Assembly (NCBI GenBank): GCA_022925895.1
Contig: JAKSYS010000071.1
Span: forward strand, 80,535 to 144,534
Direction: 5' to 3'
Source of the DNA: Fragilaria crotonensis
Taxonomy: Eukaryota; Bacillariophyta; Fragilariophyceae; Fragilariales; Fragilariaceae
DNA: 64,000 nt
Each line of letters begins with the position of its first letter. Position 1 is the stretch's first letter. The notes beneath the pieces were generated by a model that worked only from the letters and a program-made list of their open reading frames with translations, was not told where the DNA came from and ran no database searches. A program made the translations under genes and the position numbers. Of the stretch, positions 1 to 64,000 are shown in pieces.

Positions 1-2
1 GC

Positions 3-821
3 CGATACTCCCATTTACAAGGCCTGTACTGTAAGGAGGCATGTCGATTGTCAAATTTCACGCCCGAAACGTGGGGTTTCCTGCGATGGCAGTTCCATGA
101 CATTTTTGAAGATGCCGATTGTGGAATGTCGACGAGAATCCGTCGTCATCGACTTACAGAGGCAGGTTTAGTCGTGAAGGCCGTGCGAGTAATCAAGCGT
201 TGCACAGTGCTTAGATTCGAAACTAAGGCTCATCTGCGGCGTTTGTGTGGTGTTCTTGGGGAATCAGCCACTGCAGGACAGAGGTGTCGGCTGCCAAAGA
301 TATCGACCCCGAAAAACCTTTGGCAAAACGATATAATTAATGTCGTTTGTGGGGCAGACACTGCCGAAGCAGGTGCATTCAGCCTCAGGACCGTGCATGA
401 TGGAATAGATTTGGAGTATGATGGATGTAGTGAGCTTTTTCTTACTGTGCGGTATCGGCGGTTCACTTATTCTGCGAACAGCATCAGCATGCCTGCCGAC
501 TGTGATCCCCTCTTGTTTGCTTTGATTTGTCGACATGATCCATACGTTGATACAGCCAACAGTATTCAGAATGATACTTTGCTGGTGGCAGACGAGGACG
601 ATGACGATGAAGCAATGGTGATAGCAGATGGCAGCGAGTTCGAGGATTGCGATGGCTGTTTGTACCGTGTTGTACACGGAATGGCAACTTCAGTTGGTTC
701 CTCAACCTTTATTCAGTCTAGATGCGTGTATCCTCAAAGCAACAACCCATTATTTGGAACGGAGAAGTCCTTCGACGTACAAATTGCAAAAGATCTAATT
801 GAACGACGGCTTAACGGCTAG
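3..821 (+). CDS. Uncharacterised protein, 5'-partial
   Basis: An open frame runs in from the left edge and ends at a TAG at 819-821, so the true start is probably outside the window. The first in-frame ATG is at 126, and no stop lies between base 3 and there. About 270 residues are visible. There is no signal peptide or membrane segment. An acidic run (DEDDDDEA) near residue 195 precedes a Cys-containing stretch (SEFEDCDGCLYRVV). The C-terminal part (CVYPQSNNPLFGTEKSFD) looks like ordered protein. I recognise no domain. It converges on the large gene at 918-4097 with only 96 bp between the stops. It could be a host gene or the second gene of a mobile element that includes its neighbour. The product is unknown, but the coding call is fairly sure. 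Confidence 0.55.
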   Translation, partial: RYSHLQGLYCKEACRLSNFTPETWGFLRWQFHDIFEDADCGMSTRIRRHRLTEAGLVVKAVRVIKRCTVLRFETKAHLRRLCGVLGESATAGQRCRLPKISTPKNLWQNDIINVVCGADTAEAGAFSLRTVHDGIDLEYDGCSELFLTVRYRRFTYSANSISMPADCDPLLFALICRHDPYVDTANSIQNDTLLVADEDDDDEAMVIADGSEFEDCDGCLYRVVHGMATSVGSSTFIQSRCVYPQSNNPLFGTEKSFDVQIAKDLIERRLNG

Positions 822-917
822 CTAGTAGTACGAAGCGATTACTTTTACTAGATAGTTGTCGATGGAACGACAAGTCTTCCTCGTGCCTGATAGTACGAAG
901 TTGGTACCTCGCTTGCT

Positions 918-3900
918 CTACTCATACACATCATCTTGTGACAACGCTTGTGTTCGAAAAGCATGAGGCATCGGATGATCTTCTTTGTGCTTTCGAATCG
1001 CAGGTTCCTCTATGCGACATAGGAATACCATGCGTCGTTGTAGCCATCGGGCAATAGGGACGAGTCGCGATTTTTTGCTTATTCCCCTCACCCCACCGCC
1101 ATGGCTTGTTCTCCGAAAGAAGTAGGTTTTGATGAGGGAATTCATCGCTTCCCAGCCTTGTTGGGAGAACCGATAAAGGTTCTTCCACTTGAAAAGATAC
1201 TCCGCCACATGACCTGAGCCAATCATATGAAGATAATTCGTAACGCCCTCTTTTTGCCAAAGGTGAATCCACGCCTGGAAGAATTTGTCGGCATGACATT
1301 GATAGGTTGCGACCATGACATTTGTGAAATCATCCTTCTTCCGCAGGAGAACCATCGATATTCTATAGTTGTCAAGCGCTAGCATCCAAAGCCTTCTGCG
1401 ATTGTCATCAGTCACACATGCCTCGACAAGAATGTCAAGAGCATCAATAATGCGTCGAGTCCTTACATTATCCATCGTAATTGGTCTCATCTCTTTTTTC
1501 TGGAAGTCAAACGGACACATCCATTGACAAGGATCATTCGGAGTTCCGAGGATGGATTGATTTATAATGCTTTCCACGTGTGCGATGAATTGTGTCACTC
1601 TAGAACCCTCGGCATTCACATTCGTATATATCAGTTGCTTCTTAGCATTTGATAAACCTTCAACCAGGAGCATCGAGAGAATCTTGATTCCATTTCTATT
1701 CTCCATGTGTAAAACACATGGAAGCGTCGACATCAATAGAAAGTACGCGCCTTCTTTGACCTCTCCATGCGCGATTTCTTTTGACAGTCGTTCAATGGTT
1801 GCTTCGCCCTTCAATGCATGTCGTAATCGTTCTCGCCTTATTTCAAGGGCGCCATCAACACTGAGCCCTCTAAGAATGAGTTCATTCGTAAACAAACGAG
1901 AGAGTGACTGCTTCTGTGACACAGTCACAGGAGAATAATGAATCGACATCACATCATTCAATGAATCCATCGCAGGCTCCAATTCCACATCACTGCGTGT
2001 CATTCTTGACTCCGCAAGTATTTCAACCAGCGCTCTCTCTAGTGTAGAAACCAGCTCTTCTACTTCTCCTTTAATCGTATCGATTCTCTCCGGTGTCGCC
2101 ATCTCTTTATGAAAGCACATCCATTCTGGATCCAAAGCCGAGTGGTCCCTGCACCATCTATCGCACGGCGTTGCGTTTGGAGTGGCTAACGCATCTGACA
2201 CAGTGGCACATCCTGTGCATGGAAGCGTGTGCACTTTCGCCGCACCCCCCTTGCATAGACCCTTCCATTGTGCCGACAAGTCGCAATTCGTCATCACCGA
2301 AAATGGAAGGAATCCTGCCATTGTCACTGGAATAGTTTCAGCAGTCGACAAATCATCCAAAAACCGAAAGAGCGATGCAAATTCTGTAAAGGTCTGCTTC
2401 GTCTCTCTACCCATCATAATCTTGAGAGGAATACACAGATTTCTAGATTGCGCACTCATGGTGAAAGGATTGTCTAGCAGGGGCCTGCTTGTTATCGGAC
2501 ATCGGGCTGCCCGATCGGTTATCTTGATCCCACCAGCAATTATTGACAGATTCTTCGATAGCGATGCACCATCTATCGAAGAAGCAACCGACAAGCCTCT
2601 TTGTTTGCCGATCTCGTCAAGATGAAAGGCTTTCGTAACACACAGCATTGCTTTTGTGTAGTCGAATTGTACTGACTCGCCAACCATTGTCTGTTGCAGA
2701 CGGAATGGACAGTGCTCCATAGCAAACCACTCGACAACACCAGCTGTTCGCTTGAGCTCGGATTTTGAAGGTATCATCGATCCACGAAAGCGCTTGATGC
2801 CACAGGTCTCAACGCGCCTCAGAACATCCATTCCTTCATAGGAAAGAGTTCCACCGGCAAGGTCCATCTCACGGAGTATATTGAATGGAGTAAAGACGTT
2901 TTCCCGGAAATACTTTCGAGCGCACGTAACCAAATGCGGCACAAATTTCTCCTGACTCCACATTGCCTTGGCCACAAGGTGACCAACGCGAGCATCACTC
3001 CAACGTCGGTATCGAGTGCGTATGACATCATTCATAACCGCCAAAAGATCATTTGCAAAAACCTTGTTTCGGCTTCGTTGTGCGCTCCGGCTACTATTCC
3101 CCTCTGCCGTGGTTGGTGTTGCCTCATGTTGTCCCCTGACGGCCATCATGTCTGCTTGGCGTCGCAGCAGAGCTCTATTCTCAGCAAGTATACGATGGTT
3201 TTTCTGATGCATCAAAGCAATTTTACCTTTGAGTGTCTCCACTAGAACCTGCAGCGTCAACACAGTCGCGCAAGAATTAAGACTTTGTTCTTGGTCATCA
3301 TCCTGCCCAGCGGCATGGCCTCTGGCATTTATTGTGCTGCTCTCGTCTGCACCACCAATAGTACCCACAGTGCCATGTGTCACACGATGCCCCCCGCTCT
3401 CAGCGATACGAGCAGCTGCAGTCTCACTTACAATACCAGTAGTACTAGTACCTGATGATGACGATGAGTTTGATCTATCGTCTCCTGCTGACTCGTTGTC
3501 CTCTTCACTACTTCCTCTGCTGATTGTGTCATCCTCCTCATCGTCCAGCATCTGCCGTGCCATATTAGCATCTTCTAGTACAACAACAGCAGTAGTAGGC
3601 ACAACATGCTGCTGAGTCACTGTTCTCTTTCGTTGTTCAAAACAGTCTTCATTCTTTAGCGTTGTGGGATGCGAGAAGTACTTGTGGCTCGCCTTGCACC
3701 CAAATCTACGAGAGTTGATTAAATTTCTCTTGCTCGTATCAGGAGGCAGCGAGTCCCATAAATCGCAGGGGGCACAAAACATGAAGCCTTGTCCGTTGAA
3801 TGCATAATGTCGTGTTCTACCAAAGTCGGAACACCTTGGTTTCCTTGAAGTGACCGAAGCTCGTAGTACTCGTGTGCTTGGTGTTGCACTTGGTGGATCA

Positions 3901-4097
3901 AGTACCGCTACGGAAGCATCATCTTCGCTTTCTTGCATCATCTGAGAAATCGACCTTGTTGTTGTCCGAATTGGGGCTGTTCTTGCTGCGTTTGTTTTCC
4001 TCTTCTTCCGCTGCTGCCGACTTGATTCGTTTCTTGCGGCACGGCCATACGAAGCGGCAGCATGCTGAACATGGTTACCAGATCTTGTTAGAACCAT
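918..4097 (-). CDS. DDE-transposase-like multicopy protein, 1059 aa
   Basis: One intact ORF with an ATG start and TAG stop. The order is a basic N-terminus (residues 25-50), a Cys-rich patch (about 90-145), an acidic/serine tract (about 184-217), a probable coiled coil (about 280-325), then a long globular region. That region keeps a DDE-like order: D509 in SSIDGASLSKN, D606 in TNCDLSAQW, a Cys/His cluster (H623, C627, C630, C645, C649, H652, C661, H663) suggesting a zinc-binding insertion, and E983 in QGWEAMNSLIK just after HMIGSGHVAEYL. The closing motif resembles a family I recall as multicopy in diatoms and other marine eukaryotes, so a mobile-element origin is likely. Assignment as an RNase-H-fold transposase (for example KDZ-like) is inference. 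No terminal repeats were found next to it. The intact frame implies recent activity or selection. Confidence 0.6.
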   Translation of the reverse strand: MVLTRSGNHVQHAAASYGRAARNESSRQQRKKRKTNAARTAPIRTTTRSISQMMQESEDDASVAVLDPPSATPSTRVLRASVTSRKPRCSDFGRTRHYAFNGQGFMFCAPCDLWDSLPPDTSKRNLINSRRFGCKASHKYFSHPTTLKNEDCFEQRKRTVTQQHVVPTTAVVVLEDANMARQMLDDEEDDTISRGSSEEDNESAGDDRSNSSSSSGTSTTGIVSETAAARIAESGGHRVTHGTVGTIGGADESSTINARGHAAGQDDDQEQSLNSCATVLTLQVLVETLKGKIALMHQKNHRILAENRALLRRQADMMAVRGQHEATPTTAEGNSSRSAQRSRNKVFANDLLAVMNDVIRTRYRRWSDARVGHLVAKAMWSQEKFVPHLVTCARKYFRENVFTPFNILREMDLAGGTLSYEGMDVLRRVETCGIKRFRGSMIPSKSELKRTAGVVEWFAMEHCPFRLQQTMVGESVQFDYTKAMLCVTKAFHLDEIGKQRGLSVASSIDGASLSKNLSIIAGGIKITDRAARCPITSRPLLDNPFTMSAQSRNLCIPLKIMMGRETKQTFTEFASLFRFLDDLSTAETIPVTMAGFLPFSVMTNCDLSAQWKGLCKGGAAKVHTLPCTGCATVSDALATPNATPCDRWCRDHSALDPEWMCFHKEMATPERIDTIKGEVEELVSTLERALVEILAESRMTRSDVELEPAMDSLNDVMSIHYSPVTVSQKQSLSRLFTNELILRGLSVDGALEIRRERLRHALKGEATIERLSKEIAHGEVKEGAYFLLMSTLPCVLHMENRNGIKILSMLLVEGLSNAKKQLIYTNVNAEGSRVTQFIAHVESIINQSILGTPNDPCQWMCPFDFQKKEMRPITMDNVRTRRIIDALDILVEACVTDDNRRRLWMLALDNYRISMVLLRKKDDFTNVMVATYQCHADKFFQAWIHLWQKEGVTNYLHMIGSGHVAEYLFKWKNLYRFSQQGWEAMNSLIKTYFFRRTSHGGGVRGISKKSRLVPIARWLQRRMVFLCRIEEPAIRKHKEDHPMPHAFRTQALSQDDVYE

Positions 4098-4392
4098 TCT
4101 TGTTCTATGCTCCTAACCGCTTTACAACTAAGCAACCACAACGCGGCTGAGAGGAGCTTCGCCTTTAGGTGCTGTTCTTCTTCTCCAGCCACAACTTCCA
4201 AAAAAGGTACGAACTGGTTGGAGTAACACCTCTTGATCTGCTGCTATCATGATGATATCTACACTATCAAACCAACGACACGACATAAATATTAAGAAAT
4301 GACCTTTGCGTAGAATTTACGACAATATCAGGTTTTGAGCCGGACATTTTCAGGAAAACTAATGACGCAGGTGAATTGGAGTCGAAAACCTA

Positions 4393-4501
4393 CTTTTGCA
4401 CCCAGCCGAGTTGTGTGGTAACCACTTCAAGTGCTGGCTCCTTATAACTCAAGGATGCACCATTTTAACGCGTTACCACTCAACTCGTCTGGGTGCAAAA
4501 G
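4393..4501. mobile_element. 109-bp inverted-repeat MITE-like element
   Basis: The sequence beginning CTTTTGCACCCAG recurs in inverted orientation ending CTGGGTGCAAAAG. The wider arms (4390-4422 and 4472-4504) pair at about 31 of 33 positions around a 49-bp spacer. TA dinucleotides flank both ends (4391-4392, 4502-4503), which fits a Tc1/mariner-type TA target duplication, although TA is only two bases. No coding capacity. Confidence 0.5.
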
Positions 4502-4616
4502 TAGAAGCACTTTAAGTTACTTAGGTTTTTCAATTTCTTCTTTTTACTTAGAGGTGTTCGCGACCGTTACACGGCGCGCACTTTCGTAAATGCCGCCTCT
4601 GGTCGCTATTGTGCAT

Positions 4617-4805
4617 AGATGCATACTGCATGCATACTGCATACTGCATACTGCATACTCTGGGGCTCCGGGGAGTAGTATTTATCACTCCTACTAGCTC
4701 GTAGCCCGAACTCCCTTTGCATATCATATGTCATATGTACCATACCTGGTACCTGGTACTAGTTACTAGTACCATACTCCCATCTCCCATCTCCCATCTC
4801 CCATC
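4617..4805. repeat. Short tandem repeats (GCATACT; CCCATCT)
   Basis: Several tandem copies of GCATACT lie around 4620-4660. About four copies of the 7-mer CCCATCT lie around 4777-4805. Between them are nested palindromic words such as ACCTGGTACC and ACTAGTTACTAGT. Confidence 0.75.
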
Positions 4806-5279
4806 CTGCATACTCCGATACAGTCATCATATATCATATCATACATGCATGTAGCACGCATTGGCGTGTCTGTGTGCAACTCCAACTCTGATTTTGTGAC
4901 TTTTGACATTTTCGACCAGAATTCACATTCCTCATGCACGAATATATGGAACGCCGAACGCCTTGAAAAAAAACGATACTCTGAGTAGACGTACGTAGGC
5001 GTATATTCATGATGACATCAACAGACGCAAGCCCATCCAGAATGTGTCGTTAAAGTCAAAAACAATTCAAGAGAGGCATGTGGCATGTCAGACGTTTTTC
5101 CTCTCACACTGGAATTGGCAGATAGGCAGGGAAGAGTTGGGTTCGATTGAACTACTGGTAGAGGGGAAGCATGTGCGAATAAACCTTGCTCCTACTCTCA
5201 GTTCCAAGCTCCCACCCCTCAGAAATCTGCTCTACTTCATCATCTCTCCGCTTCGTTTGAGGCGATAAACCGAAGGACC

Positions 5280-8200
5280 ATGCCGACGGTCCACGATTCG
5301 TTTTCAGAGTGTTCATCAGGCTGTTCTTCGTTTGATACGTTCGAGAGGAATCGAGAGCTTTCACCTTCCGCTGGTGAATCAACCAAAAGTCTTGTTTCGG
5401 TTGCTTCGTCGGCGTCAGAGAGTTCCATTCTAGTCGACGATGAATATGATGAAGATTTCGATGCTGTGGAGAGCCGACGGAGGCAAGCTGACGCACACGA
5501 AAATGTAACACCTTTGAAATCGTTTTTCGTCGCAAGCCCTCAAAATCGATCACCGTTCGACCGGATACTTGACTTTTTCCAAATTGACGACAATAGCTCT
5601 CTGCACAGCACCAGTTTGAGTCAGTCGCCCTCGGAGTACGTCAAGCCGCCATCGTCCGACACCAAACCGCCAGCAGAGCATGCGAAACACCCTTGGGGCA
5701 CGCAACGCCATCACGACAAGGGTCCCGGCGATCATGCTGAGACATGGGATGCCCGCGATGATCCATCGACGAGAGACGAATCGCCAAGTGAGACACGAAC
5801 GATCAACCCAAAAACGGAGGGGGGACTCCGATCCATTCTGCTTCCATCAAGGATTACCAAAGACAGTGATGCACCTTGGGATGGAGATGACCGTGACACG
5901 GACAACTCCCGATTCCCTTTTGACGATTCACTTGATTCGGCCGACTCCTCGGCCAACTTTTCTCCGTCGTGGAGAAAGGTAACTTGGCCGAGGTATGCTT
6001 CTGCAAGTTTAGCTCCACCAAGTCATTCCAAGCGAACAGCCGAGTCAATCTCGTTGCCAACAACCAAACCCGCCTCACCTAGCCCCGAGAAGCGCAGAGT
6101 ACATTTTAAATTCGAAGCGATGCATGAAGACGATGTAACATGGAAATCTACAAATCAGAAGGGATACAACGTTGAACCAATACATCAAGGGGCCGAGGAG
6201 ACCTGCTCCTCGATGGGGGGCTCACCATTGGCGAATTTACCGAAAATACTTGATGTGACGGGAAATGCATTATTGGAAGACCCATCCACAATCGCGTCTT
6301 CTAGAATGCTCTTCGAAGACCCCCCTGAGTCGACTCATAGATTTGATCCGACAACTGGTTCGCCTTTCGAGAGCGAAGCGAGAGTTGCCAAGGTGCAGAG
6401 TGAGCATCGGCCTATGGCGCGCGATACTCCCAGTCATAGCGAGAGAGTCAAACAAAGAAGGTTAGGGCGCTCCATGAAAACAAAAGAGGATGTGCTCGCA
6501 CAATTTAGAAAGAAGCCGAAGAAGGCATTGGCGTTTGAGAAATCAACAGCAAAAAAGGACATGACAAATCAGCATTCCACATCATTCCCAGCAAACCTCG
6601 ACAACCCAACAAATGTCTCAACAGCACCATCGTCGTCATCATCTCTGGATGAGAGCCTGGACTCGGTAAGGTCCAGCAGTGTTCCCTTGCATGATCTCTG
6701 CACTAAAGCCAAAACGTCAGGCGACCGAAGTTGGGGTGATGCAGCCATTTTGCTGTCAAGGCAGCCTCACCTCGCCATGACGTTGGAAAACGGGTGGACT
6801 CCACTCCACGTGAGTTGTCTTGGAACCTTTGCTCCGGCCGACTTTTTTGTGCGGGCTCTGTTGATGGCTGCTCCTGAAGCAACCCAGGTGCTTGACAACG
6901 GAGGTAGACTGCCGCTCCACCTTCTTGCGGCAACGTCTGCAGATCCTGATATCATGCAGATGTTGGTGGACGAGTATCCGTGTGCCATCACTGAGTACGA
7001 CGACAAGGGAATGCTTCCCCTTCACCGTCTCATCAAAAACGATTCCATCCATTTGACCCTTCACCAAGTGCGCATTCTTCTTGGTCAAACAATCAAGGTT
7101 GCACATAATGGTCGCAATGAGAGAGTCTCAAGGCGTCGAGGCGAGCACCTTAACCTTAGTTTCCAGGAAGTCAACGAGCTGGTGTATAGGGACGAGCAGC
7201 AGTCTGGGCGTGTTGGGAATATCCATGCGGAAGAAATTCAGGAATCTTTGAGACGCTTGTCTAGATGGAAGGCAAAACGAAATGGTAACGATGGCGTGGC
7301 AGCCACGACGACCGACAGTCGCCTACTATCCAGTCTGAATCCAGCTGCATTGCCTTCGTCGTCTTCTGGGCAGTTGGCATTGCATATGGCAGCGTCTCGT
7401 AACTTTCTATCAAGTAACTCTGACGACGGAATAACGTCGTCGCTTGACCTGGACAAAGGAAGGATTGCTGTATGTGGTCGAACAGAAATATTGCGCGTTC
7501 TCATCGCGGCAAATCCGGCCGCCTTAATTGGAAGAGATAGCAATGGTAGAACGCCGCTTCTTGTCGCAATGTGCTGTCAAGATTTCCTTCCTGATCGGGA
7601 CACGGTCGAGCTTTTGCTTGGCCGGAACACCGCTGGATTTGAATCACCACCTCGTTGGGTTGAGAATATGGAATTCCATAAGGCGCAAGACAGTCGATTT
7701 AGCAATCCGGCCATGATAATTACCAACGACATGCATCAAACGCCACTCCATATTGCGGCGGAACAAATGACATCCAACATTGGTGTTTTGGCCGCTATCT
7801 ACGAAGCCTACCCGGGTGCCGTTCACGTTCAGGACGTGCGTGGTCGAACACCGTTACATTTGGCCTTGGACAATTTTCAGAGTCTTGCACTGGATCCCAA
7901 GGCGTTTGCTTTGCTGTTGACGGATCGGGTAGCGCAAACAAAAGATGACGAGGGAATGACCCCGCTTGATCGTTTCGTCGAGCATTTGGATAGACTTTCT
8001 CCAGTTAAACCGGAGTCCCACACCTGCGATACCTCGCCGGAGGATGTCTATAAACTATTCTTTCAGGAGTCCTTTGTTCCGAATGCTTTGTTTTCCGGAA
8101 ATGATTCTGCTCTTCTTTTGCGGCGGCTGAGGAAGTTTCCGCGTTGGCTTAGAAGACTTGCCCTTTCTTCAGGATTCGTGCAAGACAAGATTCATGAAAA

Positions 8201-9500
8201 TACTATTCAACCACCCCAAGTTGCCTTAATCCTTTTGCATGGCGCAGTGCTGGGAGCATTCTTGACTCTCTTCCGTGTTCAACTGGATCAATTTTCGAGA
8301 GCACATGAAAGCCTGACGTATTCTGCCGGGATCTATTCACTCGCCTTCCTCATGTTCTTGTATCAGCTTTTATACTGCTGTGCTTCAGGCAGAGTATCAC
8401 CATTCATCCCCGAGTCTCTTCTCAGCTTGACGTTTTGGATCGATGTCGCTGGAGTATCACTCGCAGTTGCAGCGACAATATTCATGGAAATCAACGAATT
8501 CGACGTTGTGTCTACATTAGGGACAGTTGCTACTGGTTTGCTTTGGATGAGTGTCATTGGTTATATTGCGCGATGGTGGTACGGCATGGCAATCTTTGTC
8601 GGGGGAGCTGCTAGACTGGGTAGGATGCTGCTCTGGCCCCTAATAGCCGGAGCAATAATTGTTGTGGGATTCGCTCAAATGCTTTTGACACTGAATCTAA
8701 CGAATCGGGTGGATGATTGTGAATCTGCTCTCGGGGAAAGAGCACTTTGCAACGTACATGACGCGTACATGACTGTATATCTCCTTTTACTTGGAACGCC
8801 GATTCTATTCACTGGAGATGCTGGTGACGACTTGACGAGCGGTACATTTGCGTTGATTGCCACATTCACTGTCGTCTTGGTACTATTTGTATTCAATCTG
8901 ATTATTATGATGGTCCAAGAAGCATCAAGAAAGGACTGGATAGAGGTCGCTGTCGCCGACTTTTGGGAATCCAAACTTATATTTCTCTATTTGACGACTG
9001 ATATTGAGGCCAGCTTCTTTACCTGCTCCTCGTCGACATCCTTGTATGCGACACGTCCGTGTACCCTGACTTGCGACACAAACATGAACGATAATCTCGC
9101 GTGGTTTTGGGACGTATGCATCTGGTCAATCTTTTCTGAATATTCGACGCGGAGTCCTGGAGGAGGCAGTCATGTCCGATTGCACTCTGGACCATATCAG
9201 TTCTTCCGTCGGATGGCTGCTCTTGCATTGGTACCCGTTTGGATTGTCTTAGGTGGAATAACGCTGGGCCTACTCTGGCCACCGCAAGTGCGGACTTGGC
9301 TCTTTCGCATCCCCAAATCTTCGCACGGTGTTAGCACATTTTCGTCGTTGGCAGCCGCACGCAACTATGCAGCCCTCCGAGAAGATTTGCTTCAACTTAA
9401 AACCATGTCGTTCGAGAAGGCCAACAGCATCGAACAGCACGTGTGGGAGTTACGTCAAATCATTCTGGGGGCAGTCAAGGACGAACGATATAATTCGTAG
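5280..9500 (+). CDS. Ankyrin-repeat ion-channel-like membrane protein
   Basis: Single exon, ATG start, 1406 residues. Residues 1-480 are Ser/Asp/Pro-rich and low in order. Ankyrin repeats follow in two groups: about 500-600 (GWTPLHVSC, GRLPLHLLA, MLPLHRLIK) and about 695-900 (GQLALHMAA, GRTPLLVAM, QTPLHIAAE, GRTPLHLAL, GMTPLDRF). From about 980 to 1215 there is a bundle of hydrophobic segments. A pore-loop-like stretch, LLLLGTPILFTGDAGDD (about 1168), sits just before the last long helix, the layout of S5-P-S6 in TRP-type channels. The C-terminus (about 1360-1395) is a probable coiled coil. By architecture it is a TRP-like cation channel of plasma or internal membrane; this is inferred from layout, and ion selectivity cannot be read. 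It lies tail to tail with the Miro gene, 93 bp apart. Confidence 0.75.
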   Translation: MPTVHDSFSECSSGCSSFDTFERNRELSPSAGESTKSLVSVASSASESSILVDDEYDEDFDAVESRRRQADAHENVTPLKSFFVASPQNRSPFDRILDFFQIDDNSSLHSTSLSQSPSEYVKPPSSDTKPPAEHAKHPWGTQRHHDKGPGDHAETWDARDDPSTRDESPSETRTINPKTEGGLRSILLPSRITKDSDAPWDGDDRDTDNSRFPFDDSLDSADSSANFSPSWRKVTWPRYASASLAPPSHSKRTAESISLPTTKPASPSPEKRRVHFKFEAMHEDDVTWKSTNQKGYNVEPIHQGAEETCSSMGGSPLANLPKILDVTGNALLEDPSTIASSRMLFEDPPESTHRFDPTTGSPFESEARVAKVQSEHRPMARDTPSHSERVKQRRLGRSMKTKEDVLAQFRKKPKKALAFEKSTAKKDMTNQHSTSFPANLDNPTNVSTAPSSSSSLDESLDSVRSSSVPLHDLCTKAKTSGDRSWGDAAILLSRQPHLAMTLENGWTPLHVSCLGTFAPADFFVRALLMAAPEATQVLDNGGRLPLHLLAATSADPDIMQMLVDEYPCAITEYDDKGMLPLHRLIKNDSIHLTLHQVRILLGQTIKVAHNGRNERVSRRRGEHLNLSFQEVNELVYRDEQQSGRVGNIHAEEIQESLRRLSRWKAKRNGNDGVAATTTDSRLLSSLNPAALPSSSSGQLALHMAASRNFLSSNSDDGITSSLDLDKGRIAVCGRTEILRVLIAANPAALIGRDSNGRTPLLVAMCCQDFLPDRDTVELLLGRNTAGFESPPRWVENMEFHKAQDSRFSNPAMIITNDMHQTPLHIAAEQMTSNIGVLAAIYEAYPGAVHVQDVRGRTPLHLALDNFQSLALDPKAFALLLTDRVAQTKDDEGMTPLDRFVEHLDRLSPVKPESHTCDTSPEDVYKLFFQESFVPNALFSGNDSALLLRRLRKFPRWLRRLALSSGFVQDKIHENTIQPPQVALILLHGAVLGAFLTLFRVQLDQFSRAHESLTYSAGIYSLAFLMFLYQLLYCCASGRVSPFIPESLLSLTFWIDVAGVSLAVAATIFMEINEFDVVSTLGTVATGLLWMSVIGYIARWWYGMAIFVGGAARLGRMLLWPLIAGAIIVVGFAQMLLTLNLTNRVDDCESALGERALCNVHDAYMTVYLLLLGTPILFTGDAGDDLTSGTFALIATFTVVLVLFVFNLIIMMVQEASRKDWIEVAVADFWESKLIFLYLTTDIEASFFTCSSSTSLYATRPCTLTCDTNMNDNLAWFWDVCIWSIFSEYSTRSPGGGSHVRLHSGPYQFFRRMAALALVPVWIVLGGITLGLLWPPQVRTWLFRIPKSSHGVSTFSSLAAARNYAALREDLLQLKTMSFEKANSIEQHVWELRQIILGAVKDERYNS

Positions 9501-9593
9501 CAGATTTGAGGTACGAATTGACAACTGGTTTCATCACACTAGCAATATCATACACTTCTTTCGTTTTAATATTGAGGCATTTCCATTTATTCT

Positions 9594-12126
9594 CTATGAG
9601 TCACCCGCCGCTGTTGTTGTTTCAGATGTGGTGGTGCCACTTTCATGGCGAGCGCTGCCAAAAATCAACTCAGCCAACCAACCAAACCTATTCGTCGCCT
9701 TTCGCGCCTTGCCGCTCCCCCACAGAAGACCGACACCCACAGCGACAGCAACACTCACACTTACCAAGCCACCGAGCCAAATCATTTTTCGACGTCTCAT
9801 CGCTTCTCGTTTCTTTTGCTCCGCATGGGGTCTACTCTTGAGACTGTCCAAGCCAGTCTTCACGTCCAATCCGCATCGAGCTAAATGTGTAAGAATGGCA
9901 TCGCGATCAAGCGGCGTCGCGTCAAAAGTATTGATCGTAATTGGTGCTTCCAGATCCAAATCGTGGCAGTGGGCCGTGGCTCGCGCCACAACCTCAACAT
10001 CCGCGCTGCCAGTATTGTCACCCTTTGCGACCACCACAAAGACGCGTGCCACGTCGTCATCCAGCAGTTCTGATTCTATTTCCATAGCATCGAGTAAGGA
10101 TTTTTCGGAGTCGAAACAGAACACAGCAAGGCAGGACCGATTCTGCTTTAACAAGTTCGCCAATTGCTTCCGATCAGAATCGCATGGAACTTCCGTGAAG
10201 ATATAGTGAACAACGATGTCCTCTTTTTCTTCTTTGTTATCCTTTGCCCTTCGTCGCACAATCTTGTGTGCCGTACTAGTCTCGGGACGCAACGTTGGTT
10301 CAGTCTCTTTGGGATCCAGCAACCAATCACCGAGCAAATGCAAGAGTGACGATTTGCCACATCCTTGACTGCCCAGGACGTAAACAACGAGTTCTGCAGA
10401 TGGTACCGACGGTGGCGACTTTTTTCTCTTGCTCCGAGGAGGTGCACCTTCGGATGCAGTAGAGGCGTGACCCAAGCGAAACAATTCAGCACGCGTGGCC
10501 GCTGGTGAAATGTTCGCCAACATATGCCAATGACCCATCCACTGATAAAATGACATGGGTGCTAACAAATGTGATGGTGACATGTTCCAATCAGCGTTCC
10601 CCGCTCCAACAACTGTCGGAAGCGACGCAGCACTCGCGATGGTAATGCCGCTGGCGGAAACTGACAATTCTTCGCCAGTACTGCTACTGCAGCCAGCACC
10701 ATCGCGACCAAAGATCGGGACAGAGAAGCATCCCTTCAAGAGTTTCTCGGCTCGCAGAGGATGCCAAGGAGGCAATGAGGGACCTGGCACAATCGAAAAT
10801 ATCTCCGCAAGATTTTCTCCAGAAAGAGCACCAGCTCCTTCGGAGTCAAATTGGTGAAAGAGAGCTTCCAGAAATTGACAGTCGGACTTGGTCAGTTTGG
10901 ATGATTTCGTTTTCTGTGGTGGAATGGTCAGTTCCAAATCATTTGAATATCCAAATTTTCGTAAAACTAGCCATGGCACATCCAGGTGATTCTGGCTGAC
11001 AAATACATCGAAAATGGCCAAAAACCCCGCCACAGTAAACTTTCCATCCTGCACCACGGCCTGTTGTGATGTGTTGGTGCGCGAAACGACCTTTTTCCAG
11101 CCTTGCAGAACCCGATCGGACACAGTTACTCGAAAGGTATAATGTTGAAAGGCGTCTAATTCTGCGTTGCTTAGCAGTCCGTCATGGTCGGTATCAAACA
11201 TGCGAAAGATTCTTGTGAGTGCCTTTTGGCAGTCCTTCGTTAGGGTCCCTGTCGTTATATCAAAGAGGGGACTGAACGGAAATAAAACGGCCTGTTGGGC
11301 TTTTTGAACAACCTCTTGAACCTTTTGCAAATTTTTGGCACTGCACTTGATACATTGTCGGACAAACCCAAATCGTTGAAGAAGGGACACTATTTGTTGA
11401 CGCGAGCGGATGTTCGACTGTTCATCAAGAGTGGCAGGGACCAAATCCCATTTTGTGCCGGCGACAATTACGGGGATCTGAGGTTGTAATGGGAGTGTGT
11501 ATTAAACGTTAGTTTGCACGACGAGCAGCAACAAGCGAACAAATAGCTGTTCACACGAACGCAAGGAACGAAAAACTTACTTCACCATTGTAATAACGTT
11601 CAATAAGGGGTAGCCAGTGAGTTTCTAAGCGATAAAAGGTTTCAACACGATCCAAATCATAGACCAAAATAATTGAATCGGCGCGATCTTGAGTACTCTT
11701 CTGCAACAACGACGTCAAACTTGATTCGCTTTTATGCAACAACATTTTGTCGCCATGCTGAGAATCGCAGATAGTTGTGATGCAATTGTTGCTGTCAGGA
11801 TCCGGTGGGAGTCGGACCTGCGTCATTAATCCAGGTACCATTTCAGAAAAGTGACGCGAGACGAAGGTGGATATAAGTGATGATTTACCAACTCCTTCTG
11901 CATGTACACAAGAGAACCATGAATTAGAAGTTGTATGTCAATTCAGGAGTAATACAGAAAGGCGAGGCCCCATTGACGAGGAGTCTGGAATAATAAAAGG
12001 AACGGAGCACAATTGTAACAAGAAGGGTAGCAGTACCTGCACAGCGACAGTACAAGTAGGAATCGACTCACCATCCCCGAGAACGAGAATCGTAATGGAT
12101 GTTCTTCCATCTCCCAAGCTGCTCAT
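9594..12126 (-). CDS. Mitochondrial Rho GTPase (Miro), three exons
   Basis: Exons by frame continuity: 12126-12072, 11897-11581 and 11477-9594, giving 751 residues. The introns have GT/AG ends (donors GTGAGT and GTAAGT). Joining exons 1 and 2 restores the P-loop GDEGVGKS at residues 17-24, and exons 2 and 3 join into IPVIVAGTKWDL, the guanine-specificity motif. After the first GTPase domain come an EF hand (FDTDHDGLLSNAEL, about residue 216) and a degenerate second one (FDSEGAGALSGENL). Next are a second GTPase domain with P-loop GSQGCGKSS (about 496) and a C-terminal membrane anchor (about 686-710). This is the full Miro order of GTPase, two EF hands, GTPase, tail anchor. Miro sits in the outer mitochondrial membrane and controls mitochondrial movement and shape. 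The ATG at 12126 is the first in frame. Confidence 0.92.
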
Positions 12127-12635
12127 GATGATTGCGGCTTGTCTTGCACCTCGAAACTCGACGAGATTCACCAACCTTAGGGGAGAAACGTCGGAATCAA
12201 GCCAGTACAAGTACTCCAACTATTTGTATCGAAGTCTTGCAGCAACAAATTCAACAACGAAAAAGAGAGAGCGAAACGAATGTTCTTGATCCTTGTTCTG
12301 AAGATTTTCATGAGTGTACACTGAATACAGCCAAGGCTTCATGAGAACCAAACTATCGCTTTCGCTCAGACAAGCTAATTTATGCTGAGCCTGCTAGCAC
12401 AGTACTTTGAGTACCGGTACTCGGATTGTTTTTAGTCTACCGGTAGCGTTTGTCGACCATAGTACGTACAACAAAGTACTACTACTACTGGAGTCCTACG
12501 GTAGGCTGTACTGTGCTGAGCACTGAGCACTCCAAGTTCAAGTTACGTGCAGTGATAAGTGTCGGGAGACTGGAGATTACGAAAACAGGTCCGAGTAGAT
12601 CCGCCCACGTTTTTGTTAACAGTTGACGGAGTCCA
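12127..12635. other. Intergenic, Miro upstream region
   Basis: No credible gene. The interval presumably holds the Miro promoter and 5' UTR. The part from about 12390 to 12540 is dense in GTAC words and includes the palindrome GTACCGGTAC (about 12411), which recurs elsewhere in the window. Confidence 0.4.
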
Positions 12636-13075
12636 TTGTTGGGTGCAAGAGCCCTGCGTGCAATAAAATCAGAGGATTCGTCATTATGCTACTCACATAA
12701 ACTTAAACAAGCAGGTGTCAACTATGAACTTGGCATCTCGGTGTTTGATAATGCCTTGTTGTTGTGGATGAATGGTCCATTTAAAGCCCGTCGACATGAC
12801 ATAACAATTTTCCGACATGCTGGGCTGCAAATGCAAATTCCTCAAGGCCATTGTACTATTGGCAACTCTGGAGGCATCGGAGAATCCATTGTCATTAGTA
12901 CGCCCTATGCACATGATCGTCCCGTGGCATTGTAAAAATCCTAAGAGCGTTGCCCGTGCACGTAATGAATCCTTCAATGGACATATCAAAACTTCAAGAG
13001 CTTAGACAAGCAGTTTTGTAATCATGTTGTGGAGCATTGTCATAAAGAGGTGTTCGAAGCAACATGTGCAATTTG
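12636..13075 (+). pseudogene. Decayed PIF/Harbinger transposase fragment (DDE_Tnp_4)
   Basis: The frame from 12636 reads YELGISVFDNALLLWMNGPF then RRHDITIFRHAGL, matching the core of DDE_Tnp_4 nucleases (NGPF ... D at about one turn, then the next strand). A shift near 12930 moves to another frame reading VARARNESFNGHIKTSRA, the RARHE..N-type motif carrying the last catalytic acid. A further shift gives KEVFEATCAICQHRLEN, the family's C-terminal helix. The pieces are collinear but cannot be one protein. It is a dead transposase copy lacking its N-terminus. The better-preserved relative at 51270-52338 supports the family call. Confidence 0.75.
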
Positions 13076-14711
13076 TCAACATCGATTGGAAACATGCTCA
13101 CCATTGCTTAGAACCTAGCTGAAATAGAACATTTCAGCTGTGTGCAGCACTTATGTTCTGAAAAAACTTGAGACAAATTTCTTGCAGAGTTTGTTTTCCT
13201 GATAAATGTGACCCCGGAATTGATCGAAGGTACCGGTAAACAAAGTTGAAGTGCAAAGCAAGCTTGTGGTGGCATCTGTGTATGAAGTCCATCGGTGATG
13301 TTGTCATCAAGCAAAAGTTCTTCTGCTTCCTATCCTTCCCAGTGCAGAACTCTATTGCTGTTATGTGATGCTTGCGGAAGCACATGTTGATCGTGCATTC
13401 AAGCTGCCGCAGCATCGGAGGTGCGTCAGGTATTTTGACCTCTGGCGTGTGCGGGATAAAGCAGATGGACCCAAAATGGGGTCGTCTATTTTGAGAATTG
13501 TGTATGCCGCCATTGCAATGTAGCACTGCGTCGGTTGTTCACAATTAGTAATCCGTGGGATTAAATTAGGGCACATTGCTCATTTGCTATCTTTAATGTG
13601 ATCAGGACACAATTAACAATACGTGCTTGCTAGATTATCATTCAAACAGCCAAGATCACAAAAGTATCTGCCACATTTTGGCTATGCATTTGCCATTTGA
13701 ATGCCCATTGCTGACAGAATTGCAATAACTCATACCCTTGGTTTTGAATCACTCTGCATTCAGTGGTTCCTGGTCTTCCATACACATCCGGTTAGCGATT
13801 GCAGATCATTTTTAAGCCACTGCAATATGTACTCCACCCTTGGATTCAATATCTTCCAACAATGCTTATAATGGTCTTGGCTGGATCCCGCCATTGACTT
13901 TCTGTTGTGATGATTCATGAATAAGAGGAAGACTTCACTGTCGCTGATGCGGAGAGGCACAAATGTTTAACATTACAAGCAACTGCAAATACAAAACATG
14001 GCTGGCTTAACATTTTCAATCACTTACTTTTTCCTGCACCACACGACGCCTGGCAGTTCCAGGCAAGAAGCCATAAACTTCATGTTTAGCAGCGCACAAA
14101 ATTTGCAATTTAAAGGCCACATGCCATCCACCTTGATCTTCTATATCTTGAAGTGACTGTGTTCACACATCCATAGGAAGGCCACCGTAGTCCGCTTCAG
14201 GCGCAAATGTTCCCAATAACATCATCTGGGAATGACGACGCATAAACTTCGATGTAGCAAGAACAAAATAAGGGGGACTTGCTTGGTGGTGTACAACCTG
14301 CAATATTAAAATATGGGTAGATTGAAAATGACGAAGTTTTGGCTTCATGCTGATTCAGGTTAATGCAGTTTGGATCGCAGATCATTGCTGGGCGCCTCAA
14401 TATTTGCATGTGAAGTAAGGAATTATGTCAACAAGCAACAGGGTCAATGTAACTGCAATAATCTTCAATGATGACATGCTTACTTATAAATGTTCTGTAC
14501 TGCAAAACTGTGGATACATAACATAGCTGTAGTGTATTATTGCATTCTCACTTGAGTATTAATCTGTAACTTTACAATACGTTTGAATCGTTCAAACTTG
14601 AACAGATGCTCTGTTGTTGTGGGTGCAATAAACCTGCTCAAATGTAACCTGAGTTTGTTGCTGACAAACCCGCAGATGTCCGGATCATCTCATTGCCATT
14701 TGTAACGAAAT
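13076..14711. other. Degenerate intergenic sequence
   Basis: Only short frames exist here on either strand and none gives a recognisable motif. Terms such as TTGCA/TGCAAAT recur and the base composition is AT-rich. It is probably the eroded flank of the Harbinger copy, but I see nothing to prove that. Confidence 0.3.
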
Positions 14712-17110
14712 TTGCAAAGCCCAGCTTTGCAACCAGCAGTCACTCCTGTTCGTTGTGTACAAGATAATTTGCCACGCTTGCTGTCGTCACCATCAACATC
14801 AAGTCATTGTGTACAAGTAGCTACCTCACGCTATGCCTGGGGAACAACCCAATTATTGTCTCCCTTTCGATATCTGTCGGTGCTCAACTATAATCGTACT
14901 TCATCAAGCGCCTTAACTTTGTCGTTTTGTCCTCTTGATCCTGCAGCCTCTGTCAGCCTCTTGATCCTGCAGCCTCTGTCAGCGAATCACTATCAGAGCC
15001 TGTCACACCTATTTGTTTGCAACAATTTCATGCTGTTACCGCCTCTCCTCAAGCAATTGAATGACACTAACTTGTTCCCTTTGAGAGTTCACTTCTCCGC
15101 CTGCAACATTTGCCTTTGCGTCAGCTCCACCACTCAGCCGCGCGACGCCTTGCTATGAACACTCAGCTTTTTTACAATTTTGGTCTGGATGACCTTGGTA
15201 GGTGAATCCATGGCATTGTGCCAATTGTTGTCTACGTTACTCATCCACTGTACGTGGTTGACGCGACAGATGCCATTGATGTTTACTCCGATCATCCAGA
15301 ACGCAAATGGGAGGTTATGGTGTTTAGTACCGCGTGCAATCTGTTTCACTATTATGCTGCATGCTGCTGATCTTCGCGACAAGGCAGTTGCAGATTGTTA
15401 CACTGCCTATGTTGTGTCGGAGATCGAAGTTTTGAATTTGTTTCACGCATTAGAGTTTTCTTCACGGATTGCGCCGCACGCAAGCACACCTTAAAGTTGG
15501 AACAGAATATGATCCTCAAGTCCAGTTGGCACAATGCATCTGCATTGATGATGTGCATCGTGCTCCGCCAAGTGTTCTGAAACATCTATTACTTCGTTTT
15601 CCTCAGCCAAGATGTACTGGTGCTTGCAAATATTTCTTATCTGTATTCCTTAATGATCCAGGCCAAGATGCCAATAGATTATGCATCAGCTGGGACATTA
15701 TGTGTTCTAGAGCCAACAAAGGCGTTAACAACAAACATGCAATGAATGATTGCATATTTGAATACACATTGCCAAGTGACAACTACAGCAGCAGAAGGCA
15801 CCCCTTTGGACTTCTTATTGGCCAACTTTGAAAACATGTTTCAGCATGGTATGACACATTGTTTGACTGTGTTTGTGTGATCAAAACAACAACTACTGCA
15901 TTACATAATAATACTTTTTGTCAAGGTGTTTTTCACGCATCGTCGGCAAATGCACCTTGTGCTGAGCCAGGTAGCTTCAATGCTTTTGTTGGCACCACCG
16001 GACCATCCATATTGCTAATGACCGCTGTTGCAAACGTGCCACAACACATACAAGGCAACCCCCCCTGGAGGGGGCAGAATATTTTGTTCCAGCACCAAAG
16101 CTTTCATCGGTCTTGCCGGCATTTTTTACGGCTCAGAACAATCAGCATGTGGGAGGAGTTGCGGTTGCGCCTGAAACATCTGCAGCGGCTCAGAACCCCC
16201 TTGGCTGCACCACCAAACTCACAGCCACATGGTGGCAACAGCACCAGGCCCTTCATCGGTCGTGCCGGCATTTGTTACAGCCCAGGAGGAGAAGCAGCAT
16301 GTGCAAGATGCGGTCGCCCCTGCAAATTTGGCAGCGGCACATGTGTACCCAATGGCTCCATTTCAAACGTCGCAAACATTTGCAACTGCGCAAATGCATT
16401 CTGCTGTTGCAAACACATCACTTTTTTAGCAACTGCCTGCACAGGTGCACGCCAACTTTATGAGTGTCATTTCAAGACAAAGCCTACAGCCACCATCACA
16501 AACTTCACAAACATTTACAACTGCGCAAATGCGGTGTGCTGTTGCTTGTTAATGCATCAACATCGGCGCAACAGCCTGCAAAGAAGAACACCAACCCATG
16601 TGAGGAATCGCAAAACTCATAGCCACCAATGCAAACAACTGAAGCTGTCAATGGCGGTTTGTCCGTTATGGCCAATACCCCAATGCAATTATCTGCGGCT
16701 GCCTCAAATGCCTGTGTGCCACAGGTGACCTGTACTCATTTGTGTTTGTTGAATGCGTCTGCATTGACGGTGAACTCGGGTTCCAGAAATCTACCCGCCA
16801 CCACATCTCATATGTTATACTTCGAAGTATTTCACATGGTGCTGCAGCTGCTGTTGTATGAGAGACCACATGAATTGACAACCAAGCCGGTGTGCCGACT
16901 GCTAGTTGGCTGGATCTTCTGGACGAGATGCTGTCGTTTCGCGTTATCACAGCAGACGGTCAATGGCCGCCGCACCTCCATGAGCGCGAGGAGAAGGGTG
17001 TCACAATGTGACCTGCATAAAGCAATAAAGGATGGTCACCGTCATGGGGTCGCTTGGTCCGTTGTAAACTCGCTGGGTCTGGGGTCTAGTTAGAGGGACA
17101 AGAAGAATTT
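14712..17110 (+). pseudogene. Degenerate protein-coding-like region, unassigned
   Basis: Several overlapping plus-strand frames, each broken by stops after about 60-150 codons, read like eroded protein: 14712-15158, 15155-15590, 15469-15831 and 16113-16463. Examples are YSDHPERKWEVMVFSTACN near 15280 and repeated SQTF.TAQM near 16360 and 16510. The part from 16000 to 16640 is rich in Gln, Ala and Pro and has internal similarity, as in a gag-like or low-complexity segment. I could not match it to a family. It lies directly upstream of the decayed copia element and could be its gag region or an unrelated dead element. Confidence 0.3.
14931..14982. repeat. 26-bp tandem duplication, two copies
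   Basis: A 26-bp unit starting CCTCTTGATCCTGCAG is present twice in perfect head-to-tail order (14931-14956 and 14957-14982). It lies in a degenerate region, so it looks like a recent slippage or repair duplication. Confidence 0.85.
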
Positions 17111-17214
17111 GTCAGGGTTGATCACCCTTGACACCCATGGTCACTACCAGTTGTAGTGCTGGTTGCGGGTGGGGTATTGCACACACAGTGTGGTAGTCAA
17201 ACCTTCAGTCATAG

Positions 17215-17940
17215 TTGTACCAATCTTCATACAAGCAATGGATGCTATTGAGATTGACCGGGATGCTATGTTCCCCGGATTGGAGCAGAAAGGGTGTTCA
17301 TTATGTGTTCCATGTGTGCGGGTTAAGGAATGTCCCTTTCCAGATGAGACTGATTGAGTTTGAGGGAATCAATAATGTTGAAGAACTTGCAAATTACACC
17401 GACAAACTTGAGACCATGGCGCAGATAGGAACAAGCGGACCCCAGTTGCGTCACGCATCCAGATGGGTTTAGCCACCAGAGTTGCACATCAAATTACTCC
17501 CAGCAGTGGAAAACGGCCATGGGACAACTCAGAATCACCACTCGGAGTCCGAAATCCGAGAACTTAAAACCGGGCGGATGCATGACACCAAGATTCCTGC
17601 GCAACTTTGGGATTAGGGCCTTGTATACATTGCTGAAGTTCAATCTTGCTTTACTTGCCCGGGTCCTGGCCAGTGTCCTGAGATGATGCGTAGCTATCAT
17701 GGACAAACGATTGATATTCTTTATGATCGGGTTTGGTATTGGGACATGCCCAAAATGGGTATGAATGATGAACAGGCACAGATTGGTCATTGGCTTGGTA
17801 TTGCATATCGCATGGGAAGTGACATGACCTACTGGATCTTGACGGAGTCTGGACGCGTCATCGCTCGGTCCACGGTTCAACACATCACTATCTCAGACAT
17901 GGCTATTAAAACCCATGTTCTTGCATTTGAGACTTGAGAC
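17215..17940 (+). pseudogene. Copia protease/integrase remnant
   Basis: 17215-17472 reads EIDRDAMFPGLEQKG in one frame and GINNVEELANYTDKLETMAQ in another. 17683-17937 is an open stretch reading DEQAQIGHWLGIAYRMGSDM then YWILTESGRVIARSTVQHIT, the C-terminal part of copia integrase in diatom elements. An in-frame stop follows at 17935-17937. Stops in between and frame changes show loss of function. Confidence 0.7.
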
Positions 17941-18214
17941 TAACCTCCTCACTCGGTTCTTGGATGACAAGACTTTTCACGTTGACCTCCCCGATCATGT
18001 TTTCTATCTTCAGGATGATGTTGATACTGCACATCCATCGAATGAAGCCTCTGCGCATACTGTTTCGCTGGACGCGGAATTCGGGGACATGTTACAGGCC
18101 AAGAAGCTAGACGCCGACGATATCGAATTTGAAACGTTTGACCAGTATATTGGAGCGGAGTTTCTCGTTAATCAGAATGGAGAGGAGCCAGTACCCGCAA
18201 AGGTGACAAATTGA
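17938..18214 (+). pseudogene. Copia polyprotein linker remnant
   Basis: A frame open to a TGA at 18212-18214 reads DAEFGDMLQAKKLDADDIEF then FDQYIGAEFLVNQNGE, an acidic linker between integrase and reverse transcriptase. It fits the position but has no diagnostic catalytic motif. Confidence 0.5.
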
Positions 18215-18779
18215 GATTGTGACAATGGCAGTAAGCCAATTGGAAAAAGGAATGTCAATCCGCTACTTGACACACGCCAATATGAATGTGTGCTTGATGA
18301 TGGTAATGTATAATGTATACTGATAGAATTCAAATGTGATTACAAAACATATATTTGAACGATGTGATAACGAAGGTCGACGTCATGCTGTTTTACTTGA
18401 AAGTACTACGGATCACACGCGCGATCGGACTGCACGACAATGAAAACCACATTGAAAGTTTGGGAATTGCTTTGTCAGTGGAAGGATGGCTCATCGGACT
18501 GGATTGATTTAGACACCTGAAGGATTCTAGTAATCCAACTGAATTAGCTGAATACGCCTTTGCGAATCGAATTCAAGAGGAACCAGCGTTTAAATGGTGG
18601 GTATCTGAAACATTGCGAACTCAGAACAGGCAGGATCATAGGTAAGGTGAAGAAACGATCTTCGAAGTTGAGTCATAAGATTGGAGTTAGACTCCTGTAT
18701 TTGGTCCAGGAAGCATAATAGATTGATAAGGAAACGGGGATTGATTCTTGGTGGTGGCAGGCAGTTTCAATTGCACGTC

Positions 18780-19380
18780 ACATGATCTTCGATGTGAAGA
18801 TGGACCTTACACAAAAGGCTCACTTTGTCGCGGGAGGATATTTAACTGACACGCTGGCAAGTATAACATATTCAAGTGTCGTCAGCCGGGATAGTGTGTG
18901 TCTTGCTTTCTTGATTGCTGCTTTGAATGACCTTGACATAATGGCTTGCGGTGCTGGAAACGCATACTTAATGCACCATATTGTGAAAAGGTTTGGTTTG
19001 TCGCCGGCCCAGAGTTTTGATCGCGTCATGGGGTGGTAGTGAAGGTTATGCGAGCCTTATATGGATTAACGTCTAGCGGGGCATCTTGGAGAGCAATGTA
19101 CACCTTGACGGTTACAGAAATGTGATTTGACCCAACAATCACCGACCCGGATGTGTACCTGCGAGCAAATGCCTAATTAGATGGTTTCCGATACTATGAG
19201 TATATCCTTGTATACTACACTGATGATGTGTTGATTGTTTCTCATGAATCACAGACCCACTGGGATTGCATTCAAGTAACACATGAGCTGAATTCCAACA
19301 GTATTGGACCATCCATACGGTACCTGGAGGCGACGTGGAACGCGTCACATGTCCTGGGGACCCAACGGGAAAAGAGTACG
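18780..19380 (+). pseudogene. Copia reverse transcriptase remnant
   Basis: 18782-19039 reads MIFDVKMDLTQKAHFVAGGY then SITYSSVVSRDSVCLAFLIA and ALNDLDIMACGAGNAYLMH. This is the fingers/palm segment of copia RT, with the first catalytic Asp replaced or eroded (GAGNAY where D-GNAY is expected). After a shift, about 19145-19380 reads DPDVYLRAN then YYEYILVY.TDDVLIVSHE, where a base change or insertion disrupts the Y-x-D-D active site. No functional enzyme can be made. Confidence 0.8.
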
Positions 19381-19579
19381 CTAGTATCGGCCATTCTCGC
19401 TCATTCTTATGTTCGGAATGCAGTTAAGAATGTGAGGATCATGCTGCAAGCCAAAGGTTGCGGCTTAATGTCGACAGCAAAGACCCCATTTCCCAGTACC
19501 ACGTATTGTCCGGAGACATACATGCTGCATGAGTGACAAATGTGATGCTGAAGGAGCGTCGCATTACCAACAATTGATT

Positions 19580-20330
19580 GTTGTGTTGAGATGGGCCGTC
19601 GATTCGGACAAATTGACATATACGCCACGGTGGCATTGTTATCACAACAACTCGCGTTGCAACAAGTTGGTCATCTTGAAGTTGCTGTCTATTATATCTT
19701 TGCTTATCTCAAGAAATACGATAAGTCTTGCATCATCTTTGATCCTACCAACCCAATGCCAATCACTCTGACAGCTTTTAAACCTGATTGGTCTTCATTT
19801 TACTTGAGACTACAGGAAGCATTTTACTTGAACCTACAGGAAGATTTGCCGCCGAAAATAGCCGCTAGGCAATCCGGTTAACTCATATACCTTTGTTGAT
19901 GCTAATCACGCCGGAAATCTTGTCACCCATAATCACACTGGTATTTTATTGTTTGTGCAAAACTCACCCATTCTGTGGCTCACCAGCCAATGCCAAAAGA
20001 CAGTTGAGACTTCAACATTTGGGAGTGAATTTGTGGCATTCAAACTGCACAAGATATGATCATTGCCATCAGATATAAATTGCACATGTTTGGAGTACTA
20101 CTTGACGGGCCAGCTCAAGTGTTCTGAGACAATCAAGGAGTCGTGAAAAACACGAGTATCCCTGAATCGGTATTGACAAAGAAGCACAACGCCATTAACT
20201 ATCACGCTGTACGGGAAGCCGCTGTTTCTGGAATTTTACAGGCAGGTTCACAAGTAAAACACTCAAACAAATCTGGCTGACTTTTTCACGAAGGTATTCA
20301 ATGCGGAACGTTGACAAGAGTTACTTGGTT
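19580..20330 (+). pseudogene. Copia RNase H and C-terminal remnant
   Basis: Reads GQIDIYATVALLSQQLALQQ then FAYLKKYDKSCIIFDPTNPM, then VDANHAGNLVT, TVETSTFGSEFVAFK and STFGSE-type RNase H motifs, and finally KKHNAINYHAVREAAVSGIL near 20180. This is the standard copia RNase H order. A 24-bp partial duplication (TTTTACTTGA... repeated) occurs near 19797-19845. Frames change several times. Confidence 0.75.
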
Positions 20331-20470
20331 CCTTACTAGTATATAATTTGTGATGCCCAAGGTTTCCGGCCACCGAGTGGTTCAGGTACATCCTGCGCAA
20401 CAAGAAGTTGTGGGCTGAACTAGCAGGTCGTTGTGAGATGAAGTCCAAATTGCGGGGACTGTTTAATGCT

Positions 20471-21700
20471 GGCCATTGTGTCCCCTACTGTTTACCATGT
20501 CACAAAGTGGTGCATCATCATTCTCTGACATGATCGATCCGGATTCATCTGATATACAAATCTATGCGCACTCTATGATATGCTTTGTCACGACTGTAGT
20601 TAAGACTTTGTTATCATTGTTTTTCATCTTATCCTTGTGTTCTTGTTAGTATTGTTGTATCGATTGAGATTAAACAATTCGCCCATACATTCGTTCTTGA
20701 CTGCACGAACGAAGTTCTCATGTTCATATGAAAGAATGTGAATCAGGTATGTACAGTGTCCAGCAGGTACTGGGTGTGGGACTTACATACTTGGAGAAAT
20801 AAGGATAAAAACCTTGACTACCAGGTTCCATACTGAAGATTCTTGGACTTCACGGTGTCACACAGCCACAAATACACGCACCCACAAACATATAGGCTAC
20901 TAGTCACAATTTCATTCTTCAACACATTCCAACAGCAAGGTATCAATGCAACAAAAGTATGTGCAGTATGATTCCCACCTTTTCAAGTGAACGGACCAAC
21001 TGCACCAAGGGAACTCAAAGGAGGGCCCATCCTGTGAAAGTCCTCATTATGGAATGTGGTCCTCAAGGTTGTCAAGATGTTGAGACTGAGGTGGAGTATC
21101 AACAGAAAGACGAGTACCTTGATGCTGACGACATGTGTGAATGTTACATAGCTACCCTGTGTGAAGAAGAGGCAATGGAGCATCTCTAACCTAGTAATTC
21201 TAGGTGGTGCCGTGAGATAAGTGGAATGAAATTCGTGTTTGCGATGCAATCATGTCGTCTCTTCATGCAGACTAGTAATCACCGCCGCGTACACCAAATT
21301 GCCGCCCGCGACCATGTATGCTGGAGTTCTGGACGACATCAGTCCTAGTCAAGGCAACTTATCATTGAAGTGCACACCACCATGTCATTGCAAGCTAGCG
21401 CACTGATGTCATTAAGGGTAGTACTGTATGATGCTAACGTTGTTGATAGCGGATTCTATTACACAAGATACGCACATATGCTTTACATCTCCTGGATGCC
21501 TATTTCTGTTCTCTTTGTTGTCCTTCATCTCTTTTTTGAATTGTGCTGTGGATGTCCAGTTTGCTTAGCACTCGTGCTGGTGATAACAACAATTACTTGC
21601 CATTTGTCATGATGGCGCAGTGACATCGATGAATGAGATGAGATCGTTGACATGCTGCGAGGTATGACGGTATGACGTTAGGCACTCGGAGAACTCCCCA
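20471..21700. other. Intergenic, no clear gene
   Basis: Between the copia remains and the tyrosine-recombinase element there is only a short acidic frame at 20959-21189 (ending MCECYIATLCEEEAMEHL) that I do not recognise. Parts may be copia LTR (from about 20643), but no second copy was found. Otherwise nothing supportable. Confidence 0.3.
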
Positions 21701-21864
21701 CAGTACCTGGTGTTTCTTTACCCGTTATGCGCCTACCTCCATGCTAAGCTTGGTCCCAAGAAGACGGCTCCCGGATATCCGTTGCCCGCGTCAGCGACTC
21801 CACACGGCGGGCAAGCCGACGACGTGATTGCTAACCCCCAAGGGTTCCTCACTCGCCAGGACAA

Positions 21865-22089
21865 TTGGCAGGTCTTCTTGGACCGTGCCGCGGACGCTCC
21901 ATCCCCAATATGTGTTGTCGCTACCATCTCAACGGGAAGTGTGTGCGATCCTGTAATTACAGTGATTCACACATTCCATTGACCTCGGAGCAGAAGACAG
22001 CCGGTGGTGCTTGGGTTGCCGCCTGTCGCTCACGAATGCACAAGCCCGAATCACGACGGCAGCCAACGCCTCAAAGAAGCCTAAATTAG
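21865..22089 (+). pseudogene. Gag-like zinc-knuckle remnant
   Basis: Reads CCRYHLNGKCVRSCNYSDSH, a C-x-x-x-H/C-rich knuckle like that of retroelement Gag proteins, followed by a basic tail. An overlapping frame (21710-21982) supplies the upstream part, so the gag has a frameshift here. Its place before reverse transcriptase fits gag of the tyrosine-recombinase element. Confidence 0.55.
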
Positions 22090-22152
22090 TAGGACAACGT
22101 AATTCGTAGCTCGCCGCTTTGCCCGCTCATTGTTCGCCCGCCGCCCGGCTTC

Positions 22153-24222
22153 ATGCCTCGCGATCGCCCGACAAACCGCTGTCGGTGTCACTGCCCAGCC
22201 CCACCCGCACTGCGTCGCCTGTCGCTTCTCGACCGTCTCGTACACCGCCGTCGGTGTCACCGCCCACCGGCGCCACTCGCACCTCGTGCACAACACCGCC
22301 CCCCCACGGGCACGCCACACGCCACCCACCCGACTAAGTACATTACACACCACCTCATCCTCGTCTATCGTTCCTACTCCCCGTCGCCGTGTCCCGCGCA
22401 AACCATTCCCACCTCTGGTTTCGGTTGCCTTAGGCCACTGCTTTGTTGCGCTATCACCGCCCACACCGGCACCCCCACCCAGCACCCGTCCGAATTCCGT
22501 TTCGAATGGTTGCTACTCGCCGCCGCTCACAACGCGTTGGTACTGCGTCATTTCCATTACGATATCGGCCGTGCCCTTCGTGCCCAACCGTTCTCCACCC
22601 TCACCCCGGGCTCCGAGTTCCGGTCCCCTCATCTCCTTGCGCCGCCGCTCGCGCGTCATCCCTTCTGGCCCCGTTTCCTCGAACGCATCACTGTCGCCGC
22701 TCAGTATCCGCTTGCGCCCATTCTCAACGCCGATCGCATCCTCCATGTCACCGCTAGTAGTACCCTGGCTTGTGGCAATCACAAATCGGCCCGGGGCCTT
22801 GAACCCAGACTAATTGAGATGTTGAAAGACAAAGTGAAAAAGGGATTATGGTAGCTTCCCCTCCGACAGACGTGGCGATGGAGATACCGCATCGCGAGGT
22901 GCTTGCCCCACTGGGTATGGTTGTCCAGTCGACGATTGGTGAAGACGGTTCTCGAGAGACCAAACACAGCCTCACTCATGACCAGTCATTCAACTCCGCC
23001 AAAGGCACCAGATGGAGTGCTGTAAATGACAGAGTAGATGCGCAACAGCAGCTGACCCCAGCCAGATTTGTTTGATTCCTACATGTTGTCTGTTACCTTC
23101 GATGGAGGTTCCCAGACGAGAGACTCCTCCTAACCAAAGTTGATTGCAAATCGGCTTATTGCAAAATTCATTTGCAACCATTGACCCAGCAAACTCTTGC
23201 ACCTCCATTGCGGGCATGATGCTGATGGCGCTTTGCATGACGTTTGGAACCCTTCCCTGTGGAGCGATGTTTCGAAAGTGATTGCCGACCTGGCAAACGA
23301 TCTCGTAAGACAGATGGACTGGGATCCAATCAGCGTGTGCGCTCCTCCACAACAGCACCTTCTTGAATCCCCAAGGGCATTGGACAACGACAAAGGGTTT
23401 GTAGACGAGTCGGACGCGTTCGCGCCTGCCTTCGAGGAAATGTCGGTGTGGTGCTACCCGGCCCCCTCCAGCGATTGCTCTCCTCGGTTCGAGTGTTACC
23501 TCGACGACCTTTTCGGAGTGTTCCGAGAAATCAATTCAACCAGAGCATCAGCCGCGGTGCCACTTGCGCTTCATTTGGTTGGCCGGCCGGTCGAAGAAGG
23601 AATCGAGGAGTCATTTCCCCGAGATAACCTCCTCGCCGTGTTTCTCGCCGAGGCGCGACCTTCGGAGCGGAAGGTGATCCTCGGTTGGGTCATCAACACG
23701 AGGGCTCCCACCCTTTCTCTCCCCGCCGATAAGCACTGCACCTGGGTAGATGGTGACCTCTGCACGCTGAGACGGGGGTCGCCAGGTTGGAGTGCCAGCT
23801 CGAAGATGCTTGAGCGAGTCGACCGTCGGACAATTAAACCACGGTGGTGCCTATGGATATCCCCAACGCACGACATTTCCTAGGTCGTCTCTACCGCGCC
23901 AGTGAGCGAGCCAAAGCTGTCGGTTTGGTGAAGTTGTCTGATGCTCAGGTGGACGACGTCATCTTGTGGGAAAAGTTTCTCCTCAACAATGCCGTCGAGG
24001 GCATCTCGCTAAATAGGATCGTGTGTCGCTGGCCGACTCTCGGGGATGAGTGCCCTCTACACCTAGCAAACGCTCGCACGTTGGCCTCCTACCTCACGGA
24101 GCACAAAATCCCTCACCATGTATCCCCATTTGTTTCCGGGAAAAGAAAATTCAGTTGCGGACGCACTCTCTCGCAATTTTCACCTCACCGACACCAAATT
24201 GGCTGACGTTGAAGTTGTTTGA
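22153..24222 (+). pseudogene. Reverse transcriptase/RNase H of the YR retroelement
   Basis: 22153-22854 is an open frame whose 3' half reads SARGLEPRLIEMLKDKVKKG, the typical start of this RT type. Frames then alternate: APLGMVVQSTIGEDG near 22905, then 23197-23883 with the catalytic YLDD at 23497-23508 (CYLDDLFGVF). 23844-24206 reads PNARHFLGRLYRASERAKAV, the RT thumb and connection. HLFPGKENSVADALSRNFHL near 24125-24185 is the usual end of RNase H in such elements. At least four shifts and stops break it. The last segment shares its frame with the recombinase and is separated from it only by the TGA at 24220-24222. Confidence 0.75.
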
Positions 24223-25452
24223 GCTTTTGTCACCACAACTTCCTCACTCCTTCCAGATCATCCCTTTGCCAGAAACAATCACTACTTGCGTTGGAAATAT
24301 GCTGCGATTGCTGGCCAAGATGCAGCAATTACCGATGGAACCCGCTCTCAGCGCACTCGGAGCTGGGAGCGGTACTTGGGTTTCCTCGACGCCATCGGCC
24401 ATCGTCACGACCCATACCTCGAAAGCCTCGACCGAGCGGAACAGATCGACTTGTTCTCCTGCTTCGCAGCCGCCGTTCAGGAAGGGTTGTCGGTCACCAA
24501 GGACGCCGGACGCGTTGCGGGAACTGGCCTTGAACGGCAGGCAAGCACAGTTTGTGCCACCCTTGACGGTGTGGCACAGGTCTTTCGGGTTAACAAACTT
24601 AGCAGCCCGGTGCATGACTCAAGAGGACAACTCGAACCCCTTCTGGCCACCCAGTTCAAATGTTATGCTCACAACAATCTTGAGACCGCCCAGCAACAAG
24701 CGGTACCGGCAGCCGTGGTATCAATTGCATCGCACATGATCGGCACGAATCTGGGAGAGGCGATTGGACAGCTCATAGTTACGGCGTTCGTCTTCTTCGC
24801 AATGCGTTCGTGCGAGTACTCAACAGTACTGGGAAACCGAAGAACTATACCAATTCACTTGGGGGACGTGGAGTTCAGGCGAGACGGCCGAACACTAAGA
24901 AGTAGGGACTTGTCGGCTTTGATGGTGGCAGACACTGTCTCGGTGGTGTATCGGACGCAAAAGAACGGCAACTGGGGAACTATCGTGACTCAGCACAGGA
25001 CGGTGATGAACGAGGCAGCAGAGCCCCTCTGCCCGGTCAGAGCCCTCGCACATCTAGTAGTGGCACGAATCGCAAACTACGAAGTCGGTAAGACGAAGTG
25101 GAAAAACCTTTCGGAACGGCCTATCAACTTTGTGCGGGGAGAACACACGTCCGAGTTCACGGAAATCACGTCAGCGCAGGTACTGTGTCACCTGCGGGCC
25201 GCAGTAGTCCAGTATGGCGATGACAGATTAGGATTCCCTCCGAAGAAGCTGGGAACCCACTCGCTCAGATCGAGAGCAGCGACAGCAATGTTGATCATAG
25301 CAGGAGTTCCGGTGGAAACGATAAAACTGATTGGACGGTGGAGAGGTGACGCATTCCTGCGATACATCAGGTCCCAGGTGCAACAATTTACCAAGGAAAT
25401 TGCAACGGAGATGACGACAAGCCCAGATATCGTTACAATTGGACAAGCATAG
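24223..25452 (+). CDS. Tyrosine recombinase domain of retroelement pol
   Basis: An uninterrupted frame of about 409 codons follows the in-frame TGA at 24220-24222. Its first in-frame ATG is only at 24736, so it was probably made as part of a longer pol product. The catalytic set is visible: Arg in FFAMRSCEY (about 24805), H-x-x-R in GTHSLRSRA (His 25258-25260), the Trp/His position in GRWRGDAF, and Tyr in LRYIR (about 25360). This is the integrase of DIRS-type elements, which splices circular cDNA into the genome by a nicked DNA-tyrosine intermediate rather than by DDE chemistry. All key residues remain even though the upstream RT is broken, so decay is recent, or the domain has been spared by chance. 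Confidence 0.8.
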   Translation, partial: AFVTTTSSLLPDHPFARNNHYLRWKYAAIAGQDAAITDGTRSQRTRSWERYLGFLDAIGHRHDPYLESLDRAEQIDLFSCFAAAVQEGLSVTKDAGRVAGTGLERQASTVCATLDGVAQVFRVNKLSSPVHDSRGQLEPLLATQFKCYAHNNLETAQQQAVPAAVVSIASHMIGTNLGEAIGQLIVTAFVFFAMRSCEYSTVLGNRRTIPIHLGDVEFRRDGRTLRSRDLSALMVADTVSVVYRTQKNGNWGTIVTQHRTVMNEAAEPLCPVRALAHLVVARIANYEVGKTKWKNLSERPINFVRGEHTSEFTEITSAQVLCHLRAAVVQYGDDRLGFPPKKLGTHSLRSRAATAMLIIAGVPVETIKLIGRWRGDAFLRYIRSQVQQFTKEIATEMTTSPDIVTIGQA

Positions 25453-25476
25453 ACCGAGCAGGAGCAGAAGAAAGTG

Positions 25477-25623
25477 GCTCGCAGACAATACAGAAACATC
25501 TGGGAGACTGGAGGAAAGTGAGAGTACTAGGGCTCGATCCCGAAGCCAACATCGGACTAGACTACTTGGCTACCGACTAGGAAGGAGCCCGGAGGTAACG
25601 TACATTACTCGAAGCTGGCTTCG
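25477..25623. repeat. Direct repeat copy 1 (B1-like)
   Basis: Begins GCTCGCAGACAATACAGAAA, 25 bp after the recombinase stop, and runs to GAAGCTGGCTTCG. It matches 25787-25940 closely except for scattered changes and a 7-bp length difference near the end. Confidence 0.9.
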
Positions 25624-25786
25624 TGGGATGTACGAGAACGCAGGCCGACTGAACTGACAGACGGACAACTCGCAAAACGAATAAATTCGCGCCAAGTACA
25701 TTTTACATTGGAACGAATTTGACGAAGACAAAGACCGCGAGCCGAGTTACCTAGTAGATAGTTATTAATTACCCACCCACCACCCT

Positions 25787-25940
25787 GCTCGCAGACAATA
25801 CAGAAACATCTGGGAGAAGGGAGGAAAGTGAGATTACTAGGGCACAATCCCGAAGCCAACACCGGACTAGGCTACTAGGCTACCGACTAGGAAGGAGCTC
25901 GGAGGTAACGTACATGACACATGACTCGAAGCTACCTTCG
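25787..25940. repeat. Direct repeat copy 2 (B2-like)
   Basis: Second copy of the repeat at 25477-25623, starting with the same GCTCGCAGACAATACAGAAA. It is 310 bp downstream and separated by a unique block (25624-25786). It carries about 7 extra bases before CGAAGCT. It probably marks the 3' end of the element. Confidence 0.9.
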
Positions 25941-26350
25941 ACTTAGTAGTGACGGTGTCAGACAGCACCTCAGCCCTCAGCACGTCTTCTGAATCTCGCA
26001 CGATTCCCATGAATTCGCGGAGCGAATCTGAGTCGGGCTTGATGAGTAGGCACGACTACTCGACTGTCGGTACCGGTACACCGGTGTAGTACCTTGTACA
26101 GGGGAGGTCCGGCAAAATCACGTTTCTTCTCGTAGCTTCTACATGCAATTACTACCAAGGAGAGTTGCGTGGCCGGACCTTCCCCGTATGGTATGAGTTT
26201 ACGTAGCAATGGTTGTGGAGTGCGCCCCGGTTTACGAAACCCTCTTGTTCGCTCCTCAAACATCGAACTGATGAACCATAAAAACAAAAACAAAACCTTG
26301 ATAACCGACCTTTGCAAGGATTACATAACCTTATCATACACCATTTATCA
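25941..26350. other. Intergenic, upstream of DUF6824 gene
   Basis: No gene seen. The stretch includes a GTACCGGTAC palindrome around 26069 and presumably the promoter and 5' UTR of the gene starting at 26351. Confidence 0.4.
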
Positions 26351-27274
26351 ATGGGAATCAAAACCCCTACTCCTCCAAGTGACGAATCCATGATCCTTCC
26401 ATCATTGACCTGGTCGGCCCTGATGGAGACTACTTGTCAGGATGAAACAGAACGCGTTTCCAGCGGCGCATGGTTAATGAAGCTCAAGAATGAGATTGAC
26501 GAACCTGATCAGCCTCATCCATCTATATTTGACAATGACAACGACCTGGTAGGCATTGATCGACAGTCTTCAGACAAATCTCGCGAGTATGCGATTGCCC
26601 ATGTTGGTGCATCCGAATCTGCAGCAGGGGCTGCTGACACCCATCGGGTTCGGCTCACGTCGACGGCGACAACCTTCAGCGCTGTGGAACTCATTCCCTT
26701 TGTGGACATCCTCGATCGAGAGCAATCTCGTGAAGTCCCTTACCGGGAATCATCGCTCTTAGTAGCTGCGAATGTCGTCGTTCCCCACGAGAGGGGCCCC
26801 GCTACTCTTGATGCTACTACTAGTGTTACTGGTACTGCAGCTACTGACGAGGAGCAGGCGTCGCGGAAACGCAAAGTCACCTCGAACAAACCGGTGAAAA
26901 GCAGGAAGCGAGCTCTGGAGGAACCTCTCACACAAAGGGCGCCTTCACGAAAATACCGCTACGTTGGGAAGGAGGACATTCGCGATGATGACATTTTGAA
27001 AGGACGTGGAGGACTGTCTAATCATCACGTGGGCAACAGAAAGTTTCGCAAGATAATTGCAGATATGAAGGGGACGTACAAGAAAATGCACCTTAAGACG
27101 GACAAGACAGCCCTCTCCAGAGGTATTGTGGAGTATATCCAAGCAAAGGGTGGTCGGTTTCTCATCAAGACAACCAATGGTCAGGTCCGCTGGAGAGTCA
27201 TGACCAAGGAGGAATCGCAAAAGAAGACCAGTCAAGCCCTGCGAGAAACCAAAAAAGTCAAGTGGACACTTTGA
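26351..27274 (+). CDS. DUF6824-type domain protein
   Basis: 307 residues from the first in-frame ATG (26351); frame-open sequence upstream of it has no ATG. Residues 1-170 are acidic and Ser/Thr-rich. A basic stretch (KRKVTSNKPVKSRKRALEE, about 175-195) could serve in nuclear import. The C-terminal domain (about 212-300) starts DDDILKGRGGLSNHHVGNRK, with the signature D-x-L-x-GRGG...N...H.GN. It continues through KTALSRGIVEYIQAKGGRFL and ends with KKTSQALRE. This is the DUF6824 pattern found in large numbers in diatoms. Function is not established; a nuclear, DNA-related role is a guess from the basic motif. Single exon, close to no other gene. Confidence 0.8.
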   Translation: MGIKTPTPPSDESMILPSLTWSALMETTCQDETERVSSGAWLMKLKNEIDEPDQPHPSIFDNDNDLVGIDRQSSDKSREYAIAHVGASESAAGAADTHRVRLTSTATTFSAVELIPFVDILDREQSREVPYRESSLLVAANVVVPHERGPATLDATTSVTGTAATDEEQASRKRKVTSNKPVKSRKRALEEPLTQRAPSRKYRYVGKEDIRDDDILKGRGGLSNHHVGNRKFRKIIADMKGTYKKMHLKTDKTALSRGIVEYIQAKGGRFLIKTTNGQVRWRVMTKEESQKKTSQALRETKKVKWTL

Positions 27275-28922
27275 CGTATGACAGCCCTACCCTGGAAAGG
27301 ACTCGGGGAGCCTATGCGCTGCGTATCACGATCACTTTTTCCTTCTTCAAGGCCGACGATGCTTTCGCTTTCGCGAAGTTCTAACGTCGGACTTTTACAT
27401 ACATCATTCCTCGAAACAGCTGTGGCGCGCGATGCATGTCGTCGTGTCGCGTTTCGACTCAAGAGCATTTATAAAAACCATACTGAGAACTAACAAGGAG
27501 CTTGCCTGATTTAACCAAAACTAGATATTTATGTCACACTTGAACGTCATGTGCCTGCTTTTGCCCTCTCCTTTGTACCAAATGATGAAGGCCACAAAGT
27601 GCAGATACGTACTATGACCGCAAATATACGATGACGAACAGGTCCACGGAGTGATTACTCGCCGACGTATGTTAGGCGGCCTCCCTCGCTAAATGCCTCA
27701 TAATGATGGAGACATCGCTGGCAACTCATCTTACTCTGAGAAGAAACATGAAACGATGCGTAATAACAAGCCAACATTACTTGGTCGTATACTGTTAATG
27801 ATGGCCTCATTCCTCCCTTCACCCGTCCTGGCCCTACAGCCTACTACTCCGGCGACTTGAGGTAGTAGGTGGTATAGAGCATAGTGCTTTGAAGTGGGTT
27901 GCTGCATGACGGTAGTGCTGCCCATACTAGCCAGAGTAGAGGACTGCTCTGAAATCGGAAACCAAAAGTTGTCACCATGAACCACGCTCCAAATACTCGG
28001 ACTCGGAGTACACGGTAACAGTACCAAGTTACAATACAGCACCCTGTACTGTTTGTGAGCATGGAACTCGTTTCTGCCGGCACGTTGTGTCGAATGTATT
28101 CCTCGCCTCAACAAGCAAATCGGTGTTTGACAATTTGATCTGGTTTGGGTCAATTGAAGGGAAAGATGATTACTGCAGGCCTGTTTCTGATCATGTCATG
28201 CTGATATCATACATGTAGTTCATGGGAAGCACTTGCACTAGACAGGCAGCCATTGGGTGACATGGCGTTAACAAGAAGGAAGAACTTGATTTTATGAAAG
28301 AGACACAAAGGAGCTTGGAGTGCAGCACTTGCTGGTTATAAGTATGGCTGATACAAGGTACAAGGTACAAGTTCTCAAATGTCGCATCTCTTCGAGTACT
28401 TTGTGGCTTACGTATATTCTGTACTCGACCCTACGGAAACATCCTGCGTTATCATATCTACAATGCATACGAGAGTAACTATGAAAAATGCGAAATATGA
28501 AATATATGGGATCTCCTTATTTATGATTTTTGATCATTGGGCGATCATTGGCAAGAAGTTTTGGAGTAGAGTACAAGTACGATGTACGTCTGATGAGTAT
28601 GAACCAACAAAGGGCGCGGCGGCGCGGTTCGAACTCAAAATTCAAATTGATATCGAGTTATCGACACCTGAACCACGAAAGGCTCGCATCCCAGACTGCC
28701 AGAAAACAAGGGGTTCGTTCCGCGCCATCTCAACGAATCGTCAAGATTTTGAGCGCAGCAGCATCAGGTGTTGTACTCTGAGGTCGACCTACCAGCCTTG
28801 GCCATTGTTAAGTGCTTCGCTTTGCCGTTTGCCTTCCATTTTGTACACCGAGCCCCGCGAAGCAACATAGACACACATCGGTTTCTTCCTCTGTGGGATT
28901 TTACACGATTGATCGACTACCC
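27275..28922. other. Intergenic between DUF6824 and LRR genes
   Basis: 1.6 kb without a supportable gene. Short frames on both strands lack motifs. It should contain the DUF6824 3' UTR and the promoter of the LRR gene. Confidence 0.4.
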
Positions 28923-31900
28923 ATGAGATTAACCTCCTTCGCAGCTCAATTGCTGCTTATCCTCGAGAGGTCCAATGCAGATTACCTTGGAGACGAGTCT
29001 GTTTTGAAGCGTCTCTTTGATGTTGCAGATGGACTTCGATGGACTAATCAGACCAACTGGATGACTGGGGAATCTGTTTGTACATGGTTTGGCATAACAT
29101 GCGACGATTCCGACCACGTCACGGAGATTTCCTTATCCAACAACAATCTTGTCGGCCGTCTACCCAAGCACATGTATCGAATGGAATACTTGACCAAAGT
29201 AAATGTCAAAGATAATTCCCTTCGCGATGCAGATTTTATTGGCTTTGCCGAAGCGAAAGATGCGGATGGCGAATCCAAATTGGAAATCTTCGACATTGCT
29301 GGAAACGCCTTGACCAGTTTGACTGGGATCGGTGACGCACCCACTACTTTGAGGGAGTTGCACTTGACCGAAAACATGTTGCAAGGTCCAATGCCGACGG
29401 AATTGTTCAAATTGTCAATGATTAACGTCATGTATTTGAGTTACAATCAATTCACTGGAACCTTGCCAACAGAAGTTGGACAACTGAAATTCGTCGAGAG
29501 ATTCTATCTGTACGGGAATGACTTGACGGGAACTATTCCCAGTGAAATTGGTTTGTTGAAGAAGGCGGAAATCTTCACGCTGGCTGAAAATAGATTTGGT
29601 GGTTCGCTTCCTAGCCATGTCTCAGAAATGATCAATCTTAAAACTTTTTCAGCTCACAACCATGAACTGAAGAAGGGAAAGCTAACCGGTTCCCTGCCAT
29701 CATTTCACAAATCGCCCTTCTTGTCGGAGCTGAAATTAGATGGCAATGCGATCGAGGGCTCAATCCCGACTGACTTCATGCACAGTTCGAATGTCACTTC
29801 CTCGTTGGTCACGATTGGCCTTTCAAGTAATCTTCTGACAGGCAGTCTTCCTACGTCGCTGTTGAAGTTCAGTTCCCTCGTTCTGGATGTCACAGGAAAC
29901 CAAATCTCGGATGTTGACCCATTATTCTGTCAACAGGGCGCCTGGATGTCTGGTCTCGTGGAGGAATTCGGATGTGATGCTCTGTTGTGTCCCAAGAAGA
30001 CCTGGAGCATCGAAGGTCGAGACACAGAAAAATCAGATTGTACGGAATGCGATTCGGCGCAATTTTTTGGATCGACCGAGTGCGCATCTGCCCCAGTCCT
30101 GCCGACGCCTGATTGGTTGGCGTTGGCCAAGTTATACCAAGCAACTAACGGTGAGCATTGGAACATCTCAACTGGATGGGAGGTGTTGGACGATGTGTTC
30201 GACACTACCGACTGGGAAGAAACGAATGCCACAAGCTTTTTTGTTTGCACTTGGCATGGTGTCGACTGTAGCAATGGGAAGGTCCAGGGGGTGAATTTGA
30301 AGAACAATGGTTTGGTCGGTACCCTGCCTACTGAAATCTTCAACCTTGAAGGTCTAAAGGAGTTGGATCTTTCTCTCAACACCATCGAGCTTGATGCTGT
30401 TCTCGGTTTGTCCGCGATCGCTAATGCCAAGGACTTGCTGCAAATCAATTTATCGGGCACCAAAATCTCGACCATTGCTGGCATTAGCGAAGCGCCGGCA
30501 TTGACCTCAGTCTATCTCGACAGCCTCGAGCTGCCAGCTGGACCCTTTCCAACGGAACTGCTTGCTCTTACAGGATTGCACCTCTTGCATATGCAGTTTT
30601 CCGGTTTGACAGGCTACCTTCCAACCGAGATTGGGGCGTTGAATAAATTGAAAACGTGAGTATATTCCAATTCAACGCAATTCACTTCGTTACCCGTCTT
30701 GTTCGAAAGGAGTGAGTCTAAGCCTTTTCTTCCGTCCCCAGTTTGTTCATCTATAACAATGACCTCACCGGTTCACTTCCGAGTGAACTTGGTCTACTGA
30801 CTGACCTGACATCATTAGAGCTATCTGAGAACAGCTTCTCAGGAGAATTGCCGACCCACTTAGACGGGATGACCAGCCTGAAAGTTCTACACATTCAGCA
30901 ATCTAAGGACCCTGCACTTTCCGGGAACCTTCCTGCCTTCACAAATTATCCAAACCTGCAACAGCTCAATTTGGACAACAACGCTTTTACGGGTTCCATC
31001 CCTAAAAAATTTTTGCAGGGCATTCAGGATAAATCGAAGCCCGTATTCGTCAGTCTGGCGCACAATCAGTTGGATGGTACCGTTCCCTCGGAGCTCGACG
31101 ACTTTACTGAACTCGATATTCGACTGGAAGGCAACAAAATTTCTGGTATTGCGACGGAATTGTGCGATAACTCCGAGTGGATGAATGGAAAAGTTGGCGA
31201 GCTCGGCGATGATTGCGATGCCATTTTGTGTCCTCCAAAGTCCTACAATGTGTATGGCAAGCTTGGATCCGGCAGGTACGGAAAATGCGAAGTATGTGAC
31301 AGCGCAGAATTCTTTGGCAGTGTGCAGTGCGAAGGTGAGGTAAATCTTGAGAAGACCATCCTTGACACCCTGTTCCAGGCGACCGGGGGCACCCACTGGA
31401 CGCGCAGTGACAATTGGACCGAAGCCGGAGTTCCCATTTGCTACAGAGAAGGGATAATTTGTACCGGCGGTGACTTGGACGCTGGTGTCACGGAAATCGA
31501 ACTTTCCGCCAACAACCTTAATGGTGACATTCCAGGGAAAATATTTGATCTACCGAAGATCAAGCTCTTGAGCTTCGCCGACAACCAAGTCGACCTTTCG
31601 TTTGAAAAGATTGGAGACGCCGAGACTTTAGTTGTTTTGAAGCTCTCGAATACGAACCTTCGTTCCCTCGCTGGCATAGGCGGTGCGTCGAGTGCCCTAC
31701 GGGAGCTGCACGTCGCAGGAAACCAACTGAACGGTACCATTCCACCTGAACTTTATGACCTTTCCAATCTCCAATACTTGTTTATGGGCAATAACCTCCT
31801 CAGCGGAACCATTGCCAGCGAGATCGGTCAGATGGTTGCGTTGAAAGAGCTTTCTCTTTCCAACAACATGTTAACAGGTCAGCTTCCCTCCGACATTGGC

Positions 31901-34900
31901 TCATTGTCAAGTCTTTCACGACTGGCCTTAAACCTTAACAGTCTCTCCGGAAACCTACCATTGACGTTCAACAACCTTACTGCGTTGACAACCTTGTTGC
32001 TCGAGGAGCAGGAAGACAGAAAGTTTTCTGGATCCTTGATAAGCTTCTCGTCTAATACCGCACTCGAGACCATCTCCTTGAACGACAATGATTTCAGTGG
32101 TACAATTCCATCTGATTTTCTTGCCCTGGTTTCTCTAGATGCACAAGTACGCGTCTATCTTCAACGAAATAGAATTGGCGGGACTGTCCCGAGTTCTCTT
32201 AATCGCCTGAGTGACTTTTTTATCGACCTAGCTGACAATGAGATTGTCCGCATCAAAGATGTGTGCCAGAACCCGGGATGGATGGATGGCAATGTCTCAA
32301 ACTATGGCTGCGATGCGATTCTGTGCGAGCCCGGAACGTTCTCAGGAGAAGGAAAGCAGATATCGCCTTCCACGAAATGCACCAGTTGTCCTGGGCTAAC
32401 TGACGCCCCCTTCTTTGGTGCGACCGATTGCACATCGCACAAGCAAGGGAACGCTACCGAGAGGGATATTTTGATCGAACTCTATGACAATCTCAACGGA
32501 ACGAACTGGGCAGATCAAACCAACTGGAATTCCGACGAGGATCATTGCACTTGGTTTGGTATTGTTTGCGATGGTGATCATGTTTCTGAGATCAACTTGG
32601 AGTTCAACGGCCTGGTAGCGATTTCAGATGTCTCAACGCTTGTATTTGGTCTTGCTAACTTGGTGAAATTGGATCTCAAAGGTGTGTAGAAGACTTATGT
32701 TATGATTCCTGAATCCCAGAGCATCATTTCTCACATTGTTTGAATGAAGGAAACGAGATTCCATTGGATCTGACGGAAATTCCAAGCTCGTCGAAGTTGC
32801 GCATCTTGATGCTTTCCTCAACAGGCCTACAGTCGTTGGACGGTATAGCCAACGCCAATGATCTCAGAAGGCTTCATCTAACCGACAACGCGTTGAGCGG
32901 AACATTTCCTGAAGAACTGTTCATGTTAACGGAACTTCGAACACTGTACCTGTCTTTCAATGCTTTCACTGGAACCATCCCAGATCGCATCAGCAAGTTC
33001 ACCAGCCTTGAAGAGTTCTATGCGTATGGAAACAAGTTCAATGGCACGCTTCCTGGTGAATCCATCTCAAATCTGTCCAATCTGCAAGTGTTCGTTGTCG
33101 CAAACAATTTCTTGGGCGGCGAGATTCCAAGCGCCTTCAACAACATGCCTAAACTGGAACAGCTTTCTCTCTACGATCAGCAAAGCGCATCACTCTTCAC
33201 CGGCACAGTCCCAAATTTTTTGAACTCACCAAGGTTGTGGTATTTCGATGCATCGAACAACGATTTGACCGGGTCCATACCTTCCGACTTCATGCAGAAT
33301 TCTGATTACCGCAACGAGAGTGTGACCATCTACCTCAGCAACAATGAGATAACTGGCACCCTTCCTATTGAGTTGCAGGCATTCAGCGACTTGGATATCA
33401 TGATTGTCGGCAACCGAGTGTCGGGCCTCCAGGAGGTTTTTTGCGAAAAGAAAGCGTGGATGCAGCAGCAGGTGGCATCGATGGGATGTGCTGCGGTAAG
33501 TCTTGTGCTTTGGCGAGGGAAGTGCGACGATTGTCGCATTTGGTTGGCTAACTTGCTTTTCCCCGTTTCAGATCGCATGCCCACCCTTTACCTACCTCGC
33601 AAGCGGTCGACAGAAGTCAGTGGAGCTTCCGTGCCAATCGTGCTCGAATCCTATCGGGAATAGCTTTTTCGGTGCAACCAGCTGTGGAGACATCTCGGTT
33701 GAGAGAGATTCCTTGTTAGAGATCTACAGAGACACGGGTGGCAGCTCTTGGAATTCGTCTGAGAAGTGGACGACAAGTGAACCGATATGCAGTTGGGAAG
33801 GAGTTAGCTGCGACGACGGGAATTTCGATGATGTTTCTGGTATCACAGGCCTGACGTTTGAATCAAACAATCTCATTGGCACCATGCCGATGGCAGTGTG
33901 GAAGTTGCCATTTCTGAGGGTCCTTAACGTTAAGAGCAACACCGGCCTCCACGTGAACTTTAATGGCTTATCGTCAGCAAAGAACCTTGAAGTAATGTAT
34001 CTCTCGGAGGTTAGAATCGACAGTATCTTCGGTGTTTCCAAGGCACAAAAGTTGAAAGAAATCCATTTCACGGGCTGTGGCATATCCGGACCATTCCCAA
34101 CGGAACTCGTGAGCCTGTCGAACACGCTTGAAGGCATATACATTGCTTACAACTCTTTCACTGGCACTTTACCTACGGAACTCGGAGATCTGCTTATGTT
34201 GAATTCGTTTTATGCATTTGACAACGAATTCTCTGGGCCAATTCCATCGCAGATTGGTCGTATGGTAAATCTGAAAAATTTTGGTACGTATTTTCTTCGT
34301 GTTTGAACAGTTTACAAATCTGCTCTAACGACGCGAATCAGTTGTGAGCGAGAACCTCATATCCGGTGCCATTCCGACGGAGGTTTCGATTCTTGCCAGC
34401 CTGCAGTTATTCTCTGCTTACAGACTGGACAAGCCTGGGCCTAGCCTGTCTGGTCCTCTTCCTTCGTTCAACCAGAATCCGCAGTTGACAGATTTGTACC
34501 TATATGGCAATACACTGACCGGAGAAATTCCATCCGATTTCCTAGAGGCTTCAACAAATGCTCACAATGTGAATCTTGGATACAACGCCCTTGAAGGAGA
34601 GGTCCCGGCATCGCTTGGTGCTCTAGATACGCTCAGCCTTGAGCTTGCAGGTAATATGATCAGCGGTTTCCCTACCTCTTTCTGCAACAAGACGCAATGG
34701 ATGGATGGGGCCATTGCATCTGCCGGATGCAACGGATTCTTATGCCCAACCGGCTACGTCAGTCCGATCGGTCGCGCCAATGCTTCAGTTTCATGTACAA
34801 AATGTCCCGAAAAAGGAGCCGCAAAATACTTCGGAGGCACCACTTGTAGTCGGCCAGTTGATCAAAGACCAACTCTTGTTTCCCTTTTTCAGATGTGTGG

Positions 34901-35849
34901 AGGCACAACATGGAATCACGCTGGTGGCTGGGCGACACATGCACCAATGTGTGATTGGTATGGTATCGAGTGCGAAGATAATAGTGTTGTTGGAATAAGG
35001 CTTGGATCGAATAATCTCGTTGGGACACCTCCGTCAGAGATCTTCGATTTGCCAGATCTCAGGACAATTGAGTTCTTTTCCAACCCGATTCAATTCAAGT
35101 TCGCAAACATCAAATCGGCAAAGCGACTAACCACGATACGACTTGACTCCACCGGGCTCGCCAATGTTTCAGGAATTTCGGAAGCCCCTGCCGTGGCGTT
35201 CATTGACCTGAGATTCAACGAGTTGAAGGGAACATTGCACAAAGACCTATTTCGACTTAAGTACTTGCGCTATCTCAACCTTGGCAATAACAAGCTCAGT
35301 GGAACCCTCCCAGCATCATTTTCTGAGTTGAAGTACCTAAAGGCTTTGCGACTGGGTAATAACCGTTTCGTCGGCCGGCTTCCGACCTTCCAAAGCAACC
35401 CGGCGCTTACAACAATCGACCTCTCTGATAATGAATTGACGGGAACGATACCACGAAACTTCCTTGAGCGACATACCTCATCCACCCCAGTTGTGCTAGA
35501 CTTATCCGGCAATCAGTTGACCGGTTGGGTGCCGGCGGAGCTTGACCGTTTCAAAGAACTCAAGATATACCTTCGCAACAACATGATCTCCGACATTCCC
35601 GTTCCACTTTGCGACAACGTTGACTGGAATGAAGGTGACGTGGAGGCATTCGGATGCAACGGTCTTCTCTGCCCTCCAGGCACTTACAACTTGGTCGGGA
35701 GAGAACGGCCTGATGAGCCATGTCAGGGTTGTCTTGACGGCTCCCCTTACTTCGGTCAGGTTACCTGCACGAATCCATCGTCGTCCAGAATTCTGAGTGT
35801 CTCCCTAGTAGTGATCGCGTCAACGATCTTGGCAGCTATCGCTTTATAA
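28923..35849 (+). CDS. Secreted six-module leucine-rich-repeat protein
   Basis: Exons by splice-site and frame matching: 28923-30655, 30742-32681, 32750-33495, 33572-34283, 34342-35849, giving 2212 residues with introns of 58-86 bp. The N-terminus MRLTSFAAQLLLILERSNA is a signal peptide. Six modules follow. Each has a cap like LYDNLNGTNWADQTNW with CTWFGIVC, then LRRs of the plant-type LTGxIP class, then a Cys-rich tail (W-M...G C ... LC ... C..C ... FFG.T.C). Caps start near 28983, 30114, 31345, 32461, 33709 and 34870. The C-terminus (SSRILSVSLVVIASTILAAIAL) is hydrophobic without basic residues after it, as in GPI-anchor signals. There is no kinase domain. It is probably a cell-surface adhesive or recognition protein; role inferred. 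Confidence 0.82.
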
Positions 35850-36702
35850 GTGCATTGCCAACTTGCACTGCAGAGCAGTGGTCTGAGGTCTGATGTCTGA
35901 GGAATATGGCGCGCTACTTTCCTCGGCTCCTCGAAGTCGATTACTATACACTTCGAACTTTTCACGAGTATCCTCATGTTTCTGATGTTAAATCGAGACG
36001 TAGCCATGCATGTGTAATTGGAGTACTACAGTACAATACACTAGTAGAAAGTACTAGAACCAGTACTATAATCTCTGTGCAGGACCCGGAAAGTGCCCAT
36101 CTGTCTGTCCTGGATGTTGAGGTTTGGGAAATTGGCGAACATCAAACATCACAACATCACACATCACACATCACTGATTTATTCTTCATGGTTTTCGTTG
36201 GTTTTGGTACTGTACCGGAACCTACTAGCTGTACCAGATTGTACTCGCGGTCTACAAGTGCCTCATACTGTATGTAGTACTCAGTACCAGACTCCACTAC
36301 TAAGTCAGTTGAGATTAAGACGCCAGTGGCAGTGTGTCGACATTCCCATTCCATACGGAGTTCTTGTATCCCGTGTACACAATCGTGGAACGCCAGTCGA
36401 TCGAAAATCAGAGAAATCGTGAATTTGCCATGTATTTGGTCTACATATGCCCAAACCTCTCACTTGGGTGTTACCTTCCCCATGCTGCGCCGTGAGTCAC
36501 CATGTGTTTTTTGCTGTTTTCTTATTACCTTTGCCGCTGCTTTGTAGGAGATGCATGTGTGCGACAATGAGAATGCTTGTTTATCGTTTCTGGGGAAGCA
36601 AACGTGATCTCGATAGTAAACCGTAACTTCGACTCCTTCGCCGTTTGTTGACAAGAATCGTCAGTCCTACGTCCTCACATTCGCTTTATTGTACCAGTTG
36701 TC
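35850..36702. other. Intergenic
   Basis: No gene supported. It has short AT-rich runs such as CATCAAACATCACAACATCACACATCAC-like repeats near 36140-36170 and several GTAC words. It holds the 3' end of the LRR transcript and the upstream region of the small plastid gene. Confidence 0.4.
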
Positions 36703-37044
36703 ATGGGAAGGATTCTTCATATCTTAATCTTATGCTTGTTAGCAACATGGGCATCTGCAGCTTTTGCTCCGAAGAAGCGGGAACCAGCGTTCAAGCGCCA
36801 GCAAGAGGTCCAAACCTCGTCTTTGAAGCAACAACAGGACGCCATTGCGGCTGCCGCGGCTGCGTACTGCTCCGAAGAGTCATGTTACCCCCCTCCTTTC
36901 GCAATCGCCCAAGCTGCTGCAGCCATGGCGCCAGTTCAACAGATTGACCAAGATGACGATTTGGTAGTGGGTTATGGAACGGGCGTACTTGCTTGCGTAG
37001 TTTCCCTTGCGTTGGGATTTTCGCTTGGCTATGTGACGATTTGA
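36703..37044 (+). CDS. Small plastid-targeted single-helix membrane protein
   Basis: 113 residues, ATG start, no intron. Residues 1-20 form an ER signal peptide ending in WASAAFAP, an ASAF-type motif with Phe at the expected +1 of cleavage, as in diatom plastid precursors. A basic, Gln-rich region (KKREPAFKRQQ) follows, then an Ala-rich stretch and an acidic turn (DQDDD). The last 25 residues form one transmembrane helix (VGYGTGVLACVVSLALGFSL...). The size and layout suit a small thylakoid complex subunit of the photosystem or cytochrome b6f type, but I could not match it to a named one. It lies 1.2 kb upstream of psbO on the same strand. Plastid targeting is fairly sure; the role is unknown. 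Confidence 0.7.
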   Translation: MGRILHILILCLLATWASAAFAPKKREPAFKRQQEVQTSSLKQQQDAIAAAAAAYCSEESCYPPPFAIAQAAAAMAPVQQIDQDDDLVVGYGTGVLACVVSLALGFSLGYVTI

Positions 37045-38271
37045 TGTCTTTGCACACTTCAAAATGCGTCGAGCATGCATGCTCTCTAATGTATTCAGCC
37101 TGCAGGCTTGAAAGAGTCCCTACGGCCCTAAGCAGATGGTCCCGAGCGCTTCTGAACCTCCGCACTAACTGGAATGATCGACGATAGATTGAAATACCCG
37201 ATTCTCCATAACAATAGATGATCTTTATTTACAACCGCGCACAGCTTACTCCAACACACCCTGACGATCATGTAATGAGCTTGTTTTCGCTCCTTTAGCA
37301 GTTGTCGGTGTGTTCAGAAACGGTAAGGTCACATGTCAACTATGTTACGAACGGAGTACACACCAGCGTCACCCATGCATTCTTCAGGGCTGGTAGTACC
37401 TGGTACCTAGTTCACTAGAATGGGAGACATCCATTGGCTCGAGCTGTAAGCGCATGCCGGCACGACTTGTCAGGAGTGGTGGCTTTTAAGGATGATCTAT
37501 GATGAAATATCGCCGTCTACCCGTTGTTGGCCTTGAATCGATCGGCACTGCATGGTTGATTTAACTATACTCCCCCCGGAGCGTACAAGTACCTTTATGC
37601 AATGCGAGCGTCGTCGTTGGACCGCAGCCGGCGGATAGGTTGGTCCATAGACTTTCAAGGAGGGGTACTCTACTCTCTCCTCCTATTGGTAGTTGTTTTT
37701 ATGGAGTGTGGGGAAATGCAATGCGTACGAGTTTCTCTTGCCGCTTCGTGCGGACGGCGTTTTCTGTACCACAGTAAAAGCATGATAGAGAAACAATCGT
37801 TGAGTGCAAATTGCCATACATGTACTAAGATTACCAGTTACCGCTAGAAATGTGACAGTAGCGTACTGCAGCATACAGTATGAAAGCGAGCAGTCCACTC
37901 GTCCACTCCATTCCACACTTCCACAGGAATACCCTACAGTACTCCTAAAGACCTACTATCAAAAAATATGAACATTATGGACAAAAGGTACAGTACTCAA
38001 AATACAGTATGCCCAAGGATTCTACTACTGCAGGAATCGTACCTGTTCAGCGTACTAATTGTAGTACTGCTTGTACTGGTTGCTCTTCCGAGTTGAAGGA
38101 TACCACGCACACCACGACTTCAACCATTTTTACGTGTAACCTGGAAACATATCCTCTGACTCCAACTTCTACTTGTTTAACATCAAGATTGCGTACGTTG
38201 TAGACACGTACAACTACAATACACGAATATCTGTGGAGAGAAACAGACACTTGCTCAAACAACTGTTCACG
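37045..38271. other. Intergenic upstream of psbO
   Basis: 1.2 kb with no gene visible. Scattered GTAC/TACAGTAC words are present, denser from 37850 to 38100. It contains the psbO promoter, whose elements I cannot identify. Confidence 0.4.
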
Positions 38272-39407
38272 ATGAAGTTCACAGCTGCTGCCACCCTCGC
38301 TTTCGTTGCTTCCGCTTCGGCCTTCGCCCCAGCCCCAAATGCTAACGTGAGTTGCTTTACTTGTTGGGAGCAATGATCGTGTTGCTTGTCTCCTTGAGAA
38401 CGACTCGGAGTGATGTGAAATTTGTCCGTGCATCCTGCCCTTGATGGTGCGGACGACTGAATTTCGAAGAGATCCGTGTAGTGATGCAATAGCTTCGCCT
38501 GATATAACAGCATGAACTTATTGACGACTCACCTATTTCTCTTCTCTCTCCTTTGGATCGAAATTCACAGCGCAACACGGCACTCAACATGAACATCAAG
38601 GATGCCGGAAAGGCTGCCCTTGCTGGTGCCATCGCTTTTGGTATTGCCTCTGCCCCAGCACAGGCTTTGACCAAGTCCCAGCTTAACGAGCTTACTTACT
38701 TGCAAGTTAAGGGAACTGGTCTTGCCAACCGTTGTGCTGAGGTTATCGGTGAGGACACCATTGTCCCTAAATCTGGGCAAAAGCTTGTTGATATGTGCAT
38801 TGAACCTAAGGCTTGGGCAGTTGAGGAAGAAGTTGGAAAGGCCGGAAAGACCGAGAAGAAGTTCGTCAACTCCAAGGTCATGACGCGTCAAACATACACC
38901 CTTGAAGGAATCGAGGGCAATATCGAAAACAGTGGAGTCATCACATTCACCGAGAAAGAGGGAATTGATTACGCACCTACCACCGTCCAGCTTCCAGGGG
39001 GTGAGCGTGTTCCTTTCCTCTTCACCGTCAAGGATCTTGTTGCCAAGGGTAACGGAAATGCCTTCAAGCCAGGCTTCCAGATGGGAGGAGACTTCAACAC
39101 TCCTTCCTACAGAACTGGCCTCTTCCTTGACCCTAAGGGACGTGGTGGAACCACTGGTTACGACATGGCCCAGGGTCTTGCGGCCCTTCAATCCGGAGAG
39201 GAGGGTGATGATGAACTCTTCGCAGAGACCAACAAGACCTTCGACATCACTCAGGGTCGTATCGAGATGGAGGTTAACAAGGTCAACGCCGAAGAATCTG
39301 AAATCGGAGGTGTTTTCGTTGCCACTCAGCTCTCGGACACCGACATGGGATCCAAGGTTCCAAAGAAGGTGCTCACCAAGGGAATTTTTTACGCCAAGGT
39401 CCAGTAA
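38272..39407 (+). CDS. psbO: PsbO, oxygen-evolving enhancer protein 1
   Basis: Exons 38272-38346 and 38571-39407 (intron 224 bp, GTGAGT...CACAG), 303 residues. Exon 1 encodes only the ER signal and the SASAFAPAP motif, with cleavage expected before Phe18. Exon 2 opens with the transit region (RNTALNMN) and a Sec-type lumenal signal (KAALAGAIAFGIASAPAQA), giving a mature protein from about Leu58, roughly 246 residues, the usual PsbO size. Family motifs include LTYLQVKGTGLANRC with the first Cys of the conserved disulphide, DMCIEPK with the second, FLFTVKDLVAKG, and GFQMGGDFNTPSYRTGLFLD. PsbO stabilises the manganese cluster on the lumenal face of photosystem II. Identification is secure. Confidence 0.97.
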
Positions 39408-40087
39408 ATTCTTTCATATGCTAGTGCAGCAGAATGTTTGCCGATCAATACAGAGTTGATCACTTGCGTTTGAACCGAATCATAGAGTTGTCCTGTTCTT
39501 CGTGTGACAGCGTAGCTTAGGCCTGCAAATTGTTACTACAGTTGCTTGCCAATCCTAGACAACATTATTGGATGGGCGAATACCTTTTACCAGTAGTTCC
39601 TACTTTGTCTGATTGTATTTCGGAGTGCAGTAACGCTTCCGTGTTGGGTGGTGTGTTCGACATGTAGGTACGAGGTATCTACGCCAACTACCAGTGGTAT
39701 GTGGTATGTGGTATGTGGTATGTGGTATGTGGTATGTGGTATGTGGTATGTGGTATGTGGTATCCTACCAATTATCTTTATCTCTACTCAAGACTGATGT
39801 CCACCATGATGGTCAAGCCAATGAAAGCAAATGAAATGATTCATGATATGGCATAACTCATTGAGGTGAGCATGGTTGCAAGCTAGGTGAACCCCTAAGT
39901 GTGAGCACTGTATGAAATGACTAGAATGACCCGTTTAATGCAAACGGGTATTGAGCCACAGCAAGGTTGGATGGCAAATGATTTTTACTTTGTCCTGGAC
40001 AATAACCTTCTTGAAGGAGAGGATGTGCTTTTCCACTGACTTGATAGTCACTGGTAAAACCATTGTCGGCCTGCAAATATGAGGGCA
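39408..40087. other. Intergenic with tandem repeat
   Basis: psbO 3' flank. The only clear feature is the 7-bp tandem array at 39694-39763. Confidence 0.5.
39694..39763. repeat. 7-bp tandem repeat GTGGTAT, about 10 copies
   Basis: Perfect head-to-tail copies of GTGGTAT over 70 bp, about 290 bp downstream of the psbO stop. A likely polymorphic minisatellite. Confidence 0.95.
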
Positions 40088-40090
40088 TTA

Positions 40091-40806
40091 GGGCCACCGT
40101 TACGTAAAAACAATTCACCAAAACGAGAAGTTTTGACGTCTCGTTTATGTGAAATTCTCGTCACCAGCGTTACGTAAAAAGCAGTCCACAAATAAGAAAA
40201 CATCAAGTCGTCGACTGAGTCAAGATAGGAATCTTGATGTGAAACACATGTATGTTCCAATCGTTCCATCCTAGTCGTACTGTGTACTGGGTACGTCTAC
40301 ATATACGGTAAAGTTGTACGAATCGGAACCAAAAATTATTAAATCGTCGCTCATCGGAATGCGACAATGACGACCATTTTGACAATGTTCCTCATGTAGA
40401 ACCACCACAAACCCCCGCACAAGCATCGATTGTTGTTTCTACGGCGCATGCAATGGTAGAAACAACGTCTTCATCTGATCATTATCTGGCGAGAAAACCA
40501 CGTTCATGTTTGATGCCATCAGTGACAGTAGACAGTGGCATCTGTCGACAGGGCAAGTTAAATGCACATAGCAGTAGGCCTACCAGAAGGAATCCAGAAT
40601 CTTGAGATATTTCTAGAAAAGCCTGTGTTTTTCGCGGATCAACAAAAACCTCGGCAGATTTTCGTTGACGATGGGATATGAGGCGCATCCGAGTGATTTC
40701 CAGAAAGTTTTTGGGGACCTGTTTTCGTACGTAACGGTGGTAAAATGGACCCTCAAAAACAAAAAGGTTTTTGTTTTCGTGAAATGTAATTACGTAACGG
40801 TGGCCC
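40091..40806. mobile_element. 716-bp PIF/Harbinger-type MITE, TTA target sites
   Basis: Both ends carry GGGCCACCGTTACGTAA as perfect 17-bp inverted repeats (40091-40107, 40790-40806), extended imperfectly to about 34 bp with four mismatches. Both sides are flanked by TTA (40088-40090, 40807-40809). A second CGTTACGTA-containing block lies inside each end (about 40155 and 40733). Three-base TTA duplication and GGG-starting termini are the PIF/Harbinger hallmark. No transposase ORF lies inside, so it is non-autonomous. Confidence 0.85.
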
Positions 40807-40885
40807 TTACACTTTTAAATTGGGCATGTTTTGGACCAAAATGAAAATATTCCACTAACACATTTCTGCACAACAGTCTTGCTTA

Positions 40886-41796
40886 GGGTGCATATTATCC
40901 GGATGAAATTTGTACTTTTTGTACTTTGTACTTTTGTAGGACAAAGTACAAAGTACAAAAAGTACAATGGGTCTCACCCGGAAGGGCAAAAAGAAAATTC
41001 TACGTTATGCAATTTCGTTTCGGTTCACGTTTTGGGGTTCATGTGTCATTCAGCTGAATATGCGCCCGTCAAAACTGTGAGGCGCAAACAAGATCACCCA
41101 CACCACTCATGACTTCCTGCTCACTGCTTATCACATCAACAGGAGATTGTGCAAACCAATCATACCCTCCTCTTGGATCTTCACCTTGCAACGGTCCCGT
41201 GAAACAAGGTGAAGAACCGCACCATAGCTAATTGTCACGATCCGTCAAATATTACGGAACGTGCACTCACAGAATCATACTACTCGTACCGGTAGTAACA
41301 AATATGCGTCGTCGTTCGTCGTCAAATTTGTAGTAGAAACGGAAATTGCATCGGTGGTTGGCGCCACTATAGAGTTGTGTTGTATATGAACAGCATTGAC
41401 TCATTGTAGTGGCACTCGCAGCTTTTCAAATGTAAACTTCTGCATGGGCACGCCATTTCTTTTCCAACGACATGATGCGATGTTTCGTTGTTGTACTGCT
41501 ACGACTGTATCAACGGGTGCTGATGTACTGCATAGTGTCATACATAGAAGCAAGTAAGTCCCGACAAAAGTTTTACGACAACACACCCCAAATCTCGCAA
41601 AAAGTACATAAAGTACAATCCGGGTTCGCCTAACATCGAAAATGTTATTGAAAATGTTATTGTCTTTTTGTACTTTTGAAAGTACAAAACCCGGAAACAA
41701 AAGTACATCATTTCCGGGTTTAATTTCCGGGTTTTGTACTTTTGAAAGTACAAAAGTACAAAAAAGTAAAAATTTTCATCCGGATAATATGCACCC
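40886..41796. mobile_element. 911-bp second Harbinger-type MITE, TTA target sites
   Basis: Perfect 23-bp inverted repeats starting GGGTGCATATTATCCGGAT (40886-40908, 41774-41796) with TTA on each side (40883-40885, 41797-41799). Inside the left end is a long palindrome of GTACTTTTTGTAC-type words (about 40911-40967), and similar GTACTTT/AAAGTAC runs occur near the right end. Its TIRs differ from the element at 40091, so it is a separate family. There is no coding capacity for a transposase. Confidence 0.85.
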
Positions 41797-41799
41797 TTA

Positions 41800-43226
41800 G
41801 ACGCAGACACACAAAAGAGGGATCAAGCAGAAATGTACCACCAGTGATTGTGGAATCTCCTGGTGAGGTATCAAGTCATTGCTGCACATGAGCTGCATAG
41901 GAAATTTACTGCTGGTTCATCAAATCCTTACCAATGAAGGCATTTGGGTGGTACAGCAACTTTTTTCATTGACCATTCTAACACTTGGGCTGAGAACATT
42001 TCTGATGTAGCCATCGTTAACTTTCATCATTGCATGCTCATAAGCAGCCTTGGAATTAAACATTGCCAACTGAATTGAGCTATGCCATAATAGTTGCAAC
42101 CTTCTAGTTGAAAGTCATCATGTGAACGCAACAACCTAAGGGTGGATACAAAAATGGATCTCTTGAAAGTGGAACACCACATTAGTAGCAAGAATTACAA
42201 CCAGATTTGTGCAGGATGGCAGGATTGGCTGCTGCAACAGTGTTGGAAAATGTTGATAACATAATTGATTTCAAACATAACATTGGAGTGGTAGTAAGTA
42301 AACTGATACACAATTAACCACCAATGTGGTTTTTACTTCAGCCTTCCAGTACGTTGAAAATCAGGGAAGAATAGCTACTGCGGCATATGTTTGAATCTGC
42401 AGCAGCGGTATTGGATCCGCACTATACACCAGCAGCAGATGTCCGGTGTCGGTAGTAGCTGCAGTACATCGTTATGTAAACCGCGATAGAGTTGCGGTCA
42501 AAATCATTCACGGCTTCAGAGATGCTGTCATTAGTGTGCATCGAAGTGTATCATACCACTATACCATTCGTTCCGGTTTGTTTTCCGCCTGAATGCAGTT
42601 GCATTTTAAGTTTGCAAATAGAGAGTATCATCGCATTGGTTTATGGACGTGTGGTGTACTCTACAACTCCGTGCTCAGTTCTCGTCACTTCGAATTTTCG
42701 ACACATAATTTACCCTGGACTTACCATGATGGCTGTGCATTGGAGATATGATAGGGTGAAAGGTAAAAAGCTTCTTCATATATAAACATCTACGTGACCC
42801 GGTAGACTACAATTGCTCCAGCGCTGGCGTCTGGCGTCTGGCCTTCCATCTATGCATACCAGTACCATCCTGAGACGAAGCCGACGTACTGTAGTGTACT
42901 GTCGTCAAGGCCTAAATGGTCTGTAGGTACCGGTACTTGTACTGTACTGTACTAGGGAGTACATTCACAAGGACGGTGTCTGAGGTCTGAGTAGCGATTT
43001 CTAAGTGGAACTTGTACCATTGCCATGAGGACGTTTTGATAGGTATATTTAACGTCGATAACGGCAATATGATATCTCTATATAATCTTCAATGATGCTA
43101 AAATACTCCGCGAACACCAGGTGTTCTTTCGGAAACGGTATGTTATTCTACGATCTTCCCCGTTCGACCAGTGACAGGTCGATTCCTTCTTCCGTATCCG
43201 ACAATCCCATCGAAGCAGAATTGATC
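41800..43226. other. Intergenic
   Basis: No gene supported. The interval from about 42860 to 42960 is GTAC-rich with a GTACCGGTAC palindrome (about 42926). TATA-like words (TATATTTAAC, CTATATAATC) near 43041-43087 lie shortly upstream of the next gene. Confidence 0.4.
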
Positions 43227-44159
43227 ATGAAGGTTGCTGCTTTCGTAATCTCTTGTTTCCTGGGGTCGGCTCTGGCCGCACCAGCGATTGTGTGGAGTAA
43301 AAACAAAGAAGCATCAGAGTCAGTTGTACATTCCTCAAAATCTGTCAAGGCGTCGTCGCTCCTTGCAAGTCTGGTGGTTGACGGGTCCTCTGATGATTCG
43401 TCATTGGCTGCCACGGTTTTTTTGCTCGGAAGAGCCCCCGATGGTTCGGATTCTTTGTCAGGTCTTGCATCTAGCGGTGCTCTCCCTCTGGTGGCGGCGA
43501 AGTATGAAGATGCCACTGCCGTTCATTCTCATGTTGCGGGAGTCGAGAGTGCTTACACAGTAGCTCGTGACGCTGGTGCGAACACGGGCAAACGCGTACT
43601 GGAGGTTTCTCTGAGCGAATTTTCTAGCAAAGTGGCACTGATCGGACATACGCCCACGAAGGCCGAACTCGAAGTCGATGAAAATGGGATGATCAATAAG
43701 GCAACCAAGCACGCCAACCTGAGAGATAAAGAACTTGCGGAGGCCAATTTTTTGATTGTGAACATCCCAGCTTCCACCGACCCCTCCGTGATTGATGCGG
43801 CTGTTGTGCAGGCCGTCGATCACAGCTCTATTGGATCTGTTATGCTTGCAAGTGTGCGATCCCACGATGAAGTGAAGCACGAGCGTGTTTTGATTAGCCG
43901 CCGTAACACGGCTGCAATGATGCAGCACGCTGGACGTCGCCTCGCTGATCAGAACAATGGTGATGATGCCGCCGCCGCCGCCGCTGATGATGATACAACC
44001 GGTGTCTACTACGTGCACATGACCCCGAATATCTTCGCAGGAATCATGTTTTTCTTCTTGTTCGCCTTTGTTACGTACACTGGTGTCTCCTGCATGGGTA
44101 TGATAGCTGGGCAAGATGTCTACGTCTCCAAGATGCCAACTATTGGCCGTGAAGCGTAA
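43227..44159 (+). CDS. V-ATPase accessory (Voa1/BIG1/S1)-like type I membrane protein
   Basis: 310 residues from the ATG at 43227, chosen because it begins a clean signal peptide (MKVAAFVISCFLGSALAA). An in-frame ATG at 43092 would bury that signal behind 45 residues. A Ser/Ala-rich lumenal region of about 250 residues follows, with an acidic stretch (DDAAAAAADDDTTG) before the membrane. Then come YYVHMTPNIFAGIMFFFLFA with FVTYTGVSCMGMIAG (one helix, about 269-292) and a short tail QDVYVSKMPTIGREA. The helix position, the preceding aromatic/Pro motif and the short tail resemble the Voa1/BIG1/ATP6AP1 group, which helps assemble the V-ATPase membrane sector. Homology outside the helix is weak, so the name is tentative. 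Confidence 0.6.
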   Translation: MKVAAFVISCFLGSALAAPAIVWSKNKEASESVVHSSKSVKASSLLASLVVDGSSDDSSLAATVFLLGRAPDGSDSLSGLASSGALPLVAAKYEDATAVHSHVAGVESAYTVARDAGANTGKRVLEVSLSEFSSKVALIGHTPTKAELEVDENGMINKATKHANLRDKELAEANFLIVNIPASTDPSVIDAAVVQAVDHSSIGSVMLASVRSHDEVKHERVLISRRNTAAMMQHAGRRLADQNNGDDAAAAAADDDTTGVYYVHMTPNIFAGIMFFFLFAFVTYTGVSCMGMIAGQDVYVSKMPTIGREA

Positions 44160-44983
44160 ATGAAACGTCAATAGTGGTTGCCATTTTTCGACTTGACGTA
44201 CGGAATAACCTACTGTAACGAAAAGTGCATGGTGCAGCTGTCTGTATAGGAAAGCAGGTGCATTTAAGATGATATCGTAACGAAGTGTATTTATCCAGAG
44301 ACGTTGAAATGAGGAGTCGGTGCCATTGGAGGTCAGGCCTCGCCCTATTAACGTCATTCTTGAGAAGAATTTACACCGTACTCGAACTTACTGGAGAAAT
44401 ACAGTTGGTGTCCATACAAAGCAACTTCGATCCACGTCTCCAAGTTTTCGAAGGGCTCATAACACATAACCAATTTATTTTAGGTTCAACCAGTCTGGGG
44501 GGCGGCCATTGGCCGCGGTTGTTGCACGACGGTAGAGGAGGTAAGATCTATACAGAGTACGGAGTACTGAGTACGATTGCAAAATTTGTACCACGTTATA
44601 AGCATTGGAATCTGGAATTCAAAATATATTTTCCAGTACTCTGGACATTGGACATGTAGTTTCTACTGCAAAATTTGTACCAAGGAATCTGGAATTCAAA
44701 ATACATTTTCCAGTATTTCTAGACAGATCGAACAAACTGGATATGGCATTAACGGAGTACTTGTACATAAAATTGTTGTCCGTTCTACACAACGATTCGT
44801 ACCACGTTATACAATACACATTTCTGGACACAGTGTAAAAAAGTTTTCATGTAGATTTCTACTGAAAAATTTGTACCATGTACTTTTCTACCGCAAATGC
44901 TACGTCAGTACGTGGATTAAAAAATAAATATATACGATTACTTTTGAAAATACAGTACGACAATATCTGAGTTATTTTAGGTA
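44160..44983. other. Intergenic with imperfect direct repeats
   Basis: No gene. A block reading GCAAAATTTGTACCA ... GGAATCTGGAATTCAAAATA ... TTTTCCAGTA occurs twice (about 44577-44640 and 44667-44718), with a partial third AAAATTTGTACCA near 44862. Confidence 0.6.
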
Positions 44984-45317
44984 TCCTACTATATTATAAA
45001 TTAATTGTGTGCGTGTGTGCGTGCGTGCGTCCGTCTGTTACGGAGTATGACCACTCTGGGGTACTGGATCAAATGAATACTGTCTGAATTTTTTCACTAC
45101 GGAGCTTCGCCAGGGTTGAGTACTGAAAGTAACAGTAACCAAGAAGCTTCGCCAGTATTGGTGCTTGGCCCCCCCATGAACGCAAATTTTTTGATTACAA
45201 AAGCCATCCCTTACTCAAATAACGTTTTATTAACGGTGGGTGTTTTGGTTTTTTGAAAAATAACGCTTTTAATTAACGGCGGGTTGCGTCGTGAAGTTGT
45301 ATTATTGGTGGTCATTG

Positions 45318-45475
45318 CACAGTACTGTACGCTGGCTGTACTGTAGTCCCTGTTACGACTCTACATTGTACTCCAGTACCTCATACACTCACTCACTATA
45401 AGATGTACTCCGAGTACTGTACAGTATGGTACTGTACGCTGTACTGTAGACTCCAGTACCTCATACACCTACAGT
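45318..45475. repeat. GTAC-rich imperfect duplication
   Basis: A block containing TACTGTACGCTG, CTGTACTGTAG and CTCCAGTACCTCATACAC occurs twice within 160 bp. It lies inside the Helitron 5' non-coding region. Confidence 0.65.
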
Positions 45476-45656
45476 AATTGTACCGCTCACATAATTCCTT
45501 GCTTCCAATTCTTTCCAATCAGCATATAACCATTATGTCACACCCAAGTAAACATTCACTATCAACAAAGCCAGCTGCCATTGCAGCAAGGAAAGGCGTG
45601 CCAAACTTCGCAACCTGTCCCAAGAAGAAGGTGGTGACCCTGTAGCTGCCACACAG

Positions 45657-46302
45657 ATGGCCGCCATCACCACCAGGAACCGTGAGCAGAAGAGACAAAC
45701 ACGTCTGGAGCACCTCCAGAGATCTCAAGAAGGTGACCCTGTTGCTGTCACACAGATGGCCACCATCACCACCAGGAACCGTGAGCAGAAGAGACAAACA
45801 CGTCTGGAGCGCCTCCAGAGATCTCAAGAAGGTGACCCTGTTGCTGTCACACAGATGGCTGCCATCACCACTCAGCACCAAGAGAACATGAGACAAACAC
45901 GTCTGGAGCGCCTCCAGAGATCTCAAGAAGGTGACCCTGTTGCTGCCACACAGATGGCTGCCATCACCACTCAGCACCAAGAGCAGATGAGACAAACACG
46001 TCTGGAGCGCCTCCAGAGATCTCAAGAAGGTGACCCTGTTGCTGCCACACAGATGGCTGCCATCACCACTCAGCACCAAGAGCACATGAGACAAACACGT
46101 CTGGAGCGCCTCCAGAGATCTCAAGAAGGTGACCCTGTAGCTGCCACACAGATGGCTGCCATCACCACTAGGAACCAAGAGCAGATGAGACAAACACGTC
46201 TGGAGCGCCTCCAGAGATCTCAAGAAGGTGACCCTGTTGCTGCCACACAGATGGCTGCCATCACCACTCAGCACCAAGAGCACATGAGACAAACACGCCA
46301 AA
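45657..46302 (+). repeat. 99-bp in-frame coding tandem repeat, about 6.5 copies
   Basis: Units start at 45657, 45756, 45855, 45954, 46053, 46152 and 46251. Each encodes 33 residues of the type MAAITTQHQEQMRQTRLERL followed by QRSQEGDPVAATQ. A degenerate further unit is visible upstream (about 45595-45656). They form the charged N-terminal repeat region of the Helitron protein. Copies are about 90-97 percent alike, so expansion is recent. Confidence 0.95.
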
Positions 46303-48638
46303 GTTGCCAACGCACCAATGGCGCAGCCTATTCATCTGCTCCTGCTCCAGCACGTCATGTCCTTGGCCCATGCACAGTTGAATGTCAGGGCTGCTCTGCA
46401 CTGCATTTTCCAAATGAATCAAGGTCTGAAAGGGGCTACTTTTCATCTTGCTGTGCCAAGGGCAAGGTATCTCTCCTCCTCTCGATCCCACACCAAATGT
46501 GTTGATGGATCTTTTTCATGCACATGAATTGTTCATGCCACACATCCGTGCCTACAACTCTGCCTTGAGTTTTGCCTCAATAGGCGCTAATGTGGATGAT
46601 GCTTTGATTGATAGGAGTTGTGGAATTTATACTTTTCGCATTCATGGCTCAATGTACCACCGGTTAGGATCATTGCTCCCAGAACCTGGACAGCATCCTG
46701 CTTTTGCACAACTCTATTTCTATGACACTAACCATGAGGTGGACAATCGTTTACATCATTTGAATACCTTGGACAGGAATACTTTGGTTTTATTGCAGCA
46801 AATGATTCAGAATCAAAACCGGCTGTATGGATTATTCAAGCAAGCTCTTGATGAGGAACCTTGGCCAGTAATACTGATGGTAATCATGATGTTGAATTGC
46901 CTGGCCACAATGTTGCAATGCATATCCTGGATCAACCTGAATTGGACAACAGACGGTACAATGCACCAAGTTCCAGTGAGGTAGCTGTGATTCTTCCTGA
47001 CGAAGGTTCAGGTAACCGTGATATTCGAGTATTGCTTCGTGCTGGAGCAATTCAGTCAATCTCAGAGCTCCATCCCGACTATTCTCCACTGGCATATGTA
47101 CTCCTTTTTCCAACAGGCTCCCCAAGAGGCTGGCATCCTGGCATGATGCAAACTGGTCCAAATGCTACGACTCCACATTTGACAAGATTAACTTGCCTCA
47201 TGCATGCTGCATTTCGGCTTTTTGTGCGACCTGCTGCTCAGTTCTCCAATCACCTTCACTTTGCAGGAAGCTGTTTCACCAATACATTGTGGACTGCTAT
47301 GCCCAAGTGGAACAAGGCCGTCTTAATTTCATCCGTCTTAATCAACCAAGATTGCGTGCTGAACTTTATCAAGGCATTGCAGATGCTGTTGCTGGTGAGG
47401 ATGTGACAAACACTCGACAGCTGGGGCGACGAATCATTCTGCCTTCATCTCACATTGGAAGTGCAAGAAACATGCACCAGCTTTGCCAGGATGCATTGGC
47501 AATTGTGCGCCGAATGGGCAAGCCAGACCTCTTTATTACAATGACAACCAATCCGCAGTGGCCAGAAGTTGTTGAAAACCTTCTTCCTGGCCAAACTGTA
47601 AATGACAGACCAGATTTGGTGGCACGAGTGTTCCATCTCAAATTTACAGAGATGATGTTTGACCTCCAGAAGCGGCAAGTGCTTGGAAGGGTTGTGGCTG
47701 CTATCTACACCATCAATTTCAGAAGCGAGGATTGCCACATGCACATGTACTGGTCATTTGGCAGAGAATGACAAACCGCGCACAGAATCTGACATTGACC
47801 ATATTGTTTCAGCTGAGATCCCAGATGCATTGATAGATCCTGAACTTTTGCAACTGTGAAGAGGTGTATGTTGCATGGGCCCTGTGGCACCAAAGTTTCC
47901 CCCAATCGATGGAAAAATTTGAAGTGTTGTAATAGTTCTACAAAGCCAGCAGGTGAATGCAAGGACAAGTATCCCGGCCCTTTCAAGATGAGACAACACT
48001 CAATGATGATGGATTCCCTCAATATCATCGACGTGATGATGGAAGGACTGTAACTGTTCGAGGAGCTGAGTTGGACAACCGCTGGGTTGTGCCATATAAT
48101 TGCCATCTTACCAAGAAGTATGATTGTCATATCAATGTTGAGGTGTGCAATTCAGTGCAGGCCGTCAAGTACCTCTACAAGTATGTATACAAGGACACGA
48201 CCGTGCTGCAGTCCAGATGGGGAAGATGTTGATGAGATCAAGCTCTATCTTGATGGACGTTATGTCTCTGCATCAGAGGCATGCTGGCGCCTCTTCAGCC
48301 TTCGTCTACATTCAGAGAAGCCCAATGTGATGCGCCTAATGTTCCATCTTCCCAATCAGCAATCAGTGGTTTTTGAGGAAAATGAAAATGTTGCTCAAGT
48401 GCTTGCAAGAGGACCACCCTGTACACAATTGACTGCCTGGTTGGACCTCAATCGGCATGATCAGTATGCTCGCCAGTTCCTTTATCATGACATCCCACAA
48501 CACTACACATGGAAAAGTGCTGGTGTCGAGAGTGCTGGGTACGACGCTCCAATCACCGGCAGACATTCCCCACTGTGTCTCGCCTCTACAGTGCTTCCCC
48601 TTCTTCTGGTGAGAGATACTTCCTGCGAAGGATGTTGA
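45657..48638 (+). pseudogene. Helitron Rep (HUH nuclease) part, frameshifted
   Basis: Collinear frames: 45657-46505 (repeats, then CCAKGKVSLLL); 46448-46984 (HIRAYNSALSFASIGANVDD and MYHRLGSLLPEPGQHPAFAQ); 46861-47290 (SISELHPDYSPLAYVLLFPT); 47193-47771 (RLRAELYQGIADAVAGEDVT, RRIILPSSHIGSARNMHQL and PDLFITMTTNPQWPEV). The last ends in the HUH-type motif CHMHMYW near 47740. Then come 47957-48232 (DDGRTVTVRGAELDNRWVVP and AVKYLYKYVYKDTT) and 48087-48638 (YLDGRYVSASEACWRLFSLR). This is the standard Helitron Rep order. About five shifts separate the frames. The enzyme would nick and transfer one strand during rolling-circle transposition. Confidence 0.85.
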
Positions 48639-48722
48639 CTGTAGTGAAAGGTGCAACAAGCTTTGAAGCTCTGAACCGTTGATGATGTACTTTGTCCAAC
48701 ATTTCAAGATGCCTGTCGTACA

Positions 48723-50559
48723 TTGGGTCTTCTAGATGATGATACTGAGTGGCATCGAGCCATGCAGGAAGCCACACAGACACTCTCCCCAGCAAGGCTC
48801 AGAAGACTTTTTGCAATCATCCTCTTCAACTGTGATGTCTCTGACCCAAGGTCACTCTATGACTCTCACTGGGCTGCCCTGTCAGAAGACTATGCACACC
48901 GTCAACCCAGCCTTAGTGAACAACACCTGCAGGACCTCCTTGTGCGTAAACTTGATGCCCTTCTGGGGATAATGCACAGCCGTTCTGTATTCGAATGGAT
49001 ACCATCCCTCCGCACACTTCTGGTTGAGGAGCATGGGAGTGCCATGGACAACAATTCAGTCAACCATTTGTTAGAATTGCAGCTGTCATCATCCAACACT
49101 GATATTCAACAGCAGCTGGATCGCCTCCCTCTCCTGAATCTTGAACAGCGTGCTATTTTTGATGCTGTACTTGCTTCTGTGAACAACAATGCTGGTACTG
49201 AAACTCAGAAAAATGTTTATTTTGTTGATGGACCTGCAGGCTCAGGTAAGACGGAGTTGTTCAGGATGATCCTTGCCAAGGTGCGCAGTGAAGGGAAGGT
49301 TGCCCTTGCAACGGCCATATCAGGCATTGCTGCCTCAAACTTTGCCCCTTTGGGCCGTACTCTGCACTATATATCCGGGCTTCCAATTCAATTATATGAA
49401 ACATCCATGTGCAACCTATCAAAAGAGAAGGCAGAAGTTATGAAGGTTGCAAAGATTTTGATCATTGATGAGATCACAATGCTTAAGGGTGTTGGTCTTG
49501 ATGTTCTTTCACAGTCTCTTTGTGATTTACTTGAACGTAATGATGCTCCATTTGGTGGCTTGGTTGTCGTCATGGGTGGTGACTTTCGTCAAGTGCTTCC
49601 CATACTACGCCATGCTGGAAGAGCTACCACTGTGCATTCAACTGTCCTACAATCCAAAGTCTGGCAAACATCATCTGTGAATGTAATGCAACTCTCTGAA
49701 AATATGCGATTGCGAATGGACTTACAGAACACAAATGCTAACCCAGAGTTCCAAGAAGTACTTTCCCATTTTGCATCTTTCCTGTTGAGGATCGGCGAGG
49801 ATATGGAGCCTTCCCCAATAAATCTACCATCTTATATATTCCAGCCTCAGGATACAAACGAACTGGTTGAGCATGTGTTTGATGATTTTTCTTCCAATGA
49901 ACCAGCCTATTGGTCTGAACGTGCTATTCTATGTCCTAAAAACAAAGATGTTCAAAGAATCAATGATATGGTAACCTCAAGGCTACCTCATGATGAACAT
50001 GTGTTTCTCAGTATTGACAACATCATATCTGAGGAACCTAATGATCCTGCACATACCCTCTATCCTCCTGAATTCCTGAACTCTTTGGAGCTATCTGGCC
50101 TTCCACCACATTGCCTCACTCTGAAAAAGGCATGTTGGTCATGCTGCTCGAAACCTATCAAGCACACTCAGCAATGGCACCCGTCTCATTGTTCGCCGTA
50201 TCTCACAGTCTGTCCTCCAGTGTTTGATTCCTACCACTGCAGAAATTGTGGACATACCACGGATTGCTCTCCTATCACCTCAAGATGAGCTGCCATTTGT
50301 CTTCAAACGGCGTCAGTTTCCAGTTCAACCAGCATATGCAATGACGATCAACAAGAGTCAAGGTCAAACATTGCGAAGAGTTGGCATTTTCTTGCCACAA
50401 GGTGTATTTGCACATGGCCAGCTTTACGTTGCTCTCTCAAGAGTTCGTAACCCACATGATCTTTTCATATTTACTGATGGTCATCTTCTGCACAACATTG
50501 TTTATAAGGAGGTCCTGATATCAAAACTGTGCCCTCAGTATCATCAACAGGATTTGTAA
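48723..50559 (+). pseudogene. Helitron PIF1-type helicase part
   Basis: 48723-50288 is open for 521 codons. It includes the DDTEWHRAMQEA linker, Walker A DGPAGSGKTE (about 49230), Walker B ILIIDEITML (about 49460), and later helicase motifs GGDFRQVLPI and LSENMRLR. Two one-base shifts near 50128-50150 move the last part to the frame of 50224-50559. That frame has QPAYAMTINKSQGQTLRRVG and GQLYVALSRVRNPHDLFIFT, the closing SF1B motifs. Only these late shifts, plus the break from Rep upstream, prevent a full helicase. Confidence 0.88.
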
Positions 50560-50698
50560 ACAACTTCAATACTGTGTATTTTGGCAATCTAAATTAGCAA
50601 ATTTCTATGAATTTGTCACTTTTTTCCTCATCTAATTGTGTTGTAAAACACATCATTTGCAGCACGCTTGCCACTACACACAACCGTGCACAACCCAT

Positions 50699-50794
50699 AC
50701 CGTACATGTATTCCAAAAGTCCGACCGATTGGGAGGCGTGGGTTTTTTCGTTTTTACCGTACACGTATTCCAAAAGTCCGACCAATTGGGAGGC
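50699..50794. repeat. 39-bp direct repeat pair near Helitron 3' end
   Basis: 50699-50737 and 50756-50794 match at 37 of 39 bases (ACCGTACATGTATTCCAAAA ... GGGAGGC). They lie just before the proposed CTAG terminus. Confidence 0.9.
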
Positions 50795-50803
50795 ACCCAC
50801 TAG

Positions 50804-51269
50804 TATATAATAATTTGCTTCGACCCGAGTACTGCCCCTATGCATAATGCATAGTGTCCATATGACGAAGCTCAAATCCAACTATCTAAGTTTTGAACTC
50901 CCAAGTTTCCTTTAAAGAAGTCAAAGGAGAATGCCTATATGCATGCACCATTTTGTCCAAGGAGATAGATGACAATTATAATGATGACTACCACCAAGAG
51001 GAGATAACAGGTATCCTACATGCAGGATTTAGAGCATTTGTCATCAGTTGCAAAAATCGTTGCAAATGTAGCTGCTTTCGATTAAACGCCGTCGATTGAG
51101 AAGAAGAATAACAAATCGAAGATCTGTCCTACGGACCTTTCATCGGCGAGACCGTTGATCAGTTCAGGACATTTAAGACGAACTTGGAGAAGTCTACTTC
51201 CGCTTGGCATATCGAATGAAATACAGTACGACATTCAAATGTCTCTCCACCCTTCGTCGTTAGAACATC
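50804..51269. other. Interval between Helitron and Harbinger remnant
   Basis: No gene recognised. It may include the 5' end of the Harbinger element, whose terminal repeat I did not find. Confidence 0.3.
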
Positions 51270-52338
51270 ATGGCTGCATCTGGGAGGAAAGGGACTAAGA
51301 GCTACATACCAAATGGACCAATTTCCCCAGATGTCCGCCTTGCATGTGCCCTTCATTGGTTTGCTGGTGGATCCACATACAATATAATGATGACATACAG
51401 CTTCGGTCACACCCACACCGATAATTGCTACTGGTATGTTGTGGATTCCATCAGCAAACATCCAGGGTTGTTTTATGTAATGAACTCAGATGATCAGGAC
51501 AAGCAGTAACCTAGCTAAAGCCCACGGCTTCTCCAACATTTCAAGTGCTGGTTTTGGGTGCTGTGCTGGGGCTGTATATGGAATTCTGATTTGGACACAC
51601 AAACCAACACAAAAAGACTACATGGACACATGGTGTAGCTTGTCTGGCAAGATAAAGTTCTTCTGTGGTAGAAAGATGAAAAAGTTTGGACTGAATAGTC
51701 AGGCAGTCTCTTAGCCTTGCTCGGGTCAGATTTTGGACATATCAATCTTGTATCCTGGATTGATTTCAGATTGTCTTGCATTCAAAGGCCTGCCACTCTT
51801 TGTCCAGAAATTCAAAGGGGGCATTTTGGCGTCAGGATTGTGGATTTTTGGTGACAATGCATACTTGAACACACCATACATGATGGGAACTCCTTAACTA
51901 AAGATGTATACAACTTTTGAATCCTTGTTTTCAAGTTTTTCACTGGTTTATGCATTGTTTTTCCTTAGTGACCTGTATTTTGTTTTGGGCATTTTTGATG
52001 TACATTTCTTGGGGGGTACTACACCAATATACCAACAAGAAATAGGTGGTACTGCTTGCCCTTGCACAGCTACTATACAACTATATTGTATTGACGCTGA
52101 TGGCAATTCTGACCTTACCTACACTGCCATTGATGAGTGGCAGACTGAACTCAATGGTGCTGTGCCATTGGTTGCAGCACAGGAGTCACAGTCTACCCAG
52201 CATGAGGTTTTCCCTGAGCAATTATTAGATGGTGGTTGCCATTTTGATTATGTCGGACATGCCAATGGTTGGTACAACACGCAGCAAGCAACGGTACAAC
52301 TAGATGAGTGCAACAGACGGAACACCACTATCTTGTGA
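51270..52338 (+). pseudogene. Decayed PIF/Harbinger transposase (DDE_Tnp_4)
   Basis: The first frame (51270-51509, ATG start) reads NGPISPDVRLACALHWFAGG and HTDNCYWYVVDSISKHPG, the helix-turn-helix region of Harbinger nucleases. The second (51490-51714) reads SSAGFGCCAGAVYGILIWTH, where the first catalytic Asp is replaced by Tyr (AVDG expected), then KFFCGR-type and KKFGLNSQAV. Further on are LDISILYPG, IFGDNAYLNTPYM near 51855, and a C-terminal stretch CIDADGNSDLTYTAIDEWQT (52084 onward) with DGG.HFD. A block between 51900 and 52060 replaces the central catalytic part. The element is dead but of the same family as the fragment at 12636. Confidence 0.85.
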
Positions 52339-52559
52339 TCGACCAACTCGAATGTTCCATCTATTGGCCTTACCCACCGATAACACTGTCTTTGAGATAA
52401 CTTACATGATAAGAAGAGGTGGTGTTAGAATTTTACTGACAATCATATTGTATAGGTATTGTCTATTTCATCCTCCAATTCTTTAAGCTCTTCATGCAAC
52501 CTTCACATAGAATTCTTGAAATTGTTGACTGTTGATGTATCAGAATTTAGCGTCATGTA

Positions 52560-53450
52560 CTTATGCGCCACTCGGCGCGTCGGCTAAACGCCCTTTTGCA
52601 AAAGTCTGCTCTTCTTATTGGAGTTCATGACTCCTATCCTCGGCGCGATCAATTACCGATTGTCGCTGATTGAGATGCAATGAGCTCTTTGATAGACTCA
52701 ACAAGAGGATTCAAAGAAGACTTCTTGTTGTTCTTCCTGACTGTCACATTGCTGCTGGTGGCAACGCTGTTGTTGACGATGACTGACGCCACCGCTAATA
52801 CTAGATACACTTAGTGTCGCACTTGCTTTGGTGCGATGAATGCGTCCATGGCACCAGTGCTGTTGCTGGGGCGCTGCAGCAATGATTGCAACAAATGGTG
52901 AGCATCAGTCACCTCCCAGACATACGATAGATACGACGGCCTTCCATTCAGGAAGGTTGCTTGAATCTGCAGAGCACAAGCTGACTGTCCGTGAAGAGAA
53001 GCAACCACGCTGTTTCGTACCAATACAAGGAGAAGCTTTTTGGTAGCATGCGGCAATAGCAGATGAGGATGTCACGGTAGAGTTGTCGCCTTTAGCTACC
53101 TCGTCTTCGTCACCAGTAGCAGCTTCTTCATCTTCTCCATCCTCCCACCCTAACCTTGCCCACTTGTTCCCAGCGATTATCCGAAGGAGCTCTGATAGCA
53201 TGGCTATGAAGGTGTGGCTGGTCTTCAATGCGCTGGGGTGGTGTAGCTGGACTGAGTCTAGCTATAAGGGAATAGGAACAATCTGTCGCAGCAAGAAATT
53301 AATGCAAGATTCCGATGCCAGAGCTTCTGGGTTGAATGCAGAGCTGTTCCACAATGCTGCAATTTCTTCGAATACGGTTTGAGGTCTGGTGTCAAGAGAT
53401 GGCAAGGGTATTGCAGAAGCATCAATTGCAGAAGCAACCCACCCTTTCAT
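52560..53450 (-). pseudogene. Eroded second ORF of Harbinger element (tentative)
   Basis: Read on the minus strand, frames at 53450-53262, 53228-52905, 53056-52811 and below line up as one broken protein: TRPQTVFEEIAALWNSSAFN, then an acidic tract (EDGEDEEAATGDEDEVAKGD), then NGRPSYLSYVWEVTDAHHLL and NPLVESIKELIASQS. PIF/Harbinger elements usually carry a second gene for a Myb/SANT-like DNA-binding partner. The position convergent with the transposase fits, but the DNA-binding domain itself is not clear here. Confidence 0.4.
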
Positions 53451-56081
53451 GGTTCTTACTTGTTTTCTAAATTACATGCATCTAATTCCTGCCGCAATAT
53501 TGGCTATTTGCTCTCGTAACGAAGAGACACTTGACACTGTCCTGTGTTAAGCTGCACTAGTGACCCCTTTTTACACTTTTATTTACCGGTAGACTAGCCA
53601 CGTCATTTGCTGTAGCCCAGCATGGTTCGTCCCATAGCGAAAAGCTGTTGAGCCAGCACAGGTTTCTTTGCATTGACACAATTTGCCTTGTAAGTTGCTA
53701 TGGCTGCTTCCTCCGTTGTCCAACTGGCTTTCATGGTCACTGGCTAGTCATTGTTATCCAACCAGATCCGATGATGCTTGTTTGGCGTTGATTCCGAACA
53801 TGGAGCAGACTTCAGCATACACCTGCTATTGCTAAAATTTCCAGCATTAATTGTTTGCGCCTTATTTCTGATGTATTTTACTGGAAACGCCATTCATAAA
53901 GGCAGGGCCGGCAGTTGCTCTTTCCTTCAACCTGGCTGTGCAGGGCAATTACTAATAATGATGCCCAACAACAACAATTCACCCTCACTCCGGAACCTGT
54001 CATGACCTGACATGATGGGAGCAGGTGCTCCTGCTGGCATGTTGTTGTTTGCCATGAAACAACCAAGCAGGAAGGGACTTACGCTCTGATGGGATGTTTC
54101 ATCAAGATATTGAATTACTAAACCTTCTAAGTCCACCATTCAAGCGCTTGGAGTCATATACAGCAATAGACTCCGCCATGATGATCCATTTATCTCGGTC
54201 AATTCTCTAGAATGCCAACGTGACTTGTTTTCCTCTGACTTAATGGCATGCTATCTTGTCACTTAGACCTGACTGACTGCTCGGCTTTGAGTTTGACGCA
54301 TTGAAGGCTTGCAGCTCCCAAAATGAAGTGCTGCCTGTTATGATCGTTGAGAACCACAGACATCAACAGTGATGAGCCTTTGCGCATATGCTTTTTGCCA
54401 CACAGCATGCTCTGAGTTGTTGTGCAGCAATGTATTGTTATGTACTCTATGGTATTGTGCAGAGGACATCCAAGAACATTAGGGAAGCGACCCGACAACT
54501 CCTGGAATATTGAAGTGTTGTTTGGGTGCATTCTCTCGTTTCAAGTTTATGACAAGATTCCTTCCAACAGCAACTATACCATGTGAGCACACCATGCTTT
54601 CAACAAGCCTTTGTAATGTAATCAGGAGAACATCATCCAGCACCAGGGAAGAAGGTTTGAGGATTGTGGTATCGTCATAGATTCCATGATAAGCTAGTTT
54701 TCCATCGAATGGTGTGCTGGGTTTTGTGAGGATGGAAATTTGATTAGTCGATGCTGCACAGATGCTTGAGCATCCTTCTTGAAAGATCAGATTTTTTGGC
54801 GCCGTCGCTATCTTTATCGGCGGTAAAGTTTCATTCTGGATAGAGTTAGTAGTCTCCACAGTTCATCGCCTTCTTTGCGGACGTTTGCTTGGTTCAGGAG
54901 TCTTGGCATATTTATCTTGTTCAGAGGAACGACGATCAATAGGGGCAGTGAATGATATATTCCAAATTGAACTCTCTAGTATTATTTTCCATAAACTTCA
55001 CCTTCTCAACATGGAAAATGGATGCCTGCTTGCTGCTTTGTTAATCACCATGTTGGATACTAGCCACGTCAAGTCATCACCTTCTGGAGAAATCATGACA
55101 TTTGCATGTCTGTTTTCAACACACCTATTATCTGTTTTATAAACACTGTGTAGAACAGCTTAAGTGCAGCCATTCTTCCCCATCACAATGTAAGTTCTAA
55201 GTTTTTGTTGGCCCAAGAATTAGCGAGTATTGGCTTGTAGGTGTCTACTATATGGTCGCGAGCTGGGTTTGAAATGCAGGATAGCATTGAGGAAAGATTG
55301 TGATGCAGCAGTTGCTATCAGTGTCATCAATCCATCATCAGATGCTTTGTCATTGGTCCCTTAGCTACTTCCCTTCCCCTGAAGGATTGGCAGTTCATCC
55401 TCCCTGAAGCCAGAGATCACCTCCCTACTTTGCTGGTGCACTGTTGCCCTCCTTTCTTGACGGAGGACTTTAATACACATAACATTTCAGCCCTTTCATC
55501 TGTACGGCCGGTGCCATGGCAATGCTGTGCGGCAGCTTCACCTGATTGCTTGATGGCAATCAGATCCAATGCACTGCTGCTACCTGCATCCTGCATTACA
55601 TGTCTAGACAGGCAACCAGTAGGACCACGTACTGTAGACTTGATAGATCATAGAAGGTGCAAGTACTTGTACTTTAGCTCTTTCAATTTTCAATACCAGA
55701 TGCAAGTACAGTGTACTTCTCCTATACTGTTAGCAGTGCTTGTAGCTGGTACTCGTATGCATGTGATGCATCGTATGGTCCATACCTGCACTGAGCAGGA
55801 ACGTGAAATTGACACTGGAAGGGAGTCTACCATAGAGCTCGTTCCTTTTCGCTGGAATATTATGTCAATTTGAGTCTCCAGACGTCAAGTCTCTCTTCCG
55901 TTTCTACTTGTTGGTAAGGTTCCTTTTCGGTACGGTTATTCTCACGTAGCATTTGTACCATGGCCAGAAGTTGAAGGGTAGACCCTGAGGATCGCAAGAT
56001 TGATCTCTTCTTGTGCTGCGGCAAGACGTACGTGGTCGCAATAGTACTACATTTTCAAGCAATCGAAGCAACAAAACTACC
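53451..56081. other. Degenerate intergenic region
   Basis: 2.6 kb with short eroded frames on both strands (for example minus 54139-53927 and minus 54859-54479) that read like old coding remains but match nothing I know. The part near 55650-55760 is GTAC-rich. The last few hundred bases must include the promoter of the PsbQ-like gene. Confidence 0.35.
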
Positions 56082-56864
56082 ATGAAGGTCGCTCTCTGCC
56101 TCTCCCTTGTCGCCTCTGTCGCTGCGTTCTCCCAGGTGAGGAGATTCTCTTTACATGCTACTTTATTGGGTTACTCCGGAGTCAGTCATGTTCTATGAGT
56201 AGCGTCTGCATCGTTGACATTCCGTTGTTTGAGATCCGCAATCTTCGGCCTCTCAGTGCAGCACCTTTAAGTTGCTGGCTTGCCTTGCTTCAAAGATCGT
56301 TGCTCACCTTTTCCTCGATTTTCTTTGCAGCAATCCCGCCGTGAGGCTTTTGCTAAGATCGCTGCTGGTGCCGCTTTCGCCCCTGTCGTCGCCAACGCTG
56401 CTGTCGGTGAGTCTCCACGTTTCTCGGTTTTCGGTCTTAGTGGAGACGGAACCAGTTACTCTGAGGGTGCCGCTTACGGAAGTGATCAATCCACCCCACT
56501 CTATTCGGCCTACTCTGTATACGGTGATGGAACCGGCGCCATCTACGACCCGAGCAACCCTGAGTACACGGCCCGCAAAAAGGCCGTTCTTGCTGAGTCC
56601 AAAAAGCGTCTCGGAAAGCTCGATGGTTACATCGCCAGGAAGGAGTGGTTCAATGTCATTGACGAGCTCAGCCGTTACATGTACGAAACCCGTGGAGCTG
56701 TGAAGGGTCTTGCCACCACCAAAAGTCAGAAGAAGGCCGCCAAGTCATTCTTCGAGGCGATCGAAACCGTGCAGATCGCTGCGCGCACGCGAAACGGCGA
56801 CAAAGCCGCTGCTGCCGCCAAGGATGCCATTTCGAAGCTCGATGCCTTCACCGCATCCATTTAA
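56082..56864 (+). CDS. Photosystem II extrinsic protein, PsbQ-like/Psb31-type
   Basis: Exons 56082-56135 and 56331-56864 (intron 195 bp, GTGAGG...TTGCAG), 195 residues. Exon 1 is just the ER signal, MKVALCLSLVASVAAFSQ, with Phe16 at the ASAF-type cleavage site. Exon 2 starts QSRREAFAKIAAGAAFAPVV then ANA: a twin-arginine thylakoid signal (R21, R22), so the protein is likely exported by the Tat route to the lumen. The mature part (from about residue 42, roughly 154 residues) reads SPRFSVFGLSGDGTSYSEGA, then a helical C-terminal bundle with RKKAVLAESKKRLGKLDGYI and LSRYMYETRGAVKGL, as in PsbQ-fold proteins. Diatoms have two such proteins, PsbQ' and Psb31. I am sure of the family group but not which of the two. 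It would bind PSII beside PsbO. Confidence 0.85.
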
Positions 56865-57103
56865 GCTGATGAGTTGACCAAGACTCAATAGCAATCTAGA
56901 CTGTATTGTAAGGAGCGTTTCTTGCTTTCTTCAAATTGGCATAAGAGAGACATCAAGATGCTTGAGGTTGTGATTGTGGTGGAAATTTAGTAGTGACTAG
57001 CTAGAGTACACCAACATCTTCATGATCGATTGTACTCTTCCATTAGTAACCTTAGTCGCAATCTGCGCAACGACATATTCAATCACAACCACACGTTCGC
57101 CAG

Positions 57104-59292
57104 TTAGTCGTCAGTGTCCTCGTCGTCCTTGCCATCACCTTCCAACTCTTCTCCTTTCTTCTTTTTCTTACGCTTTTTCTTTTTCTTTTTGAGGGCTGCA
57201 TCGGCCGCAACAGGCTCATCGTGGTGAGCTTCGATCCCGTCGAACCCAAGCTGAGCTGCGTAGCGACTACCTAGGTCGATTCCAATCGGGTTGTTGAAGT
57301 GAGCCTCCTTGCGCGGAACAGGGAAGCACAGTCTCTCCTGAATCATTGTCATTCTTGAACAGGCAAAAGCGGAACGATGAGAGCTTACCAGTACAAAAAA
57401 GCATTCCCTTGGTATTCACTTACTCAATCAACTTATCCTTGAAACCCTTCCACAGGTCGTGACTTTCGAGGAACTGTCGTAGGAAAGAGCTCGGAGGCAG
57501 AGATTGGCTACGCAACCTCAATACGTTGAGACACACAAGAAGCACACCTCTACGAGAAGTGACTTCTTCGGAACATCCCTTAATGGCACGAGAAACGAAC
57601 TTCACCTTCTGCAACACCAGGCGTAGGGAAGGCTCGTGGTGCTCGAGACAAATTGATTTGAACAACCGAATGAACTGGAAGTGATAAAGCGCGTTCTCAG
57701 GATACGCAAACACCAAATCGCACAAGACTGGCCAGGGGTTAAAGGCCTGATCAGCCTGAAATTCCGGTCCGTTAGGATGCAATTGTGGTGGCAAAGGAAG
57801 GTCCATGACAGCATTCATTCCCTTTAGTCGAAGGAGCTCAGCTTCTTTCCCGTCGTTTTGGCTGCCCTCCTCGTCCTCCTCCGATATGCCATTGTATGAC
57901 AATAACTCAGCTAGAAGTGTAACGACGTGGAGTCTCCACGAAGTGAAGGGAATGATGCGGCACCGACCAGGGTGGGGAACTCCCGGAATATCTTCGGCGG
58001 AAGCTCCTGGTTGGAAATACTGGGTCGCTCCCGATTCGCCTACATCAAGATTCCGAAGCAGGGCGTGGATGAGCTGCGGCAAGTGCGACAAAAGTGACAA
58101 ATGGATCTTCGACGTCAATCCCCAGTCCAATAATTTATTGTCATGCGGAAGATTCTTGCTGGCCTCTTCGTCAATATCAGACGTTTCGTTTCCACCAAGG
58201 CCGTTCTCCGTGGCGTCAGTCATCGGGGCATTTACCTTTCGAATCCTCGACGACCTTCCCGTTGCGAGGGTGAAAATTCCCATCATGATTCTCGTAGCAG
58301 CTACTTTGACAGCGTCGGAAGTGTCTCCGTCAAGCTTTGCCACTAATGGATCCCACCATTCAGATTTCCCAAGTGGCGCCAACAGCTGATCTTCACCAAC
58401 TGATTCTCCTTTTTCGTCAAGCAGGGGCTGCTTTTGTTTTTGCTGTTGCGTCGATTGCTGCAGTTGTCCTGGTGTGACTTCAGGATATCCCAAGCATTCT
58501 ACAATGGTCAAAATTGTTTCACAAACATCCTCGCCGATGTTGGGGTTCTCTTCTTCGTATTCTATGCAATCGATCAATCGCGTGAGAAAGGAATAATCTG
58601 ACAAACTTCGAACAAACTTTCGGCGGTGACCGCGTGATATCGTGATACGCTGCTGCAGCGCCTTTTGATGTTGCATGACAGTCTTTTCGGCCGACGCTCG
58701 CGCTTGTTTCCCCAAACAACCATAGAGTACAATGTGAGTGACGGTGGACAGAGTATGAGAGCTCAATCGAGGCGCCAATAGAGGCCCCAAGTGGGAGCAC
58801 ATGCCGTCTTTTCCACCAGCACTCACGGCCGAGACAACCGCCGACGGATATGCGTCCAAGAGAGCTTCCAACAGCGTCCTTACATGCGCAACATTGACGT
58901 CCGATCGTTCCAGAGCCCCAAAAATGTCCTTTGCCAACAAGCCTGCACGAGCGGAGTTCATGAGAAGGCTGGATCCAGGTGGGGACGTCAGATCATCTTT
59001 CAACAGCTTCATTGCTCTCCAAGATCGTTTCGTTATTAGTTCTGCGTCGTCAGAGGGAGGTGGCGACAGAATGACATTCGCGAATCTCTGATAAGCATCT
59101 TCTTCGCGGAAAACCTGCCAGAGCTGCAACAAGTGCAAAGGTGAGTTGCCCAACACAATCCTCAATCGACACTTGGAACTCTGTTTTTTTTTGCCCGCTG
59201 CTTACCTCATGCCGTGCGCCAACGCTAAGCCCTTCGTCAGCCTTGGGGGAATCCAACCATTTCGACACCACGTCTCCGTCTCCTTCCATCAT
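57104..59292 (-). CDS. SAPS-domain protein (PP6 regulatory subunit-like)
   Basis: Exons by frame: 59292-59206, 59123-57424 and 57353-57104, giving 678 residues with introns of 82 and 70 bp (GTAAGC and GTAAGT donors). The first in-frame ATG is used. The N-terminus includes HELWQVFREEDAYQRFANVI at the first splice join. The SAPS features are clear toward the end: VPHPGRCRIIPFTSWRLHVV then LLAELLSYN, followed by WPVLCDLVFAYPENALYHFQ and LVLQKVKFVSRAIKG. A Gln-rich loop lies near residue 290. The protein ends in a lysine run (KKKKKKRKKKKK) and an acidic tail. SAPS proteins bind Sit4/PP6-type phosphatases and direct them to substrates. The N-terminus is shorter than in animal relatives, so an upstream exon may be missing. 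It is convergent with the PsbQ-like gene, 240 bp apart. Confidence 0.75.
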
Positions 59293-60171
59293 GACTTCCA
59301 ATCTTCCAATGTGTCTCCCAAACTTCAGGTCTTCAGTACTAGTACCTGGTACAGTGTACTTGTACGCAGCTGTAGTCCTCAGGCACTTATGATACTTCAC
59401 TGTACTCAGTATGCTGGCAAAATTTACGGAATAAATGTTGATTATATTGGTCCGAAATCATCGACTACTTGTACATGTACGGGTCGAGCATACATATGTG
59501 GTCTCCTCTCTCTTCATATTTATGCATTTATATCATATACTCGTACTGAGTACAGTATATGTTCTCCCGTCCTTCCCGTGGAAGGTCCGGCAAATGACGG
59601 TTTAATATATATACAGTTATACGTAAGCTGAATGTTAAGTTCGCCTTGCCTGTCAAACAATAGATGCCCAATACTCAGAGTATGGTGAAGGAATGCTCGT
59701 ACAGTACTCGTAGCAAACAATAGCTGATACTCAAGTACTCCGTACAGTACAGTATCTTACCGGAATGCATGTAGGTGGTAGGGTTATGACAGAATGACTG
59801 ACGCTCCACATAAAAAATGTCGTATGATACCGAGGTTCTCAGACTACAATCGTACCGTACTGAGTACTACTACTACTAGGTATCAGGTACTCGGAATGCC
59901 AGGTACTCCGAGTAGGGTACCAGTACTTTGCACTGTATGCCGTACAGCGTATGACTACCGGTACCAGGTAGAGTATGCTGAGGACGGCAGAGGACGGAGG
60001 AAGGAAGCATCGCGCACCTAAAAAATCAACCGAACGATCATGGCTATTAGCACGCCTAAGTAGAGAGGGCGAATGAGTGACAGTGAGAGCGGAGCATATG
60101 ACGAGAATTAAACGTGTTGAATCACTCAGCAGTTGGTTCAGTTCAGTCCCAAAAGCCCTGATAACCGCGAT
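59293..60171. other. Divergent promoter region, GTAC-rich
   Basis: The 880 bp between the SAPS gene (minus) and the esterase gene (plus) hold no ORF of note. GTACT/AGTAC words are very dense at 59330-59410, 59540-59760 and 59850-59990. Confidence 0.5.
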
Positions 60172-61416
60172 ATGGAAGTCAGGCTCCTCGCATTGATCCT
60201 GATTCTAATTGTATTCCAATTTGCGTCATCGCTAGCAATGGGCGCCTCAATCTCGTCGGCATCTGATCTTCAACAGAACGAAGAAGAACCGTTCACCCAC
60301 TTGGTGGTATTGGTACACGGACTCAAGGGGAGCGAACAAGACTTGGCGTACCTTGCGAACACACTAGAGCGCCAGGCTCACAAGGATACCAATGTCGTGC
60401 TTCACAGGTCATCGTGCAATTCTCAGATGACCCACGACGGGGTTCAGAAAGGAGGGGAGCGGTTAAAGACGGAAGTCGAGCAGGAAATTAAAAAAATTGA
60501 GGGCCGGGTGCGACTTTCTTTTGTGGCCAACTCTATGGGTGGACTCTACGCCCGCTACGCCATTGCCCACATCGATATGGCAGATAACGTCACCCCCCTT
60601 GTCTTTTGCACGACATCCACTCCCCACTTGGGTTGTTGCAATCATACTTATGTACCTCTTCCCCGGTGGGCTGAAACCACAATTGGGAAAATGATGGCAG
60701 AAACTGGAAACGATCTCTTTGGCGTTACTACAATTGTACAAGAGATGGGAACTAGCGATTTCTACCTTGATCCGTTGCGGAAATTCCAGAGGCGGGTGGC
60801 GCTTGCAAATGCCTTTGCCACGGACAGCCTCGTTCCCGTGGGCACGGCCGCGTTCTTGTCCAAATCATCAGATTACTTGCACAAGACCTTGCCAAAAAGC
60901 GAAAGATACGTGTTGGCAGTACAAACAGAACCGAATCAAGAACACGATCCGGACGACATGTCGCAACGCCTAGACTCCCTTGGATGGACGAAACTCTTTT
61001 TGGACGTGCGAGACACGATCCCGCTGCCATCGATTCCCATTCCATTCCGAACGCCGGCAGTGGTTCCTGATCGGGATGTGTGGACTTCGAAGGAACTCTT
61101 TCCGGTCCTCAACCAGATAGGTTCCAGGTGGCAAATTCCGTTGGGTCACACTGTGGGAATAGCAAACTCACGGAACAGTGCTTACTCATGGTTTACTGCC
61201 GGGGGTCAGCCTTTCATGGACCAACTGGCACAGGATTTACTGTTGTTTATGGGTGTGCCATTATCAGACGACAAGGACGAAACAGACACAGCAGATCACG
61301 AAGAAATCACTGAGGCAGTCGACAAAGACGACGTTACGACAGAAGTTGCGACAGAAGTGGCTCCAGAAGTGGCTCCAGACCTTATAGTTGTGGATGCTGA
61401 AGGAGGCGAGTTATGA
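60172..61416 (+). CDS. DUF676-type serine esterase/lipase, secretory signal
   Basis: 414 residues from the first in-frame ATG. MEVRLLALILILIVFQFASS is a signal peptide or N-terminal anchor. The alpha/beta-hydrolase core begins FTHLVVLVHGLKGSEQDLAY (His-Gly oxyanion region, about residue 49). The nucleophile elbow is FVANSMGGLYARYA with Ser121, where Ala replaces the usual first Gly (G/A-x-S-x-G). VFCTTSTPHLG follows, and DSLVPVGTA and PLGHTVGIANS could provide the acid and the His of the triad. This is the pattern of DUF676 (ROG1-like) lipid hydrolases. The C-terminus from about 375 is an acidic, Thr/Val-rich tail with short repeats (TEVATEVAPEVAPD). The substrate is probably a lipid ester in the endomembrane system; inferred. 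Confidence 0.8.
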   Translation: MEVRLLALILILIVFQFASSLAMGASISSASDLQQNEEEPFTHLVVLVHGLKGSEQDLAYLANTLERQAHKDTNVVLHRSSCNSQMTHDGVQKGGERLKTEVEQEIKKIEGRVRLSFVANSMGGLYARYAIAHIDMADNVTPLVFCTTSTPHLGCCNHTYVPLPRWAETTIGKMMAETGNDLFGVTTIVQEMGTSDFYLDPLRKFQRRVALANAFATDSLVPVGTAAFLSKSSDYLHKTLPKSERYVLAVQTEPNQEHDPDDMSQRLDSLGWTKLFLDVRDTIPLPSIPIPFRTPAVVPDRDVWTSKELFPVLNQIGSRWQIPLGHTVGIANSRNSAYSWFTAGGQPFMDQLAQDLLLFMGVPLSDDKDETDTADHEEITEAVDKDDVTTEVATEVAPEVAPDLIVVDAEGGEL

Positions 61417-61651
61417 TCACCGATAACCAAGACCAGAGATGGGGCTAATTTTGTGCTGCAAGCGTTAAGACAATGCTTGGATGCAAGGGACGTTCGAGAT
61501 CAGTGACTACCACATACGACTTTCTGGAGTACTCCCTATATCAAAAAAAAGGGCTGGTTGTCCACGGATTGACTACGATTCAGCAACGATCGCGCCCATA
61601 CCATGCGGCGACATGCAAAATGAATTGGGTGGCTAACGTTACACTCCTTAC

Positions 61652-63999
61652 TTAGACTTCATTCATCACTTTCTTTGGACACGCGAATCCCTCTGGCGGG
61701 AATGTTGGAGGATCGCATTTGCAGCATGTTGCATCAATGTTGCGGAAGTCGTCGGGTATGCCAGTAACGAAGGCTTCCTGTTCCACAAAGAGCGTCTCAA
61801 TGTACTCGTACAGTTGAATGTCATACTGATTCTGTGCAGCAATGAGATCCCAAGTAGGTTCGCCACGCTTCGGCTTCTCCTTCTTGTTCTTTTCATTCGA
61901 ATTAGACCCACCCCCAGTCAAACGTTCTCTGCATGCTTCTTGGTTTGTTGGATTGACATGGAACTTCCAGCGGAAGAACTTTTCAAAACGTGTCATACTC
62001 TCCTTGAGTTTACTCATGAGTCCTACCATAAATTTGCGTCGTATAACCTCCATGGCTATACGGAGATGACTATCATCCAAGTCGCCTGACGGCTGGTTTG
62101 CCAGTTGCCTTGTCATCCAATTGTTTTCGATCACTGAAGACGTAGCGTATTTCTCCAATGTCCATGACTGAAGCTCCGGCATGTATGAAGGTTCTGAAAG
62201 TCAATCGAATGTTAGATTCAAATTGATGAAGCCAACGTGATGCGGCGATCGAAACTTACCCCAATCTGCAACTTGAATGTAGTAAAACATGCTCACTGCT
62301 CGGTCAACTGGGTGCCTGAAAACAGCAAACAGACGTCCCTGAGCAGTCTCTGTAAAGAGTGCGTTCGACTCGTACAAAAAAGGAGTCACAACGCATCCAG
62401 CCAGACCAGAGTCAGCAAATCCCATCTTGGCGGCCCTGTCAATGCCAGCCACAGTAGTGGTATCCACATTGACGAATGGTGACCGATCTTCAGCACCGGT
62501 TCCTCCTGGAACCTTCGGATACACAATAGCGATCTCGGTGTCCTTGTCATGACCATCAGTCACTCCAAACTCAGAGGCCATGACCATTCAGGCACGATCC
62601 AACAACATCTTTAACTGTCGATCCTCCTGCCTTGGGGACATGAAAATAGATCGGAATATCTTTTGGGCTGTAAGGGCTCCATGAGTCCCTAAAGTGGTTC
62701 AACCCTGTCAATGGAATTGCTTCTGCAGTTTTTGCCGCATCAGCGTCACTTGGACGATCATCAGTTCTTGGTGGTAGCGCATCTTCGAGAGGACTAGTTA
62801 TGGCGGCCGAGGGATTAGCGACCTTGTCATTTGCATCGCCAAGGCCCGCGGTGTTGCCTAGGCCTAGATTTCCAAGAGTTGCGTCCGTGGAGGAAGAGTT
62901 TGGAGTCAGAAGTGTGCCAGGCACTCCGATCTCGTTTAGCCCGCTAAGCTGCTGAAGAGAAGTAGGGGCACCCAAGGAGTTCGCAATGCCTGGTAGAGCA
63001 CCCCCTTGTTGACCACCTACGCTCGGCAAAGGCATTTCCTGCCCTTGAAGGGTGCTCATTTGACCTAGCCCTGGTTGAAGTAATTGCTGACCAAGTCCAC
63101 CTTGCGGTTGCATAAGTTGACTCATCGCAGACTGCTGACCCAGTCCTCCTTGCCCTTGTAGAAATTGACTCAAGGCAGACTGCTGATCCAGTCCGCCTTG
63201 CGCTTGCAGAAGTTGACCTGACCCAGTCCAAATTGCGGTTGCATGAGTTGACTCATAAGTGCCTGTTGCTGCATCATGAGCGCTTGCTGTTGTTGTTGCT
63301 GTTGCTGTTTGAAAGCTTCTTTGCGCTTGGAGCTGCTCTTCCAACTGTTTTGCGCTTGAGCCTGAAGGAGCATCTGTTGTTGCTGTTGAGCCTGTAGCAA
63401 TGCCTGTTGCTGTTGTTGCTGCTGAGCTTGTAGAAAAGCCTGTTGAGTTGCTTGACCCTGCTGTTGCATCAACCCAGGCATCATGAAATTTTGCTGAGGC
63501 GTCGCCCATGCGTTGGTCTGCCCGGTGCCAAGAGCCCCTCCGCCTGGTGGCATGTAACTGCCCGCCTGTAGACTGCCACCGCGTTGGATAAACCTTGCAC
63601 GGCTGCACTTGATAGACTTGACACGCCAGATTGTGCAGTCGGATCCCGGCATCTTCTTCCTCGTCTAGATCCTCAACGATTTTCTTGACGTGTTTGCCCT
63701 TCTTCTTGGATTGCGCGTTGGTAGTATCTCCTGAATCCTCTGTATTCAGTGCTGGACGACGAAGTGACTTTGATGATAAGAGGCTGAGGTGGATACCAGA
63801 TTGAGTGAGGCGCAGCAATACGAAGACCACAAGCAAGGACAGCAATCGCTTTCATATTGTCTTTATCAACTTCTGGTCATGCGAGTAGCAACCCTTTCCA
63901 TTCCTGTTGAAGCTTCATCAATTTGTTGTCGTCGACATCATTATTTTCATGCTCAACGAAACCATCGGTTTCATTATCGGAACGCTCATCTGATGAGCC
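61652..63999 (-). pseudogene. Sulfotransferase-like gene with several frame breaks
   Basis: Recognisable as a sulfotransferase. IPIYFHVPKAGGSTVKD (about 62645-62600) is the 5'-phosphosulfate loop and RLFAVFRHPVDRAVSMFYY (about 62335-62280) the 3'-phosphate motif for PAPS binding. An intron at 62259-62194 (GTAAGT...CAG) joins VADW to EPSYMPELQSWTLE. The last exon is 62193-61652, ending in a TAG at 61654-61652. Upstream the frame breaks repeatedly: near 62590 (between GSCLN and MASEFGVTDG), several times in the Gln-rich stretch 63640-63180, around the probable N-terminal membrane helix (SLLVVFVLLRL, about 63840), and at an in-frame TGA (63879-63877). Beyond that an acidic frame runs to the right edge. 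It is either a recent pseudogene or a true gene with one-base assembly errors. The membrane anchor suggests a Golgi type II enzyme. Confidence 0.65.
63180..63480 (-). repeat. Gln-rich (CAG/CAA) low-complexity tract
   Basis: Runs of CAA/CAG on the minus strand encode QQQQQQQ blocks (QAQQQQQQQALLQAQQQQQ and similar) in the sulfotransferase-like gene. Glycine/Gln repeats of the type GGLGQQSAMSQLMQPQ continue to about 63050. Confidence 0.85.
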
Positions 64000-64000
64000 T

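Follow-up and report, generated by a model that had tools for sequence, protein, structure and literature searches.

The 64,000-nucleotide stretch of DNA from the diatom Fragilaria crotonensis analysed here (the window) contains, on the + strand at 21709..25940, a decayed, 5'-truncated copy of a tyrosine-recombinase (YR) retrotransposon that is homologous to a 6,593-bp copy, G000:C187:67923-74515 (hereafter C187). We consider it very probable (roughly 0.88) that this is a dead member of a family of 6.6-6.9 kb elements with the layout A1 - gag-like/reverse transcriptase (RT)/RNase H frame - overlapping recombinase frame (-1) - B1 - A2 - B2. Our analysis shows the anatomy of the repeats, the boundaries of the element, one insertion without target duplication, and an overlap between the RT-RNase H (RT-RH) and YR frames with signs of constraint on both. 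In the 62-Mb genome, we found at least 115 matches to the recombinase, a count that includes pieces, and because the unit recurs at many loci, chance is excluded as the origin of this layout. YR retrotransposons belong to the less studied retroelements. With dozens of long copies, near-identical repeats and clean empty sites, this family offers precisely defined ends, a precisely defined insertion event and a zone in which double coding can be measured.

The initial annotation proposed a retroelement combining an RT and a tyrosine recombinase, with two direct repeats around a unique 163-bp block as split-direct-repeat ends, and this proposal is supported by the repeats described here, by the 5' ends of five relatives, and by six clean empty sites of one insertion. 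In an ungapped comparison, B1 and B2 match over 132 nt at 92%, whereas the gapped alignment (coordinates converted from L001) places B1 at 25477..25623 (+) and B2 at 25787..25940 (+), 87.7% identical over 154 columns and exactly flanking the A2 block of 163 bp at 25624..25786 (+). B1 ends with ...CTTCG, forming an inverted repeat CGAAG..CTTCG at its end, A2 starts with TGGGA, and host DNA resumes at 25941, the first base being A; in the family, B2 is followed by A or T. Of the 30 fetched loci (window copy counted), 22 carry the B1-A2-B2 arrangement after the recombinase, and in 20 of these 22, B1 and B2 are 98.1-100% identical; with B1 and B2 only 87.7% identical, the window copy is old. A1, the 5' counterpart of A2, was searched for and is missing in the window copy, in which, compared with C187, the 5' (gag-like) part is also shorter by about 2 kb. 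It is present in five of nine upstream pieces, 95-100% identical to the start of A2, and begins at the position corresponding to the B1/A2 junction in C24, C597 and C187, and within a few bases of it in C131 and C87. No A1 was detected in L070 or in the pieces of C144, C383, C543 and C364, of which C383 ends short of the element 5' end and C543 carries a Copia-like sequence in place of A1. Neither of two DIRS1-like traits, inverted terminal repeats and an internal complementary region, was found in the window or in the pieces of nine copies.

The insertion G000:C24:69473-76126 (6,654 bp) is missing to the base, with contiguous flanks, in all six empty sites read, all of which concern this single insertion, so that integration occurred without target-site duplication, as is typical of the DIRS order. 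Flank searches yielded no empty site for C187 and C131; those for C597 recovered that same insertion in C383 and nothing else. Because B1-A2-B2 and A1 recur across loci and the insertion left no target duplication, the ends are of the Ngaro/PAT/VIPER type rather than inverted. By analogy with the published Ngaro/PAT model, reverse transcription of the element RNA would be followed by circle formation, with A2, lying between B1 and B2, bridging the ends and so creating a B|A junction; the recombinase would then insert the circle by recombining at this junction (...TTCG|TGG), without duplicating the target.

Upstream of the recombinase, the window copy retains a gag-like/RT N-terminal remnant at 21709..23068 (+), with many indels relative to C187, an RT remnant with disrupted frames at 23068..23883 (+), and an RNase H remnant at 23838..24222 (+). 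The YLDD box, at 23497-23508 in a frame open over 23185-23883, and the RNase H ending are where the initial annotation placed them, and the RT is indeed broken; a deletion at 24039/24040, where 246 nt of C187, the nearest relative, are missing, has reduced the RNase H to its C-terminal end, followed by the TGA at 24220-24222. Profile searches with the RT-RH alignment against Pfam, PHROGs, NCBIfam and PDB found no RT or RNase H model. Instead, the matches were PGDH_C (0.21) and Herpes_capsid (0.056) in Pfam, an unnamed family in PHROGs (3 of 10; 0.01), and an oxoacyl reductase (0.006) and kinases in PDB, with nothing in NCBIfam. As no library recognises this part, its identity rests on the order of its motifs, which we take to be that of RT and RNase H, together with the invariant residues D361, E396, D425 and D477. 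No methyltransferase match was obtained in Pfam for 10 RT-RH members or the scanned frames of L070 and L071 (an absence of match only), and two scans of viral contigs, one with the RT-RH and one with the YR alignment, confirmed no relative.

Both parts are present in 27 loci. The N-terminal part of the recombinase is shifted by -1 against the RNase H end in 19 loci and by +1 in 5, and shares its frame in the remaining 3; the -1 position is also found in a second, 30%-identical group (the distant L070 and L071). The two frames overlap by about 360 nt, and in L070, the jointly open frame extends over 823 nt. Over most of this overlap, both frames appear to be conserved, which is unusual. Beyond the overlap, 64% of the comparisons at fourfold sites of the recombinase frame show a difference, against 20-22% in two of the three overlap stretches; in the middle stretch, the value is 52%, that is, these sites are nearly unconstrained. 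Conversely, 9 of 9 copies keep the RT frame open through the tested stretch (in L023, with a 2-nt gap close to where the stretch ends). The chance of openness per copy is 0.007-0.13, values that are not independent given that the copies are related. The RT frame of L015 also aligns to those of L020 and L022; the match, at 48% over the aligned part, runs into the overlap and ends at L015 position 1759. An alternative that we regard as unlikely, albeit the strongest of those considered, is that the conservation reflects a nucleotide-level signal, such as an RNA structure or a regulatory site, within the region encoding the recombinase N-terminus, with no double coding. Such a signal would fit the conservation of part of the overlap at all three codon positions and the location of the RT-frame stop within conserved recombinase sequence, but it is at odds with the openness of the RT frame in all nine related copies and with the alignment of the L015 frame into the overlap.

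The recombinase would be made with no AUG belonging to it, through a -1 shift out of the RT-RH frame, initiation at a non-AUG codon or splicing; no Met stands ahead of the conserved start of the recombinase frame in 9 of the 10 copies, which is likewise unusual. Slippery heptamers of the type X XXY YYZ, sought in the RT phase, were present in 6 of 12 sequences, none of them conserved in all. The heptamer CCCTTTG occurs at the same place in the window, L020 and L022, 93-96 nt before a conserved motif, and is missing there in 9 of the 12.

In the window itself, the recombinase follows the RNase H end in the same frame, separated from it by the single TGA, a correct observation of the initial annotation, from which a fusion of RT, RNase H and YR in one frame was suggested. 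The window copy would then be a slightly broken example of a true single-frame polyprotein element, a reading that is by now largely refuted and that we consider highly improbable. The in-frame loci are the window, L033 and L036; open frames connect RT/RH to the catalytic part of the recombinase in L023, L028 and L034, and RT to the catalytic part in L029; and the YR of fungal Ngaros is reported, in the account cited, to be either in the RT-RH frame or frameshifted (PMC3783388). Against this stands the prevailing -1 position, including that in L070 and L071. Furthermore, the frame switch differs among the joined cases, preceding the RNase H end in L029, falling within the overlap in L028 and L034, and coinciding with the 2-nt gap near the overlap end in L023, and the window differs from C187 by +4 at 24121 and +4 at 24202, as expected of separate length changes. 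The 8 of 27 loci in which the two parts are at +1 or in frame count against a general -1 layout.

The recombinase frame of the window, 409 codons at 24223..25452 (+; stop included at the end), has R195, K247, H346, R349, W373 and Y381 (codon 25363-25365) all at conserved alignment columns, in agreement with the R, HxxR and Y residues recognised earlier. Across 18 aligned recombinases, R195, K247 and R349 do not vary and H346 and W373 hardly vary; in an 11-sequence set that includes a far group, R195, K247, R349, W373 and Y381 are invariant and H346 is not. Of the 18, 15 matched Pfam PF00589 with E <= 0.1, the best at 5.8e-5; the window protein had no Pfam match up to E 1, and PDB profile searches gave only marginal matches to Cre (E 0.73-0.81, 4 sequences). 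The AlphaFold2 model of the window protein alone, with a mean pLDDT of 38.3, was not used for fold searches. The description of this recombinase as intact holds for the open frame but not beyond, given the in-frame length changes and a dN/dS similar to that of the broken RT part. That the frame is a domesticated host gene, held open by selection while the remainder decays, is very doubtful. The frame is still open despite the divergence of B1 and B2, and after 24319, length differences from C187 aligned within the frame are multiples of three; however, dN/dS against C187 (0.29 for the recombinase, 0.23 for the RT part and 0.10 for the RNase H remnant) reveals no constraint specific to the recombinase, extra residues interrupt conserved stretches, one of them near the catalytic Arg, and no Met precedes the conserved N-terminal region. 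Accordingly, domestication was rejected.

With its Ngaro-type ends, the family is probably Ngaro-like, the -1 RT-RH/YR overlap being a variant feature. It shares with Ngaro-like elements, as described from zebrafish, fungi, Cafeteria burkhardae and Ectocarpus, the split direct repeats A1-[ORFs]-B1-A2-B2 with the internal repeats downstream of the YR, the absence of a detected methyltransferase, a size of 6-7 kb and the occurrence in stramenopiles (PMC8547959, PMC4157794, PMC12477816). Like these, it unites RT, RNase H and YR in one mobile unit, RT and RNase H being recognised by motifs and conserved residues only. It differs in the overlap of about 360 nt, which an overview describes as usually, not absolutely, lacking in Ngaro elements (PMC3266345), in an RT that Pfam does not recognise, whereas that of the Cafeteria Ngaro matches PF00078, and in the gag-like part and RT of C24, which share one frame except for one stop. 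The long pol/YR overlap, with the catalytic part of the YR encoded beyond it, resembles descriptions of DIRS1-like elements (PMC3266345), but the present family has no inverted termini and no methyltransferase match. Compared by layout and domains, PAT-like elements (Pat1, Toc, Kangaroo) have split direct repeats as well but are described as containing a methyltransferase domain (PMC4157794), for which Pfam gave no match here. VIPER/TATE elements have the same A1 and B1-A2-B2 ends and, according to the cited accounts, no methyltransferase (PMC6681497, PMC4157794); their hosts, however, are kinetoplastids, and an RNase H grouping with those of hepadnaviruses is a VIPER-like trait. A Crypton-type recombinase that merely adjoins an RT is practically refuted: CryptonS elements, with tyrosine recombinases, are reported from stramenopiles including one diatom, but as DNA transposons with 5- or 6-bp terminal direct repeats (PMC3212892), and they have no RT unit, whereas here a single unit made up of RT-RH, recombinase and B1-A2-B2, headed by A1 at its 5' end, is found repeatedly, and one whole unit was seen as a single insertion.

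The family could, more tentatively, represent a separate lineage of YR retrotransposons that combines Ngaro-type ends with a DIRS1-style overlap, such that the same DNA would encode, in two frames, the last ~120 codons of the gag-RT-RNase H polyprotein and the recombinase N-terminal domain, and the AUG-less recombinase would be made as a -1 extension by a putative shift. Should the overlap prove ancestral, DIRS1-like and Ngaro-like layouts would differ less sharply than the published overview states.

The element at 21709..25940 (+) is a real but dead member of an abundant family of tyrosine recombinase (YR) retrotransposons with Ngaro-type ends; its repeats, YLDD box, RNase H end and open recombinase frame all lie where the initial annotation had placed them. 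In the genome that holds the window (G000:C690:80535-144534; 62.1 Mb, 881 contigs), the recombinase has at least 115 matches, with 102 of 318 candidates scored, a count in which one broken copy may score several times and unscored copies give none. Of the 30 loci fetched with the recombinase search, L009 (the window) to L038, 22 carry the B1-A2-B2 end 3' of the recombinase, and this end was not found in L014, L018, L019, L023, L026, L027, L033 and L037; a different repeat was seen in the L019 flank. The 22 loci fall into a short-repeat class (9 loci; B, 140-177 bp; A2, 126-163 bp) and a long-repeat class (13 loci; B, 294-311 bp; A2, 232-244 bp), and share a junction at which TTCG closes B1 and TGG opens A2. 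An inverted repeat, CGAAG..CTTCG, closes both B1 and B2 right before the junction, in the window (25608-25623 and 25925-25940) and likewise in the relatives; the version of the long-repeat group is CGGAA..TTTCG. It could be either a recombinase site or an RNA hairpin.

The initial annotation suggested that RT, RNase H and recombinase may once have formed a single-frame fusion, which was not borne out. Among the 27 loci retaining both the RNase H end and the N-terminal part of the recombinase (L012, L019 and L031 were unscorable), the recombinase is at -1 relative to the RNase H end in 19, at +1 in five (L010, L016, L030, L032 and L037) and in frame in only three (the window, L033 and L036). 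In L023, L025, L028, L032 and L034, a second length change further 3' restores the RNase H frame for the catalytic part. This distribution best fits a -1 layout followed by separate, later length changes. Parts of PMC3783388 describe fungal Ngaros in which the YR shares the frame of RT-RH and others in which it does not.

Instead of a fusion, the family apparently has an out-of-frame, double-coded overlap. In an alignment of six short-repeat copies, substitutions follow the third positions of the RT frame up to ~1560-1605 (coordinates of L015, one of the 30 loci) and those of the recombinase frame beyond, with the RT frame still open to 1918. Past the overlap, 379 of 595 comparisons (64%) at recombinase-frame fourfold sites show a difference; within it, the counts are 39 of 175 (22%) at 1560-1640, 80 of 153 (52%) at 1640-1740 and 75 of 374 (20%) at 1740-1918. 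For the RT frame, such sites differ in 671 of 1073 comparisons (63%) ahead of the overlap and in 17-26% inside it. A rival explanation is that this conservation reflects a nucleotide-level signal rather than double coding. All nine tested copies, which are related to one another, keep the RT frame open, L023 with a gap of 2 nt close to the end of the stretch. If synonymous recombinase codons were drawn at random, an open RT frame would be expected with a probability of 0.007-0.13 per copy. We read these sequence patterns as probable double coding in two of the three overlap stretches.

Of the 10 copies in which the conserved recombinase start was located, nine lack a Met between the frame opening and this start; the exception, L017, carries two, both far upstream within the RNase H-coding stretch. 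Six of 12 sequences contain in-phase slippery heptamers, with CCCTTTG at a common place only in the window, L020 and L022. Frameshifting, a non-AUG start and splicing are all possible routes to recombinase production.

The RT-RH alignment among relatives spans 638 residues of L015, and D361, E396, D425 and D477, which we take to be the RNase H catalytic set, do not vary among six sequences, one of them the 30%-identical L070. In the C24 copy, a single frame runs from just past A1 through to the RT-RH stop, broken by one TGA, at 2470 in the oriented upstream piece; the corresponding place carries no stop in C597, C383, C187 and C131, each of which is broken elsewhere. The gag-like part contains a C-C-C-H-like cluster.

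The C24 insertion is decisive for the element borders. Once joined, its flanks are uninterrupted over all 300 bases at 26 other listed places (92-99% identity), and the empty-site junction is the same in all six places inspected base by base. In this one insertion, the element runs from A1 to B2 over 6,654 bp (C24:69473-76126), without target duplication or loss. The 26 listed places (L048-L053 and 20 more) are copies of the repeat in which the C24 element sits. A1, matching the A2 start, is present in five of the nine upstream pieces sampled: C24 (99.1%), C597 (100%), C187 (95.3%), C131 (98.7%) and C87 (100%). The computed repeat borders in C131 and C87 lie a few bases away from the TTCG|TGG junction, offsets that we put down to chance matches. 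A1 was not found in the upstream pieces of C383, C543, C144 and C364; that of C383 ends before A1 because the left flank of this copy is 142565-142714. Flank-to-flank lengths are 6,710 bp (C597), 6,593 bp (C187) and ~6.9 kb (C131). No inverted terminal repeats were seen in the window or the pieces of the nine copies; one inverted pair in C24 is external to the element, and one of 27 bases in C383 is internal.

One insertion appears in both C383 (L016/L041) and C597 (L017/L042): the 150 bases flanking it on each side are identical, and C383 has ~2 kb more between the flanks. This could mean that a segment is duplicated or that the assembly contains two haplotypes. L024 and L036 share a 3' flank. 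In C543 (L044/L012, G000:C543:8500-17158), an RT with YVDD, which we take to resemble a Copia RT, lies directly 5' of the recombinase end in place of the expected RT-RH, and L012 yielded no RNase H end belonging to the element.

The nearest relative, G000:C187:67923-74515, matches window positions 21709 to 25941 at 75-83% identity. Compared with it, the window copy is missing 246 nt of RNase H at 24039/24040 as well as the first ~2 kb, including A1; a search of the whole window revealed no A1. B1 and B2 are 87.7% identical in the window and 88.5% in the C187 copy (L010), and 98.1-100% in the remaining 20 of the 22 loci with both repeats. The published model, in the part of PMC6681497 that bears on it, implies near-identity upon insertion; if so, the window copy, at 87.7%, is among the oldest. 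Between the window and C187, dN/dS is 0.29 for the recombinase, compared with 0.23 for the RT part, 0.10 for the RNase H part and 0.37 for 22093-22851; therefore, no constraint is special to the recombinase frame. The neighboring frames encode a DUF6824 protein (26282-27274) and a leucine-rich-repeat protein (28812-30659).

Ngaro-type ends, the absence of a methyltransferase and stramenopile hosts are already in print, in portions of PMC8547959, PMC4157794 and PMC12477816. Among titles and abstract beginnings of the open-licence papers listed by our searches, we found no report of a DIRS-order retrotransposon in diatoms; in the accessible parts of PMC2806351, DIRS serves as a probe and reference, and those of PMC3155517 mention Dictyostelium DIRS-1.

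L070 (G000:C1:220800-228400) and L071 (G000:C427:95500-103000) form a second group, at ~30% identity for both RT and recombinase; it has FIDD where the main family has YLDD, and Lys or Arg at the catalytic His position of the recombinase. The catalytic part of their recombinase is likewise at -1, and its frame has no Met ahead of the start. In L070, the RT and recombinase frames are both open across 4484-5306, and 200-bp direct repeats, 343 bp apart, are 100% identical.

Finally, we compared 19 distinct insertions whose B2 end could be read, leaving out L021 (B2 cut short) and counting L016/L017 and L024/L036 once each because their flanks are shared. The host base following TTCG is always A or T (A in 7 of 7 in the short-repeat group; four A and eight T in the long-repeat group), which may reflect a target preference. 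The base after B2 is also A in L070, where it is preceded by GTCG.
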